This document shows positions 1 to 64,000 of a stretch of DNA of 64,000 bases, piece after piece. The notes under the pieces are model-generated. The model saw nothing but the letters and a program-made list of their open reading frames with translations. It was not told the origin of the DNA and made no database searches. The position numbers and the translations under genes are program-made. Source of the stretch: Rhodanobacter sp. PCA2 (lineage in GTDB: Bacteria; Pseudomonadota; Gammaproteobacteria; Xanthomonadales; Rhodanobacteraceae); NCBI RefSeq assembly GCF_013620825.1, contig NZ_NJIC01000033.1:1-64000 (forward strand). Direction: 5' to 3'. Within the stretch, counting starts at the first letter, position 1; each line of letters begins with the position of its first letter.

Positions 1-136
1 GGGCGGCGGGTGTCGGCTTGACGCCGCCGCCACCGCCACCACCGCAGGCGGCCAGGCTCAGGGCCACGCCGACGGCAAACGCCAACTGGTGCCAACGCAG
101 GCCGCGTCCGGCCTTGCCAACCTCATGCGGTTTCAT
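1..136 (-). CDS. Lipoprotein N-terminus with poly-Gly linker (partial)
   Basis: Only the first 45 codons lie in the window; the gene runs off the left edge. An ATG at 136 is preceded by a GGGAGGGAG-like ribosome site. The product has a basic N-terminus, a hydrophobic stretch and a lipobox (LAAC, Cys at about residue 31) followed by seven glycines and a Pro-rich start. This marks it as lipid-anchored. Lipobox plus poly-Gly is common in exported autotransporter-type proteases and other surface proteins of this order, but nothing in this fragment identifies the mature domain. Confidence 0.6.
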   Translation of the reverse strand, partial: MKPHEVGKAGRGLRWHQLAFAVGVALSLAACGGGGGGGVKPTPAA

Positions 137-363
137 GCGGTTCTCCCTCCCCTTGTCCCTGGACGAAGCTCACCACCTCGAGGAGCCGGCGCCCGGCAAT
201 ACAAGGCGGCATGGCCCCGGTGGAAGCGCAGTGTCGCACAATGCCGTTACGGTAGATGTCAACGCACGCTCCCGGTTTGCCGCACTGCGCCAAGCGCTGC
301 GATAATCGGGCCACCGCTTTCCCCCCGGCGCCAGTCGCCATTCGCACACCGCGGAGTTCCCCC

Positions 364-1548
364 ATGTCGGACATCAGCATCGTCATCGCAGGTGCCAAGC
401 GCACCGCCATCGGTTCCTTCCTCGGCCAGTTCACCGGCGTACCCACCCCGAAACTGGGCGCCGCCGCGATCCGTGCCGCGCTGGAGCAGTCCGGCGTGGC
501 CGCGGCGGACGTCGGCGAGGTGATCATGGGCTGCGTGCTCCCGGCCAACCTGGGCCAGGCGCCGGCGCGCCAGGCCTCGCTGGAAGCCGGGCTTCCGCCC
601 GCCGCCGGCTGCACCACCATCAACAAGGTGTGCGGCTCGGGCATGAAGGCGATCATGCTGGGCCACGACCTGATCAAGGCCGGCTCGGCGAAGGTGGTGG
701 TGGCCGGCGGCATGGAGTCGATGACCAACGCGCCGCACATGGTGCAGGCCCGCACCGGCATCCGCTACGGCGACGGCAAGCTGGTCGACCACATGGCCTG
801 GGACGGCCTCACCAACCCCTACGACGGCAAGGCGATGGGCGTGTTCGCCGAGTCCTGCGCGGACAAGTACCACTTCACCCGCGAGGCGCAGGACGCCTTC
901 GCCACCGAGTCGGTCAACCGCGCCAAGGCGGCACAGCAATCCGGCGCGTTCGCCGGCGAGATCGTTCCGGTCACCGTGGCCGGCCGCAAGGGCGACGTGG
1001 TGGCGGATACCGACGAGCAGCCCAGCCGCTCCGACGTCAGCAAGATCCCCACGCTGAAGCCCGCCTTCCGCAAGGAGAACGGCACCATCACCGCGGCCAG
1101 CTCCTCCAGCATCTCCGACGGCGCCGCCGCCGTGGTGCTGCTGTCGGCCGACGACGCCAAGGCGCGCGGGCTCAAGCCGCTGGCCCGCATCGTGGCGCAC
1201 GCCACCCACTCGCAGGAGCCGGAATGGTTCACCACCGCCCCGGTGGGCGCGATCCAGAAGGTGCTTGAAAAAGCCGGCTGGAAGGTCGGCGACGTCGACC
1301 TGTTCGAGGTCAACGAGGCGTTCGCGGTGGTGGCCATGGCGCCGATCGAGGAACTCGGCATCTCCCACGACAAGCTCAACGTCAACGGCGGCGCCTGCGC
1401 GCTGGGGCATCCGATCGGCGCCAGCGGCGCCCGCCTGGTGGTGACCCTGCTCAATGCGTTGAAGACCCGCGGCCTCAAGCGCGGCATCGCCACCCTGTGC
1501 ATCGGCGGCGGCGAAGCCACTGCCCTGGCGGTGGAATGCCTGGACTGA
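364..1548 (+). CDS. Acetyl-CoA C-acetyltransferase (thiolase II)
   Basis: A 394-residue thiolase, the normal length for the acetoacetyl-CoA class. The acyl-accepting Cys90 sits in NKVCGSGMKA, His349 in GHPIGASGAR and the base Cys379 in CIGGGEA, so the catalytic triad is complete. It condenses two acetyl-CoA to acetoacetyl-CoA, or runs the reverse thiolysis, in the cytoplasm. The leucine-degradation genes just downstream release acetoacetate and acetyl-CoA, so thiolysis of acetoacetyl-CoA is the likely role here. The ATG at 364 starts the conserved N-terminus; an in-frame extension to 256 is not needed. The symbol could be atoB or phbA and is left open. Confidence 0.92.
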   Translation: MSDISIVIAGAKRTAIGSFLGQFTGVPTPKLGAAAIRAALEQSGVAAADVGEVIMGCVLPANLGQAPARQASLEAGLPPAAGCTTINKVCGSGMKAIMLGHDLIKAGSAKVVVAGGMESMTNAPHMVQARTGIRYGDGKLVDHMAWDGLTNPYDGKAMGVFAESCADKYHFTREAQDAFATESVNRAKAAQQSGAFAGEIVPVTVAGRKGDVVADTDEQPSRSDVSKIPTLKPAFRKENGTITAASSSSISDGAAAVVLLSADDAKARGLKPLARIVAHATHSQEPEWFTTAPVGAIQKVLEKAGWKVGDVDLFEVNEAFAVVAMAPIEELGISHDKLNVNGGACALGHPIGASGARLVVTLLNALKTRGLKRGIATLCIGGGEATALAVECLD

Positions 1549-1711
1549 ATCACGCGGCCATGACGATGGCGTCCAGATACTTTCCCCTGAAAGCGCATTG
1601 AACCGCCTTTCAACGGAATCTGAAGCGCCACAACGAAAGATATGGCGCAAGTCACGGGAAAGCGGTATTAATACACGGCCAAACGGCATTCCACGGCATA
1701 GGAGATTCAAC

Positions 1712-2125
1712 ATGAAGTTCACGCGTACCCTACTCGCCTCCGCGCTCGTCGCGCTGCTGGCGGCTTGCAGCAACGGCGCGCAGGATTCCGCGCAGAGCGC
1801 CCAGCAGTCCGCTGACCAGGCTCAGCAGTCCGCCGACCAGGCGCAGAAGGCTGCCGAGCAGGCTCCGGGCACCGCCACCCAGCAGGCTGCCGACCAGGCC
1901 GCCACGGCTGCTTCGGCCGCCAACCAGGCCGCCGACCAGGCCCAGCAGGCTGCCACCGCCGCCTCCGCTCCGGCCGCTGCCGCCTCCTCGGCTGTCGACG
2001 CTGCCAAGGACGCCGCCAGCAATGCTGCCGACGCCGCCAAGAATGCAGCCGACTCCGCCAAGGACGCTGCTGGCAAGGCGAAGGACGCCGCCGACAAGGC
2101 CAAGGACGCGATGAAGGGTCACTGA
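1712..2125 (+). CDS. Ala/Gln/Asp-rich lipoprotein with coiled-coil repeats
   Basis: A 137-residue protein with a lipoprotein signal (LLAAC, Cys at about residue 19) and an AGGAGA ribosome site before the ATG at 1712. The mature part is almost entirely Ala, Gln, Asp and Lys in repeating units such as QSADQAQ and KDAADKA. The spacing suggests a long amphipathic helix or coiled coil, as in Lpp-like or LEA-like proteins. It probably sits in the outer membrane as a stress or envelope-spacer lipoprotein, but no named family was recognised. A strong terminator follows immediately, so it appears to be monocistronic. Confidence 0.75.
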   Translation: MKFTRTLLASALVALLAACSNGAQDSAQSAQQSADQAQQSADQAQKAAEQAPGTATQQAADQAATAASAANQAADQAQQAATAASAPAAAASSAVDAAKDAASNAADAAKNAADSAKDAAGKAKDAADKAKDAMKGH

Positions 2126-2147
2126 TCCCTTCGGCTTTGCGTTCCGA

Positions 2148-2180
2148 AGAAACGGCCGCCCATCGGGCGGCCGTTTCTTT
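2148..2180 (+). terminator. Intrinsic terminator of the Ala-rich lipoprotein gene
   Basis: A perfect 14-bp stem (2148-2161 with 2165-2178) with a 3-base loop runs into a TCTTTT tail, 23 bases after the lipoprotein stop codon. Confidence 0.85.
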
Positions 2181-2335
2181 TGGCGTGTGCGTGCATTTGG
2201 CGATGCGCGCGCAAATCGGATGAACGGCCGATCCTTCCCGCCGTGCCCGGTTTTTTGCATTCGCCCGGGAACGCCGGAATCAAACACGCGGCGCAGCCGC
2301 TATCATCCACGGTTCCATCACCAGGGCCGCCGTGC

Positions 2336-3943
2336 ATGAGTGCCATCGTCTCGCAGATCGATCCGCGTACTCCCGAGTTTCGGGCCGGCAGCGAACGCCT
2401 GCGCAAGCTGGCCGACGAGCTGCGCGGCGAGCTGGCGCGCAACGCCGAGGGCGGTGGCGCGAAGGCGCGCGAGAAGCACGTCGCCCGCGGCAAGCTGCTG
2501 CCGCGCGAACGCATCCGCGCCCTGCTCGATCCCGGCTCGCCGTTCCTGGAGCTGTCGCCGCTGGCCGCGCACGGCATGTACGACGATGCCGCTCCCGCCG
2601 CCGGCATCATCACCGGCATCGGCCGCGTCAATGGCATCGAGGTGGTGGTGGTCGCCAACGACGCCACGGTGAAGGGCGGCACCTATTTCCCGATGACGGT
2701 GAAGAAGCACCTGCGTGCGCAGGAGGTGGCGCTGGAAAATCGCCTGCCCTGCGTCTACCTGGTGGACTCCGGCGGCGCCTTCCTGCCGCTGCAGGACGAG
2801 GTGTTTCCGGACAAGGAACACTTCGGCCGCATCTTCTACAACCAGGCGCGCATGTCGGGCCTCGGCATCCCGCAGATCGCGGTGGTGATGGGCTCGTGCA
2901 CCGCCGGCGGCGCCTACGTGCCGGCGATGAGCGACGAGACCATCATCGTGCGCGAACAGGGCACGATCTTCCTGGGCGGCCCGCCGCTGGTGAAGGCGGC
3001 CACCGGCGAGGTGGTCGACGCCGAGACGCTGGGCGGCGCGGACGTCCACACCTCCATCTCGGGCGTGGCCGACCACTACGCCGAGAACGACGCGCACGCG
3101 CTGAGCATCGCGCGCGACATCGTGGCCAGCCTCAACCGCAGCAAGGCCATGCCGCTGGCGCTGCGCGAACCGGCCGAGCCGAAGTACGCGGCCGAGGAAC
3201 TGTACGGCGTGATCCCCGAGGACACCCGCCGCCCGTTCGACATCCGCGAAGTAATCGCGCGCATCGTCGACGGCTCGGAGCTGCACGAGTTCAAGGCGCG
3301 CTACGGCAAGACCCTGGTCTGCGGCTTCGCCCACATCCACGGCTACCCGGTGGGCATCGTCGCCAACAACGGCATCCTGTTCGCCGAGAGCGCGCTCAAG
3401 GGCGCGCATTTCATCGAGCTGTGCAACCAGCGCAATGTGCCGCTGGTGTTCCTGCAGAACATCACCGGCTTCATGGTCGGCAAGAAGTACGAGCAGGCCG
3501 GCATCGCGAAGGACGGCGCCAAGATGGTGACCGCCGTGGCCTGCTCGCACGTGCCGAAGTTCACCGTGGTGATCGGCGGCAGCTTCGGCGCCGGCAACTA
3601 CGCCATGTGCGGTCGCGCCTACGGCGCCCGCTTCCTGTGGATGTGGCCGAACGCGCGCATCAGCGTGATGGGCGGCGAACAGGCCGCATCGGTGCTCGCC
3701 ACGGTGAAGCGCGACGGCATCGAGGCCGGCGGCAAGTCGTGGAGCGCGGAAGAGGAAGATGCCTTCAAGACGCCGATCCGCGAGCAGTACGAACGCCAGG
3801 GCCACCCGTACTACGCCAGCGCGCGGCTGTGGGACGACGGCATCATCGATCCGGTCGACACCCGTCGCGTGCTGGGGCTGGCGATCTCCGCGTCGATGAA
3901 CGCGCCGATCGAACCGCAGCGCTACGGCGTGTTCCGCATGTAG
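2336..3943 (+). CDS. mccB: Methylcrotonoyl-CoA carboxylase, carboxyltransferase (beta) subunit
   Basis: At 535 residues it matches the usual length of the biotin-dependent carboxyltransferase subunit. It carries the acyl-CoA and carboxybiotin halves of the crotonase-like fold, with Gly-rich loops such as [13 protein letters not shown] and [15 protein letters not shown]. It transfers CO2 from biotin to 3-methylcrotonyl-CoA in leucine and isovalerate breakdown (liuB/mccB role). The alpha subunit is mccA at 7400. In most relatives the two genes are adjacent; here the feo operon and the hydratase gene lie between them. The ATG at 2336 gives the family start MSAIVSQI; the ribosome site is weak. 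Confidence 0.93.
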
Positions 3944-3959
3944 GTCGCGGCGCGAACGC

Positions 3960-4313
3960 TCAGTGCGAGCGCGGCCGGAAATGCAGCGGCATCGGCTCCA
4001 CGGCCATCCGGGCATGACCGGATGTGTCGGGACCACGCGATGTGGCGGAAGCCGGCGCGACGGCAGCCGGCTTCTTCGGCCCGCAGGCGCCGCAGGTGGC
4101 GCAGCCGTCGGCGCAGTTGCCGGTAGCCTGCTTCGGCTGCAGCCGGCGCCCCAGCATGCGCGCCAGCCGCGACTCGTGCCGCGACAACCGGATCGAGGCC
4201 GCCGCCAGCCAGCGGTTGGTGAGCTGCGGCGCCAGCTTGCGGAACACCACCAGCGCGCTGACCGCCACGATCAGGGCCAGCACGATGTATTGCACCAGCA
4301 GCCCATTGCTCAT
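3960..4313 (-). CDS. Cys-rich single-span membrane protein of the feo operon (DUF6587-like)
   Basis: A 117-residue protein with one N-terminal membrane span (about residues 5-24), a basic middle and a cysteine motif CX3CX2CX2C at Cys67-Cys77, then a Pro/Ala-rich tail. Its ATG overlaps the feoB stop codon (ATGA), so it is the third gene of the feoA-feoB operon. Small Cys-rich proteins after feoB often fill the FeoC position, where a metal or Fe-S ligand may tune the transporter. Family membership is recalled from similar Xanthomonadales genes; the role is inferred from position and cysteines. Confidence 0.75.
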   Translation of the reverse strand: MSNGLLVQYIVLALIVAVSALVVFRKLAPQLTNRWLAAASIRLSRHESRLARMLGRRLQPKQATGNCADGCATCGACGPKKPAAVAPASATSRGPDTSGHARMAVEPMPLHFRPRSH

Positions 4314-6145
4314 GTCAGCGCGCTCGCGATCTGGTAGACGAGGAAGGACGCCGCGTACGCCATCACGAACTGGTAGCCGAACGACAGCGCCACCACGCGC
4401 CACGCGCCGGTCTCGCGCTTGATCACCGCCAGCGTGGACATGCACTGCGGCGCATAGGCGAACCACACCAGCAGCGACAGCGCGCTGGCCAGCGACACCT
4501 GCGAGGCGAGCGCCGGCGCCAGCGCGCCCGCGTCGCCGCCCACCGCGTACACCGTGGCCAGCGCCGCCACCGCGGTCTCGCGCGCGGCGAACGCCGGGAT
4601 CAGCGCCAGGCTCATCTGCCAGTTGAAGCCGATCGGCCCGAACAGGTGCGCGAGGCCGCGCCCCAACTGGCCGGCGAAGCTGTAGTCGATCGCCGGCTCG
4701 GTGGCGCCGGCCGGCGGCGCGGGGAAACTGGACAGCGCCCACATCAGCACGGTGAGCGCGAGGATCACGCCGGTCAACCGCTTCAGGAAGATCATGCCGC
4801 GCTCGTACAGGCCGATCGCCACGTCGCGCACCTTGGGCAGGCGATACGACGGCAGCTCCATCAGCAGCGCGTGCTCGCTGCGGTCGCGGCGGATGCGCTT
4901 CATCACCCAGCCCACCAGCATCGCGCCGAGGATGCCCGCGACGTACAGCGCGAACAGCACCAGGCCTTGCAGGTTGAACACGCCGAGCACCGCGTGCGCG
5001 GGAATGAAGGCGCCGATCAGCAGCGCATACACCGGCAGCCGCGCCGAACACGTCATCAGCGGCGCCACCAGGATGGTGGCGAGCCGGTCGCGCGGATCGG
5101 TGATCGAGCGCGTGCCCATGATGCCGGGGATCGCGCAGGCGAAACTGGACAGCAGCGGGATGAACGAACGCCCGGTCAACCCCACCGACACCATCAGGCG
5201 ATCCAGCAGGAAGGCCGCGCGCGGCAGGTAGCCCGACTCCTCCAGCGTGAGGATGAAGAAGAACAGCACCAGGATCTGCGGCAGGAAGCCCAGCACCGTG
5301 CCGAGGCCGGTGAAGATGCCGTCGGTGACCAGGCCGCGCAGCGGCCCGGCTGGCAGCGACGCTGCCAGGTACTCGCCCAGTTGGCCGAAGCCGTCGCCGA
5401 TCAGGTCGGTCATCGGCTTGCCCAGCGAATACACCGCCTGGAACACCAGGAACATCACCACCGCGAGGATGGCCAGGCCGAACACCGGATGCAGCGCCCA
5501 GCGGTCCAGCGCGTCGTCCACCGCCGCGGTCTGCCGCGGCATGCTCACCGTGGCGGCGAGCAGCTCGCGCACCTCGGCGTGCAGGTCGACCCGGCTGGCC
5601 GGGTCGTCGGCCTGTACCGGAGCCGGCAGCGGCAGTTCGCCGTCCACGCGCGCCACCAGCGCCTTCGCGCCGCCGCGCCTCACCGCCACGGTTTCCACCA
5701 CCGGCAGGCCCAGCCGGCGCGACAGCTCCGGTACGTCGATCGCGATGTCGCGTCGGCGCGCCGCGTCCATCATGTTCAGGGCCAGCACCACCGGCCGCCC
5801 CAGCCGCCGCACTTCCAGCAGGAAGCGCAGGTGCAGGCGCAGGTTGGTGGCGTCGGCCACGCAGACGATCAGGTCGGGCGGCGCCTCGCCGGGGTAGTTG
5901 CCCTCCAGCACGTCGCGGGTGATCTGCTCGTCCGGGCTGACCGCGTCGAAGCTGTAGGCGCCCGGCAGGTCGAGGATCTGCAGCACGCGCCCGGACGGCG
6001 CGACGAAGCGCCCTTCCTTGCGTTCCACCGTGACGCCGGCGTAGTTCGCCACCTTCTGCCGGCCGCCGGTGAGCAGGTTGAACAGCGCGGTCTTGCCGCA
6101 GTTCGGGTTGCCGACCAGGGCGATGCGCAGCGCGTCGGCGCTCAT
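4310..6145 (-). CDS. feoB: Ferrous iron transport protein B, membrane GTPase
   Basis: A 611-residue FeoB. The N-terminal G domain has the P-loop GNPNCGKT at residues 12-19, the NYAGVTVE switch and DLPGAYS (G3). A helical linker and a membrane domain with several hydrophobic spans follow. It moves Fe2+ across the inner membrane at the cost of GTP. It is shorter than E. coli FeoB (773 residues), a known compact form. The start at 6145 overlaps the feoA stop (ATGA) and the 3' end overlaps the Cys-rich gene, giving a tight three-gene operon. A candidate Fur box upstream of feoA suggests iron repression. Confidence 0.95.
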   Translation of the reverse strand: MSADALRIALVGNPNCGKTALFNLLTGGRQKVANYAGVTVERKEGRFVAPSGRVLQILDLPGAYSFDAVSPDEQITRDVLEGNYPGEAPPDLIVCVADATNLRLHLRFLLEVRRLGRPVVLALNMMDAARRRDIAIDVPELSRRLGLPVVETVAVRRGGAKALVARVDGELPLPAPVQADDPASRVDLHAEVRELLAATVSMPRQTAAVDDALDRWALHPVFGLAILAVVMFLVFQAVYSLGKPMTDLIGDGFGQLGEYLAASLPAGPLRGLVTDGIFTGLGTVLGFLPQILVLFFFILTLEESGYLPRAAFLLDRLMVSVGLTGRSFIPLLSSFACAIPGIMGTRSITDPRDRLATILVAPLMTCSARLPVYALLIGAFIPAHAVLGVFNLQGLVLFALYVAGILGAMLVGWVMKRIRRDRSEHALLMELPSYRLPKVRDVAIGLYERGMIFLKRLTGVILALTVLMWALSSFPAPPAGATEPAIDYSFAGQLGRGLAHLFGPIGFNWQMSLALIPAFAARETAVAALATVYAVGGDAGALAPALASQVSLASALSLLVWFAYAPQCMSTLAVIKRETGAWRVVALSFGYQFVMAYAASFLVYQIASALT

Positions 6146-6387
6146 GCCGCCACCTCGGCCCGCACGCTGACCCGGGCCGCCTCGGCCCGTCGCAGGGCGA
6201 AGCGGGTGAAGCCGATCTGCACCAGCAGCGGATCGGCGCCCAGCGGCGCGCACGCAACCACCCGCACCGCTTCGCCGTCGACGAAGCCCAGGTCGCGCAA
6301 ACGCTGCGCAATGGCATCGTTCGCGTGGGCATCGTCCACGCGATCCACCACGGCGGCAGTACCCTTCGACAGATCGGACAGGCGCAC
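6142..6387 (-). CDS. feoA: Ferrous iron transport protein A (SH3-like)
   Basis: A small SH3-fold partner of FeoB (RLSDLSKGT start, then GFVDGEAVRVV and a core reading LLVQIG). With a GTG start at 6387 it is 81 residues, the normal FeoA size, and begins at the conserved RLSDL. An in-frame ATG at 6432 would add 15 residues unlike any FeoA N-terminus, and those codons cover the candidate Fur operator, so the GTG start is preferred. No strong Shine-Dalgarno precedes the GTG. It overlaps feoB by 4 bases. Confidence 0.88.
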   Translation of the reverse strand: MRLSDLSKGTAAVVDRVDDAHANDAIAQRLRDLGFVDGEAVRVVACAPLGADPLLVQIGFTRFALRRAEAARVSVRAEVAA

Positions 6388-6403
6388 GACAGAACCGGCT
6401 ACA

Positions 6404-6422
6404 AATAAGAATGGTTCGCATT
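6404..6422 (-). promoter_or_regulatory. Candidate Fur box of the feoAB operon
   Basis: Read on the minus strand, the 19 bases AATGCGAACCATTCTTATT resemble the AATGCGAATNATTCTCATT form of the Fur operator in related bacteria. The site lies 17 bases before the preferred feoA GTG start, where binding of Fe2+-Fur would block the promoter. The match is by eye against a remembered consensus and was not scored. Confidence 0.6.
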
Positions 6423-6509
6423 GTAACCACATTTCGCGTTTGGTGCAGCGCCACCCGGCAAGCGTTGCCGGCGGTTTAAAATGCCGGCTTCCCCGCGCGG
6501 AATCCGTCC

Positions 6510-7301
6510 ATGCCGTCTGCCGTACTGACCACCGACCGCGCCGGCGTGCGCACGCTCGCCATGCATCGCCCCGAGGTGCACAACGCGTTCGACGACGCGC
6601 TGATCGCGGAACTCACGGCCGCCGTCGAGGATGCCGGCCGCGATCCTGCGGTGCGTGTCGTGGTGCTCACCGGCAGCGGCGCGAGTTTCTCCGCCGGCGC
6701 GGACCTCAACTGGATGCGCGGCATGGCCGGCGCCAGCGAGCAGGAAAACCGCGACGACTCGCTGCGCCTCGCGCGCTTGATGCGCAGCCTGCAGTTCTGC
6801 CCCAAGCCCACCGTCGCCCGCGTCAACGGCGCGGCCTACGGCGGCGGCGTGGGCCTGGTCGCCTGCTGCGACATCGCGATCGCCGCGGACGGCGCGAAGT
6901 TCGGCCTCACCGAGGTGAAGCTGGGCCTGGTGCCCGCGGTGATCTCGCCCTGCGTGGTCGCCGCGATCGGCCTGCGCCAGGCGCGCAAGCTGTTCCTCAC
7001 CGGCGAGATTTTCGACGCCGCCGAGGCGCGGCGCATCGGCCTGCTGCACCAGGTCGTCGCGCCCGAGGCGCTGGACGAGGCTGTGGCCTTCGCGCTGAAG
7101 CTGCTCGCCAAGGCCGGCCCCCAGGCGCAGCGCGAGGCCAAGCAATTGGCCTTCCGCATGGGTGGCCTCGCCGAGGCCGCCGCCGAGCGCATCGACCGGG
7201 ACAACGCTGCGCTGATCGCCCGCCTGCGCGTGTCGCCGGAAGGCCAGGAAGGGCTCACCGCCTTCCTCGACAAGCGTGCGCCGGCATGGACCGCGCCCTG
7301 A
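6510..7301 (+). CDS. Enoyl-CoA hydratase family protein, probable methylglutaconyl-CoA hydratase
   Basis: A 263-residue crotonase-fold protein with the oxyanion-hole loops ASFSAGADLNWM and NGAAYGGGVGLV and a glutamate in FGLTEVKLGL. It lies directly before mccA and hmgL, the position of liuC, so the likely reaction is hydration of 3-methylglutaconyl-CoA to HMG-CoA. The fold is certain; the substrate comes from the operon. The ATG at 6510 lies 122 bases from the divergent feoA start, so the two promoters share this gap. Confidence 0.85.
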   Translation: MPSAVLTTDRAGVRTLAMHRPEVHNAFDDALIAELTAAVEDAGRDPAVRVVVLTGSGASFSAGADLNWMRGMAGASEQENRDDSLRLARLMRSLQFCPKPTVARVNGAAYGGGVGLVACCDIAIAADGAKFGLTEVKLGLVPAVISPCVVAAIGLRQARKLFLTGEIFDAAEARRIGLLHQVVAPEALDEAVAFALKLLAKAGPQAQREAKQLAFRMGGLAEAAAERIDRDNAALIARLRVSPEGQEGLTAFLDKRAPAWTAP

Positions 7302-7399
7302 CCCGCCCCGCGTTTTTTGCTGCGCTGCGCATCGGCGCGACGACGCGCATCTGCTAGCTTTCCGGGGCTTTGCCCCGCACGTACGGCCAAGGAACCCGC

Positions 7400-9388
7400 A
7401 TGTTCGAACGCGTACTGATCGCCAACCGCGGCGAGATCGCCTGCCGCGTGATCCGCACCTGCCGCCGGCTGGGCATCCGCAGCATCGCGGTGTATTCGGA
7501 AGCGGACCGCGACGCCCAGCACGTGCGCCTCGCCGACGAGGCATGGCCGATCGGCGGCCCGCGTCCGGCCGAGTCCTACCTGCGCGGCGACGCCATCGTC
7601 GAGGTGGCGAAGAAGAGCGGCGCGCAGGCGATCCATCCCGGCTATGGCTTCCTTTCCGAGAACACCGACTTCGCCCGCGCCTGCGTGGCGGCCGGCATCG
7701 CCTTCATCGGCCCCGACCCGGCCAGCATCGAGGCGATGGGCTCCAAGTCCGCCGCCAAGGCGCTGATGTCGAAGCACGACGTGCCGCTGGTGCCCGGCTA
7801 CCACGGCGACAACCAGGACAGCGCCTTCCTCGCCGCCAAGGCGCGCGAGGTCGGCTATCCACTGATCCTCAAGCCCGCGGCGGGCGGCGGCGGCAAGGGC
7901 ATGCAGATCGTGCGCGAAGACGCGGCCTTTCCCGAGGCGCTGGCCACCGCGCAGCGCGTGGCGCTGGCCGCCTTCGGCGATGCCACCATGCTGCTGGAGC
8001 GCTACGTCGAACATCCGCGCCACATCGAGTTCCAGATCTTCGGCGACCGCCACGGCCACGTGATCCACCTCGACGAGCGCGAGTGCTCGGCGCAGCGCCG
8101 CTACCAGAAGGTGCTGGAGGAAACCCCCTCGCCCTTCCTCACCCCGGATACGCGCGCCGCGATGGGCGCGGCCGCGGTGGCCGCCGCGCGCGCGGTGAAC
8201 TACGTGGGCGCGGGCACGGTGGAGTTCATCGTCGGTCCCGCCGGCGATTTCCACTTCATGGAAATGAACACCCGCCTGCAGGTCGAGCACCCGGTCACCG
8301 AACTCACCCACGGCGTGGATCTCGTGGAGTGGCAACTGCGCATCGCCAACGGCGAAGCGCTGCCGCTCACGCAGGAACAGGTGACCTCGCACGGCCACGC
8401 CATCGAGGTGCGCCTGTACGCGGAAGATCCCGAGCAGAACTTCCTGCCCGGCTCCGGCAAGCTGCAGACGCTGCGCCTGCCCGCGCCTTCGCGCCACGTG
8501 CGCATCGACGGCGGCGTGGTGCAGGGCGACACGGTGACGATCTTCTACGACCCGATGATCGCCAAGCTGATCGTGTGGGACGAGGATCGCCCGCAGGCGC
8601 TGCAGCGCCTGCGCGAGGCGCTGGCCGAATGCGAGATCGAGGGGCCGAAATCCAATATCGCGTTCCTCGAACGGCTGGCGCGCCATCCCGCCGTGGTCGA
8701 GGCGCGCATCGACACCGGTTACCTGGATCGCCACCTCGACGAATTCGTGAGCGGACAGGCGGAACCCGCGGCGCGCACGCTGTTCGCCGCCGCCACCGCC
8801 GCGCTGTTGCACGACGAGGCGCAGCTGGCGGCGAATCCCGCCGATCCGCACTCGCCCTGGGCCGCCGCCGATGCCTGGCGCGTGGGCCACGCCGGCAAGC
8901 GCGTGCTGGCGCTCACGCGCGGCGAGTCGCGCTTCGAGATCGAAGCCTACGGCCATGCCGGCGACTACCGCCTGCGCCATGGCGACAGCAGCTGCGAAGT
9001 GCACGGCGCACGTTTGGCCGACACCTCGCTCAGCGCCCGCTTCGACGACGAAGCCGAACGTTTCGGCCTGCGCGCGAACGCGCATCGCGTGCTGCTGCAC
9101 GACGACGCCGGCCAGCGCTGGCGCCTCGACCGTGCCGCTGCCTACGCCTGGGCGTCGAAGGACGCCGCGGGCGGCAACCAGATCATCGCGCCCATGCCGG
9201 GCCGCATCGTGCTGGTGAAGGCCAAGGCCGGCGACACCGTCGAGGAAGGCCAGGAACTGCTGGTGATGGAGGCGATGAAGATGGAACTGGCCTTGAAGGC
9301 ACCGCGCGCCGGCACCATCGAGAGCGTGTCCGCCGCGCAAGGCGACTTCGTCGAGGCCGACGCGGTGCTCGTGCGCTTCGACGCCTGA
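7400..9388 (+). CDS. mccA: Methylcrotonoyl-CoA carboxylase, biotin carboxylase (alpha) subunit
   Basis: A 662-residue protein in the classical order: biotin carboxylase N-domain (MFERVLIANRGEIA start), ATP-grasp domain with a Gly-rich loop (AAGGGGKGM), C-domain, a BT-like linker and a C-terminal biotinyl domain. The biotin-accepting lysine is Lys627 in EAMKM. It carboxylates biotin using ATP and bicarbonate and works with MccB (2336) on 3-methylcrotonyl-CoA. It is co-oriented with the hydratase 98 bases upstream and hmgL 33 bases downstream. Length and context favour MCC over acetyl-CoA or propionyl-CoA carboxylase. Confidence 0.92.
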   Translation: MFERVLIANRGEIACRVIRTCRRLGIRSIAVYSEADRDAQHVRLADEAWPIGGPRPAESYLRGDAIVEVAKKSGAQAIHPGYGFLSENTDFARACVAAGIAFIGPDPASIEAMGSKSAAKALMSKHDVPLVPGYHGDNQDSAFLAAKAREVGYPLILKPAAGGGGKGMQIVREDAAFPEALATAQRVALAAFGDATMLLERYVEHPRHIEFQIFGDRHGHVIHLDERECSAQRRYQKVLEETPSPFLTPDTRAAMGAAAVAAARAVNYVGAGTVEFIVGPAGDFHFMEMNTRLQVEHPVTELTHGVDLVEWQLRIANGEALPLTQEQVTSHGHAIEVRLYAEDPEQNFLPGSGKLQTLRLPAPSRHVRIDGGVVQGDTVTIFYDPMIAKLIVWDEDRPQALQRLREALAECEIEGPKSNIAFLERLARHPAVVEARIDTGYLDRHLDEFVSGQAEPAARTLFAAATAALLHDEAQLAANPADPHSPWAAADAWRVGHAGKRVLALTRGESRFEIEAYGHAGDYRLRHGDSSCEVHGARLADTSLSARFDDEAERFGLRANAHRVLLHDDAGQRWRLDRAAAYAWASKDAAGGNQIIAPMPGRIVLVKAKAGDTVEEGQELLVMEAMKMELALKAPRAGTIESVSAAQGDFVEADAVLVRFDA

Positions 9389-9421
9389 CGCCCGAAGCCC
9401 TCTCCTTCACCCGGAACCGCC

Positions 9422-10324
9422 ATGACCGCTTCCAACCATGTCCGCATCGTCGAAGTCGGCGCCCGCGACGGCTTGCAGAACGAGAAGACCCTGCTCCCGG
9501 CCGAAGTGAAGATCGCCCTGATCGACCGGCTCTCCTCCACCGGGCTCAAGACCATCGAGGCCACCAGCTTCGTGAGCCCGAAATGGGTGCCGCAGCTCGC
9601 CGACGCGGCCGAGGTGTTCACCGGCATCCGCAAGGTGCCGGGCGTGAGCTACCCGGTGCTGGTGCCGAACCTGCAGGGCTACGAGCGTGCCCGCGAAGTG
9701 GGCGCCGAAGAGATCGCCGTGTTCACCGCGGCCAGCGAAGCGTTCAACCGCAAGAACATCAACGCTTCCATCGACGAATCCATCGAGCGCTTCGTGCCGG
9801 TGCTGGAGCGCGCGAAGGCCGACGGCGTGGCGGTGCGCGGCTACGTCTCCACCGTGCTCGGCTGCCCCTACCAGGGCGAGGTGCCGGTGCGCGACGTGGT
9901 GCGCGTGGCCAGGCGCCTGCACGAACTCGGCTGCCACGAGATATCGCTGGGCGACACCATCGGCGTCGGCACGCCGGCCAAGGCGCGCGCGATGCTGCAC
10001 GCGGTGGCGCAGGAAGTGCCCATGCACGCGCTGGCGGTGCATTTCCACGACACCTACGGCCAGGCGCTGGCGAACATCCTCGCCTGCCTGGAGGAAGGCG
10101 TGCGCGTGGTGGACAGCGCCGTCTCCGGCACCGGCGGCTGCCCGTACGCCAAGGGCGCCACCGGCAACGTGGCCAGCGAGGACGTGGCCTACATGCTGCA
10201 CGGCATGGGCATGGAAACCGGCATCGACCTCGACCTGCTGATCGCCACCGGCGCGTGGCTGTCCGCCCAACTGCACAAGGACACCGCCAGCCGCGTCACC
10301 CGTGCGCGCACGGCGTCCGCTTGA
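9422..10324 (+). CDS. Hydroxymethylglutaryl-CoA lyase
   Basis: A 300-residue HMGL-like TIM-barrel enzyme. The N-terminal EVGARDGLQNE holds the metal-binding Asp, and the C-terminal signature SGTGGCPYAKGATGN carries the catalytic Cys240. It splits HMG-CoA into acetoacetate and acetyl-CoA, the last step of leucine degradation (liuE/mvaB role). It closes the liuC-mccA-hmgL gene group. No clear U-tailed terminator is visible in the 92 bases before the convergent Nudix gene. Confidence 0.93.
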   Translation: MTASNHVRIVEVGARDGLQNEKTLLPAEVKIALIDRLSSTGLKTIEATSFVSPKWVPQLADAAEVFTGIRKVPGVSYPVLVPNLQGYERAREVGAEEIAVFTAASEAFNRKNINASIDESIERFVPVLERAKADGVAVRGYVSTVLGCPYQGEVPVRDVVRVARRLHELGCHEISLGDTIGVGTPAKARAMLHAVAQEVPMHALAVHFHDTYGQALANILACLEEGVRVVDSAVSGTGGCPYAKGATGNVASEDVAYMLHGMGMETGIDLDLLIATGAWLSAQLHKDTASRVTRARTASA

Positions 10325-10416
10325 ACCGGCGAAGGTGACCGGGGCGGCAACGCCCGTCCCCGTCCGTCGTCCCGGCAGAAAATCCGGGCGGCGCATCGAT
10401 GGCCCGGCTGCCCATG

Positions 10417-10887
10417 TCACGCGAGCCGCAGGAACGGCGAGGGTTCGCGCTCCACGAATTCGCGGCGCACGTGGGCCAGCAGGTCGCGCTGGCTGCCAAA
10501 GGGCAGCAGCGCCGCGGCCTCCTCCAGCGCGACCCAGCGGAACGCCGAGTGCTCGCCGTTGAGACGCACCTGCGCATCGTCGGCGATCCGCGCGACGAAG
10601 GCGGGCACCAGTTCGATGCTGTCGGACTGCGCCAGGTAGAAACTTTCGCAGTAGCTGGTGGCCCAGAAGCTCTGCGGCTGCAGCGCCGTTTCCTCGCGCA
10701 ATTCGCGCAGCGCCGCCTGCCAGCCCGTCTCGCCGACCTCGACGTGGCCGGCGATGTAGCTCCACGCGCCGTCGAGATAGGCATCCGCCCGGCGCGCCAG
10801 CAGCATGCGCGTGCCCGCACCCGCGCCGCGCAGCGCGAGCACGGACACCATGGTGCTGCGCACCGGCAGGCCGCGCCCGGCATTCAT
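10417..10887 (-). CDS. Nudix hydrolase
   Basis: A 156-residue protein with a Nudix box at about residues 47-69 (G-x5-E-x7-RELREE), complete except that the last Gly is Ala. The REXXEE metal-binding helix is intact, so it should cleave a nucleoside diphosphate linked to another moiety with Mg2+. The substrate cannot be told from sequence; house-cleaning of damaged nucleotides is the usual role. The start overlaps the upstream glutathione-transferase stop (ATGA), so the two genes are translated together. Confidence 0.87.
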   Translation of the reverse strand: MNAGRGLPVRSTMVSVLALRGAGAGTRMLLARRADAYLDGAWSYIAGHVEVGETGWQAALRELREETALQPQSFWATSYCESFYLAQSDSIELVPAFVARIADDAQVRLNGEHSAFRWVALEEAAALLPFGSQRDLLAHVRREFVEREPSPFLRLA

Positions 10888-11519
10888 GGCGCGACCAGCA
10901 GCTTGCGGCTGGCCTCGGCGCTGGACCGCGCCGCCACGCGCGCGAACCACGGGCCGATCCTGGGCAGGGAACGGTCGAAGGGCTGGTTGACGCCCGCACC
11001 GAAATCCAGCCAGACGTAGAGCCAGATGTCCGCGGCGCTGAAGCGCTCGCCGCACAGCCACGGCCCCGTGCCGAACAGGCCGTCCAGCCAGGCCAGGCGA
11101 TCCTGCGCGATGCGTTTCAGCCCGGCCGCCGCCTCGGGGGCGACGGGGATGCGCGGCGCGAATCGCGGCAAACCCTCGGCGTAATGGAAGGCGTTGTGGA
11201 TGAACTCGGTGACGTTGAGCTCCACCCGCCGCCACCATTGACGGGTCAGCGCGCGCTCTTCCGGGGTGCTGCCGATCAGCGCTGGCGCGGGATGCAGCTC
11301 CTCCAGGTATTCGGCGATCGCCACCGCCTCGGCCAGGGTCGCGCCGTCGTCGAGCCGCAGCGCGGGCGTCTGCCCGGCGGGATTCAGGGCAAGATAGGCC
11401 GCCTCGCGGTTTTCCCCGCGCATCACGTCCACCGCCACGGCCGGCAGGTGCAGGCCCTTCTCCAGCAGGAACATGCGCAGGCAGCGCGGCGCGGGGCTGA
11501 TCGCGTCATAGACCAACAT
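10884..11519 (-). CDS. Glutathione S-transferase family protein
   Basis: A 211-residue cytosolic GST. The thioredoxin-like N-terminal half (about residues 1-80) contains the cis-Pro segment GQTPALRLDDG and the glutathione-contacting EAVAIAEYL. The all-helical C-terminal half contains the conserved FSAADIWLYVWLD. It would conjugate or reduce small electrophiles with glutathione; the natural substrate is unknown. It is divergent from the GNAT gene at 11577 with only 57 bases between starts, and forms an operon with the Nudix gene. Confidence 0.87.
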   Translation of the reverse strand: MLVYDAISPAPRCLRMFLLEKGLHLPAVAVDVMRGENREAAYLALNPAGQTPALRLDDGATLAEAVAIAEYLEELHPAPALIGSTPEERALTRQWWRRVELNVTEFIHNAFHYAEGLPRFAPRIPVAPEAAAGLKRIAQDRLAWLDGLFGTGPWLCGERFSAADIWLYVWLDFGAGVNQPFDRSLPRIGPWFARVAARSSAEASRKLLVAP

Positions 11520-11576
11520 GGGCGGCTCCGGTGCGAGAATCTGCCGACACTACACCGCAAGCGCCCCCCAGTCGCC

Positions 11577-12065
11577 ATGATCCAGGACTACTCCATCCGC
11601 CCCATCGAGCCGCGCGACGACGCCGCGGTCGCCGCGATCATCCGCACGGTGATGCCGGAGTTCGGCGCCGACGGCCCCGGCTTCGCGATCCACGACGCCG
11701 AGGTGGACGCGATGCATGCGGCCTACGCCCAGCCGCGCTGCAGCTACTTCGTGGTCGAACGCGACGGCCGCGTGGTCGGCGGCGGCGGGGTGGCGCCGCT
11801 GGTGAACGGCGAGCCGGACGTATGCGAACTGCGCAAGATGTATTTCCTGCCCGCGGCGCGCGGCGTCGGCGCCGGACAGGCCATGATGCAGCGCTGCCTG
11901 GACGCGGCGCGCGCCCATGGCTTCCGCCGCTGCTACCTGGAAACGCTCACCGGCATGGACGCGGCGCAGGCGCTGTACCGGCGCAACGGTTTCGTGCCGA
12001 TCTGCGCGCCGATGGGCGGCACCGGCCACCACGGCTGCGACCGCTGGTTCATCCGCCAACTGTGA
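11577..12065 (+). CDS. GNAT family N-acetyltransferase
   Basis: A 162-residue acetyl-CoA-dependent acyltransferase. Motif A is LRKMYFLPAARGVGAGQAMM, in which the GVGAG turn binds the pyrophosphate of CoA. The later LETLTGMDAAQALYRRNGF is the usual GNAT C-terminal block. The acceptor is not identifiable. The next gene starts 10 bases downstream, so the two are probably co-transcribed. Confidence 0.85.
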   Translation: MIQDYSIRPIEPRDDAAVAAIIRTVMPEFGADGPGFAIHDAEVDAMHAAYAQPRCSYFVVERDGRVVGGGGVAPLVNGEPDVCELRKMYFLPAARGVGAGQAMMQRCLDAARAHGFRRCYLETLTGMDAAQALYRRNGFVPICAPMGGTGHHGCDRWFIRQL

Positions 12066-12074
12066 GGTGACCCC

Positions 12075-12677
12075 ATGGCTAATCACGATGCCCGCGTCGA
12101 CGCCTACATCGCCAAGTCCGCCGAATTCGCCCGGCCCATCCTCGAACACCTGCGTGCCGCGGTGCATGCAGCCTGCCCGGATGTCGCGGAAACGATCAAG
12201 TGGGGGATGCCGTTCTTCGTCCATCGCAATGCCTCGCTGTGCATGATGGCCGCGTTCAAGCAGCACTGCAGCTTCGGCTTCTGGCTGGGCAGGCAGGTCG
12301 CCGGGAAGAATGCGGGCGAAGGCATGGGCCAGTTCGGCAAGCTCGCCTCGGTGCAAGACCTGCCCGCGAAAAAGGTACTCATCGACCTCGTCAGGAAGGC
12401 GGCGGCCTTGAACGAAGCGGGCGTGAAACAAACGCGCCCCAAGGCCGGCGCGAAACCGCCGCCGGTGTTGCCGGACGACCTCGCCGCCTTGCTGGCCCAG
12501 CGCAAGCACGCCGCCGCCCGCAAGACCTGGGAAGCTTTCCCGCCCAGTTGCCAGCGCGAATACATCAACTGGATCGTCGAAGCGAAAACCGACGCCACCC
12601 GCCAGAAACGCCTCGCCACCACGCTGGAGTGGCTGGCCGAAGGCAAGCGCCGCAACTGGAAATACGAGAAGTGCTAG
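12075..12677 (+). CDS. DUF1801 / YdeI-OmpD-associated family protein
   Basis: A 200-residue protein with an AGGTGA ribosome site. The first about 110 residues match the DUF1801 fold (IKWGMPFFVHR, then MMAAFKQHCSFGFW). The C-terminal part (about residues 145-200) has the YdeI pattern AARKTWEAFPPSCQREYINWIVEAK followed by a basic end. Such two-part proteins are widespread and poorly understood; E. coli YdeI has been linked to envelope stress and peptide resistance. The following gene starts inside its last codons. Confidence 0.8.
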   Translation: MANHDARVDAYIAKSAEFARPILEHLRAAVHAACPDVAETIKWGMPFFVHRNASLCMMAAFKQHCSFGFWLGRQVAGKNAGEGMGQFGKLASVQDLPAKKVLIDLVRKAAALNEAGVKQTRPKAGAKPPPVLPDDLAALLAQRKHAAARKTWEAFPPSCQREYINWIVEAKTDATRQKRLATTLEWLAEGKRRNWKYEKC

Positions 12678-13261
12678 ATCGACATCCAACGATCCGCATT
12701 GCCAGGGCAGGCGATGCCGAAGCCATCCACGCGATCTATGCGCCGCATGTCGAAAGCGGCGTCGCCACGTTCGAGAACGTATTGCCCGGGGTCGACGGCA
12801 TGCGCGAACGCATGCTTGCGCGCCTGCCGCATTACCCGTGGCTCGTGTGGGAGGAAGGCGGCACGGTGCTGGCCTACGCCTATGCAGGACGCTTCCGCGA
12901 ACGCGCCGCCTACGACTGGATCGCCGAGACCTCGATCTACGTGCATCCCGACGCGCAGCGCCGCGGCATCGCGCGTCGCCTCTACGGCACCCTGCTCGGC
13001 GTCATGCGCCTGCAAGGCCTCACCCAGGCGGTTGGCGTGATCACCCTGCCGGGCACGCCCAGCGTGACCCTGCATGAGGCGATGGGTTTCGCGCCGGCCG
13101 GCGTGTGGCGCAAGGCCGGGTGGAAGCTGGACGCCTGGTGGGATGTGGGCGTGTGGCAGAAGGAGTTGCAAGCGGCAACGCCCTCGCCGCCGGCGGTGAC
13201 GCCGTTCGCAACGCTCGCTTCGACGCCGGCACTGCAGGCCCTGCTGCAACGCGATTCGTGA
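12671..13261 (+). CDS. GNAT acetyltransferase, phosphinothricin-acetyltransferase-like
   Basis: A 196-residue acetyltransferase resembling the Pat/Bar group: an RIARAGDAEAIHAIYAPHV start, ESGVATFE, the AETSIYVHPDAQRRGIARRLY acetyl-CoA loop and a C-terminal GVWRKAGWKLDAWWDVGVW block. It probably acetylates an amino group on a small amino acid analogue such as methionine sulfoximine; resistance to a specific compound is not shown. The start is a GTG at 12671 that overlaps the end of the DUF1801 gene, so translation is coupled. The last about 30 residues are a variable Ala/Pro/Thr tail. Confidence 0.83.
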   Translation: MLDRHPTIRIARAGDAEAIHAIYAPHVESGVATFENVLPGVDGMRERMLARLPHYPWLVWEEGGTVLAYAYAGRFRERAAYDWIAETSIYVHPDAQRRGIARRLYGTLLGVMRLQGLTQAVGVITLPGTPSVTLHEAMGFAPAGVWRKAGWKLDAWWDVGVWQKELQAATPSPPAVTPFATLASTPALQALLQRDS

Positions 13262-13292
13262 AAACGGCACGCCCGCTGTGCGGGCGTGCCGT
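13260..13292 (-). terminator. Terminator, best fit to the rcnB-like gene
   Basis: A perfect 13-bp stem (13264-13276 with 13280-13292), loop TGT. The T-run follows the stem on the minus strand, so it best ends transcripts from the gene at 13486-13956. It lies right after the stop codon of the plus-strand GNAT gene and may act in both directions. Confidence 0.7.
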
Positions 13293-13324
13293 CTGTGCAT
13301 GCTTGTCCCAGCGACGGCCCGATT

Positions 13325-13485
13325 TTGCCGGTCATCCCGGCGAAAGCCGGAGGCGCTTCACGACAGCGAAGCTGGTCATCCAGCGCCTGCAAGCCTCGGC
13401 GTGCAGAGGCACTGGATTCCTGCCTTCGCAGGAATGACGAGCTTTCGCAGGAACGACGAGCAGGCAGTCGATTGGTCGGACTTCC
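13325..13485. repeat. Palindromic intergenic repeat, copy A
   Basis: This holds several inverted GTCATTCC/GGAATGAC-type arms (for example CCTGCCTTCGCAGG). The right end from about 13450 to 13488 is nearly identical to 40030-40066. It is a REP-like element of the type scattered through Xanthomonadales genomes. No gene is seen here. Confidence 0.75.
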
Positions 13486-13956
13486 CTAGTGGTTGAGCAA
13501 CAGGTCGACGATCACGCCCGTGGCGATCGCCACCAGCAGGTAGTCGCCGCTGTCGCTGCGCACCCAGCGGTAGCCGCGCGGCGGTTCGCGCAAATGGGCG
13601 TCGCGCCAGTCGTACACCACGTAGCGGGTGCTGCGGTATTCCACCGGCAGATAGCCGCCGCGCTTGTACCAGCCCTCGTGGCGGCCGCGATCGTGCCAGT
13701 CCTTGTAATGCCCGTAGGCATGTCCGCGGCCATGGCCGTCGCCGTCGCCATGGCGCGCGTAACGGTCGCCGTCGTCGTACCCGCGGCCGCGATTGCCGTC
13801 ATCCTGCCGATGGTCGCGACCCCGATCGTGTCCCCGGTCCTGTCCCTGGTCGTATCCACCATCCTGTCCGCGACCATGGTCCTGCGCCAGCGCGGAGCCG
13901 CCGGCCAGCATCAGCATCGCGCCACACACCACTGCCAGACCTTGCAGCTTCTTCAT
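13486..13956 (-). CDS. RcnB family exported protein
   Basis: A 156-residue protein with a clear Sec signal peptide (MKKLQG start, cleavage after SALAQ at about residue 24). A long Asp/Gly/His/Arg-rich low-complexity region (about residues 25-90) follows, then a C-terminal RcnB domain with YKRGGYLPVEY and PRGYRWVRSDSGDYLLVAIATGVI. E. coli RcnB is a periplasmic protein that affects Ni/Co homeostasis; the His-rich stretch here could bind metal, but that is inference. The ATG at 13956 has a GGAG ribosome site. The stop codon TAG lies exactly at the edge of repeat copy A. The 207-base gap to the divergent gene at 14164 shows no other feature. Confidence 0.85.
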   Translation of the reverse strand: MKKLQGLAVVCGAMLMLAGGSALAQDHGRGQDGGYDQGQDRGHDRGRDHRQDDGNRGRGYDDGDRYARHGDGDGHGRGHAYGHYKDWHDRGRHEGWYKRGGYLPVEYRSTRYVVYDWRDAHLREPPRGYRWVRSDSGDYLLVAIATGVIVDLLLNH

Positions 13957-14163
13957 GTCGATCTCCACCTGATGGACCATGGAACCCGTCCGCATCGTAC
14001 CGGCCGCCACCCGGCTCCCGCGTGCGACCCGGCACAAAATTCGTCCGCGGCGGCCCAACCCGGCATGAACCGTCGGCGCCCGGCAGGTTTCGCGTTCAGC
14101 CAGCAGCAACCGCCGCCGCTCGGCTAACATGAGCGACTTTCCGCTTCCGTTTCGGGGACTCCC

Positions 14164-14931
14164 ATGCAGCTCGATCAGGTCAAGGCCATCATCACCGGCG
14201 GCGCCTCCGGTCTCGGCCACGCGGTGGCGCAGCACCTCGTCGCCCACGGCGGCAAGGTGACGCTGTTCGACGTCAACGAGGAAAAGGGCCACGCCGCCGC
14301 GCAGGCGCTGGGCGACGCGGCGCGCTTCCACAAGACCGACGTCACCAGCGAGGACGGCGTGGCCGCCAACGTGGCCGCCGCGCGCGAGGCCATGGGCGGG
14401 CTCAACGTGGTGATGAACTGCGCCGGCATCCTCGGCGCCGGCCGCGTGCTGGGCAAGGAAGGCCCGATGCCGCTGTCCACCTTCGCCACCACGGTGATGG
14501 TGAACCTGGTCGGCAGCTTCAACGTGGCCAAGGCCGCCGCCGCGCTGATGCAGGGCAACGAGGCCGGCGAGGACGGCGAGCGCGGCGTGATCGTCAACAC
14601 CGCCAGCGTGGCCGCCTACGAAGGCCAGATCGGCCAGGCCGCCTACTCCGCGTCCAAGGGCGGCGTGGTCGGCATGACCCTGCCGATGGCGCGCGAGCTG
14701 TCGCGCTTCGGCATCCGCGTGGCGACCATCGCGCCGGGCATCTTCTGGACGCCGATGGTGGACGGCATGCCGCCCCAGGTGCAGGAGTCGCTCTCGGCTT
14801 CCATCCCCTTCCCCTCGCGCCTCGGCAAGCCGGAGGAGTTCGCCCAGACCGTGGCCTTCATCCTCGGCAACCGCTACATCAACGGCGAGACCATCCGCCT
14901 CGACGGCGCGGTGCGCCTGCAGCCCAAGTAA
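14164..14931 (+). CDS. Short-chain dehydrogenase, 3-hydroxyacyl-CoA dehydrogenase type-2-like
   Basis: A 255-residue Rossmann-fold SDR. The NAD-binding motif is TGGASGLG (about residues 12-19), the structural motif is NCAG and the catalytic pair is in YSASK, after a Ser in [10 protein letters not shown]. The motif around residues 90-110 and the [14 protein letters not shown] segment resemble the HSD10/FabG-like 3-hydroxyacyl-CoA dehydrogenases used in branched-chain and fatty acid oxidation. The substrate is inferred. The start has a GGGGA ribosome site. Confidence 0.87.
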
Positions 14932-15034
14932 GCCGGGATTGGGGAGACGGGATTCGGGATACGCCAAGGCGCCAGTCCCGCGACATTCCGCTTTCCCGAA
15001 TCCCAAATCCCGACTCCCCAATCCCGAGCATCCA
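14932..15034. repeat. GGGATTCGGGATAC-type inverted repeat, copy 1
   Basis: Left arm copies of GGGATTGGGGA and GGGATTCGGGATAC face right arm copies of CCCGAATCCCAAATCCCGA and TCCCCAATCCCGAG about 40 bases away. The sequence can fold into a long imperfect hairpin between the dehydrogenase and efpL. A related copy is at 54414-54543. Confidence 0.75.
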
Positions 15035-15598
15035 ATGAAAGCTTCCGACGTCAAGAAAGGCAACGTGGTCGAGCACGAAGGCACCGTGTACCAGGTGCGC
15101 GACATCGAGCGCAGCTCGCCCACCGCGCGCGGCGGCAACGTCACCTTCCGCTTCACGCTGTACTCCATCCCCGGCGGCCGCAAGTACGACCTCAGCCTGC
15201 GTGCCGACGACGACCTGAAGGAGATGGACCTGGTGCGCCGCGCCGCGAACTTCTCCTACAAGGACGGCGAAGCCTTCGTGTTCATGGACGCGGAGGATTA
15301 CACCCAGTACCTGCTCGGCCCCGAACTGGTGGGCGACAACGCCAGCTACATCGTCGAGGACGTGGAGGGCTACTACGTGCAGGTGATCGACGATGCGCCG
15401 GTGGGCCTGCAGGTGCCCACCAGCGTGGTGCTCACCGTGGTCGACACCGCGCCGGAGCTGAAGGGCGCCAGCGCCACCAAGCGCACCAAGCCCGCCAAGC
15501 TCAACACCGGCGTGGAAATCCAGGTGCCCGAGTACATCACCAACGACGAGAAGGTGTGGGTGAACACGCTTACCGGCGAGTTCGCCGGGCGGGCCTGA
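15035..15598 (+). CDS. yeiP: Elongation factor P-like protein EfpL (YeiP)
   Basis: A 187-residue EF-P paralogue with three beta-barrel domains. The tip loop at the position of the EF-P modification site reads SPTARG, with Arg32 instead of Lys. This is the hallmark of YeiP/EfpL, which needs no lysylation. The C-terminus has the EF-P family signature around [15 protein letters not shown]. It binds between the ribosomal P and E sites and helps synthesis of difficult, proline-containing motifs. True EF-P is also present, at 41938. The ATG at 15035 directly follows the GGGATT repeat; no strong ribosome site is visible. Confidence 0.92.
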
Positions 15599-15666
15599 CC
15601 GGCGGCGGGCAGACACCGCGGCCGCTTTTGCCATACTCCCTCCACCCTGTTCACCCGGCTCCACCC

Positions 15667-17721
15667 ATGTCCGCCAGCGGCTATTCCCTGCGAGCCCAGC
15701 TCGTCGAAAGCCTGACGCACATCAAGCGGCCCGACGTGCCGCTGTGGGTGGTGCTGCGCAATACCCTGGCCGTGGTCGTGCCGCTGGGCGCGGGCCTGGC
15801 CACGGGGTATCCCGGGGTCGGCCTGGGCATCAGCGCCGGTGCGCTGGACACCATGTTCTCCGACCAGCCCGGCCCCTATCGCCAGCGCATGCAGTGGCTG
15901 CTGGTGGCGACACTGGTGGCAGCGCTGGCCGCCCTGGTGGGTTTCACCATCGGCGGCCATTTGCTGCCGATGCTGGTGGCCACGGCCGCGTTCGGCTTCT
16001 TCGGCGGCATGCTGGTGGTGTTCGGCACGGATGCCGCGCGCGTGGGCATGACCAGCATGATCCTGCTGGTGATCGCCGCCGCCACGCCCATCCCGCCCAG
16101 CGACGCCCTGCTGGCTGCCCTCCTGATCGGTTGCGGCGGCCTGCTGCTGACCCTGCTCGCCGTGGCCGCATGGCCGTTGCAACGCTATCGGCCGGAACGG
16201 CATGCGCTGGCCGGCGTATACACGGGCCTCGCCGCGCTGGCGCGCCAGACTGGCGACGACGAAAACGCCACGCCTGCGCTCACGGATGCCATGACCTCGC
16301 TGCAGCGCACCTTGCTCGGCCGCTATCGCGCGCATGGCCGCGCGATGGAGGCGTTCACCGTGCTGCTGGAACTGGCCGAACGCATCCGGCTGGAGCTGAC
16401 GGCAATGTCGGCGCTGCATGCCGCGGACAGCCTGCAGATGCGCTACCGGGAAGGCGCCGCGCAGGTGCTGGAGGCCATCGCGCACGCACTGGAAACCGCC
16501 GAACCGCCGCAGCAGGCGGAGCGCCTGCTCGAAACGCTGCGCAACGACGCCCGCAGCATGCCTGGCGGCATGGCCACGCACCTCCGTGCGCTGGATGGCC
16601 AGCTGGCCGCGGCGGTGCGCAACGCAAACTGGGCCGGCAGCCGCGGCGAACTGCGTGCCGAGGCGGAGGAGACGCAGTTGCCGCGCACGCTGCAAAGCGG
16701 CTCCGTGCGCGCCATGCTGCGCGCCAACCTCACGCCGCGCTCGATGGCGTTCCGGCATGCCGTGCGCACCGCGGCCTGCCTCAGCGCGGCGTTGCTCGTC
16801 TCGCGCCTGTTCCATCTGCAGCATGGCTACTGGCTGCCGATGACCACGGCGATCGTGCTGCGCTCGGATTTCGCCGCCACCTTCAACTTCGGACTGCTGC
16901 GCGTGGTGGGCACGGTGCTGGGCCTGGTGCTGACCACCGCCCTGCTGTACCTCGCGCCGAATTCGCCCTGGGCCCACCTCGCCCTGATGGCGCTGCTGTG
17001 CATGGCGTTCCGCTGGCTGGCCAATGCGCATTACGGCATCGCCGTGGCTGCGCTCACCGGCACCGTGGTGATCCTGTTGTCCTTCGATGGCGTCAATTCC
17101 GGCGTGGCCGTGACCGACCGTCTGGTGAGCACCGTGCTCGGCTGCGGCATGGCAATGGCGGCCTATCTCGTGTGGCCCACCTGGGAACGCGGCCGGGCGC
17201 GCAGCGCATTTGCCGAAATGCTCGACGCCTATGCCGGTTATCTGCGCGCGTTGGCGCTGCCCGGACAATACGAGGCGCAGCGCGAGACGCGCAGCCTGGT
17301 GCGCACGGCGCGCAGCAATGCGCTGGCCTCGCTCGACCGCATGCGGGCGGAGCCCGGCACGCCGGAGAACCTGCTGGAGCTGGCGCGCGCGCTGTTCGCC
17401 AACGGCAATCGTCTGGCGCGTACCGCGATGGCGCTGGAAGCGCTCGGCGAGGGCTCGACGCTGCCGCCGGAAATGAACCGCTTCGTCGCCACCTGCGCCG
17501 ACTCGGTGCAGTCCATCGCCACCGCCCTGCGCGAGCATCGCGTGCCCGACGCCCTGCCCGACCTGCGCGCCATGCAGCAATCCCTGCTGGTCCCGCTGCA
17601 GCACACCGGCGGCCTCGCCGAGGCCGAGCCGCTGGCGCGCATCAGCGACCGGCTCACCGACAGCATCAACACCCTGGCCCACGTGCTGCGGCGGGCGCAG
17701 CCCGCGGCGGGCAACGCCTGA
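15667..17721 (+). CDS. FUSC family inner-membrane protein
   Basis: A 684-residue protein with two blocks of hydrophobic spans (about residues 30-175 and 365-505), each followed by a soluble helical region. This is the duplicated layout of the FUSC/YccS/aromatic-acid-exporter family. The first membrane block has GYPGVGLGISAGALD and the second HGYWLPMTTAIVLRSDFAATF, the conserved family segment. It probably exports aromatic or other organic acids; the substrate is not known. It starts 68 bases after efpL. The kynurenine genes begin 70 bases downstream on the same strand, and a link to aromatic metabolites is possible but unproven. Confidence 0.85.
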   Translation: MSASGYSLRAQLVESLTHIKRPDVPLWVVLRNTLAVVVPLGAGLATGYPGVGLGISAGALDTMFSDQPGPYRQRMQWLLVATLVAALAALVGFTIGGHLLPMLVATAAFGFFGGMLVVFGTDAARVGMTSMILLVIAAATPIPPSDALLAALLIGCGGLLLTLLAVAAWPLQRYRPERHALAGVYTGLAALARQTGDDENATPALTDAMTSLQRTLLGRYRAHGRAMEAFTVLLELAERIRLELTAMSALHAADSLQMRYREGAAQVLEAIAHALETAEPPQQAERLLETLRNDARSMPGGMATHLRALDGQLAAAVRNANWAGSRGELRAEAEETQLPRTLQSGSVRAMLRANLTPRSMAFRHAVRTAACLSAALLVSRLFHLQHGYWLPMTTAIVLRSDFAATFNFGLLRVVGTVLGLVLTTALLYLAPNSPWAHLALMALLCMAFRWLANAHYGIAVAALTGTVVILLSFDGVNSGVAVTDRLVSTVLGCGMAMAAYLVWPTWERGRARSAFAEMLDAYAGYLRALALPGQYEAQRETRSLVRTARSNALASLDRMRAEPGTPENLLELARALFANGNRLARTAMALEALGEGSTLPPEMNRFVATCADSVQSIATALREHRVPDALPDLRAMQQSLLVPLQHTGGLAEAEPLARISDRLTDSINTLAHVLRRAQPAAGNA

Positions 17722-17791
17722 GCGGCAGCCCCGCAGCGCATTGTGCGTCCGCGGCACGACTGTACCCATCCCGGCGTTCTAGACTTGCACG

Positions 17792-18814
17792 ATGCTCAAG
17801 ATCGATACGCACGCACACATCCTGCCCCGCGACTGGCCCAACCTCGCGGCCAAGCACGGCGACGAGCGCTTTCCGGTGATGACCCACACCGACGGCCGCC
17901 ACCGCATCTACAAGGACGGCAGGTTCTTCCGCGAGGTGTGGGATTCCGCCTTCGACCCGCAGACCCGCATCGACGACTACGCCCGCTTCGACGTGGACGT
18001 GCAGGTGATCTCCACCGTGCCGGTGCTGTTCTCGTACTGGGCGCCGGGCCACCAGGCGCTGGAACTGCACCGGCACCTCAACGAGCACATGGCCGGCCTG
18101 TGCCGCGACTTCCCTCGCCACTACGCCGGCATCGGCACGGTGCCGCTGCAGGCGCCGAACCTCGCCGTGCGCGAGCTGGAGCGCTGCATCGACGAACTGG
18201 GCCTGCAGGGCGTGCAGATCGGTTCGCACTGCAACGACTGGAACCTCGATGCGCCGGAACTGTTCCCGTTCTTCGAGGCCGCCGCGGACCTCGGCGCCGC
18301 GGTGCTGGTGCATCCCTGGGACATGATGGGCATGGCCAGCATGCCCAAGTACTGGCTGCCGTGGCTGGTGGGCATGCCCGCCGAGCAGGCGCGCGCGGCG
18401 TGCTCCCTCGCCTTCGGCGGCGTGCTGGAGCGGCTGCCGAAGCTGCGCGTGATGCTGGCCCACGGCGGCGGCAGCTTCCCGTGGACGATCGGCCGCATCG
18501 AGCACGGCTTCAAGATGCGCCCCGACCTGGTGGCCACCGACAACCCGCGCAACCCGCGCGAGTACCTGAAGCGCTTCTACTTCGACTCCTGCGTGCACGA
18601 CGACCGCGCGCTGCGATGGTTGCTGGATGTGACGGGCGTCGAGCAGGTGATGCTGGGCACCGACTATCCTTTCCCGCTGGGGGAACAGGAACCCGGCAGC
18701 GGCATCGAGGCCCTGGGACTGGACGAGGGCGACCGCGCGCGCCTGTTCCACGGCACCGCGCTGGAATGGCTGGGCCTGCCCAAGCACCGCTTCGCACCCG
18801 ACACCGCCGCCTGA
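17792..18814 (+). CDS. 2-amino-3-carboxymuconate-6-semialdehyde decarboxylase (ACMSD)
   Basis: A 340-residue amidohydrolase-fold decarboxylase. The Zn ligands fit the known ACMSD set: His7 and His9 (THAH), His174 (LVHPWD) and Asp291 (GTDYPFP). The overall pattern, including RDWPNLAAKHGD, is typical. It decarboxylates ACMS, drawing the tryptophan-kynurenine pathway away from quinolinate and NAD and toward 2-aminomuconate. Kynureninase lies two genes downstream, which supports the assignment. Kynurenine monooxygenase and 3-hydroxyanthranilate dioxygenase are not in this window. Confidence 0.92.
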   Translation: MLKIDTHAHILPRDWPNLAAKHGDERFPVMTHTDGRHRIYKDGRFFREVWDSAFDPQTRIDDYARFDVDVQVISTVPVLFSYWAPGHQALELHRHLNEHMAGLCRDFPRHYAGIGTVPLQAPNLAVRELERCIDELGLQGVQIGSHCNDWNLDAPELFPFFEAAADLGAAVLVHPWDMMGMASMPKYWLPWLVGMPAEQARAACSLAFGGVLERLPKLRVMLAHGGGSFPWTIGRIEHGFKMRPDLVATDNPRNPREYLKRFYFDSCVHDDRALRWLLDVTGVEQVMLGTDYPFPLGEQEPGSGIEALGLDEGDRARLFHGTALEWLGLPKHRFAPDTAA

Positions 18815-18823
18815 GGATTCCGC

Positions 18824-19345
18824 ATGGCCTTGCTGCGCTCCACCGTTACCGCCGTCGCGCTCGTCGCCGGCCTGCTGGTCACCGCCCCTGCCCCGGCCGC
18901 CGACGTCAGCATGGCCAACGGCAGCGTGCACTTCAGCACGCCGGACGGTTGGCTGGACATCATGCAGACCGAGGGCGACCCGGAGGTGCGCGTGTTCCAG
19001 GTGCCCGATCCCTCGCCCACCGGCCACGCCACGCTGGCGCGCGTCACGGTGACGGTGCAGCAGGAATCCGACATCGGCGGCTTCCGCGACTACATCGCCC
19101 AGGCCAACGCCAAGGCGGCGGCGCTGCCCGGCTACCAGGCCGATGCCCGGGCCGGCGAGCCGAACAGCTCCCGCTATACCGCGCGCGAGGCCGGCGTGGC
19201 GTCCAGCTACCGCGAGGTCTACTGGTACCGCGACGGCCACGCGATCCAGCTGCGCTGCGTGCGCCCCGCGCAGAGCCAGGCCGGCGCCGCATGGATCGCC
19301 GCGTTCGACCGCGGCTGTGACGCGATTGCCGCGCGGCTGAAGTAA
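18824..19345 (+). CDS. Exported protein of unknown function in the kynurenine operon
   Basis: A 173-residue protein with a Sec signal peptide (cleavage near residue 25, after PAPAA) and an AGGATT ribosome site. The mature part starts with VHFSTPDGWLDIMQTEGDPEV, a pattern seen in small periplasmic proteins that begin with a short beta strand, and later has YREVYWYRDGHAIQLRCVR. I do not recognise a family. It sits 9 bases after ACMSD and 28 bases before kynureninase, so it is surely co-transcribed with them, although an exported protein has no obvious place in a cytoplasmic pathway. Confidence 0.78.
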   Translation: MALLRSTVTAVALVAGLLVTAPAPAADVSMANGSVHFSTPDGWLDIMQTEGDPEVRVFQVPDPSPTGHATLARVTVTVQQESDIGGFRDYIAQANAKAAALPGYQADARAGEPNSSRYTAREAGVASSYREVYWYRDGHAIQLRCVRPAQSQAGAAWIAAFDRGCDAIAARLK

Positions 19346-19373
19346 GCGTTCCGCCCGCTTCCACGGAATCACC

Positions 19374-20654
19374 ATGTCTTCCAGCCACCAAGCCACCGCC
19401 GCCTGGGCCGAGGCCGCCGACGCCGCCGACCCGCTGCGCGCGTTCCGCGACGAGTTCCTGATCCCGCCGCACGAAGGCCGCGACAGCAGCTATTTCTGCG
19501 GCAACTCGCTGGGCCTGCAGCCGCGCGCCGTGCGCGCCGCGCTCGCCGCCGAACTGGACGACTGGGCCGGACTCGGCGTGGAAGGCCATTTCAAGGGCCG
19601 CCTGCCGTGGATGGACTACCACGAGTTCGTGCGCGACCACCTCGCCGAAGTCGTGGGCGCCAGGCCCGCCGAAGTGGTGGCGATGAACACCCTGGGCGTG
19701 AACCTGCACCTGATGATGGTGAGCTTCTACCGCCCGACGCCCGAGCGGCCCGCGATCCTGATGGAAGCCGGCGCTTTCCCCACCGACCGCTACGCGCTGG
19801 AATCGCAGATCCGCTTCCACGGCTTCGATCCGGCGGAAGCGCTGATCGAACTGCAGGCCGACGAACCGAACGGCACGCTGTCGATGGCCGCCATCGAACG
19901 TGCGCTGGCCGAGCACGGTTCGCGCATCGCGCTGGTGATGCTGCCTGGCGTGCAGTACCGCACCGGCCAGGCGTTCGACCTCGCGGCGATCACCGCGCTG
20001 GCGCACCGGCACGGCTGCACGGTGGGCTTCGACCTCGCCCATGCCGTGGGCAACCTGCCGCTGCAACTCCACGACAGCGGCGCGGACTTCACTATCTGGT
20101 GCAGCTACAAGTACCTCAACAGCGGCCCCGGCGCGGTCGGCGGCGCCTTCGTGCACGAGCGCCACGCGCGCGCCGTGCTGCCGCGTTTCGCCGGCTGGTG
20201 GGGCCACGACAAGACCACCCGCTTCCGTATGGGCCCCGAGTTCGTGCCCACGCCCGGCGCGGATGGCTGGCAGCTCAGCAACCCGCCCATCCTCGCGCTG
20301 GCGCCGCTGCGCGTGTCGCTGGAAATCTTCCACCGCGCCGGCATGGCGCGGCTGCGCGAGAAGTCGCTCAAGCTCACCGGCTACCTGGAGTGGCTGGTGA
20401 ACTCGCAGCTCGCCGACGTGCTGGAAGTGGTCACGCCCGCCGATCCCGCGCGGCGCGGCGCCCAGCTCTCGATCCGCGTGCTCGGCGGCCGCGAGCGCGG
20501 CCGCGCGCTGTTCGACCACCTGATGGCCCACGGCGTGATCGGCGACTGGCGCGAACCCGACGTGATCCGCATCTCGCCCGCGCCGCTGTACAACCGTTTC
20601 GCCGATTGCCTCGCGTTCGCGCACGCCGTGCGCGCATGGAGCCCGGCCGCCTGA
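19374..20654 (+). CDS. kynU: Kynureninase
   Basis: A 426-residue PLP enzyme of the aspartate aminotransferase fold. The PLP lysine is Lys246 in WCSYKYLNSGPG. The N-terminal FCGNSLGLQP, GRLPWMDYHE and the GWWGHDKTTRF segment are characteristic of kynureninase. It cleaves kynurenine or 3-hydroxykynurenine to anthranilate or 3-hydroxyanthranilate plus alanine. With ACMSD upstream it supports a tryptophan pathway through 3-hydroxyanthranilate. The convergent membrane-protein gene ends only 10 bases further on. Confidence 0.95.
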   Translation: MSSSHQATAAWAEAADAADPLRAFRDEFLIPPHEGRDSSYFCGNSLGLQPRAVRAALAAELDDWAGLGVEGHFKGRLPWMDYHEFVRDHLAEVVGARPAEVVAMNTLGVNLHLMMVSFYRPTPERPAILMEAGAFPTDRYALESQIRFHGFDPAEALIELQADEPNGTLSMAAIERALAEHGSRIALVMLPGVQYRTGQAFDLAAITALAHRHGCTVGFDLAHAVGNLPLQLHDSGADFTIWCSYKYLNSGPGAVGGAFVHERHARAVLPRFAGWWGHDKTTRFRMGPEFVPTPGADGWQLSNPPILALAPLRVSLEIFHRAGMARLREKSLKLTGYLEWLVNSQLADVLEVVTPADPARRGAQLSIRVLGGRERGRALFDHLMAHGVIGDWREPDVIRISPAPLYNRFADCLAFAHAVRAWSPAA

Positions 20655-20664
20655 ATCCTTCCGG

Positions 20665-21234
20665 CTACAGTGCTGCGCCCGCGCGGTTCCGCGCCGCCCG
20701 ATGGAACAGCCACGCGGCGAGCAGCCACGCCGACACGAAGAAGGCGGTCAATGCCGCCAACGGCCAGGGGGCGGCGGACCACACCGCCATCGCGGCTGCC
20801 GCCGCCAGCACCTGCGCCAGCGCAGTCGCCGCCAGCGCGGCCGCCATGCCCAGCGGCCGTCCCCGCACGATCGCCGCGCCCACGATCAGCACCGCCAGCA
20901 CGCCATCCTGCAACAGGTTCGCTGGATGGTTCGGTTCGCCCACCACGCCGACCGCGAGGTTCGCCCACAGCAGCAGGAAGGCCGCCACCACCGCCACGCC
21001 GGCGCCGGCCCGGTAGGCCAGGCCGGAGTTCGCGCGCGCGGCCAGCTCGCAGCTTGCGCAGGCCACGGCCAGCATGCTGCCGAAGACGACGAAGTCCAGT
21101 GCGGTCCAGTTCACCTCGGCGGTGAAATGCATGGCCAGCCACGGCGCCAGCAACAGGCAGGCCGCGCCGCCCCACAACAGCGCGCGTGCGGGTGCCCGCA
21201 GGCCGCCGCACTTCATCGATTCCGCCATCGCCAT
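20665..21234 (-). CDS. Hypothetical multi-span inner-membrane protein
   Basis: A 189-residue protein with about five hydrophobic spans separated by short loops. It has a Cys pair (ACASCELAARAN) after the second span and WLFHRAARN at the C-terminus. An AGGGAG ribosome site 5 bases before the ATG at 21234 supports the first of three closely spaced Mets. No family was recognised and no catalytic motif is visible. It stands alone between the convergent kynU gene and the 3' end of the proA operon. Confidence 0.65.
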   Translation of the reverse strand: MAMAESMKCGGLRAPARALLWGGAACLLLAPWLAMHFTAEVNWTALDFVVFGSMLAVACASCELAARANSGLAYRAGAGVAVVAAFLLLWANLAVGVVGEPNHPANLLQDGVLAVLIVGAAIVRGRPLGMAAALAATALAQVLAAAAAMAVWSAAPWPLAALTAFFVSAWLLAAWLFHRAARNRAGAAL

Positions 21235-21334
21235 GCTCCCTGCCGTCTTTGCGCCAGCTTGGCACCAGGCAAGGCGAAAATCATGACCGGCAAGAGCCGG
21301 AAGCGGGTCGCGCCGTGACGCGGGCGTGAAGGAC

Positions 21335-22606
21335 TCAGGCCTTGCCGGTCCGGGATGCCGGATGCCGCACCTGTCCCTCCCCGTGCACCACGAAGCGCTC
21401 GACCGTGAGCGACTCCGCGCCCATCGGGCCGTAGGCGTGCAGGCGCGTGGTGGAGATGCCGATCTCGGCGCCCAGGCCCAGCTCGCCGCCGTCGCTGAAG
21501 CGCGAGGACGCGTTGACCATCACCACCGCCGAGCGGATCGCCTGCACGAAGCGTTGCGCGGCGGCTTCGTCGCGGGTGGCGATGACTTCGGTGTGGTCGG
21601 AGCCGTGGCGGCGGATGTGGGCGACGGCCTCGTCCAGGCTGTCCACCACGCGCACGGCGAGGATCAGGTCGAGGAATTCGGCGGCGTAGTCCGCGTCGGT
21701 GGCCGCGTGCATGTCCGGCACCAGCACGCGGCTGGCCGCGTCGCCGCGCAGCTCCACGCCGCGTTCGCGCAAGGCCTGCGCCGCCCGCGGCACGAAGTCG
21801 GCGGCCACGTCGCGGTGCACCAGCAGCGTCTCCAGCGCATTGCACACGCCGGGGCGCGAGGTCTTGCCGTCGATCAGCAGGTGCAGCGCGAGGTCCAGGT
21901 CGGCGGCGCGATCCACGTAGAGATGGCACACGCCCTTGTAGTGCTTGATCACCGGCACGCGCGCATGCTCGGCCACGAAGCGGATCAACCCTTCGCCGCC
22001 GCGTGGGATGGCGAGGTCGACGATGTCGCTGAGCTGCAGCAGCTCGACCATGGTCTCGCGGCGCAGGTCTTCCAGCAGCGCGACCGCCGCTTCCGGCAGG
22101 CCGTGCGCGCGCAAGGCGTCGTGCAATGCGGCGGCGATGGCGGTGTTGGAATGGATCGCCTCGGAACCGCCGCGCAGGATCACCGCGTTGCCGGCCTTGA
22201 GGCACAGCGCCGCGGCATCCGCGGTGACGTTGGGGCGCGCCTCGTAGATCATCGCCACCACGCCCAGCGGTATGCGCACGCGTTCGATCAGCAAGCCGTT
22301 CGGACGCGTCTCGCGCCGGGTCACCAGGCCGACCGGGTCGGGCAACTCCGCCACCTCGCGCAGGGCGGCGGCGATGCCTGCCACGCGCGCCTCATCCAGT
22401 CGCAGGCGATCCAGCATGGCGCCCTGCACGCCTTTTGCTTCGGCCTGCGCCACGTCGCGCGCATTCGCCGCGAGCACGTCGGCGCGGCTCGCTTCCAGCG
22501 CGGCCGCCATGTCGCGCAGCAGCGCGGCCTTGGCGGAACTGTCCAGCGCAGCGATCGCCGGCGCCGCGTCGCGACAGGCCAGTGCCAGGGTGCGGACCTC
22601 GCTCAT
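21335..22606 (-). CDS. proA: Gamma-glutamyl phosphate reductase
   Basis: A 423-residue member of the aldehyde-dehydrogenase superfamily. The catalytic Cys is in [18 protein letters not shown], and [21 protein letters not shown] is the family's cofactor-binding segment. It reduces gamma-glutamyl phosphate to glutamate semialdehyde with NADPH in proline synthesis. Its ATG overlaps the proB stop (ATGA). It is the last gene of the ten-gene arginine-proline operon, which shares the glutamate pool and the chemistry of acyl-phosphate activation and reduction. Confidence 0.96.
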
Positions 22607-23781
22607 GCCTCGATGCCTCCGGGGGTTTCGGCGCCGGCCAGGGTGACCAGGTCGTCGCGGTGCACGATCTCGTGCCCATGGGTGTAGCCCAGCACGGCCT
22701 CGATGTCGCGGCTGTGCCGTCCGGCGAGCCGACGCACCTCGGCCGCGGCGTACTGGCTGAGGCCGCGCGCCACCGGCTTGCCGGCGCCGTCCACGATTTC
22801 CACCAGGTCGCCGCGCTGGAACTCGCCCTGCGCGGCGGCGATGCCGCCCGGCAGCAGCGACGCGCGTCCGCCACCCAGCGCGCGGGCGGCGCCGGCGTCC
22901 ACCTGGATGCAACCGGGCGCGGCCGGCGCATGGCGCAGCCAGTACTTGCGCGCCTGCAGGCGCGTGGCGGCGGCGTCGATCAGCGTGCCGCGCAGGCGCC
23001 CTTCCGCCAGCGCCGCCACGGTCGCCGCATCGCGCCCGCTGAACAGCGCGGTGGGAATGCCCGCGGCGCCGGCCTTGGCCGCGGCCTCCAGCTTGGTGCG
23101 CATGCCGCCGGTGCCCACCGCGCTGCCGCTGCCGCCGGCCATGGCGAGGATCTCCGGCGTGAGCGCGGCGACGTGCGGCAGCGGCTGGGCGGCGGGATCG
23201 TGGCGCGGATCGGCGCTGTACAGCGCGTCGATGTCCGAGGCGATCAGCAGCAGGTCGGCGTCGACCAGGGCGGCGACGATGGCGGCGAGGTTGTCGTTGT
23301 CGCCCAGCTTCAGCTCGTCCACCGCCACGGTGTCGTTCTCGTTCACCACCGGCAGCACATCCAGCGCCAGCAGGCCGCTGAGCGTGGCGCGTGCGTTGAG
23401 ATAGCGGCGGCGGTTGCGCAAGTCGTCGTGGGTGAGCAGCACCTGCGCCACCGGGCGCGTGGACAGCGACTGCCACAGCGCGATCATCGGCGCCTGGCCC
23501 AGCGCCGCCAGCGCCTGCCGCGCAGCGAGATCGCCCGCGGCCGGCGCGTGCTCGCGCAGCAGCGCGCGACCGGCCGCCACCGCGCCCGAGGACACCAGCA
23601 CCACCTGCCGACCCGCGGCATGGCTGGCGACCACGAACGCGGCCAGCGCCGACGCATGGTGGGCGGTGAGGCCGCCGCCGTCGGCCGCCAGCAGGTTGCT
23701 GCCGACCTTGAGCACGGCACGCCGCCAGGGCGGCAGCGGCTGCTCCCGCAAGTGCCCCGCATGTTGCGCAGCCGCCGCCAT
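22603..23781 (-). CDS. proB: Glutamate 5-kinase with PUA domain
   Basis: A 392-residue protein with an amino-acid kinase domain ([51 protein letters not shown]) and a C-terminal PUA domain from about residue 290. It phosphorylates glutamate for proline synthesis and is normally feedback-inhibited by proline. It begins 11 bases after argH and overlaps proA. The first about 20 residues are an extension before the conserved RRAVLKVGS. Confidence 0.96.
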
Positions 23782-23792
23782 GTCAACCCCGT

Positions 23793-25088
23793 TCAGCCGT
23801 CTAGACGGCCAAGCCTAGCATGCAATTCGTGCAGGCGCAGGTCGTCGCCCGCGCCCGGCGACACCCGCTGCACGAGGCTGCCCTCGGGCGTGCGGCCCTG
23901 CCCCGCCGATGCCGCGGCCTCGGCGGCGGCGCGATACGCGTCGCGGAACGGCACGCCGGCCGCGGCCTGTTCGATCGCCACGTCGGTGGCGTACATCGCC
24001 GGCTCGATCGCCGCGCGCATCGCCGGCTCGTTCCACTGCAGGCGCGCCAGCAGGTCGGGCACCAGTTCCAGCGCCATCAGGCCGTGGCGCACGCCGTGGA
24101 AGAGCGAGCCCTTGGAGAACTGCAGGTCGCGCTGGTAGCCGGAAGGCAGCGACAGCAACTGCTCGATCTCGGTACGCGCCGCGGCCACGCTGGCGTAGCT
24201 GGCGCGCAGCAGTTCCACCACGTCGGGGTTGCGCTTGTTCGGCATGATGGAACTGCCGGTGGTGTACTCGGCCGGCAGCTTCACGAAATCGAACTCGGCG
24301 GTGGTGAACAGCGACAGGTCCCAGGCCATGCGGCGCAGGTCCAGCATCGCCGCGCCGATCGCCTCCAGCACCGCCATCTCGTACTTGCCGCGCGAGAGCT
24401 GGGCGTAGATCGGCGACACCTGCATGCGCCCGAAGCCCAGCGCCGCGGTGGTGTGCTCGCGATCCAGCTTCAGGTTCACGCCGTAGCCGGCGGCGGTGCC
24501 GAGCGGATTGGCGTCGACCAGCTCGCGCGTGCCGCGGGCGCGGAACGCATTGTCGATGAAGCCTTCGGCGAAGCCGGCGAACCACATCGCAGTGGACGAC
24601 ACCACCGCACGCTGCAGGTGGGTGTAGCCCGGCAGCGGGATCGCCGGCTGCGCGGCGCGCTGCAGGCACACCCCGGCAATGGCGCGGCAGTGCGTTTCCA
24701 GCGCTTCGAGCTTTTCCTTCAGCCACAGCCGCGTGGCCACCAGGATCTGGTCGTTGCGGCTACGCCCGGTGTGCACGCGGCGGCCGGCATCGCCCAGGCG
24801 TTCGGTGAGGCGCGCCTCGATCGCCGAGTGGCAATCCTCGTAGCGCTCGTCCAGCACGAAATCGCCGCTCCTGAAGTCCACGGCCAGCGCGTCCAGTTCG
24901 CGCTTAAGCGCGACGGCCTCGTCGGCGCTCACCACGCCGATGTTCGCCAGGCCTTCGACGTGCGCCTTGCTGGCGGCGACGTCGTGCAGGAAGAACTCGC
25001 GGTCGAGCACCACGTCGTCGCCGGCGAGGAAACGCATGATCTTCGCGTCGATCTGGATGCCGGATTTTTGCCAGAGGGGTTGGCTCAT
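23793..25088 (-). CDS. argH: Argininosuccinate lyase
   Basis: A 431-residue member of the fumarase/aspartase superfamily. The signature [12 protein letters not shown] contains the flexible catalytic Ser loop, and HTGRSRNDQ and PGYTHLQRA contribute to the active site. It splits argininosuccinate to arginine and fumarate, the last step of arginine synthesis. The ATG at 25088 starts the conserved [10 protein letters not shown] and lies 13 bases after argC. Confidence 0.95.
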
Positions 25089-25101
25089 GGGAATTCCTTG
25101 C

Positions 25102-26058
25102 TCAGTCCAGCGGAATCGCGGTGTACTCGTCCACACCCAGCGCGCGGTTGATGTTCTGCATCGCCTGGGTGGCCGCGCCCTTGAGCAGGTTGTCCAGCGT
25201 CGCCACCACCACCACGCGCTTGCCGTCGGCCGACAGCGCGAAGCCGCCGACCTCGGCATGGTGCCGGTGCGCGATGCGGCTGACCCACGGCGCCTCGTCC
25301 AGCACCGACACCAGCTTTTCGCCGTCGTAGGCGTGGTGGAAGCGCGCCAGCACGTCCTCGCGCTTCAGCGGCTTGGCGAGATAGAGGTTGGTGGTGACGG
25401 TGAGGCCGCGGAAATGCGGCGCCACGTGCGGCATGAACTCCACCGGCAGGCCGAGCTGGAAGCTGGCTTCCTTCTCGTGCGTGTGGCCGGTTAGCGCGTA
25501 CGGCATCAGGTTGTCGCGCAGCTTTTCCGGATCGTTCTTGTCCGAGGGCGTGGTGCCGGCGCCGGAATAGCCGGAGACGCCGAAGCACACCGGCGGCGCG
25601 GCGAGCAGGTCCTTCAGCGGCGCGATGGAGAGTTCCATCGCGGTGGCGTAGCAGCCGGGATTGCTGATGCGCTTCCCGCCGCGCCACTTGCCGCGCGTGA
25701 GTTCGGGCAGGCCGTAATACCAGGCCTGGTCGAAGCGGTAGTCGGCGGACAGGTCGACCACCAGCGTATCGGGCGCCGCCTGGTCGATGGCTTCCACATA
25801 GGGCGCGGCCTTGCCGTTCGGCAGGGCCAGGATCACCACGTCGGCATGCTTGGCCGCCACCGCGGCGGGGTCGAGGCTTTCGTAGCGAAGCTCGCCCTTG
25901 TAGGCATCGCTGTGTCCGCTCACGCGCTGGCCGTCCAGCTCGCGCGAGGAGACAAAGGCCAGTTCCAGCGCCGGATGCGCCGTGATCAGGCGGATCAGTT
26001 CCGCGCCGGTGTGGCCGCGGGCGCCGACGATGCCGATGTTTTTCTTCGCTTGCGTCAT
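25102..26058 (-). CDS. argC: N-acetyl-gamma-glutamyl-phosphate reductase
   Basis: A 318-residue Rossmann-fold enzyme with [16 protein letters not shown] at the N-terminus and the catalytic Cys in [12 protein letters not shown]. It reduces N-acetylglutamyl phosphate to the semialdehyde with NADPH. The ATG at 26058 is chosen over an upstream in-frame TTG at 26073 that overlaps the argAB stop; a GAGAG site precedes it. The gap to argAB is 7 bases, so the two are tightly coupled. This is the short ArgC form typical of Xanthomonadales. Confidence 0.95.
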
Positions 26059-26065
26059 GTCGCTC

Positions 26066-27385
26066 TCATCCAATCAACGTCGGCTGGCGCTGCGCGCAAT
26101 GCGCCACGCAGCGGGCGATGGTGTCGAAGTTGTCGCCCAGGCCGTACCAGAACACCTTCCACTTCGGCTGCTTGAGACAGCCGTCGGATTCGGCGTAATA
26201 GAAGATGTTGACCTGGTTGTTGTGGCGCGAGCGCCAGAACAACTGGGGATTCTCCTCGCGCATCACCTGCCAGACGGCACGGCCCAGGCCTTCGCCCTGC
26301 GCGTCGTCGAGCACGGCGAACTTGTCGAGGTACGGCAGGCCGTCCTCCATCGTGAGGATCATCGCCGCACGATAGTTCTCGCTCACGTAGATGCGGTACG
26401 GCTCGGTGCGCTCGAAGTAATCCGGCACCAGGGTGCGGCCGAAACTGGATTCGATCAGGTCGCGCATCCGCGACCGGTCGATGCCTTCCCACGACTCGAA
26501 GCGCAGCACCTTCTCGCCGCGCCGCACCAGCGTGCCGGAACCCTTGTGGGTGAACAGCTCCTTCGCCAGTTCGGCGGGACGGGTGATCGACACCGACGAG
26601 GCAAGCGGCAGCCCGGCCAGGAGATCGGCGATCTGCTCGATCTTCAGCCGCATGCCGCCGTTGATCCACGGCTGCGCCATCAGGTGCTCGTATTCGGTGC
26701 TGAGGTTGATCGAGTCGATCACCTTGCCCTCGCCGTCGAGCAGGCCGCCGGTGCCGGTGAGGAACACGATCTTGTACGGCTGCAGCACGCGCACCAGCTC
26801 GTTCGCGGCGACGTCGGCGTTGATGTTGAGGATCTGCCCCTCGTCGGTCTCGCCCAGGCTGGCGATCACCGGGATCGAGTTCGCGCGCAGGCCCGCCTCG
26901 ATCGGCGCAAGGTTGATGCTCTCCACCTTGCCGACCATGCCCAGCGCCTCGCGGTCGAGGTAGCTGGCCATGAACACGCCGGAGGCCACCGAGGTGGCGC
27001 GCGTGTCCATCGCCTGCAGCGCCTCGACCAGCTTGAGGTTCTGCTGCTGGAACACGCGGCGCACGATGCCCAGCGCCTTCGGCGAGGTGACGCGCAGGCC
27101 GTTCACCGTCTTCTTCTCGATGCCGGCGGCGGACAGTTCCTCGTCCAGCTGCGGACCCGCGCCGTGCAGCACGATGGGCGTGAGGCCCACCTGCTGCAGG
27201 AAGGTGAGCGAGGAAGCGAGGTCCTGCAGCTCGTCGCGCAGCACCGCGCCGCCGACCTTCACCACGGCGAAGCGCTTGGCGTCCAGCTCGGAGAAGCGCT
27301 TGAGGTATTGCTGGATTTCCTTCGCGCTGCCCATCGCCGAGAGCAGGCGCACGATGGTCTTGCGGGTGTGCTTGTGGGTTTCCAC
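26066..27385 (-). CDS. Bifunctional N-acetylglutamate synthase/kinase (NAGS-K)
   Basis: A 439-residue fusion. The amino-acid kinase domain (about residues 35-280) holds [22 protein letters not shown] and the [10 protein letters not shown] segment. The C-terminal GNAT-like domain (about residues 285-439) holds [12 protein letters not shown] and [13 protein letters not shown], the latter an acetyl-CoA-binding turn. It performs both acetylation of glutamate and phosphorylation of N-acetylglutamate. Enzymes of this architecture are known from Xanthomonas and resemble the vertebrate urea-cycle NAGS. No separate argA or argB is present in the operon. Confidence 0.93.
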
Positions 27386-27405
27386 TGTCTAGTTTTCCTT
27401 TGCGC

Positions 27406-28551
27406 TCATCCGTGGACGCAAGAGTCGTGAGGCGGCGTTCCCTGGCCGCACTTTCCAATGAGGCGAAAAACCACTTCGGCGTAATGCCGCAACTGGTCCA
27501 GCGCCACCCACTCGTCGGCGGTGTGCGCCTGGGCGATGTCGCCGGGGCCGTAGACGAAGGCGATGTAGCCGGCGGCGGAGAACAGCGAGGCCTCGGTCCA
27601 GAAGTCCACCGCGTTGCCCACCGGAATCTCCAGCTCGTCGGCAAGGTCGCGCGCGGCCAGCCGGCGCGCTTCGGCGGTGGCGGTGTCGCCCGCCGGCAGC
27701 GAGGGGCCGCGGAAGGTCTCGGCGAACCCGGCCGGCATCGGCTCGACCAGGGTGCGGAAACGTTCGAGCAAGCCGTCGGGATGCATCGTCGGCAAGGGCC
27801 GCATGCCGAAGCGCACTTCGGCGCTGGGCGCGATCATGTTCGCCTTGATGCCGCCCTCGATGCGGCCGATGTTGAAGCGCAGGCCGGTGAGCCCGCCGAA
27901 GCGTTCGTGCGATTGCGCCGCCACGAAATCCAGCGCCGCATCGCCCCAGCGCACCGCCTGGTGCAGCGCGCTGTCGCTGGGCCGCTGCTCGCCCGAGGCA
28001 TGACCGGCATGGCCGGCGAAACGCATCAGCACCGACTGGATGCCGCGATGGGCCAGCACCGCCTCGCCCCTGGTGGGTTCGGCCACGATCACCGCATCGT
28101 AGGCTGGCTTGTTCGCCAGGAACCCGGCGATGCAGCGCGGATCGTTCGCTTCCTCGTCGCTGGAAAACAGCAGCGCCATGTCGCCGTCGCTGGCGTTCGC
28201 CACGGCGAGCAGCGCCGCCGCCGCGCCCTTGATGTCGCAGGCGCCGAGGCCGATCGCGCGGTCTTCCGTCACGCGCAATTCGTGCGGGCTGGCCGTCCAT
28301 GCCGGCGAGTCCGGCACGGTATCCAGGTGCACGTTGAACAGCAGCTTCGGCTGGCCACGCACCGCGTGCAGGCTTACCGCACCGGCGCCGTGATCGGTCA
28401 CCGTGACGTCGAAGCCGGGGAGCTGTGCGCGGATGTAGTCGAAGATGCCGCCGGTGGTGATCGCCCGCGGCGGATTGCGCGTGTCGAAACCGACCAGCGC
28501 CTCCAGGTGTTCCAGTGTCGCCGCAAGCAACGGGGCCGAATCCCGGCTCAT
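27406..28551 (-). CDS. N-acetylcitrulline deacetylase (ArgE-like, M20 family)
   Basis: A 381-residue M20 metallohydrolase. The metal-binding residues are in FNVHLDTVP (His, Asp), GACDIKGAAAALL (Asp) and FSSDEEAND (Glu pair), with a dimerisation domain in between. In an operon with acetylornithine carbamoyltransferase (30870) the substrate must be N-acetylcitrulline, giving citrulline for argG; that is inference from the known Xanthomonas pathway. The ATG at 28551 shares one base with the argG stop (TGATG). Confidence 0.9.
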   Translation of the reverse strand: MSRDSAPLLAATLEHLEALVGFDTRNPPRAITTGGIFDYIRAQLPGFDVTVTDHGAGAVSLHAVRGQPKLLFNVHLDTVPDSPAWTASPHELRVTEDRAIGLGACDIKGAAAALLAVANASDGDMALLFSSDEEANDPRCIAGFLANKPAYDAVIVAEPTRGEAVLAHRGIQSVLMRFAGHAGHASGEQRPSDSALHQAVRWGDAALDFVAAQSHERFGGLTGLRFNIGRIEGGIKANMIAPSAEVRFGMRPLPTMHPDGLLERFRTLVEPMPAGFAETFRGPSLPAGDTATAEARRLAARDLADELEIPVGNAVDFWTEASLFSAAGYIAFVYGPGDIAQAHTADEWVALDQLRHYAEVVFRLIGKCGQGTPPHDSCVHG

Positions 28552-29741
28552 CACCGATTCACCTCGGCCCACAGCGTGCTGCTCATGCCGAACAACTTGA
28601 TGAAGCCCTCGGCCTCGGCCACGCCCCAGTCGGCCGACTGCGCGTAGGTGGCGCCCTTGGCGTTGAGGATGTGCTTCGACTCGATGGCCACCGCATTCAC
28701 CGTGCCGCCGTTCGTTTCCAGCGTGACTTCACCGTTGACGGTGGACTGGCTGGAGGCGAGGAAGGCTTCCAGGTCGGTCTTCAGCGGATCGTGGAAGAAG
28801 CCCTCGTACACCACTTCCACCCACTTGCGCGCCACGTCGGGCTTGAAGCGGTTCTGTTGCTTGGTCAGCACGGCTTCTTCCAGCGCGCGGTGCGCCGTCA
28901 GCAGCGAGATCAGGCCCGGCGCCTCGAAGATGATGCGGCCCTTGAGGCCGATGGTGGTGTCGCCGGTGTAGAGGCCGCGGCCCACGCCGTAGGGCGCGAA
29001 CAGGGTGTTGAGCTTCGCCAGCAGCTTGTGGCCGGCGAGCTTCTCGCCGTCCAGCGTCACCGCCTCGCCGTTCACGAAACCGATCTTCACCTGCAGCGGC
29101 GCGGACGGCCATTCGGCGCGCGGCTTGCACCACGCGCGCGCGCCCTCGCCCGGCGCCTGCCACTTGTCGATCTCGCCGCCGGACATGGTGACGCCGAGCA
29201 GGTTCTCGTTGATGGTGTAGGCCTGCTGCTTGGCGCGCACGCCGAAGCCGCGCTCTTCCAGGAACTTCTGCTCGTAGGCGCGCGTCTGCGTGTGCTCTTT
29301 CTGGATCTCACGGATCGGCGCCACGATCTCGTAGTCGCCAAGCGACTTCGCCGCGAGGTCGAAGCGCACCTGGTCGTTGCCCATGCCGGTGCAGCCATGC
29401 GCGATGGCGCGCGTGCCGAGCTCGGCGGCACGCTTCAATGCGGCTTCCACGATCAGGTAGCGGTCGGACACCAGCAGCGGGTACTGGCCTTGGTAGCCCT
29501 CGCCCGCCCACACGAAGGGTTTCACGAAACCGTTCCAGATCGCCGGGCCGCCGTCCACCGTGACGTGGCTGGCCACGCCCAGCTCCTTCGCGCGGTTCTC
29601 GATGAAGGCGCGCTCCTCGGCATCCACGCCGCCGGTGTCGGCGAACACGGTGTGCACGGCCCAACCGCGCTCCTTGAGGTAGGGCACGCAGAAACTGGTG
29701 TCGAGGCCGCCGGAGAAGGCGAGGACGATGTCTTTGCTCAT
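28551..29741 (-). CDS. argG: Argininosuccinate synthase
   Basis: A 396-residue N-type ATP pyrophosphatase. The P-loop-like FSGGLDTSF is at residues 9-17, and [14 protein letters not shown] and the C-terminal FIKLFGMSS are conserved. It joins citrulline and aspartate using ATP. It starts 28 bases after the OsmC-like gene and overlaps argE' by one base, so it is part of the long arginine operon. Confidence 0.95.
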
Positions 29742-29769
29742 GGCTTGCGAATCCTGATCGGGGAAGATG

Positions 29770-30243
29770 TCAGTCGGAGGAAACGACGATGCGCGGCTCG
29801 CAGCGCACCGGGAAATTCACGGAGTTGGCGATGAAGCAGGCGTGGTGCGCATCGTCGTGCGCGGCCAGCGCCTGGTCGGGATCGCTGTCGGCGCGGATGA
29901 CGACCACCGGGCGCAGCACGACTTCGGTGAAACGGCCGCCATCGCCCTCGGTGAGCATCGTGCCTTCGGCGCTGTCGTCGTAGGCAACAACCACCACGCC
30001 TGCCACTGTCGCCATGTGCAGGTAGGACAGCATGTGGCAGGTGGAGAGCGCGGCCACCAGCATGTCTTCCGGGTTGTGCCTCGTGGCATCGCCGCGGAAG
30101 GCGGGGTCGGACGAGCCGGCGAGATCCGGCTTGCCGGGTATGCGGATCGCGTGGTTGCGGCTGTAGTTGCGATAGCCGTCCGTGCCGCTGCCGCGGTTGC
30201 CGGTCCATTCCACGTCGACGCGGTAGCGATGCGGGCGACTCAT
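29770..30243 (-). CDS. OsmC family peroxiredoxin-like protein
   Basis: A 157-residue OsmC/Ohr-fold protein. The two redox cysteines are in [10 protein letters not shown] and [11 protein letters not shown], in the usual order. Such proteins reduce organic hydroperoxides through a Cys pair. It overlaps the PaiB-like gene (ATGA) and lies between argF' and argG, so it is transcribed with arginine genes without an obvious metabolic link. Both genes look intact. Confidence 0.87.
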
Positions 30244-30863
30244 GGCTTCGGCGCCTCCTGCAGGGCCATCAGCGCGGCCAGTTCCGCGTCGCCATCGCCA
30301 TCGCGGCGGCGCAGCCCGGCGATCGTGCCGAGGCGGTTGCGCTCGGGGTGGTTCTGGTTGAGCTTGAACTTGCCCTCGATGCGCTCGATCGCGATCTCGA
30401 TGCCCACGATCGCGCGCAGCGATTTCTCGATGTGCTCGGCCGGCGCGTCGGTGATGCGCCAGGGCTGCGGTTCCGTGGCCTCGTGATGGTCGGTGAGACG
30501 CTCGAGCAGGCTGCGCAGCCAGGCAGTGTCCTGGATGGTCTTCAGCCGCCCGTGCACGTGCACCACCGCGTAGTCCCAGGTGGGCACCTCGCGATGCGTC
30601 TCCTGCTTGGTCGGGTACCAGTTCGGGCTGATGTAGCCGTCCGGTCCCTGGAAGATCGCCAGCACCTCGGCGCCATCCAGTCGCACGAGTTCGTTGCCGC
30701 GCGCCACGTGGCCATGCAGCGCGTCGCCCACCAGCTCGAACGGCAGGTGGTTGGCGATCAGGCCATCCGGACCGTTCGCCACCAAGGTGGCGAACGGGCA
30801 GTCGCGGATCAGCCCATGCAGGACCTCGACGCGTGTTTCGGCGAAATGCTTCGGTATGTACAT
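30240..30863 (-). CDS. PaiB-like FMN-binding protein
   Basis: A 207-residue split-barrel flavin-binding protein. The N-terminus MYIPKHF, FATLVANGPDGLIANHLPF, YISPNWYPTK and KFKLNQNHPERNR match the PaiB family point by point. Bacillus PaiB was described as a repressor of sporulation and protease genes; in other bacteria the role is unclear and a flavin-dependent enzyme is possible. It begins 6 bases after argF' and overlaps the OsmC-like gene. Confidence 0.88.
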   Translation of the reverse strand: MYIPKHFAETRVEVLHGLIRDCPFATLVANGPDGLIANHLPFELVGDALHGHVARGNELVRLDGAEVLAIFQGPDGYISPNWYPTKQETHREVPTWDYAVVHVHGRLKTIQDTAWLRSLLERLTDHHEATEPQPWRITDAPAEHIEKSLRAIVGIEIAIERIEGKFKLNQNHPERNRLGTIAGLRRRDGDGDAELAALMALQEAPKP

Positions 30864-30869
30864 GGCGGC

Positions 30870-31877
30870 TCAGCCCTGCCCCGCCAGCGCGGCCATCACC
30901 GCCTTCTGCACGTGCAGGCGGTTCTCGGCCTCGTCGATGGCGATGCAGTACGGCGAGTCCATCACCGCGTCGGTGGCCTTGACGTTGCGGCGCAGCGGCA
31001 GGCAGTGGCTGAACAGGCCGTGGTTGGTCAGCGCCATCTTGGCCTCGTCCACGATGAAGTGCCTGTGCGCGTCGCGGATGGGCTTCTCCTGCTCCCACTT
31101 GCCGAAGTACGGCAGCGCACCCCAGCTCTTGGCGTAGACCACGTCGGCGCCGCTGTAGGCTTCCTCGATGTCGTGGCTGACCTTGAGCGAGCCACCGTTC
31201 TGCGCGGCGTTCAGGCGGCCGAACTCCATGTAGCGTTCGTCCAGCACGTACTCCGGCGTGGGGCACAGCAGGGTCACGTCCATGCCCATCTTCGTCGCGA
31301 TCAGCAGCGCGGAGTTGGCCACCGCGGTGTTGAGCGGCTTGGGGTGGTAGGTCCAGGTGAGCACGTACTTCTTCTTCGTGAGGTCGCCCAGGTGCTCGCG
31401 CAGCGCCAGCGCGTGCGCCAGCTCCTGACAGGGATGGGTGATCGTCTCCATGTTGATCACCGGCACCGTGGCGTACTTCGCGAAGGCCTTGACGACCTTG
31501 TCCTGGCGATCCACCGACCAGTCCTGGAATTTCGGGAAGGCGCGCACGCAGATCAGATCCGCGTAGCGGCTGAGCACGCGCGCCACCTCGGCGATGTGCT
31601 CCTCGGTATCGCCGTCCATCACCGTGCCCGGCTCGAATTCGATCGGCCACGCGTCCTTGCCCGGCGCCAGCACCACCGCGTGGCCGCCCAGCTGGAACGC
31701 GCCCAGCTCGAAGCTGGTGCGGGTGCGCATCGAGGGATTGAAGAACATGAGCGCCACCGACTTGCCGGCCAGCTGCGTGCCCGCGGGCGAGCGCTTGAAC
31801 GCGGCGGCCTGTTCCAGCAGCGCGTCGATCTCGGCGCGGCTCCAGTCCTGGGTGGTGAGGAAGTGGCGGATGGTCAT
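30870..31877 (-). CDS. N-acetylornithine carbamoyltransferase
   Basis: A 335-residue carbamoyltransferase. The carbamoyl-phosphate motif SMRTRTS is at residues 49-55, HPCQEL follows in the middle, and HCLPLRRN lies near the end. Glu92 is present; in Xanthomonas AOTCase this residue marks acetylornithine specificity over ornithine. The product is N-acetylcitrulline, which fits the ArgE-like deacetylase downstream. It is the first gene of the arginine-proline operon, with a GAGGGC ribosome site, and lies 108 bases after the attenuator hairpin. Often called argF'. Confidence 0.93.
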   Translation of the reverse strand: MTIRHFLTTQDWSRAEIDALLEQAAAFKRSPAGTQLAGKSVALMFFNPSMRTRTSFELGAFQLGGHAVVLAPGKDAWPIEFEPGTVMDGDTEEHIAEVARVLSRYADLICVRAFPKFQDWSVDRQDKVVKAFAKYATVPVINMETITHPCQELAHALALREHLGDLTKKKYVLTWTYHPKPLNTAVANSALLIATKMGMDVTLLCPTPEYVLDERYMEFGRLNAAQNGGSLKVSHDIEEAYSGADVVYAKSWGALPYFGKWEQEKPIRDAHRHFIVDEAKMALTNHGLFSHCLPLRRNVKATDAVMDSPYCIAIDEAENRLHVQKAVMAALAGQG

Positions 31878-31975
31878 GAGTTGGATCGCCCTCGATGAAA
31901 TCGCTCTGGATGAATGGCCCGGCCAAGGATGACCGGCTTGTCTTGCCGTTCGCGGACGGATCCGCCTGTGGTGAA

Positions 31976-32013
31976 AACAAAAAACAAAAACCCGGCGCGG
32001 TGGCCGGGTTTTT
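31976..32013 (-). terminator. Attenuator terminator upstream of argF'
   Basis: Read on the minus strand, AAAAACCCGGC (32013-32003) pairs with GCCGGGTTTTT (31996-31986) around a 6-base loop. A long U tract (TTTTTGTTTTTTG) follows. It is a strong intrinsic terminator placed before, not after, the arginine operon and downstream of a small Arg-containing ORF. This is the layout of a transcription attenuator. The T-run on the plus strand is only five bases. Confidence 0.85.
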
Positions 32014-32044
32014 CGTCGATACGTATGCAGCAGCGCGCGACAGC

Positions 32045-32149
32045 CTACCCGGCCGGATGTCCGTCCAGCGGTCGACGCGCACGCGAAGTCATGCCGGCGG
32101 CCATGCGGGCGCTGGTCAGGACATTGGCGGTATAGACGGCTGTGGACAT
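32045..32149 (-). CDS. Putative arginine leader peptide of the argF' operon
   Basis: A 34-codon ORF (MSTAVYTANV start) with a GGAAC ribosome site, ending in TAG 32 bases before the terminator hairpin. Arginines are at codons 15, 23, 25 and 26. The last three are CGT, CGT and CGA, forms little used in this GC-rich genome, where CGC dominates. Its last codons and stop contain GGCCGGGT (32054-32047), complementary to the 5' arm of the terminator. A ribosome stalled at codons 23-26 would leave that segment free, while one at the stop would cover it. Coding is inferred from this geometry; no homologue is known to me. Confidence 0.7.
   Translation of the reverse strand: MSTAVYTANVLTSARMAAGMTSRARRPLDGHPAG
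32047..32054 (-). promoter_or_regulatory. Antiterminator strand of the arginine attenuator
   Basis: GGCCGGGT on the minus strand is perfectly complementary over 8 bases to ACCCGGCC at 32009-32002, the 5' arm of the terminator. Pairing the two would prevent the terminator from forming. The segment overlaps the leader-peptide stop codon, so a terminating ribosome would mask it. Confidence 0.65.
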
Positions 32150-32174
32150 GAGGGTTCCGGTCGGGCGAGGCGCC

Positions 32175-32203
32175 ATCATGACGGGATTTTCGCTGCCATG
32201 CAA
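32175..32203 (-). promoter_or_regulatory. Candidate sigma-70 promoter of the arginine operon
   Basis: A -35-like TTGCAT (32203-32198) is followed by a 17-base spacer and a -10-like CATGAT (32180-32175) on the minus strand, ending 25 bases before the leader-peptide ATG. Spacing is ideal and both hexamers match partly. The call is by eye. Confidence 0.4.
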
Positions 32204-32257
32204 CATGCCCTGCAGAGGCCCGGAAACCCGGACCCGGTCAGGGCTGATGGCACGTCC

Positions 32258-32803
32258 TCAGTCGGCGGGAGACACGCTCACCCGCACGCGCAGGCGCTCG
32301 CCAGGGTCGTAGCTCAGGCGGGCCTCCCAGACCTCGCCGCGATAGCGGTATTCCACGTCGTAGCCCACGATCTGGCGCTGCTCGCTGACCGCGCTGACCT
32401 GGCGGCAGTTGGTCACCGTCTGCTCGACCTGGCTGCCGCCGCGGTTCGCGGCCACCTGGCCGCCCACCGCACCGCCGGCCACGGCGCCCACCGCGGTGCT
32501 GAGCGTGCGGCCGTTGCCGTGCCCCACCGTGCTGCCCAGCACGCCGCCCACGACGGCGCCCAGGATGGAACCGGCCGTGGTGTTGCCCGGACGCTGCTGG
32601 ACCACGGTCTGGTCCCGGCATTCCTGGCGCGGCACCTCGGTGCGGGTGACGCCGTACACGGGATCGACGCGCAGCACGTCGGCCCAGCCATAGTGGGCAT
32701 TGTCGTCCTGACCGGGATTCTGGTTCGAATAGCGCGCGTCCTGCGCTTGGGCGCCGGTGGCGGCCAGGGCCAGTACCAGGGCGACGGCGAAAAACTTGTA
32801 CAT
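32258..32803 (-). CDS. Glycine-zipper 2TM domain exported protein
   Basis: A 181-residue protein with a signal peptide (cleavage after GAQAQ, about residue 21). A Gly-zipper membrane-associated segment (GSILGAVVGGVLGSTVG, then AVGAVAGGAVGGQVAA, about residues 75-120) follows, and a soluble C-terminal part has a Cys in TNCRQV and DVEYRYRGE. The family includes outer-membrane lipoprotein-like and surface-antigen proteins; this one lacks a lipobox Cys. It is probably an envelope stability protein. It lies upstream of the arginine leader on the same strand without a clear terminator between them. Confidence 0.85.
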   Translation of the reverse strand: MYKFFAVALVLALAATGAQAQDARYSNQNPGQDDNAHYGWADVLRVDPVYGVTRTEVPRQECRDQTVVQQRPGNTTAGSILGAVVGGVLGSTVGHGNGRTLSTAVGAVAGGAVGGQVAANRGGSQVEQTVTNCRQVSAVSEQRQIVGYDVEYRYRGEVWEARLSYDPGERLRVRVSVSPAD

Positions 32804-32976
32804 CAAACGGACTCCGGTGCGGTGTTCGGGCGCAGCTTCGGCGCATGGCCGATTGCAGCAAATCGAGGCTGAATAGCGGCTTAGAATCCCCCTGCTGCGA
32901 CATCGGGCCTCCACGTCGCTTACACCTTGTTAAGATGCGCGGCTAGCCTGCGTCCGCCCCGGTCCGGATACCCACG

Positions 32977-34350
32977 ATGCCGATTTCGCTCTACAACAGC
33001 CTGACCCGCCGCACCGAACCGTTCGCTCCGCTGGATCCGCAGCGGGTGACGATGTACGTATGCGGCCCCACCGTCTACAACTACGTGCATATCGGCAACG
33101 CGCGCGGCCCGGTGGTGTTCGACGTGCTGGCCAAGCTGCTGCGCCGGCATTACCCGCAGCTGGTGTACGCCCGCAACATCACCGACGTGGACGACAAGAT
33201 CAACGCCGCCGCGCTGGAACAGGGCGTGGACATCGAGGCGATCACGGGCCGGTTCACCGACGCCTATCGCGAGGACATGACGCGGCTCGGCATCGCGCCG
33301 CCCGACGTGGAGCCCCGCGCCACCGGGCATATCGCCCCGATCGTCGCGATGATCGGGCGCCTGATCGCCGACGGCCACGCCTATGCGGCGGAAGGCCACG
33401 TGCTGTTCGACGTGGGCTCGTTCCCCGCCTACGGCCAGCTCTCCGGCCGCGACACCGAAGAACTGATCGCCGGCGCCCGCGTGGAGGTGGCCCCGTACAA
33501 GAAGTCCCCCGGCGACTTCGTGCTGTGGAAGCCCTCCACGCCCGAGCTGCCGGGCTGGGACAGCCCCTGGGGCCGCGGCCGGCCCGGCTGGCACATCGAG
33601 TGCTCCGCGATGGCCGAGAAACACCTGGGCGAGACCATCGACATCCACGCCGGCGGCAACGACCTGCTGTTCCCGCACCACGAGAACGAGATCGCCCAGT
33701 CCACCTGCGCCCATGGCGGCAAGACCTTCGCGCGCTGGTGGATGCACAACGGCATGCTCACCTTCGACGGCCGCAAGATGTCCAAGTCGCTGGGCAACGT
33801 GCTGCAGCTGCACGAGATGCTCAAGCGCCACCCCGCCGAAGCGCTGCGCCTGCGCCTGATGAGCGGCCACTACCGCCAGCCGCTGGACTGGTCCGACGCC
33901 GCGATCGCGCAGTCGGTGAGCACGCTGGACGGCTGGTACCGCGTGCTGCGCGACCTGGCCGGGGTGGCGGTGGACACCGCGTCGCTGCCGGTGCCGGAAA
34001 CGGTCGAGGCCGCCTTGTGCGACGACCTCAACACACCGCAGGCGCTGGCCGAGCTGGCCGTGTTGGCGGATGCCGCGCGCGTGCAGGGCACGCCCGCCGC
34101 CAAGGCCGCCCTACTCGGCGGCGGCGCCCTGCTCGGCCTGCTCCAGCAGGACCCTGAGGCATGGTTCAAGCAGGCTGGCGGCAGCGAGGTCGATGCAGAC
34201 ACGGTGGAGGCGATGCTGGAGGAACGCCGTGCGGCCCGCGCCGCCCGCGATTTCGCCCGCGCCGATACGATCCGCGCCGAGCTTGCCGCGATGGGCGTGG
34301 AAATCGAGGATGGCCCGCAGGGCACGCGCTGGAGCGTCGCCAAGACCTGA
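32977..34350 (+). CDS. cysS: Cysteinyl-tRNA synthetase
   Basis: A 457-residue class I synthetase. Zn ligands include Cys29 (YVCGPTVY); HIGNARG is the HIGH motif, GWHIECSAM and [10 protein letters not shown] are conserved, and KMSKS is at residues 267-271. It charges tRNA-Cys. The C-terminal helical part is normal length. It starts 173 bases after the divergent glycine-zipper gene and is followed by sufE 47 bases downstream. Confidence 0.97.
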
Positions 34351-34397
34351 GGCCGCGGGAACTTCGCGCCGCGGCGCCGGCGCGCGATAATGCGCGC

Positions 34398-34844
34398 ATG
34401 AACGAAACCGCCACCAGCCCAGGCAGCGCCGCGGAGGCGCAGCGCGAAATCGCCGAGGAGTTCGCCTACTTCACCGAGTGGAGCGAGCGTTACCAGTACC
34501 TGATCGATCTCGGCAGGCAGTTGCCGCCGTTCCCCGAAGCCTGCCGCACCGAGGCCTGGCGCGTGCACGGCTGCCAGTCGATGGTGTGGCTGGTGCCCAG
34601 CGGCGACGCCTCGCGCATGCATTTCGACGCGGCCAGCGACTCGGCCATCGTCTCCGGCCTGATCGCCCTGGTGCTGCGCGTGTACTCCGACCGCCCCGCC
34701 GCCGAGATCGTGGCCACCGAACCGGACTTCATCCAGGCCATCGGCTTGGCCAAGCACCTGTCGCCCACGCGCTCGAACGGCCTGGCCGCGATGCTGGCCA
34801 AGCTCAAGGGCTATGCCGCCGCTGCCGCAGGCAGCGGCGAGTAA
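34398..34844 (+). CDS. sufE: Cysteine desulfuration protein SufE
   Basis: A 148-residue SufE-fold protein. The sulfur-accepting Cys59 is in WRVHGCQSMVW, and the C-terminal RSNGLAAMLAKLKGYA is characteristic. It takes persulfide sulfur from a SufS-type desulfurase for Fe-S cluster assembly. The partner sufS is not in the window. The ATG at 34398 is chosen by family length; no strong ribosome site is seen. It follows cysS and ends at a bidirectional terminator. Confidence 0.92.
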   Translation: MNETATSPGSAAEAQREIAEEFAYFTEWSERYQYLIDLGRQLPPFPEACRTEAWRVHGCQSMVWLVPSGDASRMHFDAASDSAIVSGLIALVLRVYSDRPAAEIVATEPDFIQAIGLAKHLSPTRSNGLAAMLAKLKGYAAAAAGSGE

Positions 34845-34869
34845 GGGCGTACTCTTTTCGCCCGCGCGC

Positions 34870-34900
34870 ACAAAAAACCCCGCTCGAAGCGGGGCTTTTG
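34870..34900. terminator. Bidirectional terminator between sufE and dksA-like gene
   Basis: A 7-bp GC stem (CCCCGCT / AGCGGGG, 34878-34884 with 34888-34894) flanked by an A-run on the left and TTTTG on the right. It can end transcripts from both convergent genes. Confidence 0.8.
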
Positions 34901-34966
34901 TCGAAGGGTCCGGCATGGATGCCGGCTTGGTCCCTGCGCTCATGAAGGAGCGCAGAAGAACCGCCA

Positions 34967-36112
34967 TCAATCGCCCATCTGCTTCTGCAGATGCTCGCGA
35001 CGCTCCTGTGCATCCAGCGACAGCGTGGCGATCGGGCGCGCGTCCAGGCGGTCGACGCCGATCTCCTCGTCGGTCTCCTCGCAGTAGCCGTAGCTGCCGT
35101 CCTCGATGCGGCGCAGCGCCTTGTCGATCTTGGAGATCAACTTGCGGTAGCGGTCGCGGGTGCGCAGTTCCAGCGAGTTCTCGGTCTCGCGGGTGGCGCG
35201 CTCGGCTTCGTCGCCGACATCGCGCACCTCTTCGCGCAGGTTGTCCATGGTCTGGCGCGACTCTTCGACCAGCTGGTCGCGCCAGTCGCGCAGCTTGTTG
35301 CGGAAATAGGCCAGATGCATGGGGTTCATGTACTCCTCCTTGCCGGAGGGACGGTAACCCTTGGGTAGTTCGATCTGGGTGGTGGAGGGCAAGGCGTAGC
35401 GCCCGTCTTCGCGGGTAACGCCGTTGTCCAGGGTCTTGGCAGCCAGCTTGTTCATTGGGGAGGATGCATTTTTCGATTGCTTGGAGGATGCGTGAGCCGA
35501 GGCGCTCGCGGGACGCGGCAGCACCATGGCCGTGGCGCTCGCCACCTTGCCCTTGAACGGCGAGGCGGCGGGCGGGGAGGGTTGCTTCTCGACCGGCGCT
35601 GCCTTGACGGGCGCAGGCGTCGGCCTGGCGGCAGCGGACCGGCTCTTGACCGGTGCGGCGACCGGAGCCGCCTTGGCGACGGCTTTCTTCGCCGCGGGCT
35701 TGGCGACGGGCTTGGCCGCCGGCTTCACCGTCTTCTTCGCGACCGGCTTGGGCGCCGCCTTGGCGACGGCCTTGCGGGCCACGGGCTTCGCAGTCTTTTT
35801 CGTCGCGACGGGCTTCGCCACCTTCCTGGCCACCGGCTTGCGCGCCGGCGCCGCCTTGCGGGCAGGGGCCTTCTTCGCCACGACCTTCTTCGCGGCGGGC
35901 TTCTTCGCGGCAGGCTTCTTCGCCACCGGCTTCTTCACGACGGGCTTGGCCGCCTTCTTTGCCGCAGGCTTCTTCGCGGGCGCCTTGGCGGCGACCTTCG
36001 ATACCCGCGCGCCGGCAGCCTTCGCCCTGGCAGACCCTGCGTCACGCAGCCGCGCCGACGCTTTCCCTTTCGAAGCCTTGGCGGCGGTCGAACTGCGCGT
36101 GGTTCTTGCCAT
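34967..36112 (-). CDS. dksA: DksA-family RNA polymerase-binding factor with histone-like N-terminal tail
   Basis: A 381-residue protein against 151 in E. coli. Residues 1 to about 215 are Lys/Ala/Pro repeats (AAKKPA, KPVAKK types) like the tail of AlgP or histone H1. From about residue 230 it aligns with DksA. The coiled-coil tip keeps the DxxDxA motif (DVGDEA), needed to act with ppGpp in the RNAP secondary channel. The zinc finger is degenerate: only the first of four cysteines remains ([12 protein letters not shown]; the later pair is Ser and Ala). This suggests a Zn-independent form like DksA2. An internal ATG at 35455 would give a tail-less 162-residue DksA but lacks a ribosome site. Confidence 0.9.
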
Positions 36113-36228
36113 ATTCCTTCACCAGTTTTTGGCCTTGGCGGCCCGGTGTTATAGCCCATGTACCCTACACCGGCAAGCCGGTTTCCGGGATACTCCCAAC
36201 ACTATCTGCAGCCCATTGTTCCGGCAAC

Positions 36229-36498
36229 GTGAATGTATTGACCCGATTCCTGCTGCTCCTGCTGCGCCTGTACAAGCGCTGGCTCAGCCCCCTGCTGGGG
36301 CAACGCTGTCGTTTTTATCCCAGTTGCTCCGATTATGCACGGGTCGCGATCACGCGCTTCGGACCCTGGCGCGGCAGCCTGCTTGCCGCGTGGCGCCTGT
36401 TGCGTTGCCAGCCGCTGTGCGAGGGCGGCGAAGACCCGGTGCCGGAACACTTCCACTTCCGCTGCTGCCGGACGCACGGCGACACGCACGCCCACTGA
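36229..36498 (+). CDS. yidD: Membrane protein insertion efficiency factor YidD
   Basis: An 89-residue YidD: hydrophobic N-terminus [15 protein letters not shown], then [18 protein letters not shown] with the conserved Cys-rich core, and [13 protein letters not shown]. It assists YidC-dependent insertion into the inner membrane. It is usually found beside rpmH-rnpA-yidC; here it is alone. Start codons are GTG at 36229 or TTG at 36238; the GTG is listed, but the N-terminus may be three residues shorter. The C-terminal His-rich end is a small extension. Confidence 0.87.
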
Positions 36499-36538
36499 CG
36501 GCCGCGCGGTACCGCGGCCCAGGTCCGCGCATGCGGAT

Positions 36539-37480
36539 TCAGGCTCCGAAACCGCCGGGCACGCCCTTGCTGGCATAGGCCACCGCGTCGTGCGGATGCA
36601 GGCTTTCCTGGTGCTCCACGCGCACGTGGAAATCGGCGAGGCGCTCGTCGGCGTCCAGCGCGAGCTGGATGCGCCGGGCCGCATCCTCGCAGAACATCAG
36701 GTTGCCGCCGTTGGCGAGCGCGAACGCCTGTTCGTCCTCGCGCTTCACCGCGGTCTGCACCGGCGTGCCCAGCGCCTGCTCCACGCGGTCCAGGGTGTCG
36801 ATCAGGTCGAACGGCACGCCGTCCTTCAGCCGCACCAGCAGTCGCGCCACGCTGCGCTGCGCGTGCGGGGTGGCGACGATGCCGCGCTCGCTGCCCAGCC
36901 ATGCCATCACTGCCGCATGGTCCACCGGCTGCGCCGCGTCGAAGTCCCGGGCGAACTGGTCCTGGATCAGCTGGCGCGACAGCGCGGCGGACGCGGGACA
37001 GGTGGACGAATAGACCACCTCGGTGCCCAGCTCCAGCCGGAAGCCGTCCGGGCCGAGGCTGGCCTCGACCGACACCGGGTAGCTGCGCCAGCCGCTGTGG
37101 CCGCTGCGCAGCGCATTGCGGCGCACCAGCACGTCGAAGCGGATGCTGAGGCGGGCATGGTCGGACAGGCCGGCATGCGATTCCAGGAACGCACGCAGCA
37201 GGTTTTCCAGCACCGCCGCACTCAGCGGCGCGGCGCCGAGGTGATGGTCCACCAGCAGGTACAGGCGCGACATGTGAATGCCGCGCCTGTCCGGGTGCAC
37301 CAGGTTGACGAAGGCGCCGACCTGGGCGTTCGCGCGCTGCACCTCGCCGTCGCCGGCGTCGAAACGCACCGGCGCCTCGATGCCGTCCATGCCCACCCAG
37401 TCCAGCGCGCCGCGCAGATGCGGCTGCGCCTGGGCGGCGACATCGGGCATCAGGCGGGCGGTGTTTTCGTGGCTGTGCAT
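36539..37480 (-). CDS. folE2: GTP cyclohydrolase FolE2 (type IB)
   Basis: A 313-residue protein of the COG1469/FolE2 family. Conserved segments are SRLYLLVDHH, RNALRSGHSGWRSYPV, YSSTCPASAALSRQ (metal-binding Cys) and HPHDAVAYASKG. It converts GTP to dihydroneopterin triphosphate for folate and related pterins, and differs from FolE in metal use. The ATG at 37480 has a GAGAA ribosome-like site; an upstream in-frame ATG at 37573 would add residues unlike the family. FolE2 is often induced by zinc limitation elsewhere, but no convincing Zur box was found here. Confidence 0.92.
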   Translation of the reverse strand: MHSHENTARLMPDVAAQAQPHLRGALDWVGMDGIEAPVRFDAGDGEVQRANAQVGAFVNLVHPDRRGIHMSRLYLLVDHHLGAAPLSAAVLENLLRAFLESHAGLSDHARLSIRFDVLVRRNALRSGHSGWRSYPVSVEASLGPDGFRLELGTEVVYSSTCPASAALSRQLIQDQFARDFDAAQPVDHAAVMAWLGSERGIVATPHAQRSVARLLVRLKDGVPFDLIDTLDRVEQALGTPVQTAVKREDEQAFALANGGNLMFCEDAARRIQLALDADERLADFHVRVEHQESLHPHDAVAYASKGVPGGFGA

Positions 37481-37588
37481 GGGATTCTCGTGAAGCGCGG
37501 CGGCGTGGCTGCTGCCGAAACCGTGTATTTTGGGCCAGCCTGCCGCATTGCAACAGTCGACGGCGGGAAACACTGCGTCCGGTCGTGC

Positions 37589-38443
37589 TCAGGTTGCCCC
37601 ACTGGCGCGCCAGCGGCGAGCCGCCTGCCAGGCACCGAAGGTCGCGCCGAAGCCGCCCTGGCTGCCCTTCTGCAGCACGGCCAGCGGATCGCCCGCGCTG
37701 CGGGCGCGGCGCAGCAGACGCTCGGCCTCGCGCGATTCCAGCGCCCGGAACACGCTGAGCGGCCCGGGCAGTCGCGCCGACTCGCGCCACGCCGACTGCA
37801 GGTCGGCCAGCTGCGTCTTGAGCGCCTCGTCGCGCGCCGAGCTGCGCTCGCGCAAGGCGGTGCGGGCGAGGCTGAAACGGGCCAGCCGCGCCATCGGCAG
37901 CGGCAGGCGATCGCGTTCGGCATCGTCCTCCAGCCGGCGCAGCGCGTACAGCAGGTGGCTGAGCACGGCCACTCGCGCTGCGCGTTCCGGCGCCGCTGTG
38001 CCGCCGTACCACCATGCGGTTTCCAGCGCGACCAACGCGCCGTGCAACGGGCTGGCGGCGACGAGCTGGGCGGGGAAATCCGCCGCCGTGCCCTCTTCCA
38101 GTTGCCCCATCGCGGCCAGCACGGGTGCCAGCCAACGCTCGGCGGGAATGGCATGGGCGCGTTCGTCGTCGAACAAGACCTGGGTCAAGGGGTGCCGGCC
38201 GCCGCTGGCGGCGGCGCCGGACAGCTCCTCGGCCCACCAGTTGAGCTTGCCCAGCGCGACATGCGGCTCGCGGATGCCGTAGGCGGCGGACAGCAGCTCC
38301 TGTTCGAGCGCGGCGAGCGCGACGTGGCCGGGGTACTTCGCCGGATCGACGAAGACCAGCGCCACGCGCTGGGCCGGCTGCACCGACAGCCACTTGTCGA
38401 CATAGCTCTGCAACGCGCCGTGCGGGTTCGCCGGTTCGCTCAC
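37589..38443 (-). CDS. Squalene/phytoene synthase family protein (NDUFAF6-like)
   Basis: A 284-residue all-helical protein. The segment REPHVALGKLNWWAEEL matches the EPxxGxxRLQWW block of the NDUFAF6/C8orf38 branch, and RLEDDAERDRLPLPM matches the second Asp-rich motif. The first DxxxD motif of true squalene and phytoene synthases is not visible, so prenyl-diphosphate condensation is doubtful. An assembly-factor or lipid-related role is possible. It starts with GTG overlapping the gph stop (GTGA) and belongs to the ubiG-gph operon. Confidence 0.75.
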   Translation of the reverse strand: MSEPANPHGALQSYVDKWLSVQPAQRVALVFVDPAKYPGHVALAALEQELLSAAYGIREPHVALGKLNWWAEELSGAAASGGRHPLTQVLFDDERAHAIPAERWLAPVLAAMGQLEEGTAADFPAQLVAASPLHGALVALETAWWYGGTAAPERAARVAVLSHLLYALRRLEDDAERDRLPLPMARLARFSLARTALRERSSARDEALKTQLADLQSAWRESARLPGPLSVFRALESREAERLLRRARSAGDPLAVLQKGSQGGFGATFGAWQAARRWRASGAT

Positions 38444-39114
38444 GCCGTCACCGGCAGTTTCAGCAGTCCGGCGAGCTGGCGCGGATGGTCGAGCACCGCG
38501 TCGGCGCCCCAGCTTTCCGGGTTGCCGCCGTCGAGGTAGCCCCAGCGCACCGCCACCGTGTAGAGGCCTGCGGCGCGGCCGGCCTCGACATCGCGCGCGT
38601 CGTCGCCCACGAACACGCCGCGTGCGGGGTCGATCCGCGCATGCTCGCAGGCCAGCAGCACGGGCGCCGGGTCGGGCTTCTTCACCGGCAGGGTGTCGCC
38701 GCAGATCACCGCGCTGGCGCGCAGGTCCCAGTCCATGCGCTGGATCAGTTCCTCGGTGAGGAAGCCGGGCTTGTTGGTGACGATGCCCCAGCGCCACTCC
38801 TGCGCCTCGATCGCGTCCAGCAACGGGACGATGCCGTCGAACGGCCGCGTGTGCGTCGCCAGCATGCCCTGGTAGATCTCGAGGTAGCGCGGCATGCGCG
38901 CCACCAGCGCCTCGTCGCTTTCGGCGAAGGCGCAACGCAGGATCGCCCGGCTGCCGCGCGAAACCACCTCGCGCACGGCGGCGTAGCCCGGCGCGGCCGC
39001 GCCGGCTTCCGCGCAATAGGCCACAAGCGCGGCGTGGAGATCGGGCGCGCTGTCGAGCAGGGTGCCGTCGAGATCGAACAGCACGCCTTCGATGTGGGCG
39101 GGCAGCGGCTTCAT
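38440..39114 (-). CDS. gph: Phosphoglycolate phosphatase, HAD family
   Basis: A 224-residue HAD hydrolase. The nucleophile Asp14 and acid Asp16 are in FDLDGTLLDSA, motif II is in IVTNKPGFL, the lysine is in VKKPDPAP and the metal-binding Asp pair is in VGDDARD. It removes phosphate from 2-phosphoglycolate formed by DNA repair or oxygenation, although HAD substrates are hard to fix by sequence. It overlaps ubiG (ATGA) and the synthase-like gene (GTGA). The ubiG-gph pairing is a classical gammaproteobacterial order, which supports the name. Confidence 0.9.
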   Translation of the reverse strand: MKPLPAHIEGVLFDLDGTLLDSAPDLHAALVAYCAEAGAAAPGYAAVREVVSRGSRAILRCAFAESDEALVARMPRYLEIYQGMLATHTRPFDGIVPLLDAIEAQEWRWGIVTNKPGFLTEELIQRMDWDLRASAVICGDTLPVKKPDPAPVLLACEHARIDPARGVFVGDDARDVEAGRAAGLYTVAVRWGYLDGGNPESWGADAVLDHPRQLAGLLKLPVTA

Positions 39115-39815
39115 GCCGGCTTCCGGGCGCAGAGGATGTAGTTCACCGCGGTGACGCGGCTCATCCATGCCTTGCGGTTGAGCGGGTTGTAGCCGAGGCC
39201 GCTGACGTCCTCCAGTTCCAGGCCCGCGTGCCGCAGCAGGCGCCCCAGTTCGGAGGGCTTGAGGAACTGCGCGTAGTGGTGCGTGCCGCGCGGCAGCAGG
39301 CGCATCAGGTATTCCGCGCCGAGGATGGCCGCGCCGAACGCGGCCGGCGTGCGGTTGAGCGTGGACAGGAACAACCGGCCGCCGGGCTTGAGCATGGCGG
39401 CGAGATCCTGCACCAGGGCGGCGGGATCGGGCACGTGCTCGATCAGCTCCATGCAGCACACCGCGTCGAACGCCTCGGGTTCGGCCGCGGCCAGCTCGGC
39501 CGAGGACTGTTTGCGGTAATCCACCTTGAGACCGGACTCGTGCAGGTGCAGGCGCGCGATCTCGATCACCTTGAGGCCCATGTCGATGCCGGTGACCTGG
39601 GCGCCCGCGCGCGCCAGCGCCTCGCTCAGCAGGCCGCCGCCGCAGCCCACGTCGGCGATCTTCGCGCCGCGCAGGTTCACGTGCTTCGCCACGTAGTCGG
39701 CGCGCACGGGGTTGAGGTCGTGCAGCGGGCGCGATTCGCCGTCGGGGTCCCACCAGCGCGCGGCCAGTTGGTCGAAGCGGGCGATCTCGGCGGGGCTGAC
39801 GTTGGCGGTGGTCAT
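39111..39815 (-). CDS. ubiG: Ubiquinone biosynthesis O-methyltransferase
   Basis: A 234-residue class I SAM methyltransferase. The SAM motif IADVGCGGGLLSEALA and the UbiG-specific DPDGESRPLHDLNPVRADY and FLSTLNRTPAAFG blocks are present. It performs both O-methylation steps of ubiquinone synthesis. The ATG at 39815 (MTTANVSP) is preferred to a GTG at 39827. It is the first gene of ubiG-gph-synthase-like, preceded by a terminator and a repeat element. Confidence 0.95.
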   Translation of the reverse strand: MTTANVSPAEIARFDQLAARWWDPDGESRPLHDLNPVRADYVAKHVNLRGAKIADVGCGGGLLSEALARAGAQVTGIDMGLKVIEIARLHLHESGLKVDYRKQSSAELAAAEPEAFDAVCCMELIEHVPDPAALVQDLAAMLKPGGRLFLSTLNRTPAAFGAAILGAEYLMRLLPRGTHHYAQFLKPSELGRLLRHAGLELEDVSGLGYNPLNRKAWMSRVTAVNYILCARKPA

Positions 39816-39848
39816 GTTCGAATCCACGATGGGCCCATCAGTTTATTG

Positions 39849-39874
39849 AAAAGTGCGGCCGGGGATGGCCGCTT
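39849..39874 (-). terminator. Terminator between YciI-like gene and ubiG
   Basis: On the minus strand GCGGCC-ATCCCC-GGCCGC (39872-39855) is followed by ACTTTTC. It separates the repeat and YciI-like gene from ubiG. Nearly the same hairpin, with the same loop, recurs at 40333-40360. Confidence 0.65.
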
Positions 39875-39904
39875 CTTGATCTTCGCGATCACGGACGCAC
39901 AAGC

Positions 39905-40063
39905 TGAGGATGGCCTGATTTTGCGTGTCATCCCAGCGAAGGTTGGCATCCAGTGCCTGCAAGCCACTGAACACCAAGGCACTGGATGACCGGCTTCGCC
40001 GTTGTGAAGCGCCTCCTGCCTTCGCAGGAATGACGAGCAAGCAGTCGATTGATCAGACCTTCC
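39905..40063. repeat. Palindromic intergenic repeat, copy B
   Basis: Holds GTCATCCCAGCG, CACTGGATGACCGG and CCTGCCTTCGCAGGAATGAC arms in both orientations. The right end at about 40020-40066 is nearly identical to copy A (13440-13488), including the run up to the stop codon of the neighbouring minus-strand gene. Confidence 0.75.
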
Positions 40064-40318
40064 CTAAACCGCCAGCCACTCGTGCACCGCGATGTCCCAG
40101 CCGCCGCTCGTATGGGCCGGATCGCGATGGACGATCTCCAGCGCTTCGTCCAGCGACCCGGCACGCAACAGGTAGGCGCCGCCGCTCTTGTCGCCGAACG
40201 GGCCGGACATCTCGTTGCGCCCCTGCGCACGCAAGGCTTCGAGAAAATCGCGGTGCAGCTGAACGGCCGCCGGGTCGCACTGCGGGCGGCGCATCAGCAT
40301 GACGAGATAACGGTTCAT
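40064..40318 (-). CDS. YciI-like protein (YCII domain)
   Basis: An 84-residue dimeric ferredoxin-like fold protein. Conserved marks are the N-terminal MNRYLVMLMRR, a His in VQLHRDFLEALRAQG, and SLDEALEIVHRDPAHTSGGWDIAVHEW. YciI domains probably act as small hydrolases or binding modules, and no reaction is established for this branch. It is bounded on both sides by the same type of terminator hairpin, so it looks monocistronic. Its TAG stop lies at the edge of repeat copy B. Confidence 0.83.
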   Translation of the reverse strand: MNRYLVMLMRRPQCDPAAVQLHRDFLEALRAQGRNEMSGPFGDKSGGAYLLRAGSLDEALEIVHRDPAHTSGGWDIAVHEWLAV

Positions 40319-40332
40319 CGGGGAAGCCTGGC

Positions 40333-40360
40333 GAAAAGCGCGGCCGGGGATGGCCGCTTC
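40333..40360 (-). terminator. Terminator of the MTA/SAH deaminase gene
   Basis: On the minus strand GCGGCC-ATCCCC-GGCCGC (40357-40340) is followed by GCTTTTC, 33 bases past the stop of the deaminase gene. Confidence 0.65.
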
Positions 40361-40392
40361 GTTGACCTGCACGTTCGTGGATGGGCGCTCGC

Positions 40393-41724
40393 TCAATGGC
40401 TCGCGATGCGCTCGCGCCAGGCACGCGTGCGCGCAAGGATGGCGTCGATGTCCATGTCCACCAGCTCGCGCGCGGCGAGCTTGCGGCGGCCGGCGATCCA
40501 TACGTCGCTGACCTGGTGGCGGCCGGTGGCGTAGGCCAGTTGCGAGGCCACGTGGTACAGCGGCTGGGTTTCCAGGTCCGACAGGCGCACCGCGGCGAGG
40601 TCGGCCTGCTTGCCCGCCTCGATCGAACCGATCTTCGCGTCCAGCCCCATCGCCTTCGCGCTGCCCAGCGTGGCCGCGTGCAGCGCGCTGGCGGCGTCGA
40701 ACGCGGCCGCATCCTGCGCCACCGCCTTGGCCAGCAGCGCAGCGGTGCGCAGCTCGCCGAACATGTCCAGGTCGTTGTTGGAGGCGCAGCCGTCGGTGCC
40801 GATGGCGAGGTTCACGCCGGCCTTGCGCAGCTTCTCCGCGGGGCAGAAACCGGAGGCGAGCTTGAGGTTGGATTCGGGGCAGTGCACCACCGACACGCCG
40901 GCCTCCGCGCAGGCGGCGATCTCGCCGTCGGTGAGCTGGGTCATGTGCACCGCGATCAGGCGGTCGTTGACCAGGCCCAGCTTCTGCAGGCGCTGGAACG
41001 GGCGCAGGCCGCTCTTCTGCTTCTCGTCCTCGACCTCGTGCGCGGTCTCGTGCAGGTGCAGGTGCACCGGAATGTCGAGCTGGTCGGCCAGCATGCGGAT
41101 GCGCTCGAAACTCTCGTCGGAGACGGTGTACGGCGCATGCGGCGCGAACGCGGTGGACACCAGCGCGTCGCCGAGGAAACTGTCGTGGACTGCGCTCGCG
41201 CGCTCGAAGTATTCGTCCTGCGACTTCGCCCACGCAGTGGGAAATTCGATCACCGGCAGGCCGACCACGGCGCGGAAGCCGAGCTTGCGGTAGGTGGCGC
41301 CGATGGCGTCGGGGAAGAAGTAGTTCTCGTTGGCGCAGGTGGTGCCGCCGCGCAGCATCTCGGCCACGGCAAGCTCCACGCCGTCGCGCACGAATTCGGG
41401 ACCGATCACCTTCGCCTCGGCCGGCCAGATGTGCTGCTGCAGCCAGACCATCAACGGCAGGTCGTCGGCCAGGCCACGCAGCAGGGTCATCGGGTTGTGC
41501 GTGTGCGCGTTGACCAGGCCGGGGATCAGCGCGTGCTCGGGCAGGCACACGGTTTCGCGCGGCGCGTAGGCGGCGCGTGCCGAGGCGATGGGCAGCAGCG
41601 CGACGATGCGGTCGCCCTGCACCGCCACCGCGTGGTCCTCCAGCACCACGCCGTGCGGCTCCACCGGAACGACCCAGCGGGCTTCGATCAGGAGGTCGAC
41701 GGGCTGGGGCTGGATATCGCTCAT
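40393..41724 (-). CDS. mtaD: 5-methylthioadenosine/S-adenosylhomocysteine deaminase (TRZ/ATZ family)
   Basis: A 443-residue amidohydrolase. The metal site is given by NAHTHNPMT (HxH), HLHLHETAHE, the histidine in IAVHMTQLTD and the Asp in IGTDGCASNNDLDM. This set and the length match the MtaD/TRZ family, which deaminates MTA, SAH or related adenosines. Other guanine or chlorohydrolase-type substrates cannot be excluded from sequence. It is transcribed alone from a start at 41724 and ends at a hairpin terminator. Confidence 0.83.
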   Translation of the reverse strand: MSDIQPQPVDLLIEARWVVPVEPHGVVLEDHAVAVQGDRIVALLPIASARAAYAPRETVCLPEHALIPGLVNAHTHNPMTLLRGLADDLPLMVWLQQHIWPAEAKVIGPEFVRDGVELAVAEMLRGGTTCANENYFFPDAIGATYRKLGFRAVVGLPVIEFPTAWAKSQDEYFERASAVHDSFLGDALVSTAFAPHAPYTVSDESFERIRMLADQLDIPVHLHLHETAHEVEDEKQKSGLRPFQRLQKLGLVNDRLIAVHMTQLTDGEIAACAEAGVSVVHCPESNLKLASGFCPAEKLRKAGVNLAIGTDGCASNNDLDMFGELRTAALLAKAVAQDAAAFDAASALHAATLGSAKAMGLDAKIGSIEAGKQADLAAVRLSDLETQPLYHVASQLAYATGRHQVSDVWIAGRRKLAARELVDMDIDAILARTRAWRERIASH

Positions 41725-41754
41725 GGCAATCGGTTCCCGTGGTTCAGATGCGCG

Positions 41755-41785
41755 AAGGGCGGCTGACCTTGCGGTGCCGCCCCTT
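41755..41785 (-). terminator. GC-rich hairpin 3' of efp
   Basis: A 9-bp stem (AAGGGCGGC / GCCGCCCTT-type with one mismatch region, 41757-41763 with 41776-41782 as core) and a 12-base loop. There is only a short T-run, so it may be a weak terminator or an RNA-stability hairpin after efp. Confidence 0.4.
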
Positions 41786-41791
41786 CGTTCG

Positions 41792-41905
41792 TCATTCCAG
41801 CGGAAGCTGGAATCCAGTGACTTCGGCTTGTCCTGCGAAGGAATTCGGTGTGCTTCGCACGAGTACCCTACTGGATCCCTGCTTTCGCAGGGATGACGAA
41901 CCGGC
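41792..41905. repeat. Palindromic intergenic repeat, copy C
   Basis: GTCATTCCAGCGGAAGCTGG at the left faces CTTTCGCAGGGATGACGA at the right, with TGGAATCCAGTGACTTCGG and GTACCCTACTGGATCCCTG inside. It belongs to the same REP-like group as copies A and B but lacks their CAGTCGATTG end. It lies between mtaD and efp. Confidence 0.65.
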
Positions 41906-41937
41906 AAAGGCACGGGCACGGCCCGCGCGCCGGTTCG

Positions 41938-42507
41938 TCACTTGCCGACGCGGCTGACGTATTCGCCGGTGCGGGTGTCGACCTTGATCACTTCGTCCTG
42001 GCCCACGAACAGCGGCACGCGCACCACGGCGCCGGTTTCCAGCGTGGCCGGCTTGCCGCCGCCGCCGGAGGTGTCGCCGCGCACGCCGGGATCGGTCTCG
42101 GTGATCTTCAGCTCCACGAAGTTCGGCGCCTGTACCGCGATGATCTCGCCGTTGAACAGCGTGACCACGCACTCTTCCTCGCCCTTCAGCCACTTCGAGG
42201 TGTCGCCGATGCCCGCCTTGCTGGCCTGATGCTGCTCGAAGCTCTCCTGGTGCATGAAGTGCCAGAACTCGCCGTCGGAGTACAGGTACTGCATGTCGGT
42301 GTCGGTGACGTCGGCGACCTCGAAGCTGTCGCTGGACTTCATCGTCTGCTCGGTGGTGCGGCCGGTCTTGAGGTTGCGGATGAAGATGCGGGTGAACGCC
42401 TGGCCCTTGCCGGGCTTGATGAACTCGGCTTCGGTGATGATCCACGGATCGTTGTTGTGAAGGATCTTCATGCCCTTCTTGACGTCGTTGAGACCGGCGG
42501 TGGCCAT
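41938..42507 (-). CDS. efp: Translation elongation factor P
   Basis: A 189-residue EF-P with three barrel domains. The tip loop reads KPGKGQA with Lys34, the residue beta-lysylated by EpmA/EpmB in E. coli. It relieves ribosome stalling at polyproline. The gene for EpmB lies divergently 106 bases away, while epmA is not in the window. An EF-P paralogue with Arg at this position is at 15035. The ATG at 42507 gives the standard N-terminus. Confidence 0.96.
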
Positions 42508-42613
42508 GCGGTGAACTCCAGAGATGAATGGTCGGGCCCGAACGCCTCCCTGCGCCGCCGGGCGGCTAGAATGGACGGCTCGAGGGTCCGGTATGGCCCG
42601 GACAAGGCCACAC

Positions 42614-43636
42614 ATGATAACCGCAAGCCCCGGCGCACGCATTACACCCGCCCCCGGCGCGCCGGCCGGCGACTGGCGGCAGCTGTGGCGCGAGGCGATC
42701 ACCGATGGCGCCGAGCTGCTGGCCCTGCTGGGCCTGCCGGAACTCGCCGCGCAACTGCCGCCCGCGGACGCCGGTTTCGCCCTGCGCGTGCCGCGCGGCT
42801 TCGCGGCCCGCATGCGCCACGGCGACCCGCGCGATCCCCTGCTGCTGCAGGTGCTGCCGCAGCTGGCCGAGCTGGACCAGGTGCCCGGCTTCGTCGCCGA
42901 CGCCGTGGGCGACATGGCCGCCCGCGAGGCGCAGGGCGTGCTGCACAAGTACCACGGCCGCGCCCTGCTGATCGCCAGCGGCAGTTGTGCGGTCAATTGC
43001 CGCTACTGCTTCCGCCGGCACTTCCCCTACGGCGAGGAAATGGCCGCCGCCGGCCAGTGGCGGCAGGCGCTGGAACACGTGCGCCAGGATGCGACCATCG
43101 GCGAGCTGATCCTGTCCGGCGGCGATCCGCTGGCGCTGTCCACCTCCAAGCTGGACGAGCTGTCGCGCGGCCTCGCCGACATCCCTCACGTCACCCGCCT
43201 GCGCATCCACACCCGCCTGCCGGTGGTGCTGCCCGAGCGCGTCGACGACGCCTTCGGCGCATGGCTGGCCGCGCTGCCGCTGCAGAAGGTGGTGGTGCTG
43301 CACGCGAACCATGCGAACGAATTCGACGCCGGCGTGGACGCCGCCTGCGCGCGCCTGCGCCAGGCCAGCGCCACGCTGCTGAACCAGTCGGTGCTGCTGC
43401 GCGGCGTCAACGACGACGCGGACGCGCTGGCCGCGCTGTCCGAGCGCCTGTTCGCCGCCGGCGTGCTGCCCTATTACCTGCACCAGCTCGACCGCGTGCA
43501 GGGCGCCGCGCATTTCGCGGTGGACGACGCCCGCGCACTGGCGCTGCTGGATGCGGTCCGCGCCCGCCTGCCCGGCTACCTGGTGCCGAAGCTGGTGCGC
43601 GAAGTCGGCGGCGAGCCGTCGAAGCGTCCGCTGTAA
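42614..43636 (+). CDS. epmB: EF-P beta-lysylation protein EpmB (lysine 2,3-aminomutase-like)
   Basis: A 340-residue radical SAM/PLP enzyme. The Fe-S motif is CAVNCRYCF (CX3CX2C), followed by [18 protein letters not shown] and a C-terminal [11 protein letters not shown]. It converts (S)-alpha-lysine to (R)-beta-lysine for attachment to EF-P Lys34. Its place head-to-head with efp strengthens the call. The ATG at 42614 gives the E. coli-like length (342 residues); an upstream ATG at 42524 is not needed. Confidence 0.93.
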
Positions 43637-43765
43637 ACTGGCAGGCGTCACGTCCGTTCGGTCATTCGCTGGCAGTTCCATCAGCAATCCGCTACAACCG
43701 AATCACCGGAGCGTCTCGCGGGGAAAGGCGGGCGCCCGTTACGCCCTCCGCGACACCGGCAACCC

Positions 43766-45808
43766 ATGAAAAAAGACTTCGTCATCAGGATCCTCTTCAT
43801 CGAGCACTCGGTCGAAGAGGCGGAGCAGATCATCAGCCTGCTGCGCAACACCGGCATCGCGGTGCGGCCGGCACGCGCCACCACCGCGGACCAGGTGCAG
43901 GCGGCGCTGGCCGAACTGGAACCGGACCTGGTGATGTTCGACCCGGCGAACGGCTCCATCGCCTTGCCCGAGGTGAAGCGCATGCTCGACGCCCTGGGCA
44001 GCGACTACGCGCTGCTCGGCCTGGTCGGCACGGTGGACAACCAGCAGGTGGCGGAGCTGTACGAGTACGGCGTGCAGGGGATCGCCGCGCGCAACATGCC
44101 GGGCCAGTTGCTGGCGGTGCTGCGTCGCGAGTTCGACGCCTTGCAGACCCGCCGCCAGCTGCGCCGGCTGGAAGCCACGCAGCGCGAGCTGGAGCGCCGC
44201 TGCGACGCGCTGCTCGACTCCTCCCGCGACGCCATCACCTACGTGCACGAAGGCGTGCACGTGCGCGCGAACCAGGCCTACCTGGAAACCTTCGGCCACG
44301 AGAGCTTCGACGACCTGCTCGGCATGCCCATCCTGGACATGATCGATGCCGCGAACGTGGACGAATTCAAGAACCTGCTGCGCGGCCATTCGCGCCAGGA
44401 AAAGCTGCCGAACCAGGTCAGCCTGCGCGCCCGCCGCGCCGACGGCGGCCCGTTCGACGCAACGGTCGAATTCGCGCCGGCGACGTTCGAGGGCGAACCC
44501 TGCCTGCAGATAGTGTTCCGCCGCCAGGTGGTCGACCCGGCGATGCTGGACCAGCTGCAGCGCGACCCGGTGACCGGCCTGTACAACCGCGCGCACATGC
44601 TGGAGGAGATCGGCCGCGCCGTGGCCGACGCCGCGAACGGCAGGAAGGGCCAGTCGCTGCTGCTGGTCGAGCCGGACAACTGGACCGCGCTGGTGGGCGG
44701 CATCGGCCTGGCCAAGGCCGACGAACTGCTGGCCGGCTTTTCCGCCCGCGTGCGCATGTTGCTGGGCGCCGGCGACGTCGCCGGCATGCTGGCCGAGCAC
44801 ACGCTGGGCGTGGTCCTGGACTCCCGTCCGGACGAGGCGATCCGCGAGTGGATCACCAGGCTGCAGCAGCGCATCGGCAGCGAGATCTTCGACGCCGGCG
44901 CGCGCTCCATCACGGTCACCGCCAGCGTGGGCGGCAGCCTGCTGGGCGAAAAGAACGCGAACGCCGAGCTGCTGCTCAACCAGGCCAGCCAGGCCTTGCG
45001 CACCGCCCAGAGCCTGGGCAACAACCAGATCGAGCTGCACGATCCCGCCGCGCGCGAGAAGGCCGACGAGGAACGCGAGCGCTACTGGCTGGACCTGCTG
45101 CGCAACGCGCTGGAAGGCGAAGGCCTGGTGCTCTACCACCAGCAGACCGTCAGCTTGCAGGACGCCGAGGGCGACTACTCGGAAATCCTGCTGCGCATGA
45201 ACGGCCCGCAGGGCGAGGTGCTGCCGGGCTTCTTCATGCCGATCGCCGAGAAGCACGCGCTCACCGGCGCGATCGACCGCTGGGTGCTGGAACACGCCCT
45301 GCAGGCGCTGCGGCAACGCGAGGGGTTGGGCCAGCCGACCACGTTCTTCGTCAAGCTCACCGCCGCCTCGCTGCGGGACCAGACGCTGCTGTCGTGGCTG
45401 GGCGAACGCCTCGCGCAGGCCAGGCTGCGGCGCGGCCGGCTGGTGCTGGAGATGACCGAGAGCAAGGTGATGACGCTGCTGCGCCCGGCGCAGGAATTCG
45501 TCACCGCGTGGAAGCGGCTGGGCGGCCGCTTCGCGCTGGAGCAGTTCGGCTCCGGCCTGAACTCGTTCCAGTTGCTCAACCACATCGACGCGGACTACCT
45601 CAAGATCGACCGCAGCTACATGGCCGACCTGCCGCAGCACCCCGAGAACCAGAAGAAGGTGGGCGAGCTGTGCCAGCAGGCGCACGCACTGGGAAAGCAG
45701 ACCATCGCCGAGTGGGTCGAGGACGCCACCAGCACCTCGCTGCTGTTCGCCGCCGGCGTGGACTTCGTGCAGGGCAACTTCCTGCAGATGCCGCAGCGGC
45801 TCGAATGA
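43766..45808 (+). CDS. FimX-like REC-PAS-GGDEF-EAL protein with degenerate catalytic sites
   Basis: A 680-residue protein in the order response-regulator-like (about 1-125), PAS (150-255), GGDEF-like (265-415) and EAL-like (430-680). The GGDEF signature has become AEHTL and the EAL motif EILLRM, so it should neither make nor degrade c-di-GMP; the EAL domain may still bind it. Domain order, size and motif loss match FimX, which links c-di-GMP to type IV pilus assembly through PilZ in Xanthomonas and Pseudomonas. FimX orthology is inferred. It is transcribed alone, ending at a bidirectional terminator. Confidence 0.83.
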   Translation: MKKDFVIRILFIEHSVEEAEQIISLLRNTGIAVRPARATTADQVQAALAELEPDLVMFDPANGSIALPEVKRMLDALGSDYALLGLVGTVDNQQVAELYEYGVQGIAARNMPGQLLAVLRREFDALQTRRQLRRLEATQRELERRCDALLDSSRDAITYVHEGVHVRANQAYLETFGHESFDDLLGMPILDMIDAANVDEFKNLLRGHSRQEKLPNQVSLRARRADGGPFDATVEFAPATFEGEPCLQIVFRRQVVDPAMLDQLQRDPVTGLYNRAHMLEEIGRAVADAANGRKGQSLLLVEPDNWTALVGGIGLAKADELLAGFSARVRMLLGAGDVAGMLAEHTLGVVLDSRPDEAIREWITRLQQRIGSEIFDAGARSITVTASVGGSLLGEKNANAELLLNQASQALRTAQSLGNNQIELHDPAAREKADEERERYWLDLLRNALEGEGLVLYHQQTVSLQDAEGDYSEILLRMNGPQGEVLPGFFMPIAEKHALTGAIDRWVLEHALQALRQREGLGQPTTFFVKLTAASLRDQTLLSWLGERLAQARLRRGRLVLEMTESKVMTLLRPAQEFVTAWKRLGGRFALEQFGSGLNSFQLLNHIDADYLKIDRSYMADLPQHPENQKKVGELCQQAHALGKQTIAEWVEDATSTSLLFAAGVDFVQGNFLQMPQRLE

Positions 45809-45894
45809 CCCGGCGCGGCCGGCGAGTCGCGCGGACGGCTCCGGGCGACACGTCGGCGATCGCCCAGCGACAGGCCGCTCCGGACGGCAGACAC

Positions 45895-45926
45895 GAAAAA
45901 CCCGCGGATCGCTCCGCGGGTTTTCG
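45895..45926. terminator. Bidirectional terminator between fimX-like and rplS
   Basis: A 12-bp stem (AAAACCCGCGGA / TCCGCGGGTTTT, 45897-45908 with 45913-45924) around TCGC. A- and T-runs on the two sides allow termination in both directions. Confidence 0.85.
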
Positions 45927-45949
45927 TTTGCATCAAGATGCGGGCGCGA

Positions 45950-46348
45950 TTACTCGGCGCTGGCGGCAGCGGCCTTGTTCGCGGCCTTGATCGCGGCGGC
46001 GGCGGCGATGTCTTCCTTGATGCGGGCGGCCTTGCCTTCCAGGCCACGCAGATAATACAGCTTGGCGCCGCGCACCTTGCCCTTGCGCTTCACCTCGACC
46101 GAATCGATCGCCGGGCTGTGCGCCTGGAACACGCGCTCCACGCCGGTGCCGTGCGAAATCTTGCGCACCGTGAAGGCCGAATGCAGGCCGCGGCTGCGCT
46201 TGGCGATGACGATGCCCTCGAAGGCCTGCACGCGCTCGCGATTGCCTTCCTTCACCTTGACGTTGACCACCACGGTGTCGCCGGCGCCGAATTCCGGCAA
46301 GGGACGGGTGATCTGCTCGGCTTCGAACTGCTGGATGATCTTGTTCAT
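45950..46348 (-). CDS. rplS: 50S ribosomal protein L19
   Basis: A 132-residue L19 with the conserved [44 protein letters not shown] and [15 protein letters not shown] segments, plus an Ala/Lys-rich C-terminal tail. It sits at the 30S-50S interface of the ribosome. It is the last gene of rpsP-rimM-trmD-rplS, 71 bases after trmD. Confidence 0.97.
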
Positions 46349-46419
46349 GGCGACCTCAGTGGTTTGCGGCGTTCCGTGACCGCTTGGTTTCTAGCGGCGG
46401 CTTTCCGTGGCCGCGTTGT

Positions 46420-47172
46420 TTATTGTCCACCCGCCGCGTGGTATTCGCGACGGAATTCTTCCAGCAACGCGCGGGATTCCGCATCCAGCGCGCGTTGCGC
46501 CAACAGCTCCGGGCGCCGCAACCAGGTCCGGCCCAGCGCCTGCTTCAGGCGCCAGCGGCGGATCGCCGCGTGGTCGCCGGAGAGCAACACCGCCGGCACC
46601 TCGCCGTAGGCGTCCCGCACCGGCTTCGCGTAGTGCGGGCAGTCCAGCAGGCCGTTCGAGAACGAATCCTGCTCGGCGGACTGCGCGTCGTTCAACGCGC
46701 CTTCCTGCAACCTGCCCACCGCGTCGATCACCACGGCAGCACCCAGTTCGCCGCCGGACAGCACGTAGTCGCCGATGGAAAGCTCCTCGTCGACCTCATG
46801 CGCCAGCAGGCGCTCGTCCACTCCCTCGTAACGCCCGCAGAGCAAGGCGATGCGCGGCAACCTGGCCAGCGCCTCCACCCTGCCCTGCGTCAGCCGCGCT
46901 CCCTGCGGGCTGAGGTAAATCACGTGCGCCGGTTCCGGCGCGGCCTCGCGCATGGCCTTCAGGGCCGCCCGCAAGGGCTCGATCAGCATCACCATCCCGG
47001 GCCCGCCGCCGCAGGTGCGGCCGTCCACGGTACGGTAGTTGTCGGTGGCGTAGTCGCGCGGGTTCCAGGTTTCCACCTGCAACAGCTCGCGCTGCTGCGC
47101 GCGTCCCACCACACCGACGGCGGCGCACTGGCGCATGAAGTCGGGAAACAGCGTGACGACATCGATGCGCAT
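46420..47172 (-). CDS. trmD: tRNA (guanine-N1-)-methyltransferase
   Basis: A 250-residue SPOUT-fold enzyme. [12 protein letters not shown] at the start, [23 protein letters not shown] and [11 protein letters not shown] form the trefoil-knot SAM site. It methylates G37 of certain tRNAs and prevents +1 frameshifts. Start at 47172; 19 bases separate it from rimM. Confidence 0.97.
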
Positions 47173-47191
47173 GGATCTCAAACTCCAGCCT

Positions 47192-47707
47192 TCAGAATTC
47201 GGGATCCCAGTCCACCACCATGCGCCCGCCGGACAGGTCCACCGAACGCACGTAACTGCCCTGGATGAAGGGGACCAGCCGCTCGCGCTCGCCGTCCCGC
47301 ACCACCACCACGTCGTTGGCGCCGGTGGCGAACAGGTGGCTGACCCGCCCGAGCGCCGCGCCTTCGGTGGTGACGACCTCCAAGCCTTCGAGGTCGACCC
47401 AGTAATACTCGTCCTTGCCGGGAGGCGGCAGCTGCTCGCGGGCGACATGGATGTCGCTGCCGACGAGGGCGGCTGCCGTTTCGCGGTCGTCCACGCCGGG
47501 CAGATGGGCCACCAGGCCCTTGCCCTGCGGGCGCCCTTTCGCTCCCGCGATCTCCGTGACCACATCCGGCGCCGTTGCCAGCAGCCAGGGGTGGTAATCG
47601 AAGATCTTCGTGCGCGGCTCGGTCCAGGATTCGATCTTGACCCAGCCCTGCACGCCATACAGCCCGACGATGCGTCCGACCAGGACGCGCCGACCGGCTG
47701 CCGTCAC
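47192..47707 (-). CDS. rimM: 16S rRNA processing protein RimM
   Basis: A 171-residue RimM. The N-terminal barrel has [16 protein letters not shown] and the PRC-barrel has [14 protein letters not shown]; the C-terminus holds [15 protein letters not shown]. It assists 30S maturation near S19. The start is a GTG at 47707, two bases after the rpsP stop, so translation is coupled. Confidence 0.94.
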
Positions 47708-47709
47708 GC

Positions 47710-47964
47710 TCAGGCCGCCTGCTGCTTGCCGGCTTCCTTGACCAGGGCGGCAACCTTGTCGCTCAGCTGGGCGCCCTTGCCCACCCACTCCTGCACGCGC
47801 GCGACGTTCAGCTCGAGGCGCTTGTCCTTGCCCGAGGCAACCGGGTTGTAGAAACCGACGTTCTCGATGTTGCGGCCGTCGCGCTTGTTGCGCTGATCGG
47901 TGACCACGACGTGGTAGAACGGGCGGCCCTTGGCGCCACCGCGCGAAAGACGAATCTTGACCAT
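47710..47964 (-). CDS. rpsP: 30S ribosomal protein S16
   Basis: An 84-residue S16 with [23 protein letters not shown] and GFYNPVA. The ATG at 47964 with GGAG ten bases upstream is the family start; the in-frame ATG at 48006 is ignored. First gene of rpsP-rimM-trmD-rplS. A -10-like TAAAAT lies at 48036-48031 on the minus strand with a poor -35, a plausible promoter. Confidence 0.97.
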
Positions 47965-48323
47965 GATGAAAGCTCCAGAGATGCCGGAATCGCCGGCCAC
48001 ACGCACGAGGCCGTGCGCGGTAAACGCGGCATTTTAGGGGTACGGGCGGAAAAATGGAAGGGTTTGCCGCAGTTACCGGCTCCCGCAAGCACCGGTGCGG
48101 CTCTGTCAACGGCCAAAGCGGCTACCTGATTGCCATGAAAGGGCTTTCCTGCCCTTTCATGGCTCGCCGAATCCGGCTGACGCCGGACTCAGCTCCGTCA
48201 TCCCGTCGCGCTGCGCCGGGATGACGCGCGGGCCATCCATGGCCCGTTGACTGGCTCCGGCTTGAATCCTGGCTCTGGCCGTGCCCCTGACTCTGGCCTC
48301 GGTCCTGGGCCCGGTCCCGCCCG
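47965..48323. other. Intergenic region between rpsP and ffh with two palindromes
   Basis: This 359-base gap holds the putative rpsP promoter and a perfect 13-bp inverted repeat (GCCATGAAAGGGC at 48132-48144 with 48151-48163, loop TTTCCT). A 10-bp REP-like pair (CGTCATCCCG at 48196-48205 with CGGGATGACG at 48217-48226) follows, then a CT/G-rich low-complexity run (about 48245-48315, repeated CTGGCTC- and CTGGCC-like units). No coding potential is convincing. Confidence 0.6.
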
Positions 48324-49709
48324 TCAACGCGGCGGCAGGCCGCCCATGCCACCCATTCCGCCCATGCCCTTCAGCGCGCCGCTCATCTGCCGCAGCAGGC
48401 CCTTGCCGCCGCCGCGGGAGAGCTTGGACATCATCTTCTCCATCTGCATGTACTGCTTGAGCAGGCGGTTGACGTCGGCGGGCTGGGTGCCGGAGCCCTT
48501 CGCCACGCGGGCGCGGCGCGAGCCGTTCAGGAGGTCGGGGTGGCGGCGTTCCTTCGGCGTCATCGAGCCGATGATCGCCACCATGCGCTTGATCTCGCCG
48601 TCGTTGACCTTGGATTTCACGCTGTCGGGCAGGCCGGAGACGCCGGGCAGCTTGTCCATCAGGCCGGCCAGGCCGCCCATGTTGCTCATCTGGTCGAGCT
48701 GGTCGCGCATGTCCTCGAGGTCGAAGCGCTTGCCCTTCATCACCTTCTGGGCCAGCTTCTGCGCCTTCTCGTGGTCGACCTTGCGCTCGACTTCCTCGAC
48801 CAGCGACAGCACGTCGCCCATGCCGAGGATGCGCTGCGCCAGGCGGTCCGGGTGGAACGGCTCCAGCGCGTCGGTCTTCTCGCCGGCGCCGAGGAACTTG
48901 ATCGGCCGGCCGGTGATGTAGCGCACCGAGAGCGCCGCACCGCCGCGGGCGTCGCCGTCGGTCTTGGTGAGCACCACGCCGGTGAGCGGCAGCGCGTCGG
49001 CGAAGGCCTTGGCGGTGGTGGCGGCGTCCTGGCCGGTCATCGAGTCGACCACGAACAGGGTTTCGACCGGGGTGATCGCGGCGTGCAGCGCCTTGATCTC
49101 GGCCATCATCGCCTCGTCCACGTGCAGGCGGCCGGCGGTATCGACCAGCAGCACGTCGACCACTTCGCGGCGGGCCGCGGCGACCGCGTCCTTCGCGATC
49201 TGCACCGGGTCCTGCCCCGCCTCGGACGGGAAGAACTTCACGCCCACTTGACCGGCCAGCGTGCGCAACTGCTCGATGGCGGCCGGACGGTAGACGTCGC
49301 AGCTCACCACCATCACCTTTTTCTTCTTGCGCTCGGTGAGCAGGCGCGCCAGCTTGGCCACCGTGGTGGTCTTGCCCGCGCCCTGCAGGCCGGCCATCAG
49401 CACCACCGCGGGCGGCGTGACGGCGAGGTTCAGCTCGCTGTTCGCCGTGCCCATCACCGCGGTCAGCTCGTCGCTGACCACCTTCACCAGCGCCTGGCCG
49501 GGCGACAGGCTCTTCAGCACGTCCTGGCCCACCGCGCGCACCTTGACGCGCTGGATCAGCGCCTGCACCACCGGCAGCGCCACGTCGGCCTCGAGCAGGG
49601 CGATGCGCACCTCGCGCAAGGCCTCGCGGATGTTTTCCTCGGTCAGCCGGCCGCGGCCGCGCAGGCGGTTGACGGTGGTGGAAAGGCGTTGGCTGAGCGA
49701 TTCGAACAT
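48324..49709 (-). CDS. ffh: Signal recognition particle protein Ffh
   Basis: A 461-residue SRP54 GTPase. The N domain is residues 1-90, the P-loop GLQGAGKTTT begins at 107, DTAGRLH and TKTDGDARGG follow, and the Met-rich M domain has a C-terminus of GMGGMGG repeats. It binds signal sequences with 4.5S RNA and delivers ribosomes to FtsY. The divergent or nearby CcsA-family gene at 52191 keeps the ffh-ypjD neighbourhood seen in E. coli, separated here by the Sdp-like operon. Confidence 0.97.
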   Translation of the reverse strand: MFESLSQRLSTTVNRLRGRGRLTEENIREALREVRIALLEADVALPVVQALIQRVKVRAVGQDVLKSLSPGQALVKVVSDELTAVMGTANSELNLAVTPPAVVLMAGLQGAGKTTTVAKLARLLTERKKKKVMVVSCDVYRPAAIEQLRTLAGQVGVKFFPSEAGQDPVQIAKDAVAAARREVVDVLLVDTAGRLHVDEAMMAEIKALHAAITPVETLFVVDSMTGQDAATTAKAFADALPLTGVVLTKTDGDARGGAALSVRYITGRPIKFLGAGEKTDALEPFHPDRLAQRILGMGDVLSLVEEVERKVDHEKAQKLAQKVMKGKRFDLEDMRDQLDQMSNMGGLAGLMDKLPGVSGLPDSVKSKVNDGEIKRMVAIIGSMTPKERRHPDLLNGSRRARVAKGSGTQPADVNRLLKQYMQMEKMMSKLSRGGGKGLLRQMSGALKGMGGMGGMGGLPPR

Positions 49710-49779
49710 GGGCGCGGCATCGGGATGCGGAACGTTCGAGTATAACCGAGGCCGCCCGCAGGCTTCGAACCGGCCCGGC

Positions 49780-51123
49780 TCAACGCGCCGGCTGCGCCTT
49801 CACCCAGGCCGCGATGTCGCCGATCACGCGCGCATCCACGTGGCCGGGCGTCTTGTAATCGGCCAGCGTCCCCGTCGCACCGGCCGGCATGAACAGGTGG
49901 CTGAGTCCGGAATACAGGTGGAAGGCCGTGTGCGGCCGGCCGGCCAGCTCCTGCTGCCAATGGGCGAAATCCAGCGTGGGCGACACCTGGAAATCGCTGC
50001 CGCCCTGCAGGATCAGCATGGGCAGCGACGGCAACTGCTTCGCCTCGGCCAACGGATCGACCCGCGACCAGCCCAGCCAGTAGGCTTGCGGCATGCCGCC
50101 GTATGTTCCGGCCGGCGCCGGCTGGCCCGGCGCGATGCCGGCCAGCAGCTTCCGTTCCTGCGCAACGGCCTGCACCGCTTGCTTGATCGCCGCCGGCGGG
50201 CGCCCTGCCCTGGCCTGCTGCTCGCGCACCTGCTGCTCGATCACGTCGAGGATCTTCCGCGCCGGCGCGGCCATCAGCACCAGCCCGGCCAGTTGCGGAT
50301 CGCGCTGGCCGATGCGCGGCGCCATCGACGCGCCCAGGCTGTGGCCGAGCACGAACACGCGTTTCGGATCGATCCCTTGCTGTTGCGCCAGCAGGCGGGT
50401 CGCCGCCACCGCATCGTCGGTCACTTCGGCATCGATCGTGAGATCGGCACCGTGCCCCGGGTGATCGAAGGTGCGCTTGTCGTAGCGCAGCGAGGCAATG
50501 CCGGCACGGGCCAGGCCCTCGGCGATATCGCGGAACGGCTTGTTCGGGCCGATGGTTTCGTCCATGTCCTGCGGGCCGGAACCAGCTACCAGCACCACCG
50601 CCGGGAATGGCCCGGCACCCGGCGGCAAGGTCAGCGCGCCGTGCAAGGGGCCCACCGGCGTCGGCACGTCCAGGGGCGACACGCGCACGCCATCGGTTTC
50701 GACACTCTGCGCCACGGCGGTAGCGAATACCCCGGCAGGCACGAAGCGATACGTGGCGATCCGGTCCTGCGCATCGCAGGCCGCGGCGAAACCGAGCCGC
50801 ATGTTGGCGAAGCTCAACATGGCGCCGGCAACGGCATGGCCGTCGAGGGCTTTCGGCTGCACGGCATCGTGCGACTGGTAGGCGCCCGCGCTGCCCTGCA
50901 CCTGCTTCCACACCTGCTCCAGCTTCGCGGCATCCAGCTTGCCCGCAATGACCTCGCCGAAATCCTTGCGCGCGCCCGCATAGTCGCCGTGCGCCAAGGC
51001 ATCGATCGAGGCGGCCGCATGGGCGATGCACGCCTGCGAGGGCGCATCCTCCGCGGCGTGGACCGCAGGCGCGGACAGGATCGCCACGGCCATGGCGACA
51101 GGCATCATCGAACGCAGTTTCAT
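49780..51123 (-). CDS. Exported alpha/beta hydrolase with DUF3887-like N-terminal domain
   Basis: A 447-residue protein. It has a signal peptide (cleavage after VHAA, about residue 24) and a helical DUF3887-like region (about 28-130, with FGEVIAGKLDAAKLEQVWKQ). An alpha/beta-hydrolase domain follows, with oxyanion-region VVLVAGSGPQDMDETIG, a nucleophile Ser in VLGHSLGAS and a late acid/His region. It is probably a periplasmic or secreted esterase or peptidase-like enzyme. It overlaps the SdpI-like gene (ATGA), so it is the third gene of a regulator-SdpI-hydrolase operon. Confidence 0.83.
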   Translation of the reverse strand: MKLRSMMPVAMAVAILSAPAVHAAEDAPSQACIAHAAASIDALAHGDYAGARKDFGEVIAGKLDAAKLEQVWKQVQGSAGAYQSHDAVQPKALDGHAVAGAMLSFANMRLGFAAACDAQDRIATYRFVPAGVFATAVAQSVETDGVRVSPLDVPTPVGPLHGALTLPPGAGPFPAVVLVAGSGPQDMDETIGPNKPFRDIAEGLARAGIASLRYDKRTFDHPGHGADLTIDAEVTDDAVAATRLLAQQQGIDPKRVFVLGHSLGASMAPRIGQRDPQLAGLVLMAAPARKILDVIEQQVREQQARAGRPPAAIKQAVQAVAQERKLLAGIAPGQPAPAGTYGGMPQAYWLGWSRVDPLAEAKQLPSLPMLILQGGSDFQVSPTLDFAHWQQELAGRPHTAFHLYSGLSHLFMPAGATGTLADYKTPGHVDARVIGDIAAWVKAQPAR

Positions 51124-51788
51124 GGCGCATCTCCTCCCGACGACGGGTGGCGCCCTTCGAGACGCCGGTAGATGAAATACGAGTAGCCGGCAGGAAGCAG
51201 CAGCACGATCACGATGACGGCCAGCAGCCAGCGGGACATGACCCCGGCCATGCCGGCAGCCACGAACACCAACCCGGCCAGCACGAACATCCATCCGCCC
51301 AGCCGGTGCGTACGCTCCCATACCGCCTCGCTGGCCAGCGTCCATGGCGTGCGGATGCCGACGAAGAAATTCCGGCGCAGCTTGCCCATGTAATTGCCCA
51401 GCACCATCAGCAGCACGCCGATGGCGAGCGGCGCGATGGTCGTCATCGGCACGGCGTGGCCGGCGCCGGCCAGCATGGCCGTGATGCCGAGCACCAGCAT
51501 CACGCCCTGGATCGCCAGCATCAGCACGCCGTAGATGTCGGCGAAGGGCGTGATCTCGAAGCGGCGCGGCGAGATCGCCGGCAACGCCACGGTCAGCGCG
51601 GCCAGCCCGAGTATCAGCAGGGGCCACATGGCCACGGCCCAGAAGCGGGTGCTGTAGCCGTTCGGCTGGCCGCTGGCGTTCCAATGAGTCGGCATGCGCG
51701 CCGGGAAGTGCGGCCAGAGCCAGATCGCCACGCCGACGGCGATGGCTGCGAAGATGATGGAAACGATCAGGGTGCGTGCGGGCTTCAT
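51120..51788 (-). CDS. SdpI family membrane protein (DUF1648)
   Basis: A 222-residue protein with about six membrane spans. The N-terminal FPARMPTHWNASGQPNGYSTRF is the DUF1648 signature, and the later YMGKLRRNFFVGIRTPWTLASEAVWERTHR is the SdpI domain. In Bacillus, SdpI gives immunity to the SdpC toxin and sequesters the SdpR repressor. No sdpC-like toxin is present here, so only the regulator-membrane-protein pair is conserved. The ATG shares a base with the sdpR-like stop (TGATG). Confidence 0.88.
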   Translation of the reverse strand: MKPARTLIVSIIFAAIAVGVAIWLWPHFPARMPTHWNASGQPNGYSTRFWAVAMWPLLILGLAALTVALPAISPRRFEITPFADIYGVLMLAIQGVMLVLGITAMLAGAGHAVPMTTIAPLAIGVLLMVLGNYMGKLRRNFFVGIRTPWTLASEAVWERTHRLGGWMFVLAGLVFVAAGMAGVMSRWLLAVIVIVLLLPAGYSYFIYRRLEGRHPSSGGDAP

Positions 51789-52072
51789 CACTTGCCTCCG
51801 GCTTTTCCCTTGGTCGGGAACAGGTCCATCAGCATCCGCGCCAGGTCCTCGAACACGGTGCTGTTGAGCGAATAGACGATGTACTGGCCGCGCCGCTCGG
51901 TGCGCACCAGGTCGGCGTGCTTGAGCACGGCGAAGTGGTGCGACAGCGAGGCCGGCGTGATGTCGAACGCCTCGCCGATTTCGCCGGCGGTGAGCGGGCC
52001 GCCCTGCAGTCGCTTGAGGATCGCGCGGCGGGTCGGGTCGGCCATGGCCTTGAATACTTCCTGCTGCTTCAT
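51788..52072 (-). CDS. ArsR/SdpR family transcriptional repressor
   Basis: A 94-residue winged-helix protein. MKQQEVFKAMADPTRRAILKRLQ at the start and the recognition helix TPASLSHHFAVLKHADLV are typical; metal-sensing Cys are absent, as in SdpR. It probably represses its own operon (SdpI-like, hydrolase) by binding the palindrome at 52101-52126. It is divergent from the CcsA-family gene at 52191. Confidence 0.9.
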   Translation of the reverse strand: MKQQEVFKAMADPTRRAILKRLQGGPLTAGEIGEAFDITPASLSHHFAVLKHADLVRTERRGQYIVYSLNSTVFEDLARMLMDLFPTKGKAGGK

Positions 52073-52100
52073 CGACGGGATCGTCCGCAGTGCATGTCTA

Positions 52101-52126
52101 GATATTTAGATAATTTTCTAAATATC
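52101..52126. promoter_or_regulatory. Candidate SdpR-type operator, AT-rich perfect palindrome
   Basis: GATATTTAGA (52101-52110) and TCTAAATATC (52117-52126) form a perfect 10-bp inverted repeat with a 6-base spacer. The site lies 29 bases before the repressor ATG. It is strikingly AT-rich in this GC-rich window. Position and symmetry suit a dimeric ArsR-type repressor. Confidence 0.75.
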
Positions 52127-52190
52127 GCAAGTGCCATGCGGCGATGAGAACCGTTCCGGTTTGTCGAACGGCTGTGCGACACTGCGAATC

Positions 52191-52988
52191 ATGTCGCTCG
52201 TGCTGCTATCCATACTTGCCATCGTGTTCTATCTCGGCGGCGCCAGCCTGCTGGCCGCACCGCTGACCGGCTGTCCGCGCACGCCACAGCGACTGGGCCT
52301 GATCGCCGCCACGCTGGCCGTGCTGCTGCACGCGGCGGTGCTGCTGGGCGCGCACGGCGGCCAGTTGGACCTGCACTTCTTCGCCGCGCTGTCGCTGGTG
52401 GCCTGCGTGGTGGCCGCGCTGACGCTGCTGGTGAACCTGTCGCGGCCGGTGGCCGGGCTTGGGGTGATCGTGTTCCCGCTGGCCGCGCTGCTGCTGGCGC
52501 TGGACGTGTTCTTCGCGCCGCCCACCACGCCGCATCCGCTGGACTGGCAGATCAGCCTGCACGTGGCGATCGCGCTGCTGGGCTACAGCCTGCTGTCGAT
52601 CGCCGCGGTGCTGGCGGTGCTGCTGGCGGTGCAGGAACGCGCCCTGCGCACCCATCGCCCGATCCGGCTGGTGCGCGCGCTGCCGCCGCTGACCCAGACC
52701 GAATCGCTGCTGTTCCGCCTGATCGGCGCCGGCTTCGCCCTGCTCACGCTCACCCTGCTGAGCGGACTGCTGTTCATCCAGAACATCCGCGCCCAGCACC
52801 TGATCCACACCACGGTGCTCAGCGTGGTCGCGTGGCTGATCTTCGGCACGCTGCTGTGGGGCCGCTGGAAGCACGGCTGGCGCGGCCGCAGCGCGGTGAA
52901 CCTGTGCCTGATCGGCATGGCCGTGCTGCTGCTGGCGTTCTTCGGCAGCAAGGCGGTGCTGGAGCTGGTGCTGCACCGCGCGGCGTGA
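52191..52988 (+). CDS. CcsA-family inner-membrane protein (YpjD-like)
   Basis: A 265-residue protein with about eight membrane spans. Conserved histidines occur in DWQISLHVAIALLGYS and HLIHTTVLSVVAWLIF, which in CcsA/CcmC proteins hold haem. The size and the ffh neighbourhood match E. coli YpjD rather than a full cytochrome c synthase. Reports on YpjD/CorE link it to ion transport. The start ATG at 52191 matches the family. Confidence 0.83.
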   Translation: MSLVLLSILAIVFYLGGASLLAAPLTGCPRTPQRLGLIAATLAVLLHAAVLLGAHGGQLDLHFFAALSLVACVVAALTLLVNLSRPVAGLGVIVFPLAALLLALDVFFAPPTTPHPLDWQISLHVAIALLGYSLLSIAAVLAVLLAVQERALRTHRPIRLVRALPPLTQTESLLFRLIGAGFALLTLTLLSGLLFIQNIRAQHLIHTTVLSVVAWLIFGTLLWGRWKHGWRGRSAVNLCLIGMAVLLLAFFGSKAVLELVLHRAA

Positions 52989-52999
52989 GAGCCCGCAAA

Positions 53000-53109
53000 C
53001 CGTTCGGGTTGAGCGCAGTGGGACGAAGTTCCGCGCAGTCGAAACACCTGGCATCGCCAAGCCCTTCCCTTCGACTACGCGCCTGCGGCGCTACGCTCAG
53101 GGCGAACGG
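53000..53109. repeat. CCGTTCG...CGAACGG composite repeat, copy 1
   Basis: Ends CCGTTCG and CGAACGG are inverted. Inside are TTGAGCG facing CGCTCAGG and AGTCGAA facing TTCGACT. The second copy is at 53172-53283. Confidence 0.75.
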
Positions 53110-53171
53110 GGCTGGGTCAGCGCGCAGGATGTACAGGCTCGATCATCGCGTGAGGCGAACGAGCCCAAAAA

Positions 53172-53283
53172 CCGTTCGTGTTGAGCGTAGCGGAACGAAG
53201 TTCCGCGCAGTCGAAACACGTCACCGGGCCGAGACCCAAGCCCTTCGACTGCGCACCTTCGGCGCTACGCTCAGGGCGAACGG
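53172..53283. repeat. CCGTTCG...CGAACGG composite repeat, copy 2
   Basis: A direct copy of 53000-53109 with the same ends and inner palindromes and about 80 percent identity by eye. A partial third end (GCTCAGGGCGAACGA) follows at 53295-53310. Together with copy 1 it fills the 354 bases between the YpjD-like gene and obgE; no gene is seen there. Confidence 0.75.
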
Positions 53284-53342
53284 TGGGGTCTTCGCTCAGG
53301 GCGAACGAGGCTGGATCTCCGCGCAGGCCGCACGCCCGAGTG

Positions 53343-55191
<1,849 letters not shown>

Positions 55192-55258
55192 GGGAATGGC
55201 CCTTCTGTCGTTATTCTCTTGGGTTCCGTCACGACCTTTCGGGCCGGACGAACCGCGG

Positions 55259-55288
55259 ATTGTAGCCGGCCGGCGGCGCGCTGGTCAA
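55259..55288 (-). promoter_or_regulatory. Sigma-70 promoter of rplU-rpmA
   Basis: Minus-strand TTGACC (55288-55283), an 18-base spacer and TACAAT (55264-55259), each a five-of-six match to consensus. Confidence 0.65.
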
Positions 55289-55394
55289 ATCCTGACCAGC
55301 CGGAAACCCGGCGCGCCGAGATCCGGGTTCCATCGGGCAATAACTAACCTGCCCAGTTTGGTATAGTTCACTTTTTCCCCGTTGCGACCCACGC

Positions 55395-58321
<2,927 letters not shown>

Positions 58322-58325
<4 letters not shown>

Positions 58326-58816
58326 GCAAGATCGAAAACGAATCGCCCAAGCCCGCGCGCCGCAGCAGGAAGGCCGAACCCGCCGCTGCGCCGGCAGCCA
58401 GCGATGCTGCGCAAACCGCGCCGCAACCGCTGTTCACCGCCGACATCACCGCGCGCTGGCGCGACCTCGACGCCTTCAACCACGTCAACAACTCCAACTA
58501 CCTCACCTACCTGGAGGAAGCGCGGCTGCAATGGCTGACGCAGGTGCCCGGCCCGTGGTTCGACGAGCACAGCATGCCGGTGATGGCCGCCGTCCAGCTC
58601 AACTACCGCCGCCCCATCGAGTGGCCGGCGCAACTGCACGTGCAGCTCTACTGCGAACGCATCGGCAACAGCTCCATGACCATCGCCCACCGCATCGTGG
58701 ATGCCGGCGACGCCGGGCGCCTGTACTGCGACGGCAACGTGGTGATGGTGTGGATGGACCCGGCCAACGGCAAACCGGTGCAGCTGCCGCAGGCGATCCG
58801 CGACGCGGTGGGCTGA
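58322..58816 (+). CDS. Acyl-CoA thioesterase, 4HBT family
   Basis: A 164-residue hot-dog-fold protein. After about 35 Lys/Arg/Ala-rich residues it has [25 protein letters not shown], with the catalytic Asp of the 4-hydroxybenzoyl-CoA thioesterase family, then [14 protein letters not shown]. It probably hydrolyses a short- or medium-chain acyl-CoA. The ATG overlaps the uvrA stop (ATGA), so it is translationally coupled to uvrA. Confidence 0.88.
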
Positions 58817-59244
58817 GCCCGAGTCCCGGCAACACGAAAGCACCCGCCGCATCATCTATCGTCTTGCCGACAAGCTGAAACAGCTCCAATGGCGCGGCCA
58901 TGACCTGTTCCTTGTCGGCCGTCTGTGCGGGCGGCCTCTTGCCGAACGTTGGCGGCTCGGCCCGGATGTCGTCGCTGGATGCCCAGATGCCTGCGTCGAT
59001 TTCGTTCTGACGCCGCGCCTGGATTTGGTCTTGGGCGTCAGCCATCATCTGACAGGGCTGCAGCTTCGTCTGTTCGTTCCGGATCGCGGCCTGTTCGGTC
59101 GCTATGCGGCCCGGCTGCTCCGCAACGGACTTTGGACGATCCGTGCCCAGGCAATAAAACGGAACCGGGTCAGTTGGCTGTCGACGCATGATCAAAACCG
59201 GCCCGCTCTACGGGCCAGGACGGATTCACGCCTGCGGCAGCGTT
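58817..59244. other. 428-base region without a convincing gene
   Basis: Both strands show open frames. On the minus strand an ORF from an ATG at 59195 reads through this region but stays open until 58599, deep in antisense to the thioesterase gene. Its first about 110 codons have ordinary composition and less extreme GC at third positions, so they may be the remains of a gene. A small hairpin (GGCCCG-CTCTA-CGGGCC) lies near 59199-59215. I assign no product. Confidence 0.4.
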
Positions 59245-59706
59245 TCAATTGCCGTGCGGCGGCGACGGCAACACACGGTACTCCGCACCCAGGCCCTCGA
59301 CCGCCAGACGAAGCTGTTCGGCTTGTTGAATATTGCCGATCAACGCCAGGTGCAGCAGCGGCAGGAACTGGCCCTTGAAGGTATCCAGTGCCTTGGCCAC
59401 CGCGGCACAGGTGACGGAATCATTCTCGCCCCCTACCACCAGATAGGTAGGCGACCGCGCTCCCCGTGCCATGAAGTCGGCGATCTGGCGGGTCGCCAGC
59501 GACGTGCCCCTGAACGTCCACGTCGGCGTGTCGCTGAGGGCGTCGTCGGTCGCCGGAACCTCGACATACAGGCTCATCTCCTGGTCGGGAAAAGCTTCGG
59601 GCAGCAGCGCTTTTCGTTTCCGGGCGTCATCGGGACCCGGTGACTGCCCGAAAACCGCCAGGGCAAGCAGGCCAAACACGATTGCAATGAAAACGCGTCC
59701 CCTCAT
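59245..59706 (-). CDS. Exported protein of unknown function
   Basis: A 153-residue protein with an N-terminal signal peptide or anchor (hydrophobic about 5-20, possible cleavage near FGQS). The mature part has MSLYVEVPATDDALSDTPTW, ATRQIADFMARGARSPTYLVVGGEND and a single Cys in SVTCAAVAKAL. No family was recognised. The ATG at 59706 has GGAG about 9 bases upstream. The surrounding DNA is less GC-rich than the rest of the window, so recent acquisition is possible. Confidence 0.6.
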   Translation of the reverse strand: MRGRVFIAIVFGLLALAVFGQSPGPDDARKRKALLPEAFPDQEMSLYVEVPATDDALSDTPTWTFRGTSLATRQIADFMARGARSPTYLVVGGENDSVTCAAVAKALDTFKGQFLPLLHLALIGNIQQAEQLRLAVEGLGAEYRVLPSPPHGN

Positions 59707-59745
59707 CAATCATTTCTCCATGACGATCATTGCAATCGAAAACCT

Positions 59746-59781
59746 GCAAACCATGCAAACAACGCAAACCACGCAAACCAG
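59746..59781. repeat. Four tandem 9-bp repeats, consensus GCAAACCAC
   Basis: Units GCAAACCAT, GCAAACAAC, GCAAACCAC and GCAAACCAG follow each other without gaps, 40 bases upstream of the ATG at 59706. They could be a regulator-binding array, or slippage-prone DNA. Confidence 0.8.
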
Positions 59782-59935
59782 ACAGCAATAGATATTCCCG
59801 GGAATGCAGCCACTGCACCGTCGGCGTACAAACTCCCGATGGATCGGGAAAATATCGACAACCGCCGGCGACGCATGAGGCGCCCCAATGAAACGGGAAA
59901 CGGCCCCGGTTGCTCCCACCGCCCATTATTTCGAC

Positions 59936-59956
59936 GAAAAAAAGCCGACCCGGCTT
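59936..59956 (-). terminator. Terminator downstream of the hexosaminidase gene
   Basis: On the minus strand AAGCCG-GGT-CGGCTT is followed by a run of T. The 6-bp stem is short but the U tract is long. It lies about 310 bases past the hexosaminidase stop. Confidence 0.6.
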
Positions 59957-60270
59957 CCGGAATGAAAATCACATTCCCTTTCGGAGAGAAACGGGGCCCA
60001 TGATTCGAGCGTGCGACTCATGGAATGACGCTATCGGGCCACTTGTCGACGGAATATCGGACAAGGCCTAAATCTCGGGGAAAGTGCCGTGGCAATCGTG
60101 ACCCGGGCGGGCGACCACGATCGAGCCGGTGCCGAGCGTGCGCCCCTGTCGAGGCGAGCGCCTCCGTGGCCGTCGCTCATTGCATCGTGGATGCAGGCGG
60201 CCGCGAACCGTCGCACTGCGGCAGTCAGGCGGGCCGGGGTGGATGACCCCGGCTCGCAAACCGGTTTCGC

Positions 60271-62523
60271 CTACTTCACCAGGATCTCGTCCGCGAACAG
60301 CCAGGTGTCGGCGGCTCCGCCGGGGAAATCGGCCGGCACGGCAAGGTAGCGAGTCGCGACGACACGAACATAGCGCGCGCTCAGCGGCCTGGTCGCCTTG
60401 TACGAGAGGTGGTAATCCAGCGGCGCCGCATCCGAAAAATCGGCTTGCGGCTTATCGACCTGCAGCGTGGTCCAGTGTTGGCCGTCGATGGAGGCGAGGA
60501 AGCTCACCTGGCGCGGCGGGAGGATGCGCGATCCGGTGTCGCGCAGGAAGTTCATGCTGATCGAATGGATCGTGGTGGGCTGCTGCAGGTCGACGGTGGC
60601 GTCGATGTCGCGGTCGTTCCAGCCCGCCCACCGCCCATCGTGGAAATCGCTGCCGCCCAGCACGCCGTCGATCAGCGCGTCGGCGGCGGCATAGCTTGGC
60701 GAAGGCGGCTGGGCGAGGTTCAACGGCTTGCCGGCGGCGAGGTTTTCGACCAAGGCGAAACCGGACGGATCGTCGTAGCGCAGCCCCCGGCGGAACGGCA
60801 CCACCTTCAGGGTGCCGGCATGCGGCACGGCGACCGTGTCGGTGAACGATGGCGAGTCTGCACCGGGCGTGCTGCCGTCCAGCGTGTAGTGGTTCACCAG
60901 GTCGTCGAAGCCGCGTTGCGCCTGCAGCTGCCAGCCACCCTGCGCGTTCGGCGCGATCATGTATTTCACCACGCGACGGTCTTCCGGACCGTAGGCCACC
61001 CGCCACGCATCCAGCCGCGGGTACTGCGCCTGCAACCGCTGGTGGAAATCCGCCCAGGCCGCGTCGTCGTGCGCGTCGCCGCGCCACAGGTTCTCGGCCA
61101 GCGCGAGCACGCGCGGGTACAGCCTGGACTCGGCGTTGTACGGGTTCGCGCGCTCGCTCCACAACGGCGCCTCGGCGCCCAGCAGTTGCGCGCGGTGCGC
61201 CGCGAACACCGCGCGGTTCGCCTCGCGCGACTTCGCACCGTCGCCGCCATCGCCTGCGATGTCGGTGCGGAACACCTGCTGCACGCCCAACCGGTCGGGC
61301 AGGCGATCCAGGTAGAACGGGCCGGCGACCACCACGCGGTTGCCGTTCGCCAGCGCCTTGGCCTGCTCGTCCGCACCACGCCAGGCCTCGACGACCGCGT
61401 GCGTGTCGGCGCCGCCTTCGAGTATCTCGTCCCAGCCGACCAGGGTCTTGCCCTTGCTTTCGAGATAATGCTGGATGCGCTTGATGAAGTAGCTCTGCAG
61501 CCCTTCCTCGTCCTTCAGTCCGAGCTTGCGCATCAGCGCCTGGCAGGATGCGCATTCGTGCCAGTTGCCCTTCGGCACCTCGTCGCCGCCGATGTGCACG
61601 TAGGGCGACGGGAACAGCGGCAGCACCTCGCCCAGCACGTTCTCGAGGAAGGTGAAGGTGCCCTCGTTGCCCACGCAGTCGATGTTGCCGTGCACGCCCC
61701 AGGCAGTCGTCACCGGCACCTGCTTCTTGCTGCAGGACAGCTCCGGGTAGGCGGCGATCGCCGCCACGCTGTGCCCCGGCATCTCGATCTCGGGAATCAC
61801 TGTGATGTTGCGCCGGCGCGCGTAGTCCACCACGTCGCGGATCTGCGCCTGCGTGTAGAAACCGCCGTAGCGCGTGCCGTCCATCTCGGTGCGCCACGCG
61901 CCCACGCTGGTGAGCTTGGGATAGCGCTTGATCTCGATGCGCCAGCCCTGGTCGTCGGTGAGATGCCAGTGGAAGGTGTTGATCTTGTAGTAGCTCAGCA
62001 GGTCGAGCTGCTTCTCGATGAAGTCCACCGGGTAGAAATGCCGGCTGACGTCCAGCATCACGCCGCGCCAGGCATAGGCGGGCGCGTCCTCGATGCGCAC
62101 GGCCGGAATCTCCACCTGCGCGGCCTTCGCCACCGGCAGCAGCTGGCGCAGCGTCTGCACGCCCCAGAACAGGCCCTTGTCGGTGGATGCGCTGATCGTG
62201 ACCTGCTGCGGCGTCACCGCGAGCCGGTACGCCTCATCGCCCTGCACGGCGGGATCGAGCTTCAGCACGATGCCGTGCGCGGCGCCGCCCTCGTGCACTG
62301 CGATGCCAGTCTGCGCGCGGATCGCCTCGCGCAGGAAGGCGGCGATCTCGCCGCTGCGGGCGTCCTTCGGCGCCTCCACGCGGGTGTGCGCGTCCAGCGT
62401 GTAACTGCCTTGTTCTTGTTGCAGGTGCCGGGGTTGGGGAATGATCGCGATGCCGGCCGCCAGGGCCGCCACGGGGAGTAGCGCGGACAAGCCGAGCAGG
62501 CATCGCACAAGGACCTTCGACAT
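60271..62523 (-). CDS. Beta-N-acetylhexosaminidase, GH20
   Basis: A 750-residue exported GH20 enzyme. It has a signal peptide (cleavage near ALAAG, about residue 23), an N-terminal GH20b domain (about 25-150) and the TIM barrel with SYYKINTFHWHLTDDQGWRIEIK. The catalytic Asp-Glu pair is in HIGGDEVPKG. A C-terminal region with chitobiase-like and F5/8-type C domain strands (SISMNFLRDTG, VSFLASIDGQHW) follows. It releases terminal GlcNAc or GalNAc from glycans or chitin fragments in the periplasm or outside the cell. The ATG at 62523 with GAGGGG upstream is preferred to an ATG at 62652. Confidence 0.92.
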   Translation of the reverse strand: MSKVLVRCLLGLSALLPVAALAAGIAIIPQPRHLQQEQGSYTLDAHTRVEAPKDARSGEIAAFLREAIRAQTGIAVHEGGAAHGIVLKLDPAVQGDEAYRLAVTPQQVTISASTDKGLFWGVQTLRQLLPVAKAAQVEIPAVRIEDAPAYAWRGVMLDVSRHFYPVDFIEKQLDLLSYYKINTFHWHLTDDQGWRIEIKRYPKLTSVGAWRTEMDGTRYGGFYTQAQIRDVVDYARRRNITVIPEIEMPGHSVAAIAAYPELSCSKKQVPVTTAWGVHGNIDCVGNEGTFTFLENVLGEVLPLFPSPYVHIGGDEVPKGNWHECASCQALMRKLGLKDEEGLQSYFIKRIQHYLESKGKTLVGWDEILEGGADTHAVVEAWRGADEQAKALANGNRVVVAGPFYLDRLPDRLGVQQVFRTDIAGDGGDGAKSREANRAVFAAHRAQLLGAEAPLWSERANPYNAESRLYPRVLALAENLWRGDAHDDAAWADFHQRLQAQYPRLDAWRVAYGPEDRRVVKYMIAPNAQGGWQLQAQRGFDDLVNHYTLDGSTPGADSPSFTDTVAVPHAGTLKVVPFRRGLRYDDPSGFALVENLAAGKPLNLAQPPSPSYAAADALIDGVLGGSDFHDGRWAGWNDRDIDATVDLQQPTTIHSISMNFLRDTGSRILPPRQVSFLASIDGQHWTTLQVDKPQADFSDAAPLDYHLSYKATRPLSARYVRVVATRYLAVPADFPGGAADTWLFADEILVK

Positions 62524-62640
62524 CAATGCATCCCCTCGCATCTGGACGGAGTCCGCCGCCTTGCACATGCCACGCGCCAGGCAGCGGTCGTGAATCAGGG
62601 CAGCCAGTTGCTTGCCGGGGCGTGAACCCTTTGCACCAGC

Positions 62641-62700
62641 CCGCATAATCACTTGTAAATTATCGTTTCATATGTGCACACTAACGTGCAAGGTCTGATA
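62641..62700. promoter_or_regulatory. AT-rich divergent promoter region with TGCAC-N6-GTGCA palindrome
   Basis: The shared region between the hexosaminidase and aldo/keto reductase genes has ATAAT/ATTAT inverted arms (62645-62663) and TGCAC at 62675-62679 with GTGCA at 62686-62690. This may be an operator for a sugar-responsive regulator. The assignment rests on symmetry and position only. Confidence 0.35.
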
Positions 62701-62790
62701 CGCCATGCTGCGCGCGAGCAAGCGGCCACGGTCCCATCGCCCGCCAGACCAACGGCATCCGGCAAGCACCCCGCAATTCAGAGTGAAAAC

Positions 62791-63831
62791 ATGACGCATG
62801 CCAGCGCAAACGCCGCATTGCATCGCTCCGCGGGAATGCCGCGACGCGAGGCCACCCGGCGGTTGCCGCGGCTGTCCTTCGGCGGCGCGCCGATCGGCAA
62901 CCTGTATGCGGGCGTGACGGAAAGCGACGCCATCGAGACCGTGCAGCACGCCTTGCAATCGGGCGTCCGCCACTTCGACACGGCCCCGTATTACGGCTAT
63001 GGCCTGAGCGAAACCCGCCTAGGCGCGGCGCTGGCGGGCACTCCACGCAGCGACTACAGCCTGTCGACCAAGGTCGGCCGCCTGCTGCTGGATGCCGACG
63101 CCAGCCAGCCGGCGCCCGACGACGGCTTCGCGGTAAGCGGGCGCCGGGCCGTGTTCGACTACAGCCGCGACGGCGTGATGCGCTCGCTGGAATCCAGCCT
63201 GCGCCGGCTCGGCACCGACCACGTCGAGATCCTGCTGCTGCACGACATCGGCGCGCTGACCCATGGCGTGCGCCATCCCGCCGTCCTGCGCCAGGCCCTG
63301 GACGAGGCGCTGCCGGCGATGGCCGAGCTGCGCAGCCAGGGCGTCTGCAAGGCGATCGGCCTGGGCGTCAACGAGCAGGACGTGTGCCTGCAGGTGATGC
63401 CGGAATTCGCGCTGGACGTGATCATGCTGGCCGGCCGCTACACCTTGTTCGAGCAGCGCCACAGCGCGCCGCTGATGGCCGAGGCGGTGCAGCGCAACGT
63501 CGCCGTGATGGCGGCCGGCCCCTACAACTCCGGCCTGCTCGGCGCAGACGACGCACCGGGCGCCACCTACAACTACGCCCCGGCCGACGCCGCCACCCGC
63601 GCCCGCGCGCAGCGCTACTACGACCTGTGCAGCCGTCTGGGCACCACGGTCGGCGCCGCCGCACTGCAGTTCCCGCTGGCGCATCCCGCGGTCGCCACCG
63701 TGGTCTGCGGCCTGCGTTCGCCGGACGAGGTCGACAGCGCCGTGCGACGCATGCAGGCGCCCTTGCCGCCGGCGTTGTGGGACGAGCTGCGCCAGTCCGA
63801 TCTGCTCGATGCCAGCGCGAGCACGCCGTGA
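62791..63831 (+). CDS. Aldo/keto reductase, probable L-fucose/D-threo-aldose dehydrogenase
   Basis: A 346-residue AKR. The catalytic tetrad is visible as Asp and Tyr in FDTAPYYGYGLSE, Lys in LSTKVGR and His in LLLHDIG. The family that oxidises L-fucose, L-galactose or pyridoxal shares this layout (LPRLSFGGAPIGNLY start). The following gene is a lactonase-type amidohydrolase, so sugar to lactone to acid is the likely route. The ATG at 62791 is chosen from the conserved start; an ATG at 62674 would add 39 residues without support. Confidence 0.83.
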   Translation: MTHASANAALHRSAGMPRREATRRLPRLSFGGAPIGNLYAGVTESDAIETVQHALQSGVRHFDTAPYYGYGLSETRLGAALAGTPRSDYSLSTKVGRLLLDADASQPAPDDGFAVSGRRAVFDYSRDGVMRSLESSLRRLGTDHVEILLLHDIGALTHGVRHPAVLRQALDEALPAMAELRSQGVCKAIGLGVNEQDVCLQVMPEFALDVIMLAGRYTLFEQRHSAPLMAEAVQRNVAVMAAGPYNSGLLGADDAPGATYNYAPADAATRARAQRYYDLCSRLGTTVGAAALQFPLAHPAVATVVCGLRSPDEVDSAVRRMQAPLPPALWDELRQSDLLDASASTP

Positions 63832-63841
63832 AGTGCGCGCC

Positions 63842-64000
63842 ATGCACCTGATCGACGCCCATCGGCACTACTGGCGCACGGATCGCGGCGACTACGCATG
63901 GCTGCGCGACGCGGACCCCGCGCTGCAGCGCGACTTCCTGCCCGCCGACCTGGCGGCGCAGCAGGCGGCCGCGGGCGTGACCGGCAGCGTGCTGGTGCAG
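63842..64000 (+). CDS. Amidohydrolase family protein, probable L-fuconolactonase (partial)
   Basis: The first 53 codons are in the window and the gene runs off the right edge. MHLIDAHRHYW carries the metal-binding HxH (His7, His9) of the COG3618 lactone hydrolases, and the spacing to FLPADLAAQQAAAGVTGSVLVQ fits that family. It starts 10 bases after the aldo/keto reductase stop, so it is in the same operon. The substrate, fuconolactone or a similar aldonolactone, is inferred. Confidence 0.75.
   Translation, partial: MHLIDAHRHYWRTDRGDYAWLRDADPALQRDFLPADLAAQQAAAGVTGSVLVQ

What the first reader, a model, noticed from the sequence alone, without database searches (positions are those of the whole stretch)
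31976..32203. Arginine-responsive transcription attenuator before the acetylcitrulline-type arginine operon
Seen in sequence: a 34-codon ORF (32149-32045, minus) with Arg at codons 15, 23, 25 and 26, the last three using uncommon CGT/CGA codons. Its stop region GGCCGGGT (32054-32047) pairs perfectly over 8 bases with ACCCGGCC (32009-32002), the 5' arm of an 11-bp terminator (32013-31986) with a long U tract, 108 bases before argF'. The geometry fits classical amino-acid attenuation. A ribosome stalled at codons 23-26 leaves the antiterminator free; one at the stop covers it and lets the terminator form. Known attenuators of this class cover trp, his, leu, ilv, thr and phe; I know of no described arginine case in Xanthomonadales.
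Basis: partly seen in the sequence, partly recalled or inferred. Interest (0 to 1): 0.88.

Follow-up and report, generated by a model that had tools for sequence, protein, structure and literature searches.

The report
Probable arginine attenuator before arginine genes
A stretch that looks like plain spacer DNA before the arginine-making genes encodes a tiny peptide with clustered arginine codons whose translation most likely decides whether those genes are read, and most sampled members of this bacterial order carry such a leader and lack the usual arginine repressor protein.

Summary
In the window (Rhodanobacter-like; order Lysobacterales/Xanthomonadales), promoter, 34-codon leader ORF, antiterminator and intrinsic terminator precede argF', first of the arg genes. 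In four families (f1-f4), all 113 loci fetched through argF' with upstream DNA present keep the ORF core (99 distinct sequences). A terminator follows in 206 of 206 f1-f4 leaders; in 186 the antiterminator begins 20-21 nt after the core's last Arg codon. Six other families have unrelated leader peptides there, but with Arg clusters (RRNRRR, RRRRRR, RRLRRP); of 20 amino acids Arg is the most enriched. Cluster codons are 94% CGC/CGU/CGA, which one tRNA-Arg(ACG) must read; CGA is over-used. The repressor ArgR was found in 8 of 299 sampled genomes, all in one family, whose four examined argF loci lack the leader. Rfam's functionless 'Xoo5 sRNA' (seen on X. oryzae Northern blots) is this leader in most Xanthomonadaceae tested. 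Most likely mechanism: classical ribosome-mediated attenuation sensing Arg-tRNA. Unexplained: non-Arg residues (GMTS) are also under protein-level selection; the X. oryzae RNA is about 30 nt shorter than predicted. No response to arginine has been measured.

The parts
32198..32203 (-). -35 element TTGCAT of the predicted leader promoter
   Evidence: TTG-N16-18-nAnnnT with at least 6 of 12 consensus matches in 169 of 177 distinct f1-f4 leaders, against 23.5 expected from shuffles; spacer 17 in 159 of the 169. The stricter generic scan reported no promoter.
32175..32180 (-). -10 element CATGAT; predicted transcription start about 32167 (inferred from the 5' end of Xoo5 in Xanthomonas)
   Evidence: 5' RACE reported by Liang et al. 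2011, placed by me on the Rfam model
32045..32149 (-). leader ORF, 34 codons, MSTAVYTANVLTSARMAAGMTSRARRPLDGHPAG*
   Evidence: core found in 113 of 113 argF' loci with upstream DNA present, fetched without using the leader
32069..32113 (-). conserved peptide core SARMAAGMTSRARRP (codons 13-27)
   Evidence: dN/dS 0.058 for the ten codons AAGMTSRARR (0.185 for the fourteen codons from Ala14 to Pro27) against 0.66 and 1.24 in the flanking codons; codon table
32072..32083 (-). control Arg codons R23 CGT, R25 CGT, R26 CGA (Ala24 between); the position of R26 is CGA in 90 of 92 distinct leaders
32047..32054 (-). antiterminator 5' strand GGCCGGGT, overlapping the leader stop codon
   Evidence: best complementary segment starts 20-21 nt after the first base of the core's last Arg codon in 186 of 206 leaders; fixed-offset pairing and partner-shuffle control
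32002..32009 (-). antiterminator 3' strand = terminator 5' arm ACCCGGCC
31986..32013 (-). intrinsic terminator hairpin, 11 bp, followed by GTTTTTTGTTTT
   Evidence: a terminator-like hairpin found in 206 of 206 f1-f4 leaders, starting 40-79 nt after the core's last Arg codon (lenient criteria, no shuffle control)
30870..31877 (-). argF', N-acetylornithine carbamoyltransferase, first structural gene
   Evidence: NF003384 611 bits
22603..30863 (-). downstream genes, probable operon (co-transcription inferred from order and spacing): FMN_bind_2 protein 30863-30240, an unassigned reading frame, argG 29741-28551, argE 28572-27406, argB 27385-26066, argC-like 26073-25102 (semialdehyde dehydrogenase domains), argH-like 25259-23793 (Lyase_1), proB-like 23781-22603 (amino-acid kinase with PUA domain)
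   Evidence: the names argC, argH and proB are my reading of the Pfam domains

Best explanation
A ribosome-mediated transcription attenuator that senses arginine through charged tRNA-Arg. RNA polymerase starts just upstream of a 34-codon leader ORF (promoter inferred; a 5' end is mapped only in X. oryzae). When Arg-tRNA of the ACG (inosine) isoacceptor is scarce, the ribosome stalls on the CGU/CGA cluster at codons 23-26. Its footprint ends just before GGCCGGGT, which pairs with ACCCGGCC and blocks the terminator, so polymerase reads on into argF' and the arg genes. When arginine is plentiful the ribosome reaches the stop codon, covers GGCCGGGT, the terminator hairpin forms, and transcription ends as a short RNA (in Xanthomonas the 'Xoo5 sRNA'). 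Shown here by sequence comparison: the parts, their spacing, compensatory pairing, Arg-codon enrichment, codon choice, protein-level selection, and the nearly complementary distribution with ArgR. Inferred: stalling, the switch itself, and the sign of the response.
For: Core found in 113 of 113 argF' loci with upstream DNA present, taken without reference to the leader (99 distinct 160-nt sequences, since the two collections overlap). Core pattern in 161 of 299 genomes of the order, one site each, all in families f1-f4, against 0 of 226 class members outside the order. Other families (f5, f7-f11): of 37 loci, 33 have a terminator and an ORF; Arg clustering in these is 143 against 47.4 +/- 6.7 in shuffles (z 14.3; next Met 7.7, Asn 6.3). 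Cluster codons CGC 67, CGA 50, CGT 28, CGG 6, AGA 3, AGG 0, against 187, 36, 79, 103, 26, 36 in the argF' sequence held for the same loci (CGA p 7e-13; CGG+AGR depleted p 1.6e-14). The own genome has one tRNA-Arg(ACG) gene and none typed as UCG. Antiterminator spacing +20/21 in 186 of 206. Pairing at the fixed offset +21 in 280 of 378 cells against 99-179 at eight other offsets; Watson-Crick 260 against 240.9 +/- 3.9, 0 of 2000 partner shuffles; pair 3 is C-G in 21 and T-A in 14 of 54. Folding with the ribosome on the Arg codons gives the antiterminator in 204 of 206, with the ribosome at the stop the terminator in 206 of 206. ArgR in 8 of 299 genomes, all f12, and the four f12 argF loci read have no leader. 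A short RNA was seen in vivo in X. oryzae directly before the argF' gene PXO_00353.
Against: No measurement under arginine excess or limitation was found in what I read. The X. oryzae RNA (124 nt by RACE and cloning; about 130 and 100 nt on Northern) is shorter than termination at the hairpin should give: counted from two bases before the chosen ATG, eight related Xanthomonadaceae loci give 156 nt in six, 159 and 174 in the others (X. oryzae itself was not measured). So its 3' end is unexplained. Protein-level conservation of G, M, T and S is more than codon sensing needs. A 1:2-type pairing of the antiterminator strand with upstream sequence was predicted in only 54 of 206 leaders. In f5-f11, 12 of 33 loci did not reach the 5% level of shuffles for the antiterminator helix, and 10 of 33 did not for the Arg cluster taken singly. 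No leader was found at argF' in f6 (1 of 1 locus) and in 3 of 10 f10 loci, and those four genomes have no ArgR either.
Confidence: 0.9

Rival explanations
1. A nascent-peptide arrest leader: the peptide ..AAGMTSRARRP in the exit tunnel, possibly with a small ligand (arginine or a pathway intermediate), stalls the ribosome, and the Arg residues act as peptide rather than as codons for a scarce tRNA (works like SpeFL, TnaC or the fungal arginine attenuator peptide; these comparisons are recalled).
For: dN/dS 0.058 over ten core codons against 0.66-1.24 in flanks; G, M, T, S and A invariant or nearly so, while the third bases of the G, T and A codons vary. Pro follows the core Arg pair in 160 of 172 distinct f1-f4 leaders (that set includes pattern-selected loci, but the pattern did not include this codon) and follows 18 of 72 Arg run-ends in f5-f11.
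Against: Families f5-f11 share no obvious residues except Arg clusters, often followed by Pro (judged by eye). The codon, not only the residue, is selected: CGA at R26 in 90 of 92 against 1.5% in argF', and CGG/AGR avoided. An arginine-induced stall would switch a biosynthetic operon on in excess arginine (inference).
Confidence: 0.07
2. A stand-alone trans-acting small RNA, as filed in Rfam (RF02242, 'Gene; sRNA') and by Liang et al. 2011.
For: A discrete RNA of about 130 and 100 nt was seen on Northern blots and cloned in X. oryzae.
Against: Same strand and directly upstream of argF'; an ORF under protein-level selection; described as likely Hfq-independent and without assigned function in that paper; similar anatomy in other families without a match to Xoo5.
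Confidence: 0.02
3. An ordinary terminator of the upstream glycine-zipper gene plus a chance ORF.
For: A gene on the same strand (32914-32258) lies upstream; four Arg codons are no surprise in a GC-rich genome; one terminator in 1500 bases is what shuffles give.
Against: A conserved promoter-like site between that gene and the leader (169 of 177); conservation and dN/dS of the ORF; antiterminator spacing and compensatory pairing.
Confidence: 0.01

Closest known systems
Ribosome-mediated amino-acid attenuators of trp, his, leu, ilv, thr and phe operons (textbook knowledge, recalled)
   Same: Leader ORF with a cluster of codons for the end product, antiterminator and terminator that exclude one another, stop codon placed on the antiterminator, first gene of the biosynthetic operon downstream.
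   Different: Would sense arginine, for which my paper searches listed no described case before an arginine biosynthetic operon; core residues other than the control codons are conserved in four families; a pause hairpin is not clearly conserved.
Rfam RF02242 Xoo5 / sRNA-Xoo5 of Xanthomonas oryzae (Liang et al. 2011, PMC3039613)
   Same: In Xanthomonadaceae it is the same locus: full-length model matches (1-124) cover the leader ORF upstream of argF'.
   Different: Filed as an sRNA without function; the model ends before the terminator, and it scores the window only 25.7 bits (cut-off 50).
Salmonella speF leader orf34 (PMC6386406, abstract and passages seen)
   Same: Ribosome pausing at two consecutive Arg codons of a short upstream ORF under low arginine changes downstream expression.
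   Different: Acts on an ornithine decarboxylase through mRNA structure, RNase G and Rho; the authors found no Rho-independent terminator. Not an arginine biosynthesis operon. The window peptide gave no Pfam hit at all, so none to the DUF2618 family named there.
Pseudomonas carAB leader (second-hand in PMC4997734, passages seen)
   Same: A leader peptide and a proposed attenuation upstream of a gene shared by arginine and pyrimidine synthesis.
   Different: Attenuation is there ascribed to pyrimidines; a different gene; the passages describe no Arg-codon cluster.
uORFC-8-2 (cysS, Rhodobacterales; PMC8632094, passages seen)
   Same: A leader ORF with tandem codons of the sensed amino acid and a terminator, proposed from comparison alone.
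   Different: Cysteine, tRNA synthetase gene, another lineage.

Membership tests
Classical ribosome-mediated amino-acid attenuator | Short translated ORF upstream of the biosynthetic operon | tested here: met
   113 of 113 loci with upstream DNA present; dN/dS 0.058 in the ten-codon core. Translation itself not measured.
Classical ribosome-mediated amino-acid attenuator | Cluster of codons for the operon's end product | tested here: met
   Arg z 14.3, the highest of 20 amino acids, in 33 f5-f11 loci; codon bias towards one isoacceptor
Classical ribosome-mediated amino-acid attenuator | Intrinsic terminator before the first structural gene | tested here: met
   206 of 206 f1-f4 leaders by lenient criteria without shuffle control; 33 of 37 f5, f7-f11 loci with terminator and ORF
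Classical ribosome-mediated amino-acid attenuator | Antiterminator that excludes the terminator, free when the ribosome stalls and covered at the stop | tested here: met
   Spacing, pairing controls and folding by sequence only
Classical ribosome-mediated amino-acid attenuator | 1:2 pause / anti-antiterminator hairpin | tested here: inconclusive
   Antiterminator strand paired upstream in 54 of 206 predicted folds
Classical ribosome-mediated amino-acid attenuator | Read-through changes with the amino acid | not testable with these tools
   Needs expression data under arginine limitation and excess
Rfam RF02242 Xoo5 | Score at or above the gathering cut-off of 50 bits | tested here: not met
   Window 25.7 bits and no match in the own genome. 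Met by 10 of the 12 f2 loci and by 11 of the 12 f2 genomes: same locus, diverged sequence.
SpeFL / DUF2618 leader peptide | Match to the peptide family | tested here: not met
   0 Pfam families at E<=10 for 4 leader peptides; 0 NCBIfam families for the window peptide. Very short peptides may be missed by the filters.
Riboswitch or T-box described in Rfam | Covariance-model match above cut-off | tested here: not met
   cmscan of 31500-32700: three sub-threshold matches only (rnk_pseudo 34.6/55, Xoo5 25.7/50, Twister-sister 19/34)

The most novel reading that the evidence does not exclude
A dual sensor: in Rhodanobacteraceae, Xanthomonadaceae and two further families the nascent peptide AAGMTSRARRP has evolved into an arrest or slow-down motif that works together with the Arg (CGA) codon and the following Pro, so that the ribosome pauses at the one position that frees the antiterminator. 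Codon sensing and peptide sensing are then fused in one leader, and the element arose when ArgR was lost from most of the order.
Probability: 0.3. Interest if true: 0.82.

Novelty: new member of a known kind. Interest (0 to 1): 0.7.

Why it matters
It would add arginine to the amino acids sensed by ribosome-mediated attenuation, explain how most of an order without ArgR may control its arginine genes, and give a function to Rfam family RF02242 (Xoo5), filed as an sRNA. The restriction to codons of one tRNA-Arg, with CGA favoured, makes the idea that attenuators sense one chosen isoacceptor directly testable. The protein-level conservation of the leader peptide raises a sharp question: does the nascent chain help the ribosome stall?

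Tried and rejected
Rejected readings: chance ORF plus upstream-gene terminator, stand-alone sRNA, and known riboswitch or T-box (see rivals and the membership table). The Rfam rnk_pseudo match (34.6 bits against a cut-off of 55) was not pursued; I take it to be terminator-like composition. Folding the single window sequence was uninformative (z -1.48). A simple RNAalifold run on 54 aligned leaders gave only two small hairpins and part of the terminator and was not used. A conserved 1:2 hairpin was looked for and not established. The paper searches for an arginine attenuator of this kind listed no paper on it; there only titles and abstract starts were seen, and subscription papers are not held. 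Naville and Gautheret 2010 (PMC2965389, passages) has neither 'arginine' nor 'argF' in its main text; its supplementary tables of predicted attenuators could not be looked at, so an unremarked earlier prediction is possible.

Counting choices: families f1-f12 are the tool's own unnamed labels. The 80 contigs (L031-L110) carry organism names, not these labels; I count them with f1-f4 because their argF' is 85-96% identical and each holds the core. They overlap with L001-L030 (the same genomes under two names), hence 99 distinct sequences among 113. L111-L203 were found through the core pattern, so they are biased for the core; the counts 113 of 113, 90 of 92 and the dN/dS use only loci fetched through argF'. 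The tables and the counts include the pattern-found loci. L207, L210 and L218 are cut by contig ends: L207 and L210 were left out of the 113, L218 is among the 37 without being assessable. L251 and L252 are paralogues and were left out. In one search, 26 of 206 f1-f4 leaders dropped out, which I put down to a wrong first terminator choice; one search repeated it with all 206. In f5-f11 the leader frame was chosen as the ORF richest in Arg, which favours the Arg count of single loci (so '33 of 33 with at least 3 Arg in 8 codons' is partly by construction; 25 of 33 have 4 or more); the shuffles were treated in the same way.

Full report
WHAT IS THERE. The minus strand of 32203-31976 holds, in order: a promoter-like pair TTGCAT-N17-CATGAT (32203-32175), a 34-codon ORF (32149-32045), the sequence GGCCGGGT over its stop codon, and an intrinsic terminator with a U-rich tail (32013-31986), 108 nt before argF'. 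argF' is N-acetylornithine carbamoyltransferase (611 bits). Downstream on the same strand follow an FMN-binding protein, argG, argE, argB, and argC-, argH- and proB-like genes. Taken alone the single sequence is not compelling (fold z -1.48; one terminator-like site where shuffles give 0.7), so the weight rests on relatives.

CONSERVATION OF THE LEADER. argF' was used as bait, without reference to the leader, in 41 genomes of the order, in a collection scan that kept 80 named contigs, and in 17 and 30 genomes (one of them already). In families f1-f4, 113 of 113 such loci whose upstream DNA is present carry the core M[TA]SRARR in frame upstream (99 distinct 160-nt sequences, since the two collections overlap). 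A DNA pattern for the core hit 161 of 299 genomes of the order, one site each, with 0 hits of the reversed control. All hits lie in f1-f4, where 161 of 167 genomes hit and the 132 of f5-f12 do not (counted from the table). Of the six misses, four have a variant core (L027, L204, L205, L206) and two are cut by contig ends (L207, L210). Outside the order 0 of 226 genomes hit. The core is under protein-level selection: dN/dS is 0.058 over the ten codons AAGMTSRARR and 0.185 over the fourteen from Ala14 to Pro27, against 0.66 upstream and 1.24 downstream (49 thinned leaders).

OTHER FAMILIES. In f5, f7, f8, f9, f10 and f11 the leader peptides before argF' look unrelated in sequence but hold Arg clusters: RRNRRR (f9, L213), RRRRRR (L230), RRRR (L219, L220, L223), LRRRRR (L224), RRLRRP (L233-L235), RRTRRP (L222), RRESSRRRR (L246). 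Of 37 loci in these families, 33 have a terminator and an ORF. Summed over the 33, the Arg maximum per 8 codons is 143, against 47.4 +/- 6.7 in dinucleotide shuffles (z 14.3). Other residues also rise, because real ORFs exist there, but less (Met 7.7, Asn 6.3). For single loci 23 of 33 reach the 5% level of shuffles; L211, L229, L237, L240, L242, L249 and L250 lie at 0.10-0.30, and L223, L232 and L238 just above 0.05. Against the reading: three of ten f10 loci and the one f6 locus show no leader at argF'.

CODON CHOICE. In the f5-f11 clusters the Arg codons are CGC 67, CGA 50, CGT 28, CGG 6, AGA 3, AGG 0; in the argF' sequence held for the same loci they are 187, 36, 79, 103, 26, 36. CGA is enriched (p 7e-13) and CGG plus AGR are depleted (p 1.6e-14). 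In f1-f4 the last Arg codon of the core is CGA in 90 of 92 distinct leaders, against 1.5% CGA in argF'; CGG or AGR stand at R23, R25 or R26 in 1 of 276 places. ARAGORN on all stretches with a tRNA match in the window's own genome found one gene each for tRNA-Arg ACG, CCG, TCT and CCT, and none with TCG (48 matches; one tRNA could not be typed, and the genome is in 62 contigs). So CGU, CGC and CGA must be read by the single ACG tRNA (inosine at the wobble position is established knowledge, recalled). The control region thus appears to listen to one isoacceptor, and CGA is its slow codon (recalled).

RNA SWITCH. A terminator-like hairpin follows in 206 of 206 f1-f4 leaders (lenient criteria, no shuffle control). 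The segment most complementary to its 5' arm begins 20-21 nt after the first base of the core's last Arg codon in 186 of 206; in 190 of 206 it has at least 6 bp and lies at the stop codon. A further Arg codon stands four codons later in 61 of 172 distinct leaders, nearer to the antiterminator. At the fixed offset +21, which was not chosen for each locus, 280 of 378 cells pair in 54 diverse leaders, against 99-179 at eight other offsets. Watson-Crick pairs number 260, against 240.9 +/- 3.9 when partners are shuffled (0 of 2000); fully paired leaders are 32 of 54, against a mean of 25.7 and a maximum of 31 in shuffles. Compensatory types include GCCGGGT/ACCCGGC and GCTGGGT/ACCCAGC, and in f9 GCCAGGTT/AACCTGGC. 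Folding what a stalled ribosome would leave free gives the antiterminator in 204 of 206; a ribosome at the stop leaves the terminator in 206 of 206 (the antiterminator strand had been chosen for pairing, so this is a consistency check, not independent proof). In f5-f11, 21 of 33 loci reach the 5% level of shuffles for the antiterminator helix.

ArgR. The arginine repressor (PF02863) is found in 8 of 299 sampled genomes of the order, all in family f12 (8 of the 9 f12 genomes sampled; the ninth is 77% complete), while the control finds it in 8 of 14 named genomes including E. coli. In four f12 genomes it lies about 1.4 kb from the argF-like gene, and these four argF loci have no leader; there argF follows an argD-like gene (my reading by eye). 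Leader and ArgR thus look complementary, though the f6 genome and three f10 genomes show neither.

THE RNA HAS BEEN SEEN. Rfam RF02242 'Xoo5, Xanthomonadaceae sRNA' matches the window leader only weakly (25.7 bits against a cut-off of 50). It matches 10 of 12 f2 loci above cut-off (none of the other 8 loci given) and 11 of 12 f2 genomes (0 of 6 others). Liang et al. 2011 (PMC3039613; abstract, sections 6 and 7 and passages read) place sRNA-Xoo5 on the + strand between PXO_00354 and PXO_00353, and their protein table names PXO_00353 as N-acetylornithine carbamoyltransferase. They report 124 nt with a 5' end by RACE, bands of about 130 and 100 nt, two bands in early growth and only the short one later; it is among the five they call likely Hfq-independent, with functions still to be elucidated. 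The words 'arginine' and 'argF' were not found in the main text. If position 1 of the 124-position Rfam model is that 5' end (inferred), it lies two bases before the AUG, so the Xanthomonas leader is nearly leaderless. The terminated RNA should be 156 nt in six of eight related loci and 159 and 174 nt in the others (the 174 counts from an earlier ATG), so the observed 3' end is not explained (processing, cloning loss, or another way of ending).

MECHANISM AND RIVALS. The parts, spacing and codon choice fit classical ribosome-mediated attenuation on Arg-tRNA (confidence 0.9). What they do not explain is why G19, M20, T21 and S22 are kept at the protein level in four families. The bolder reading, kept in the section on the most novel reading, is that the nascent peptide helps the stall.

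KNOWN OR NEW. My paper searches listed no arginine attenuator of this kind for an arginine biosynthesis operon. Related precedents are speF orf34, Pseudomonas carAB and cysS uORFC-8-2, seen in passages. I file it as a new member of a known kind, with a new amino acid, spread over most of the sampled order, and an Rfam 'sRNA' reassigned.

Noticed in passing
L222 (f8 genome), upstream of argF': A stretch of the leader occurs twice in tandem about 180 nt apart, with an N in the first copy; a duplication or an assembly artefact.
   Followed up: no
PXO_00353 locus in Liang et al. 2011 (paper passage): In their sRNA-Xoo1 mutant, argininosuccinate synthase and N-acetylornithine carbamoyltransferase are listed among the down-regulated protein spots, along with leucine-pathway enzymes; Xoo1 was earlier annotated as a riboswitch and may be another leader.
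   Followed up: no
window 26066-27385 (-): argB here matches the long acetylglutamate kinase model PRK04531 (813 bits over residues 2-439), a form longer than the plain kinase model (TIGR00761 covers residues 39-259).
   Followed up: no
f9 genomes G043, G058, G065, G072, G085, G092: No argF' relative at E<=1e-40 in six of nine f9 genomes searched with that cut-off, and no ArgR either; they may be arginine auxotrophs or use another enzyme.
   Followed up: no
window 32258-32914 (-): A glycine-zipper protein (NF008437, Pfam PF05433) lies just upstream of the leader on the same strand; by eye a similar reading frame stands before argF' in L221 of family f6.
   Followed up: partly
f5-f11 leaders: Arg runs are often followed by Pro (18 of 72 run-ends, 10 of them with CGA before Pro), as in the f1-f4 RARRP core; shared ancestry or a functional slow Arg-Pro step.
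   Followed up: partly
L110: A contig titled Candidatus Eremiobacteraeota carries a Rhodanobacteraceae-like argF' (86% identity) with the leader core; probably a mislabelled or mixed metagenome bin.
   Followed up: no
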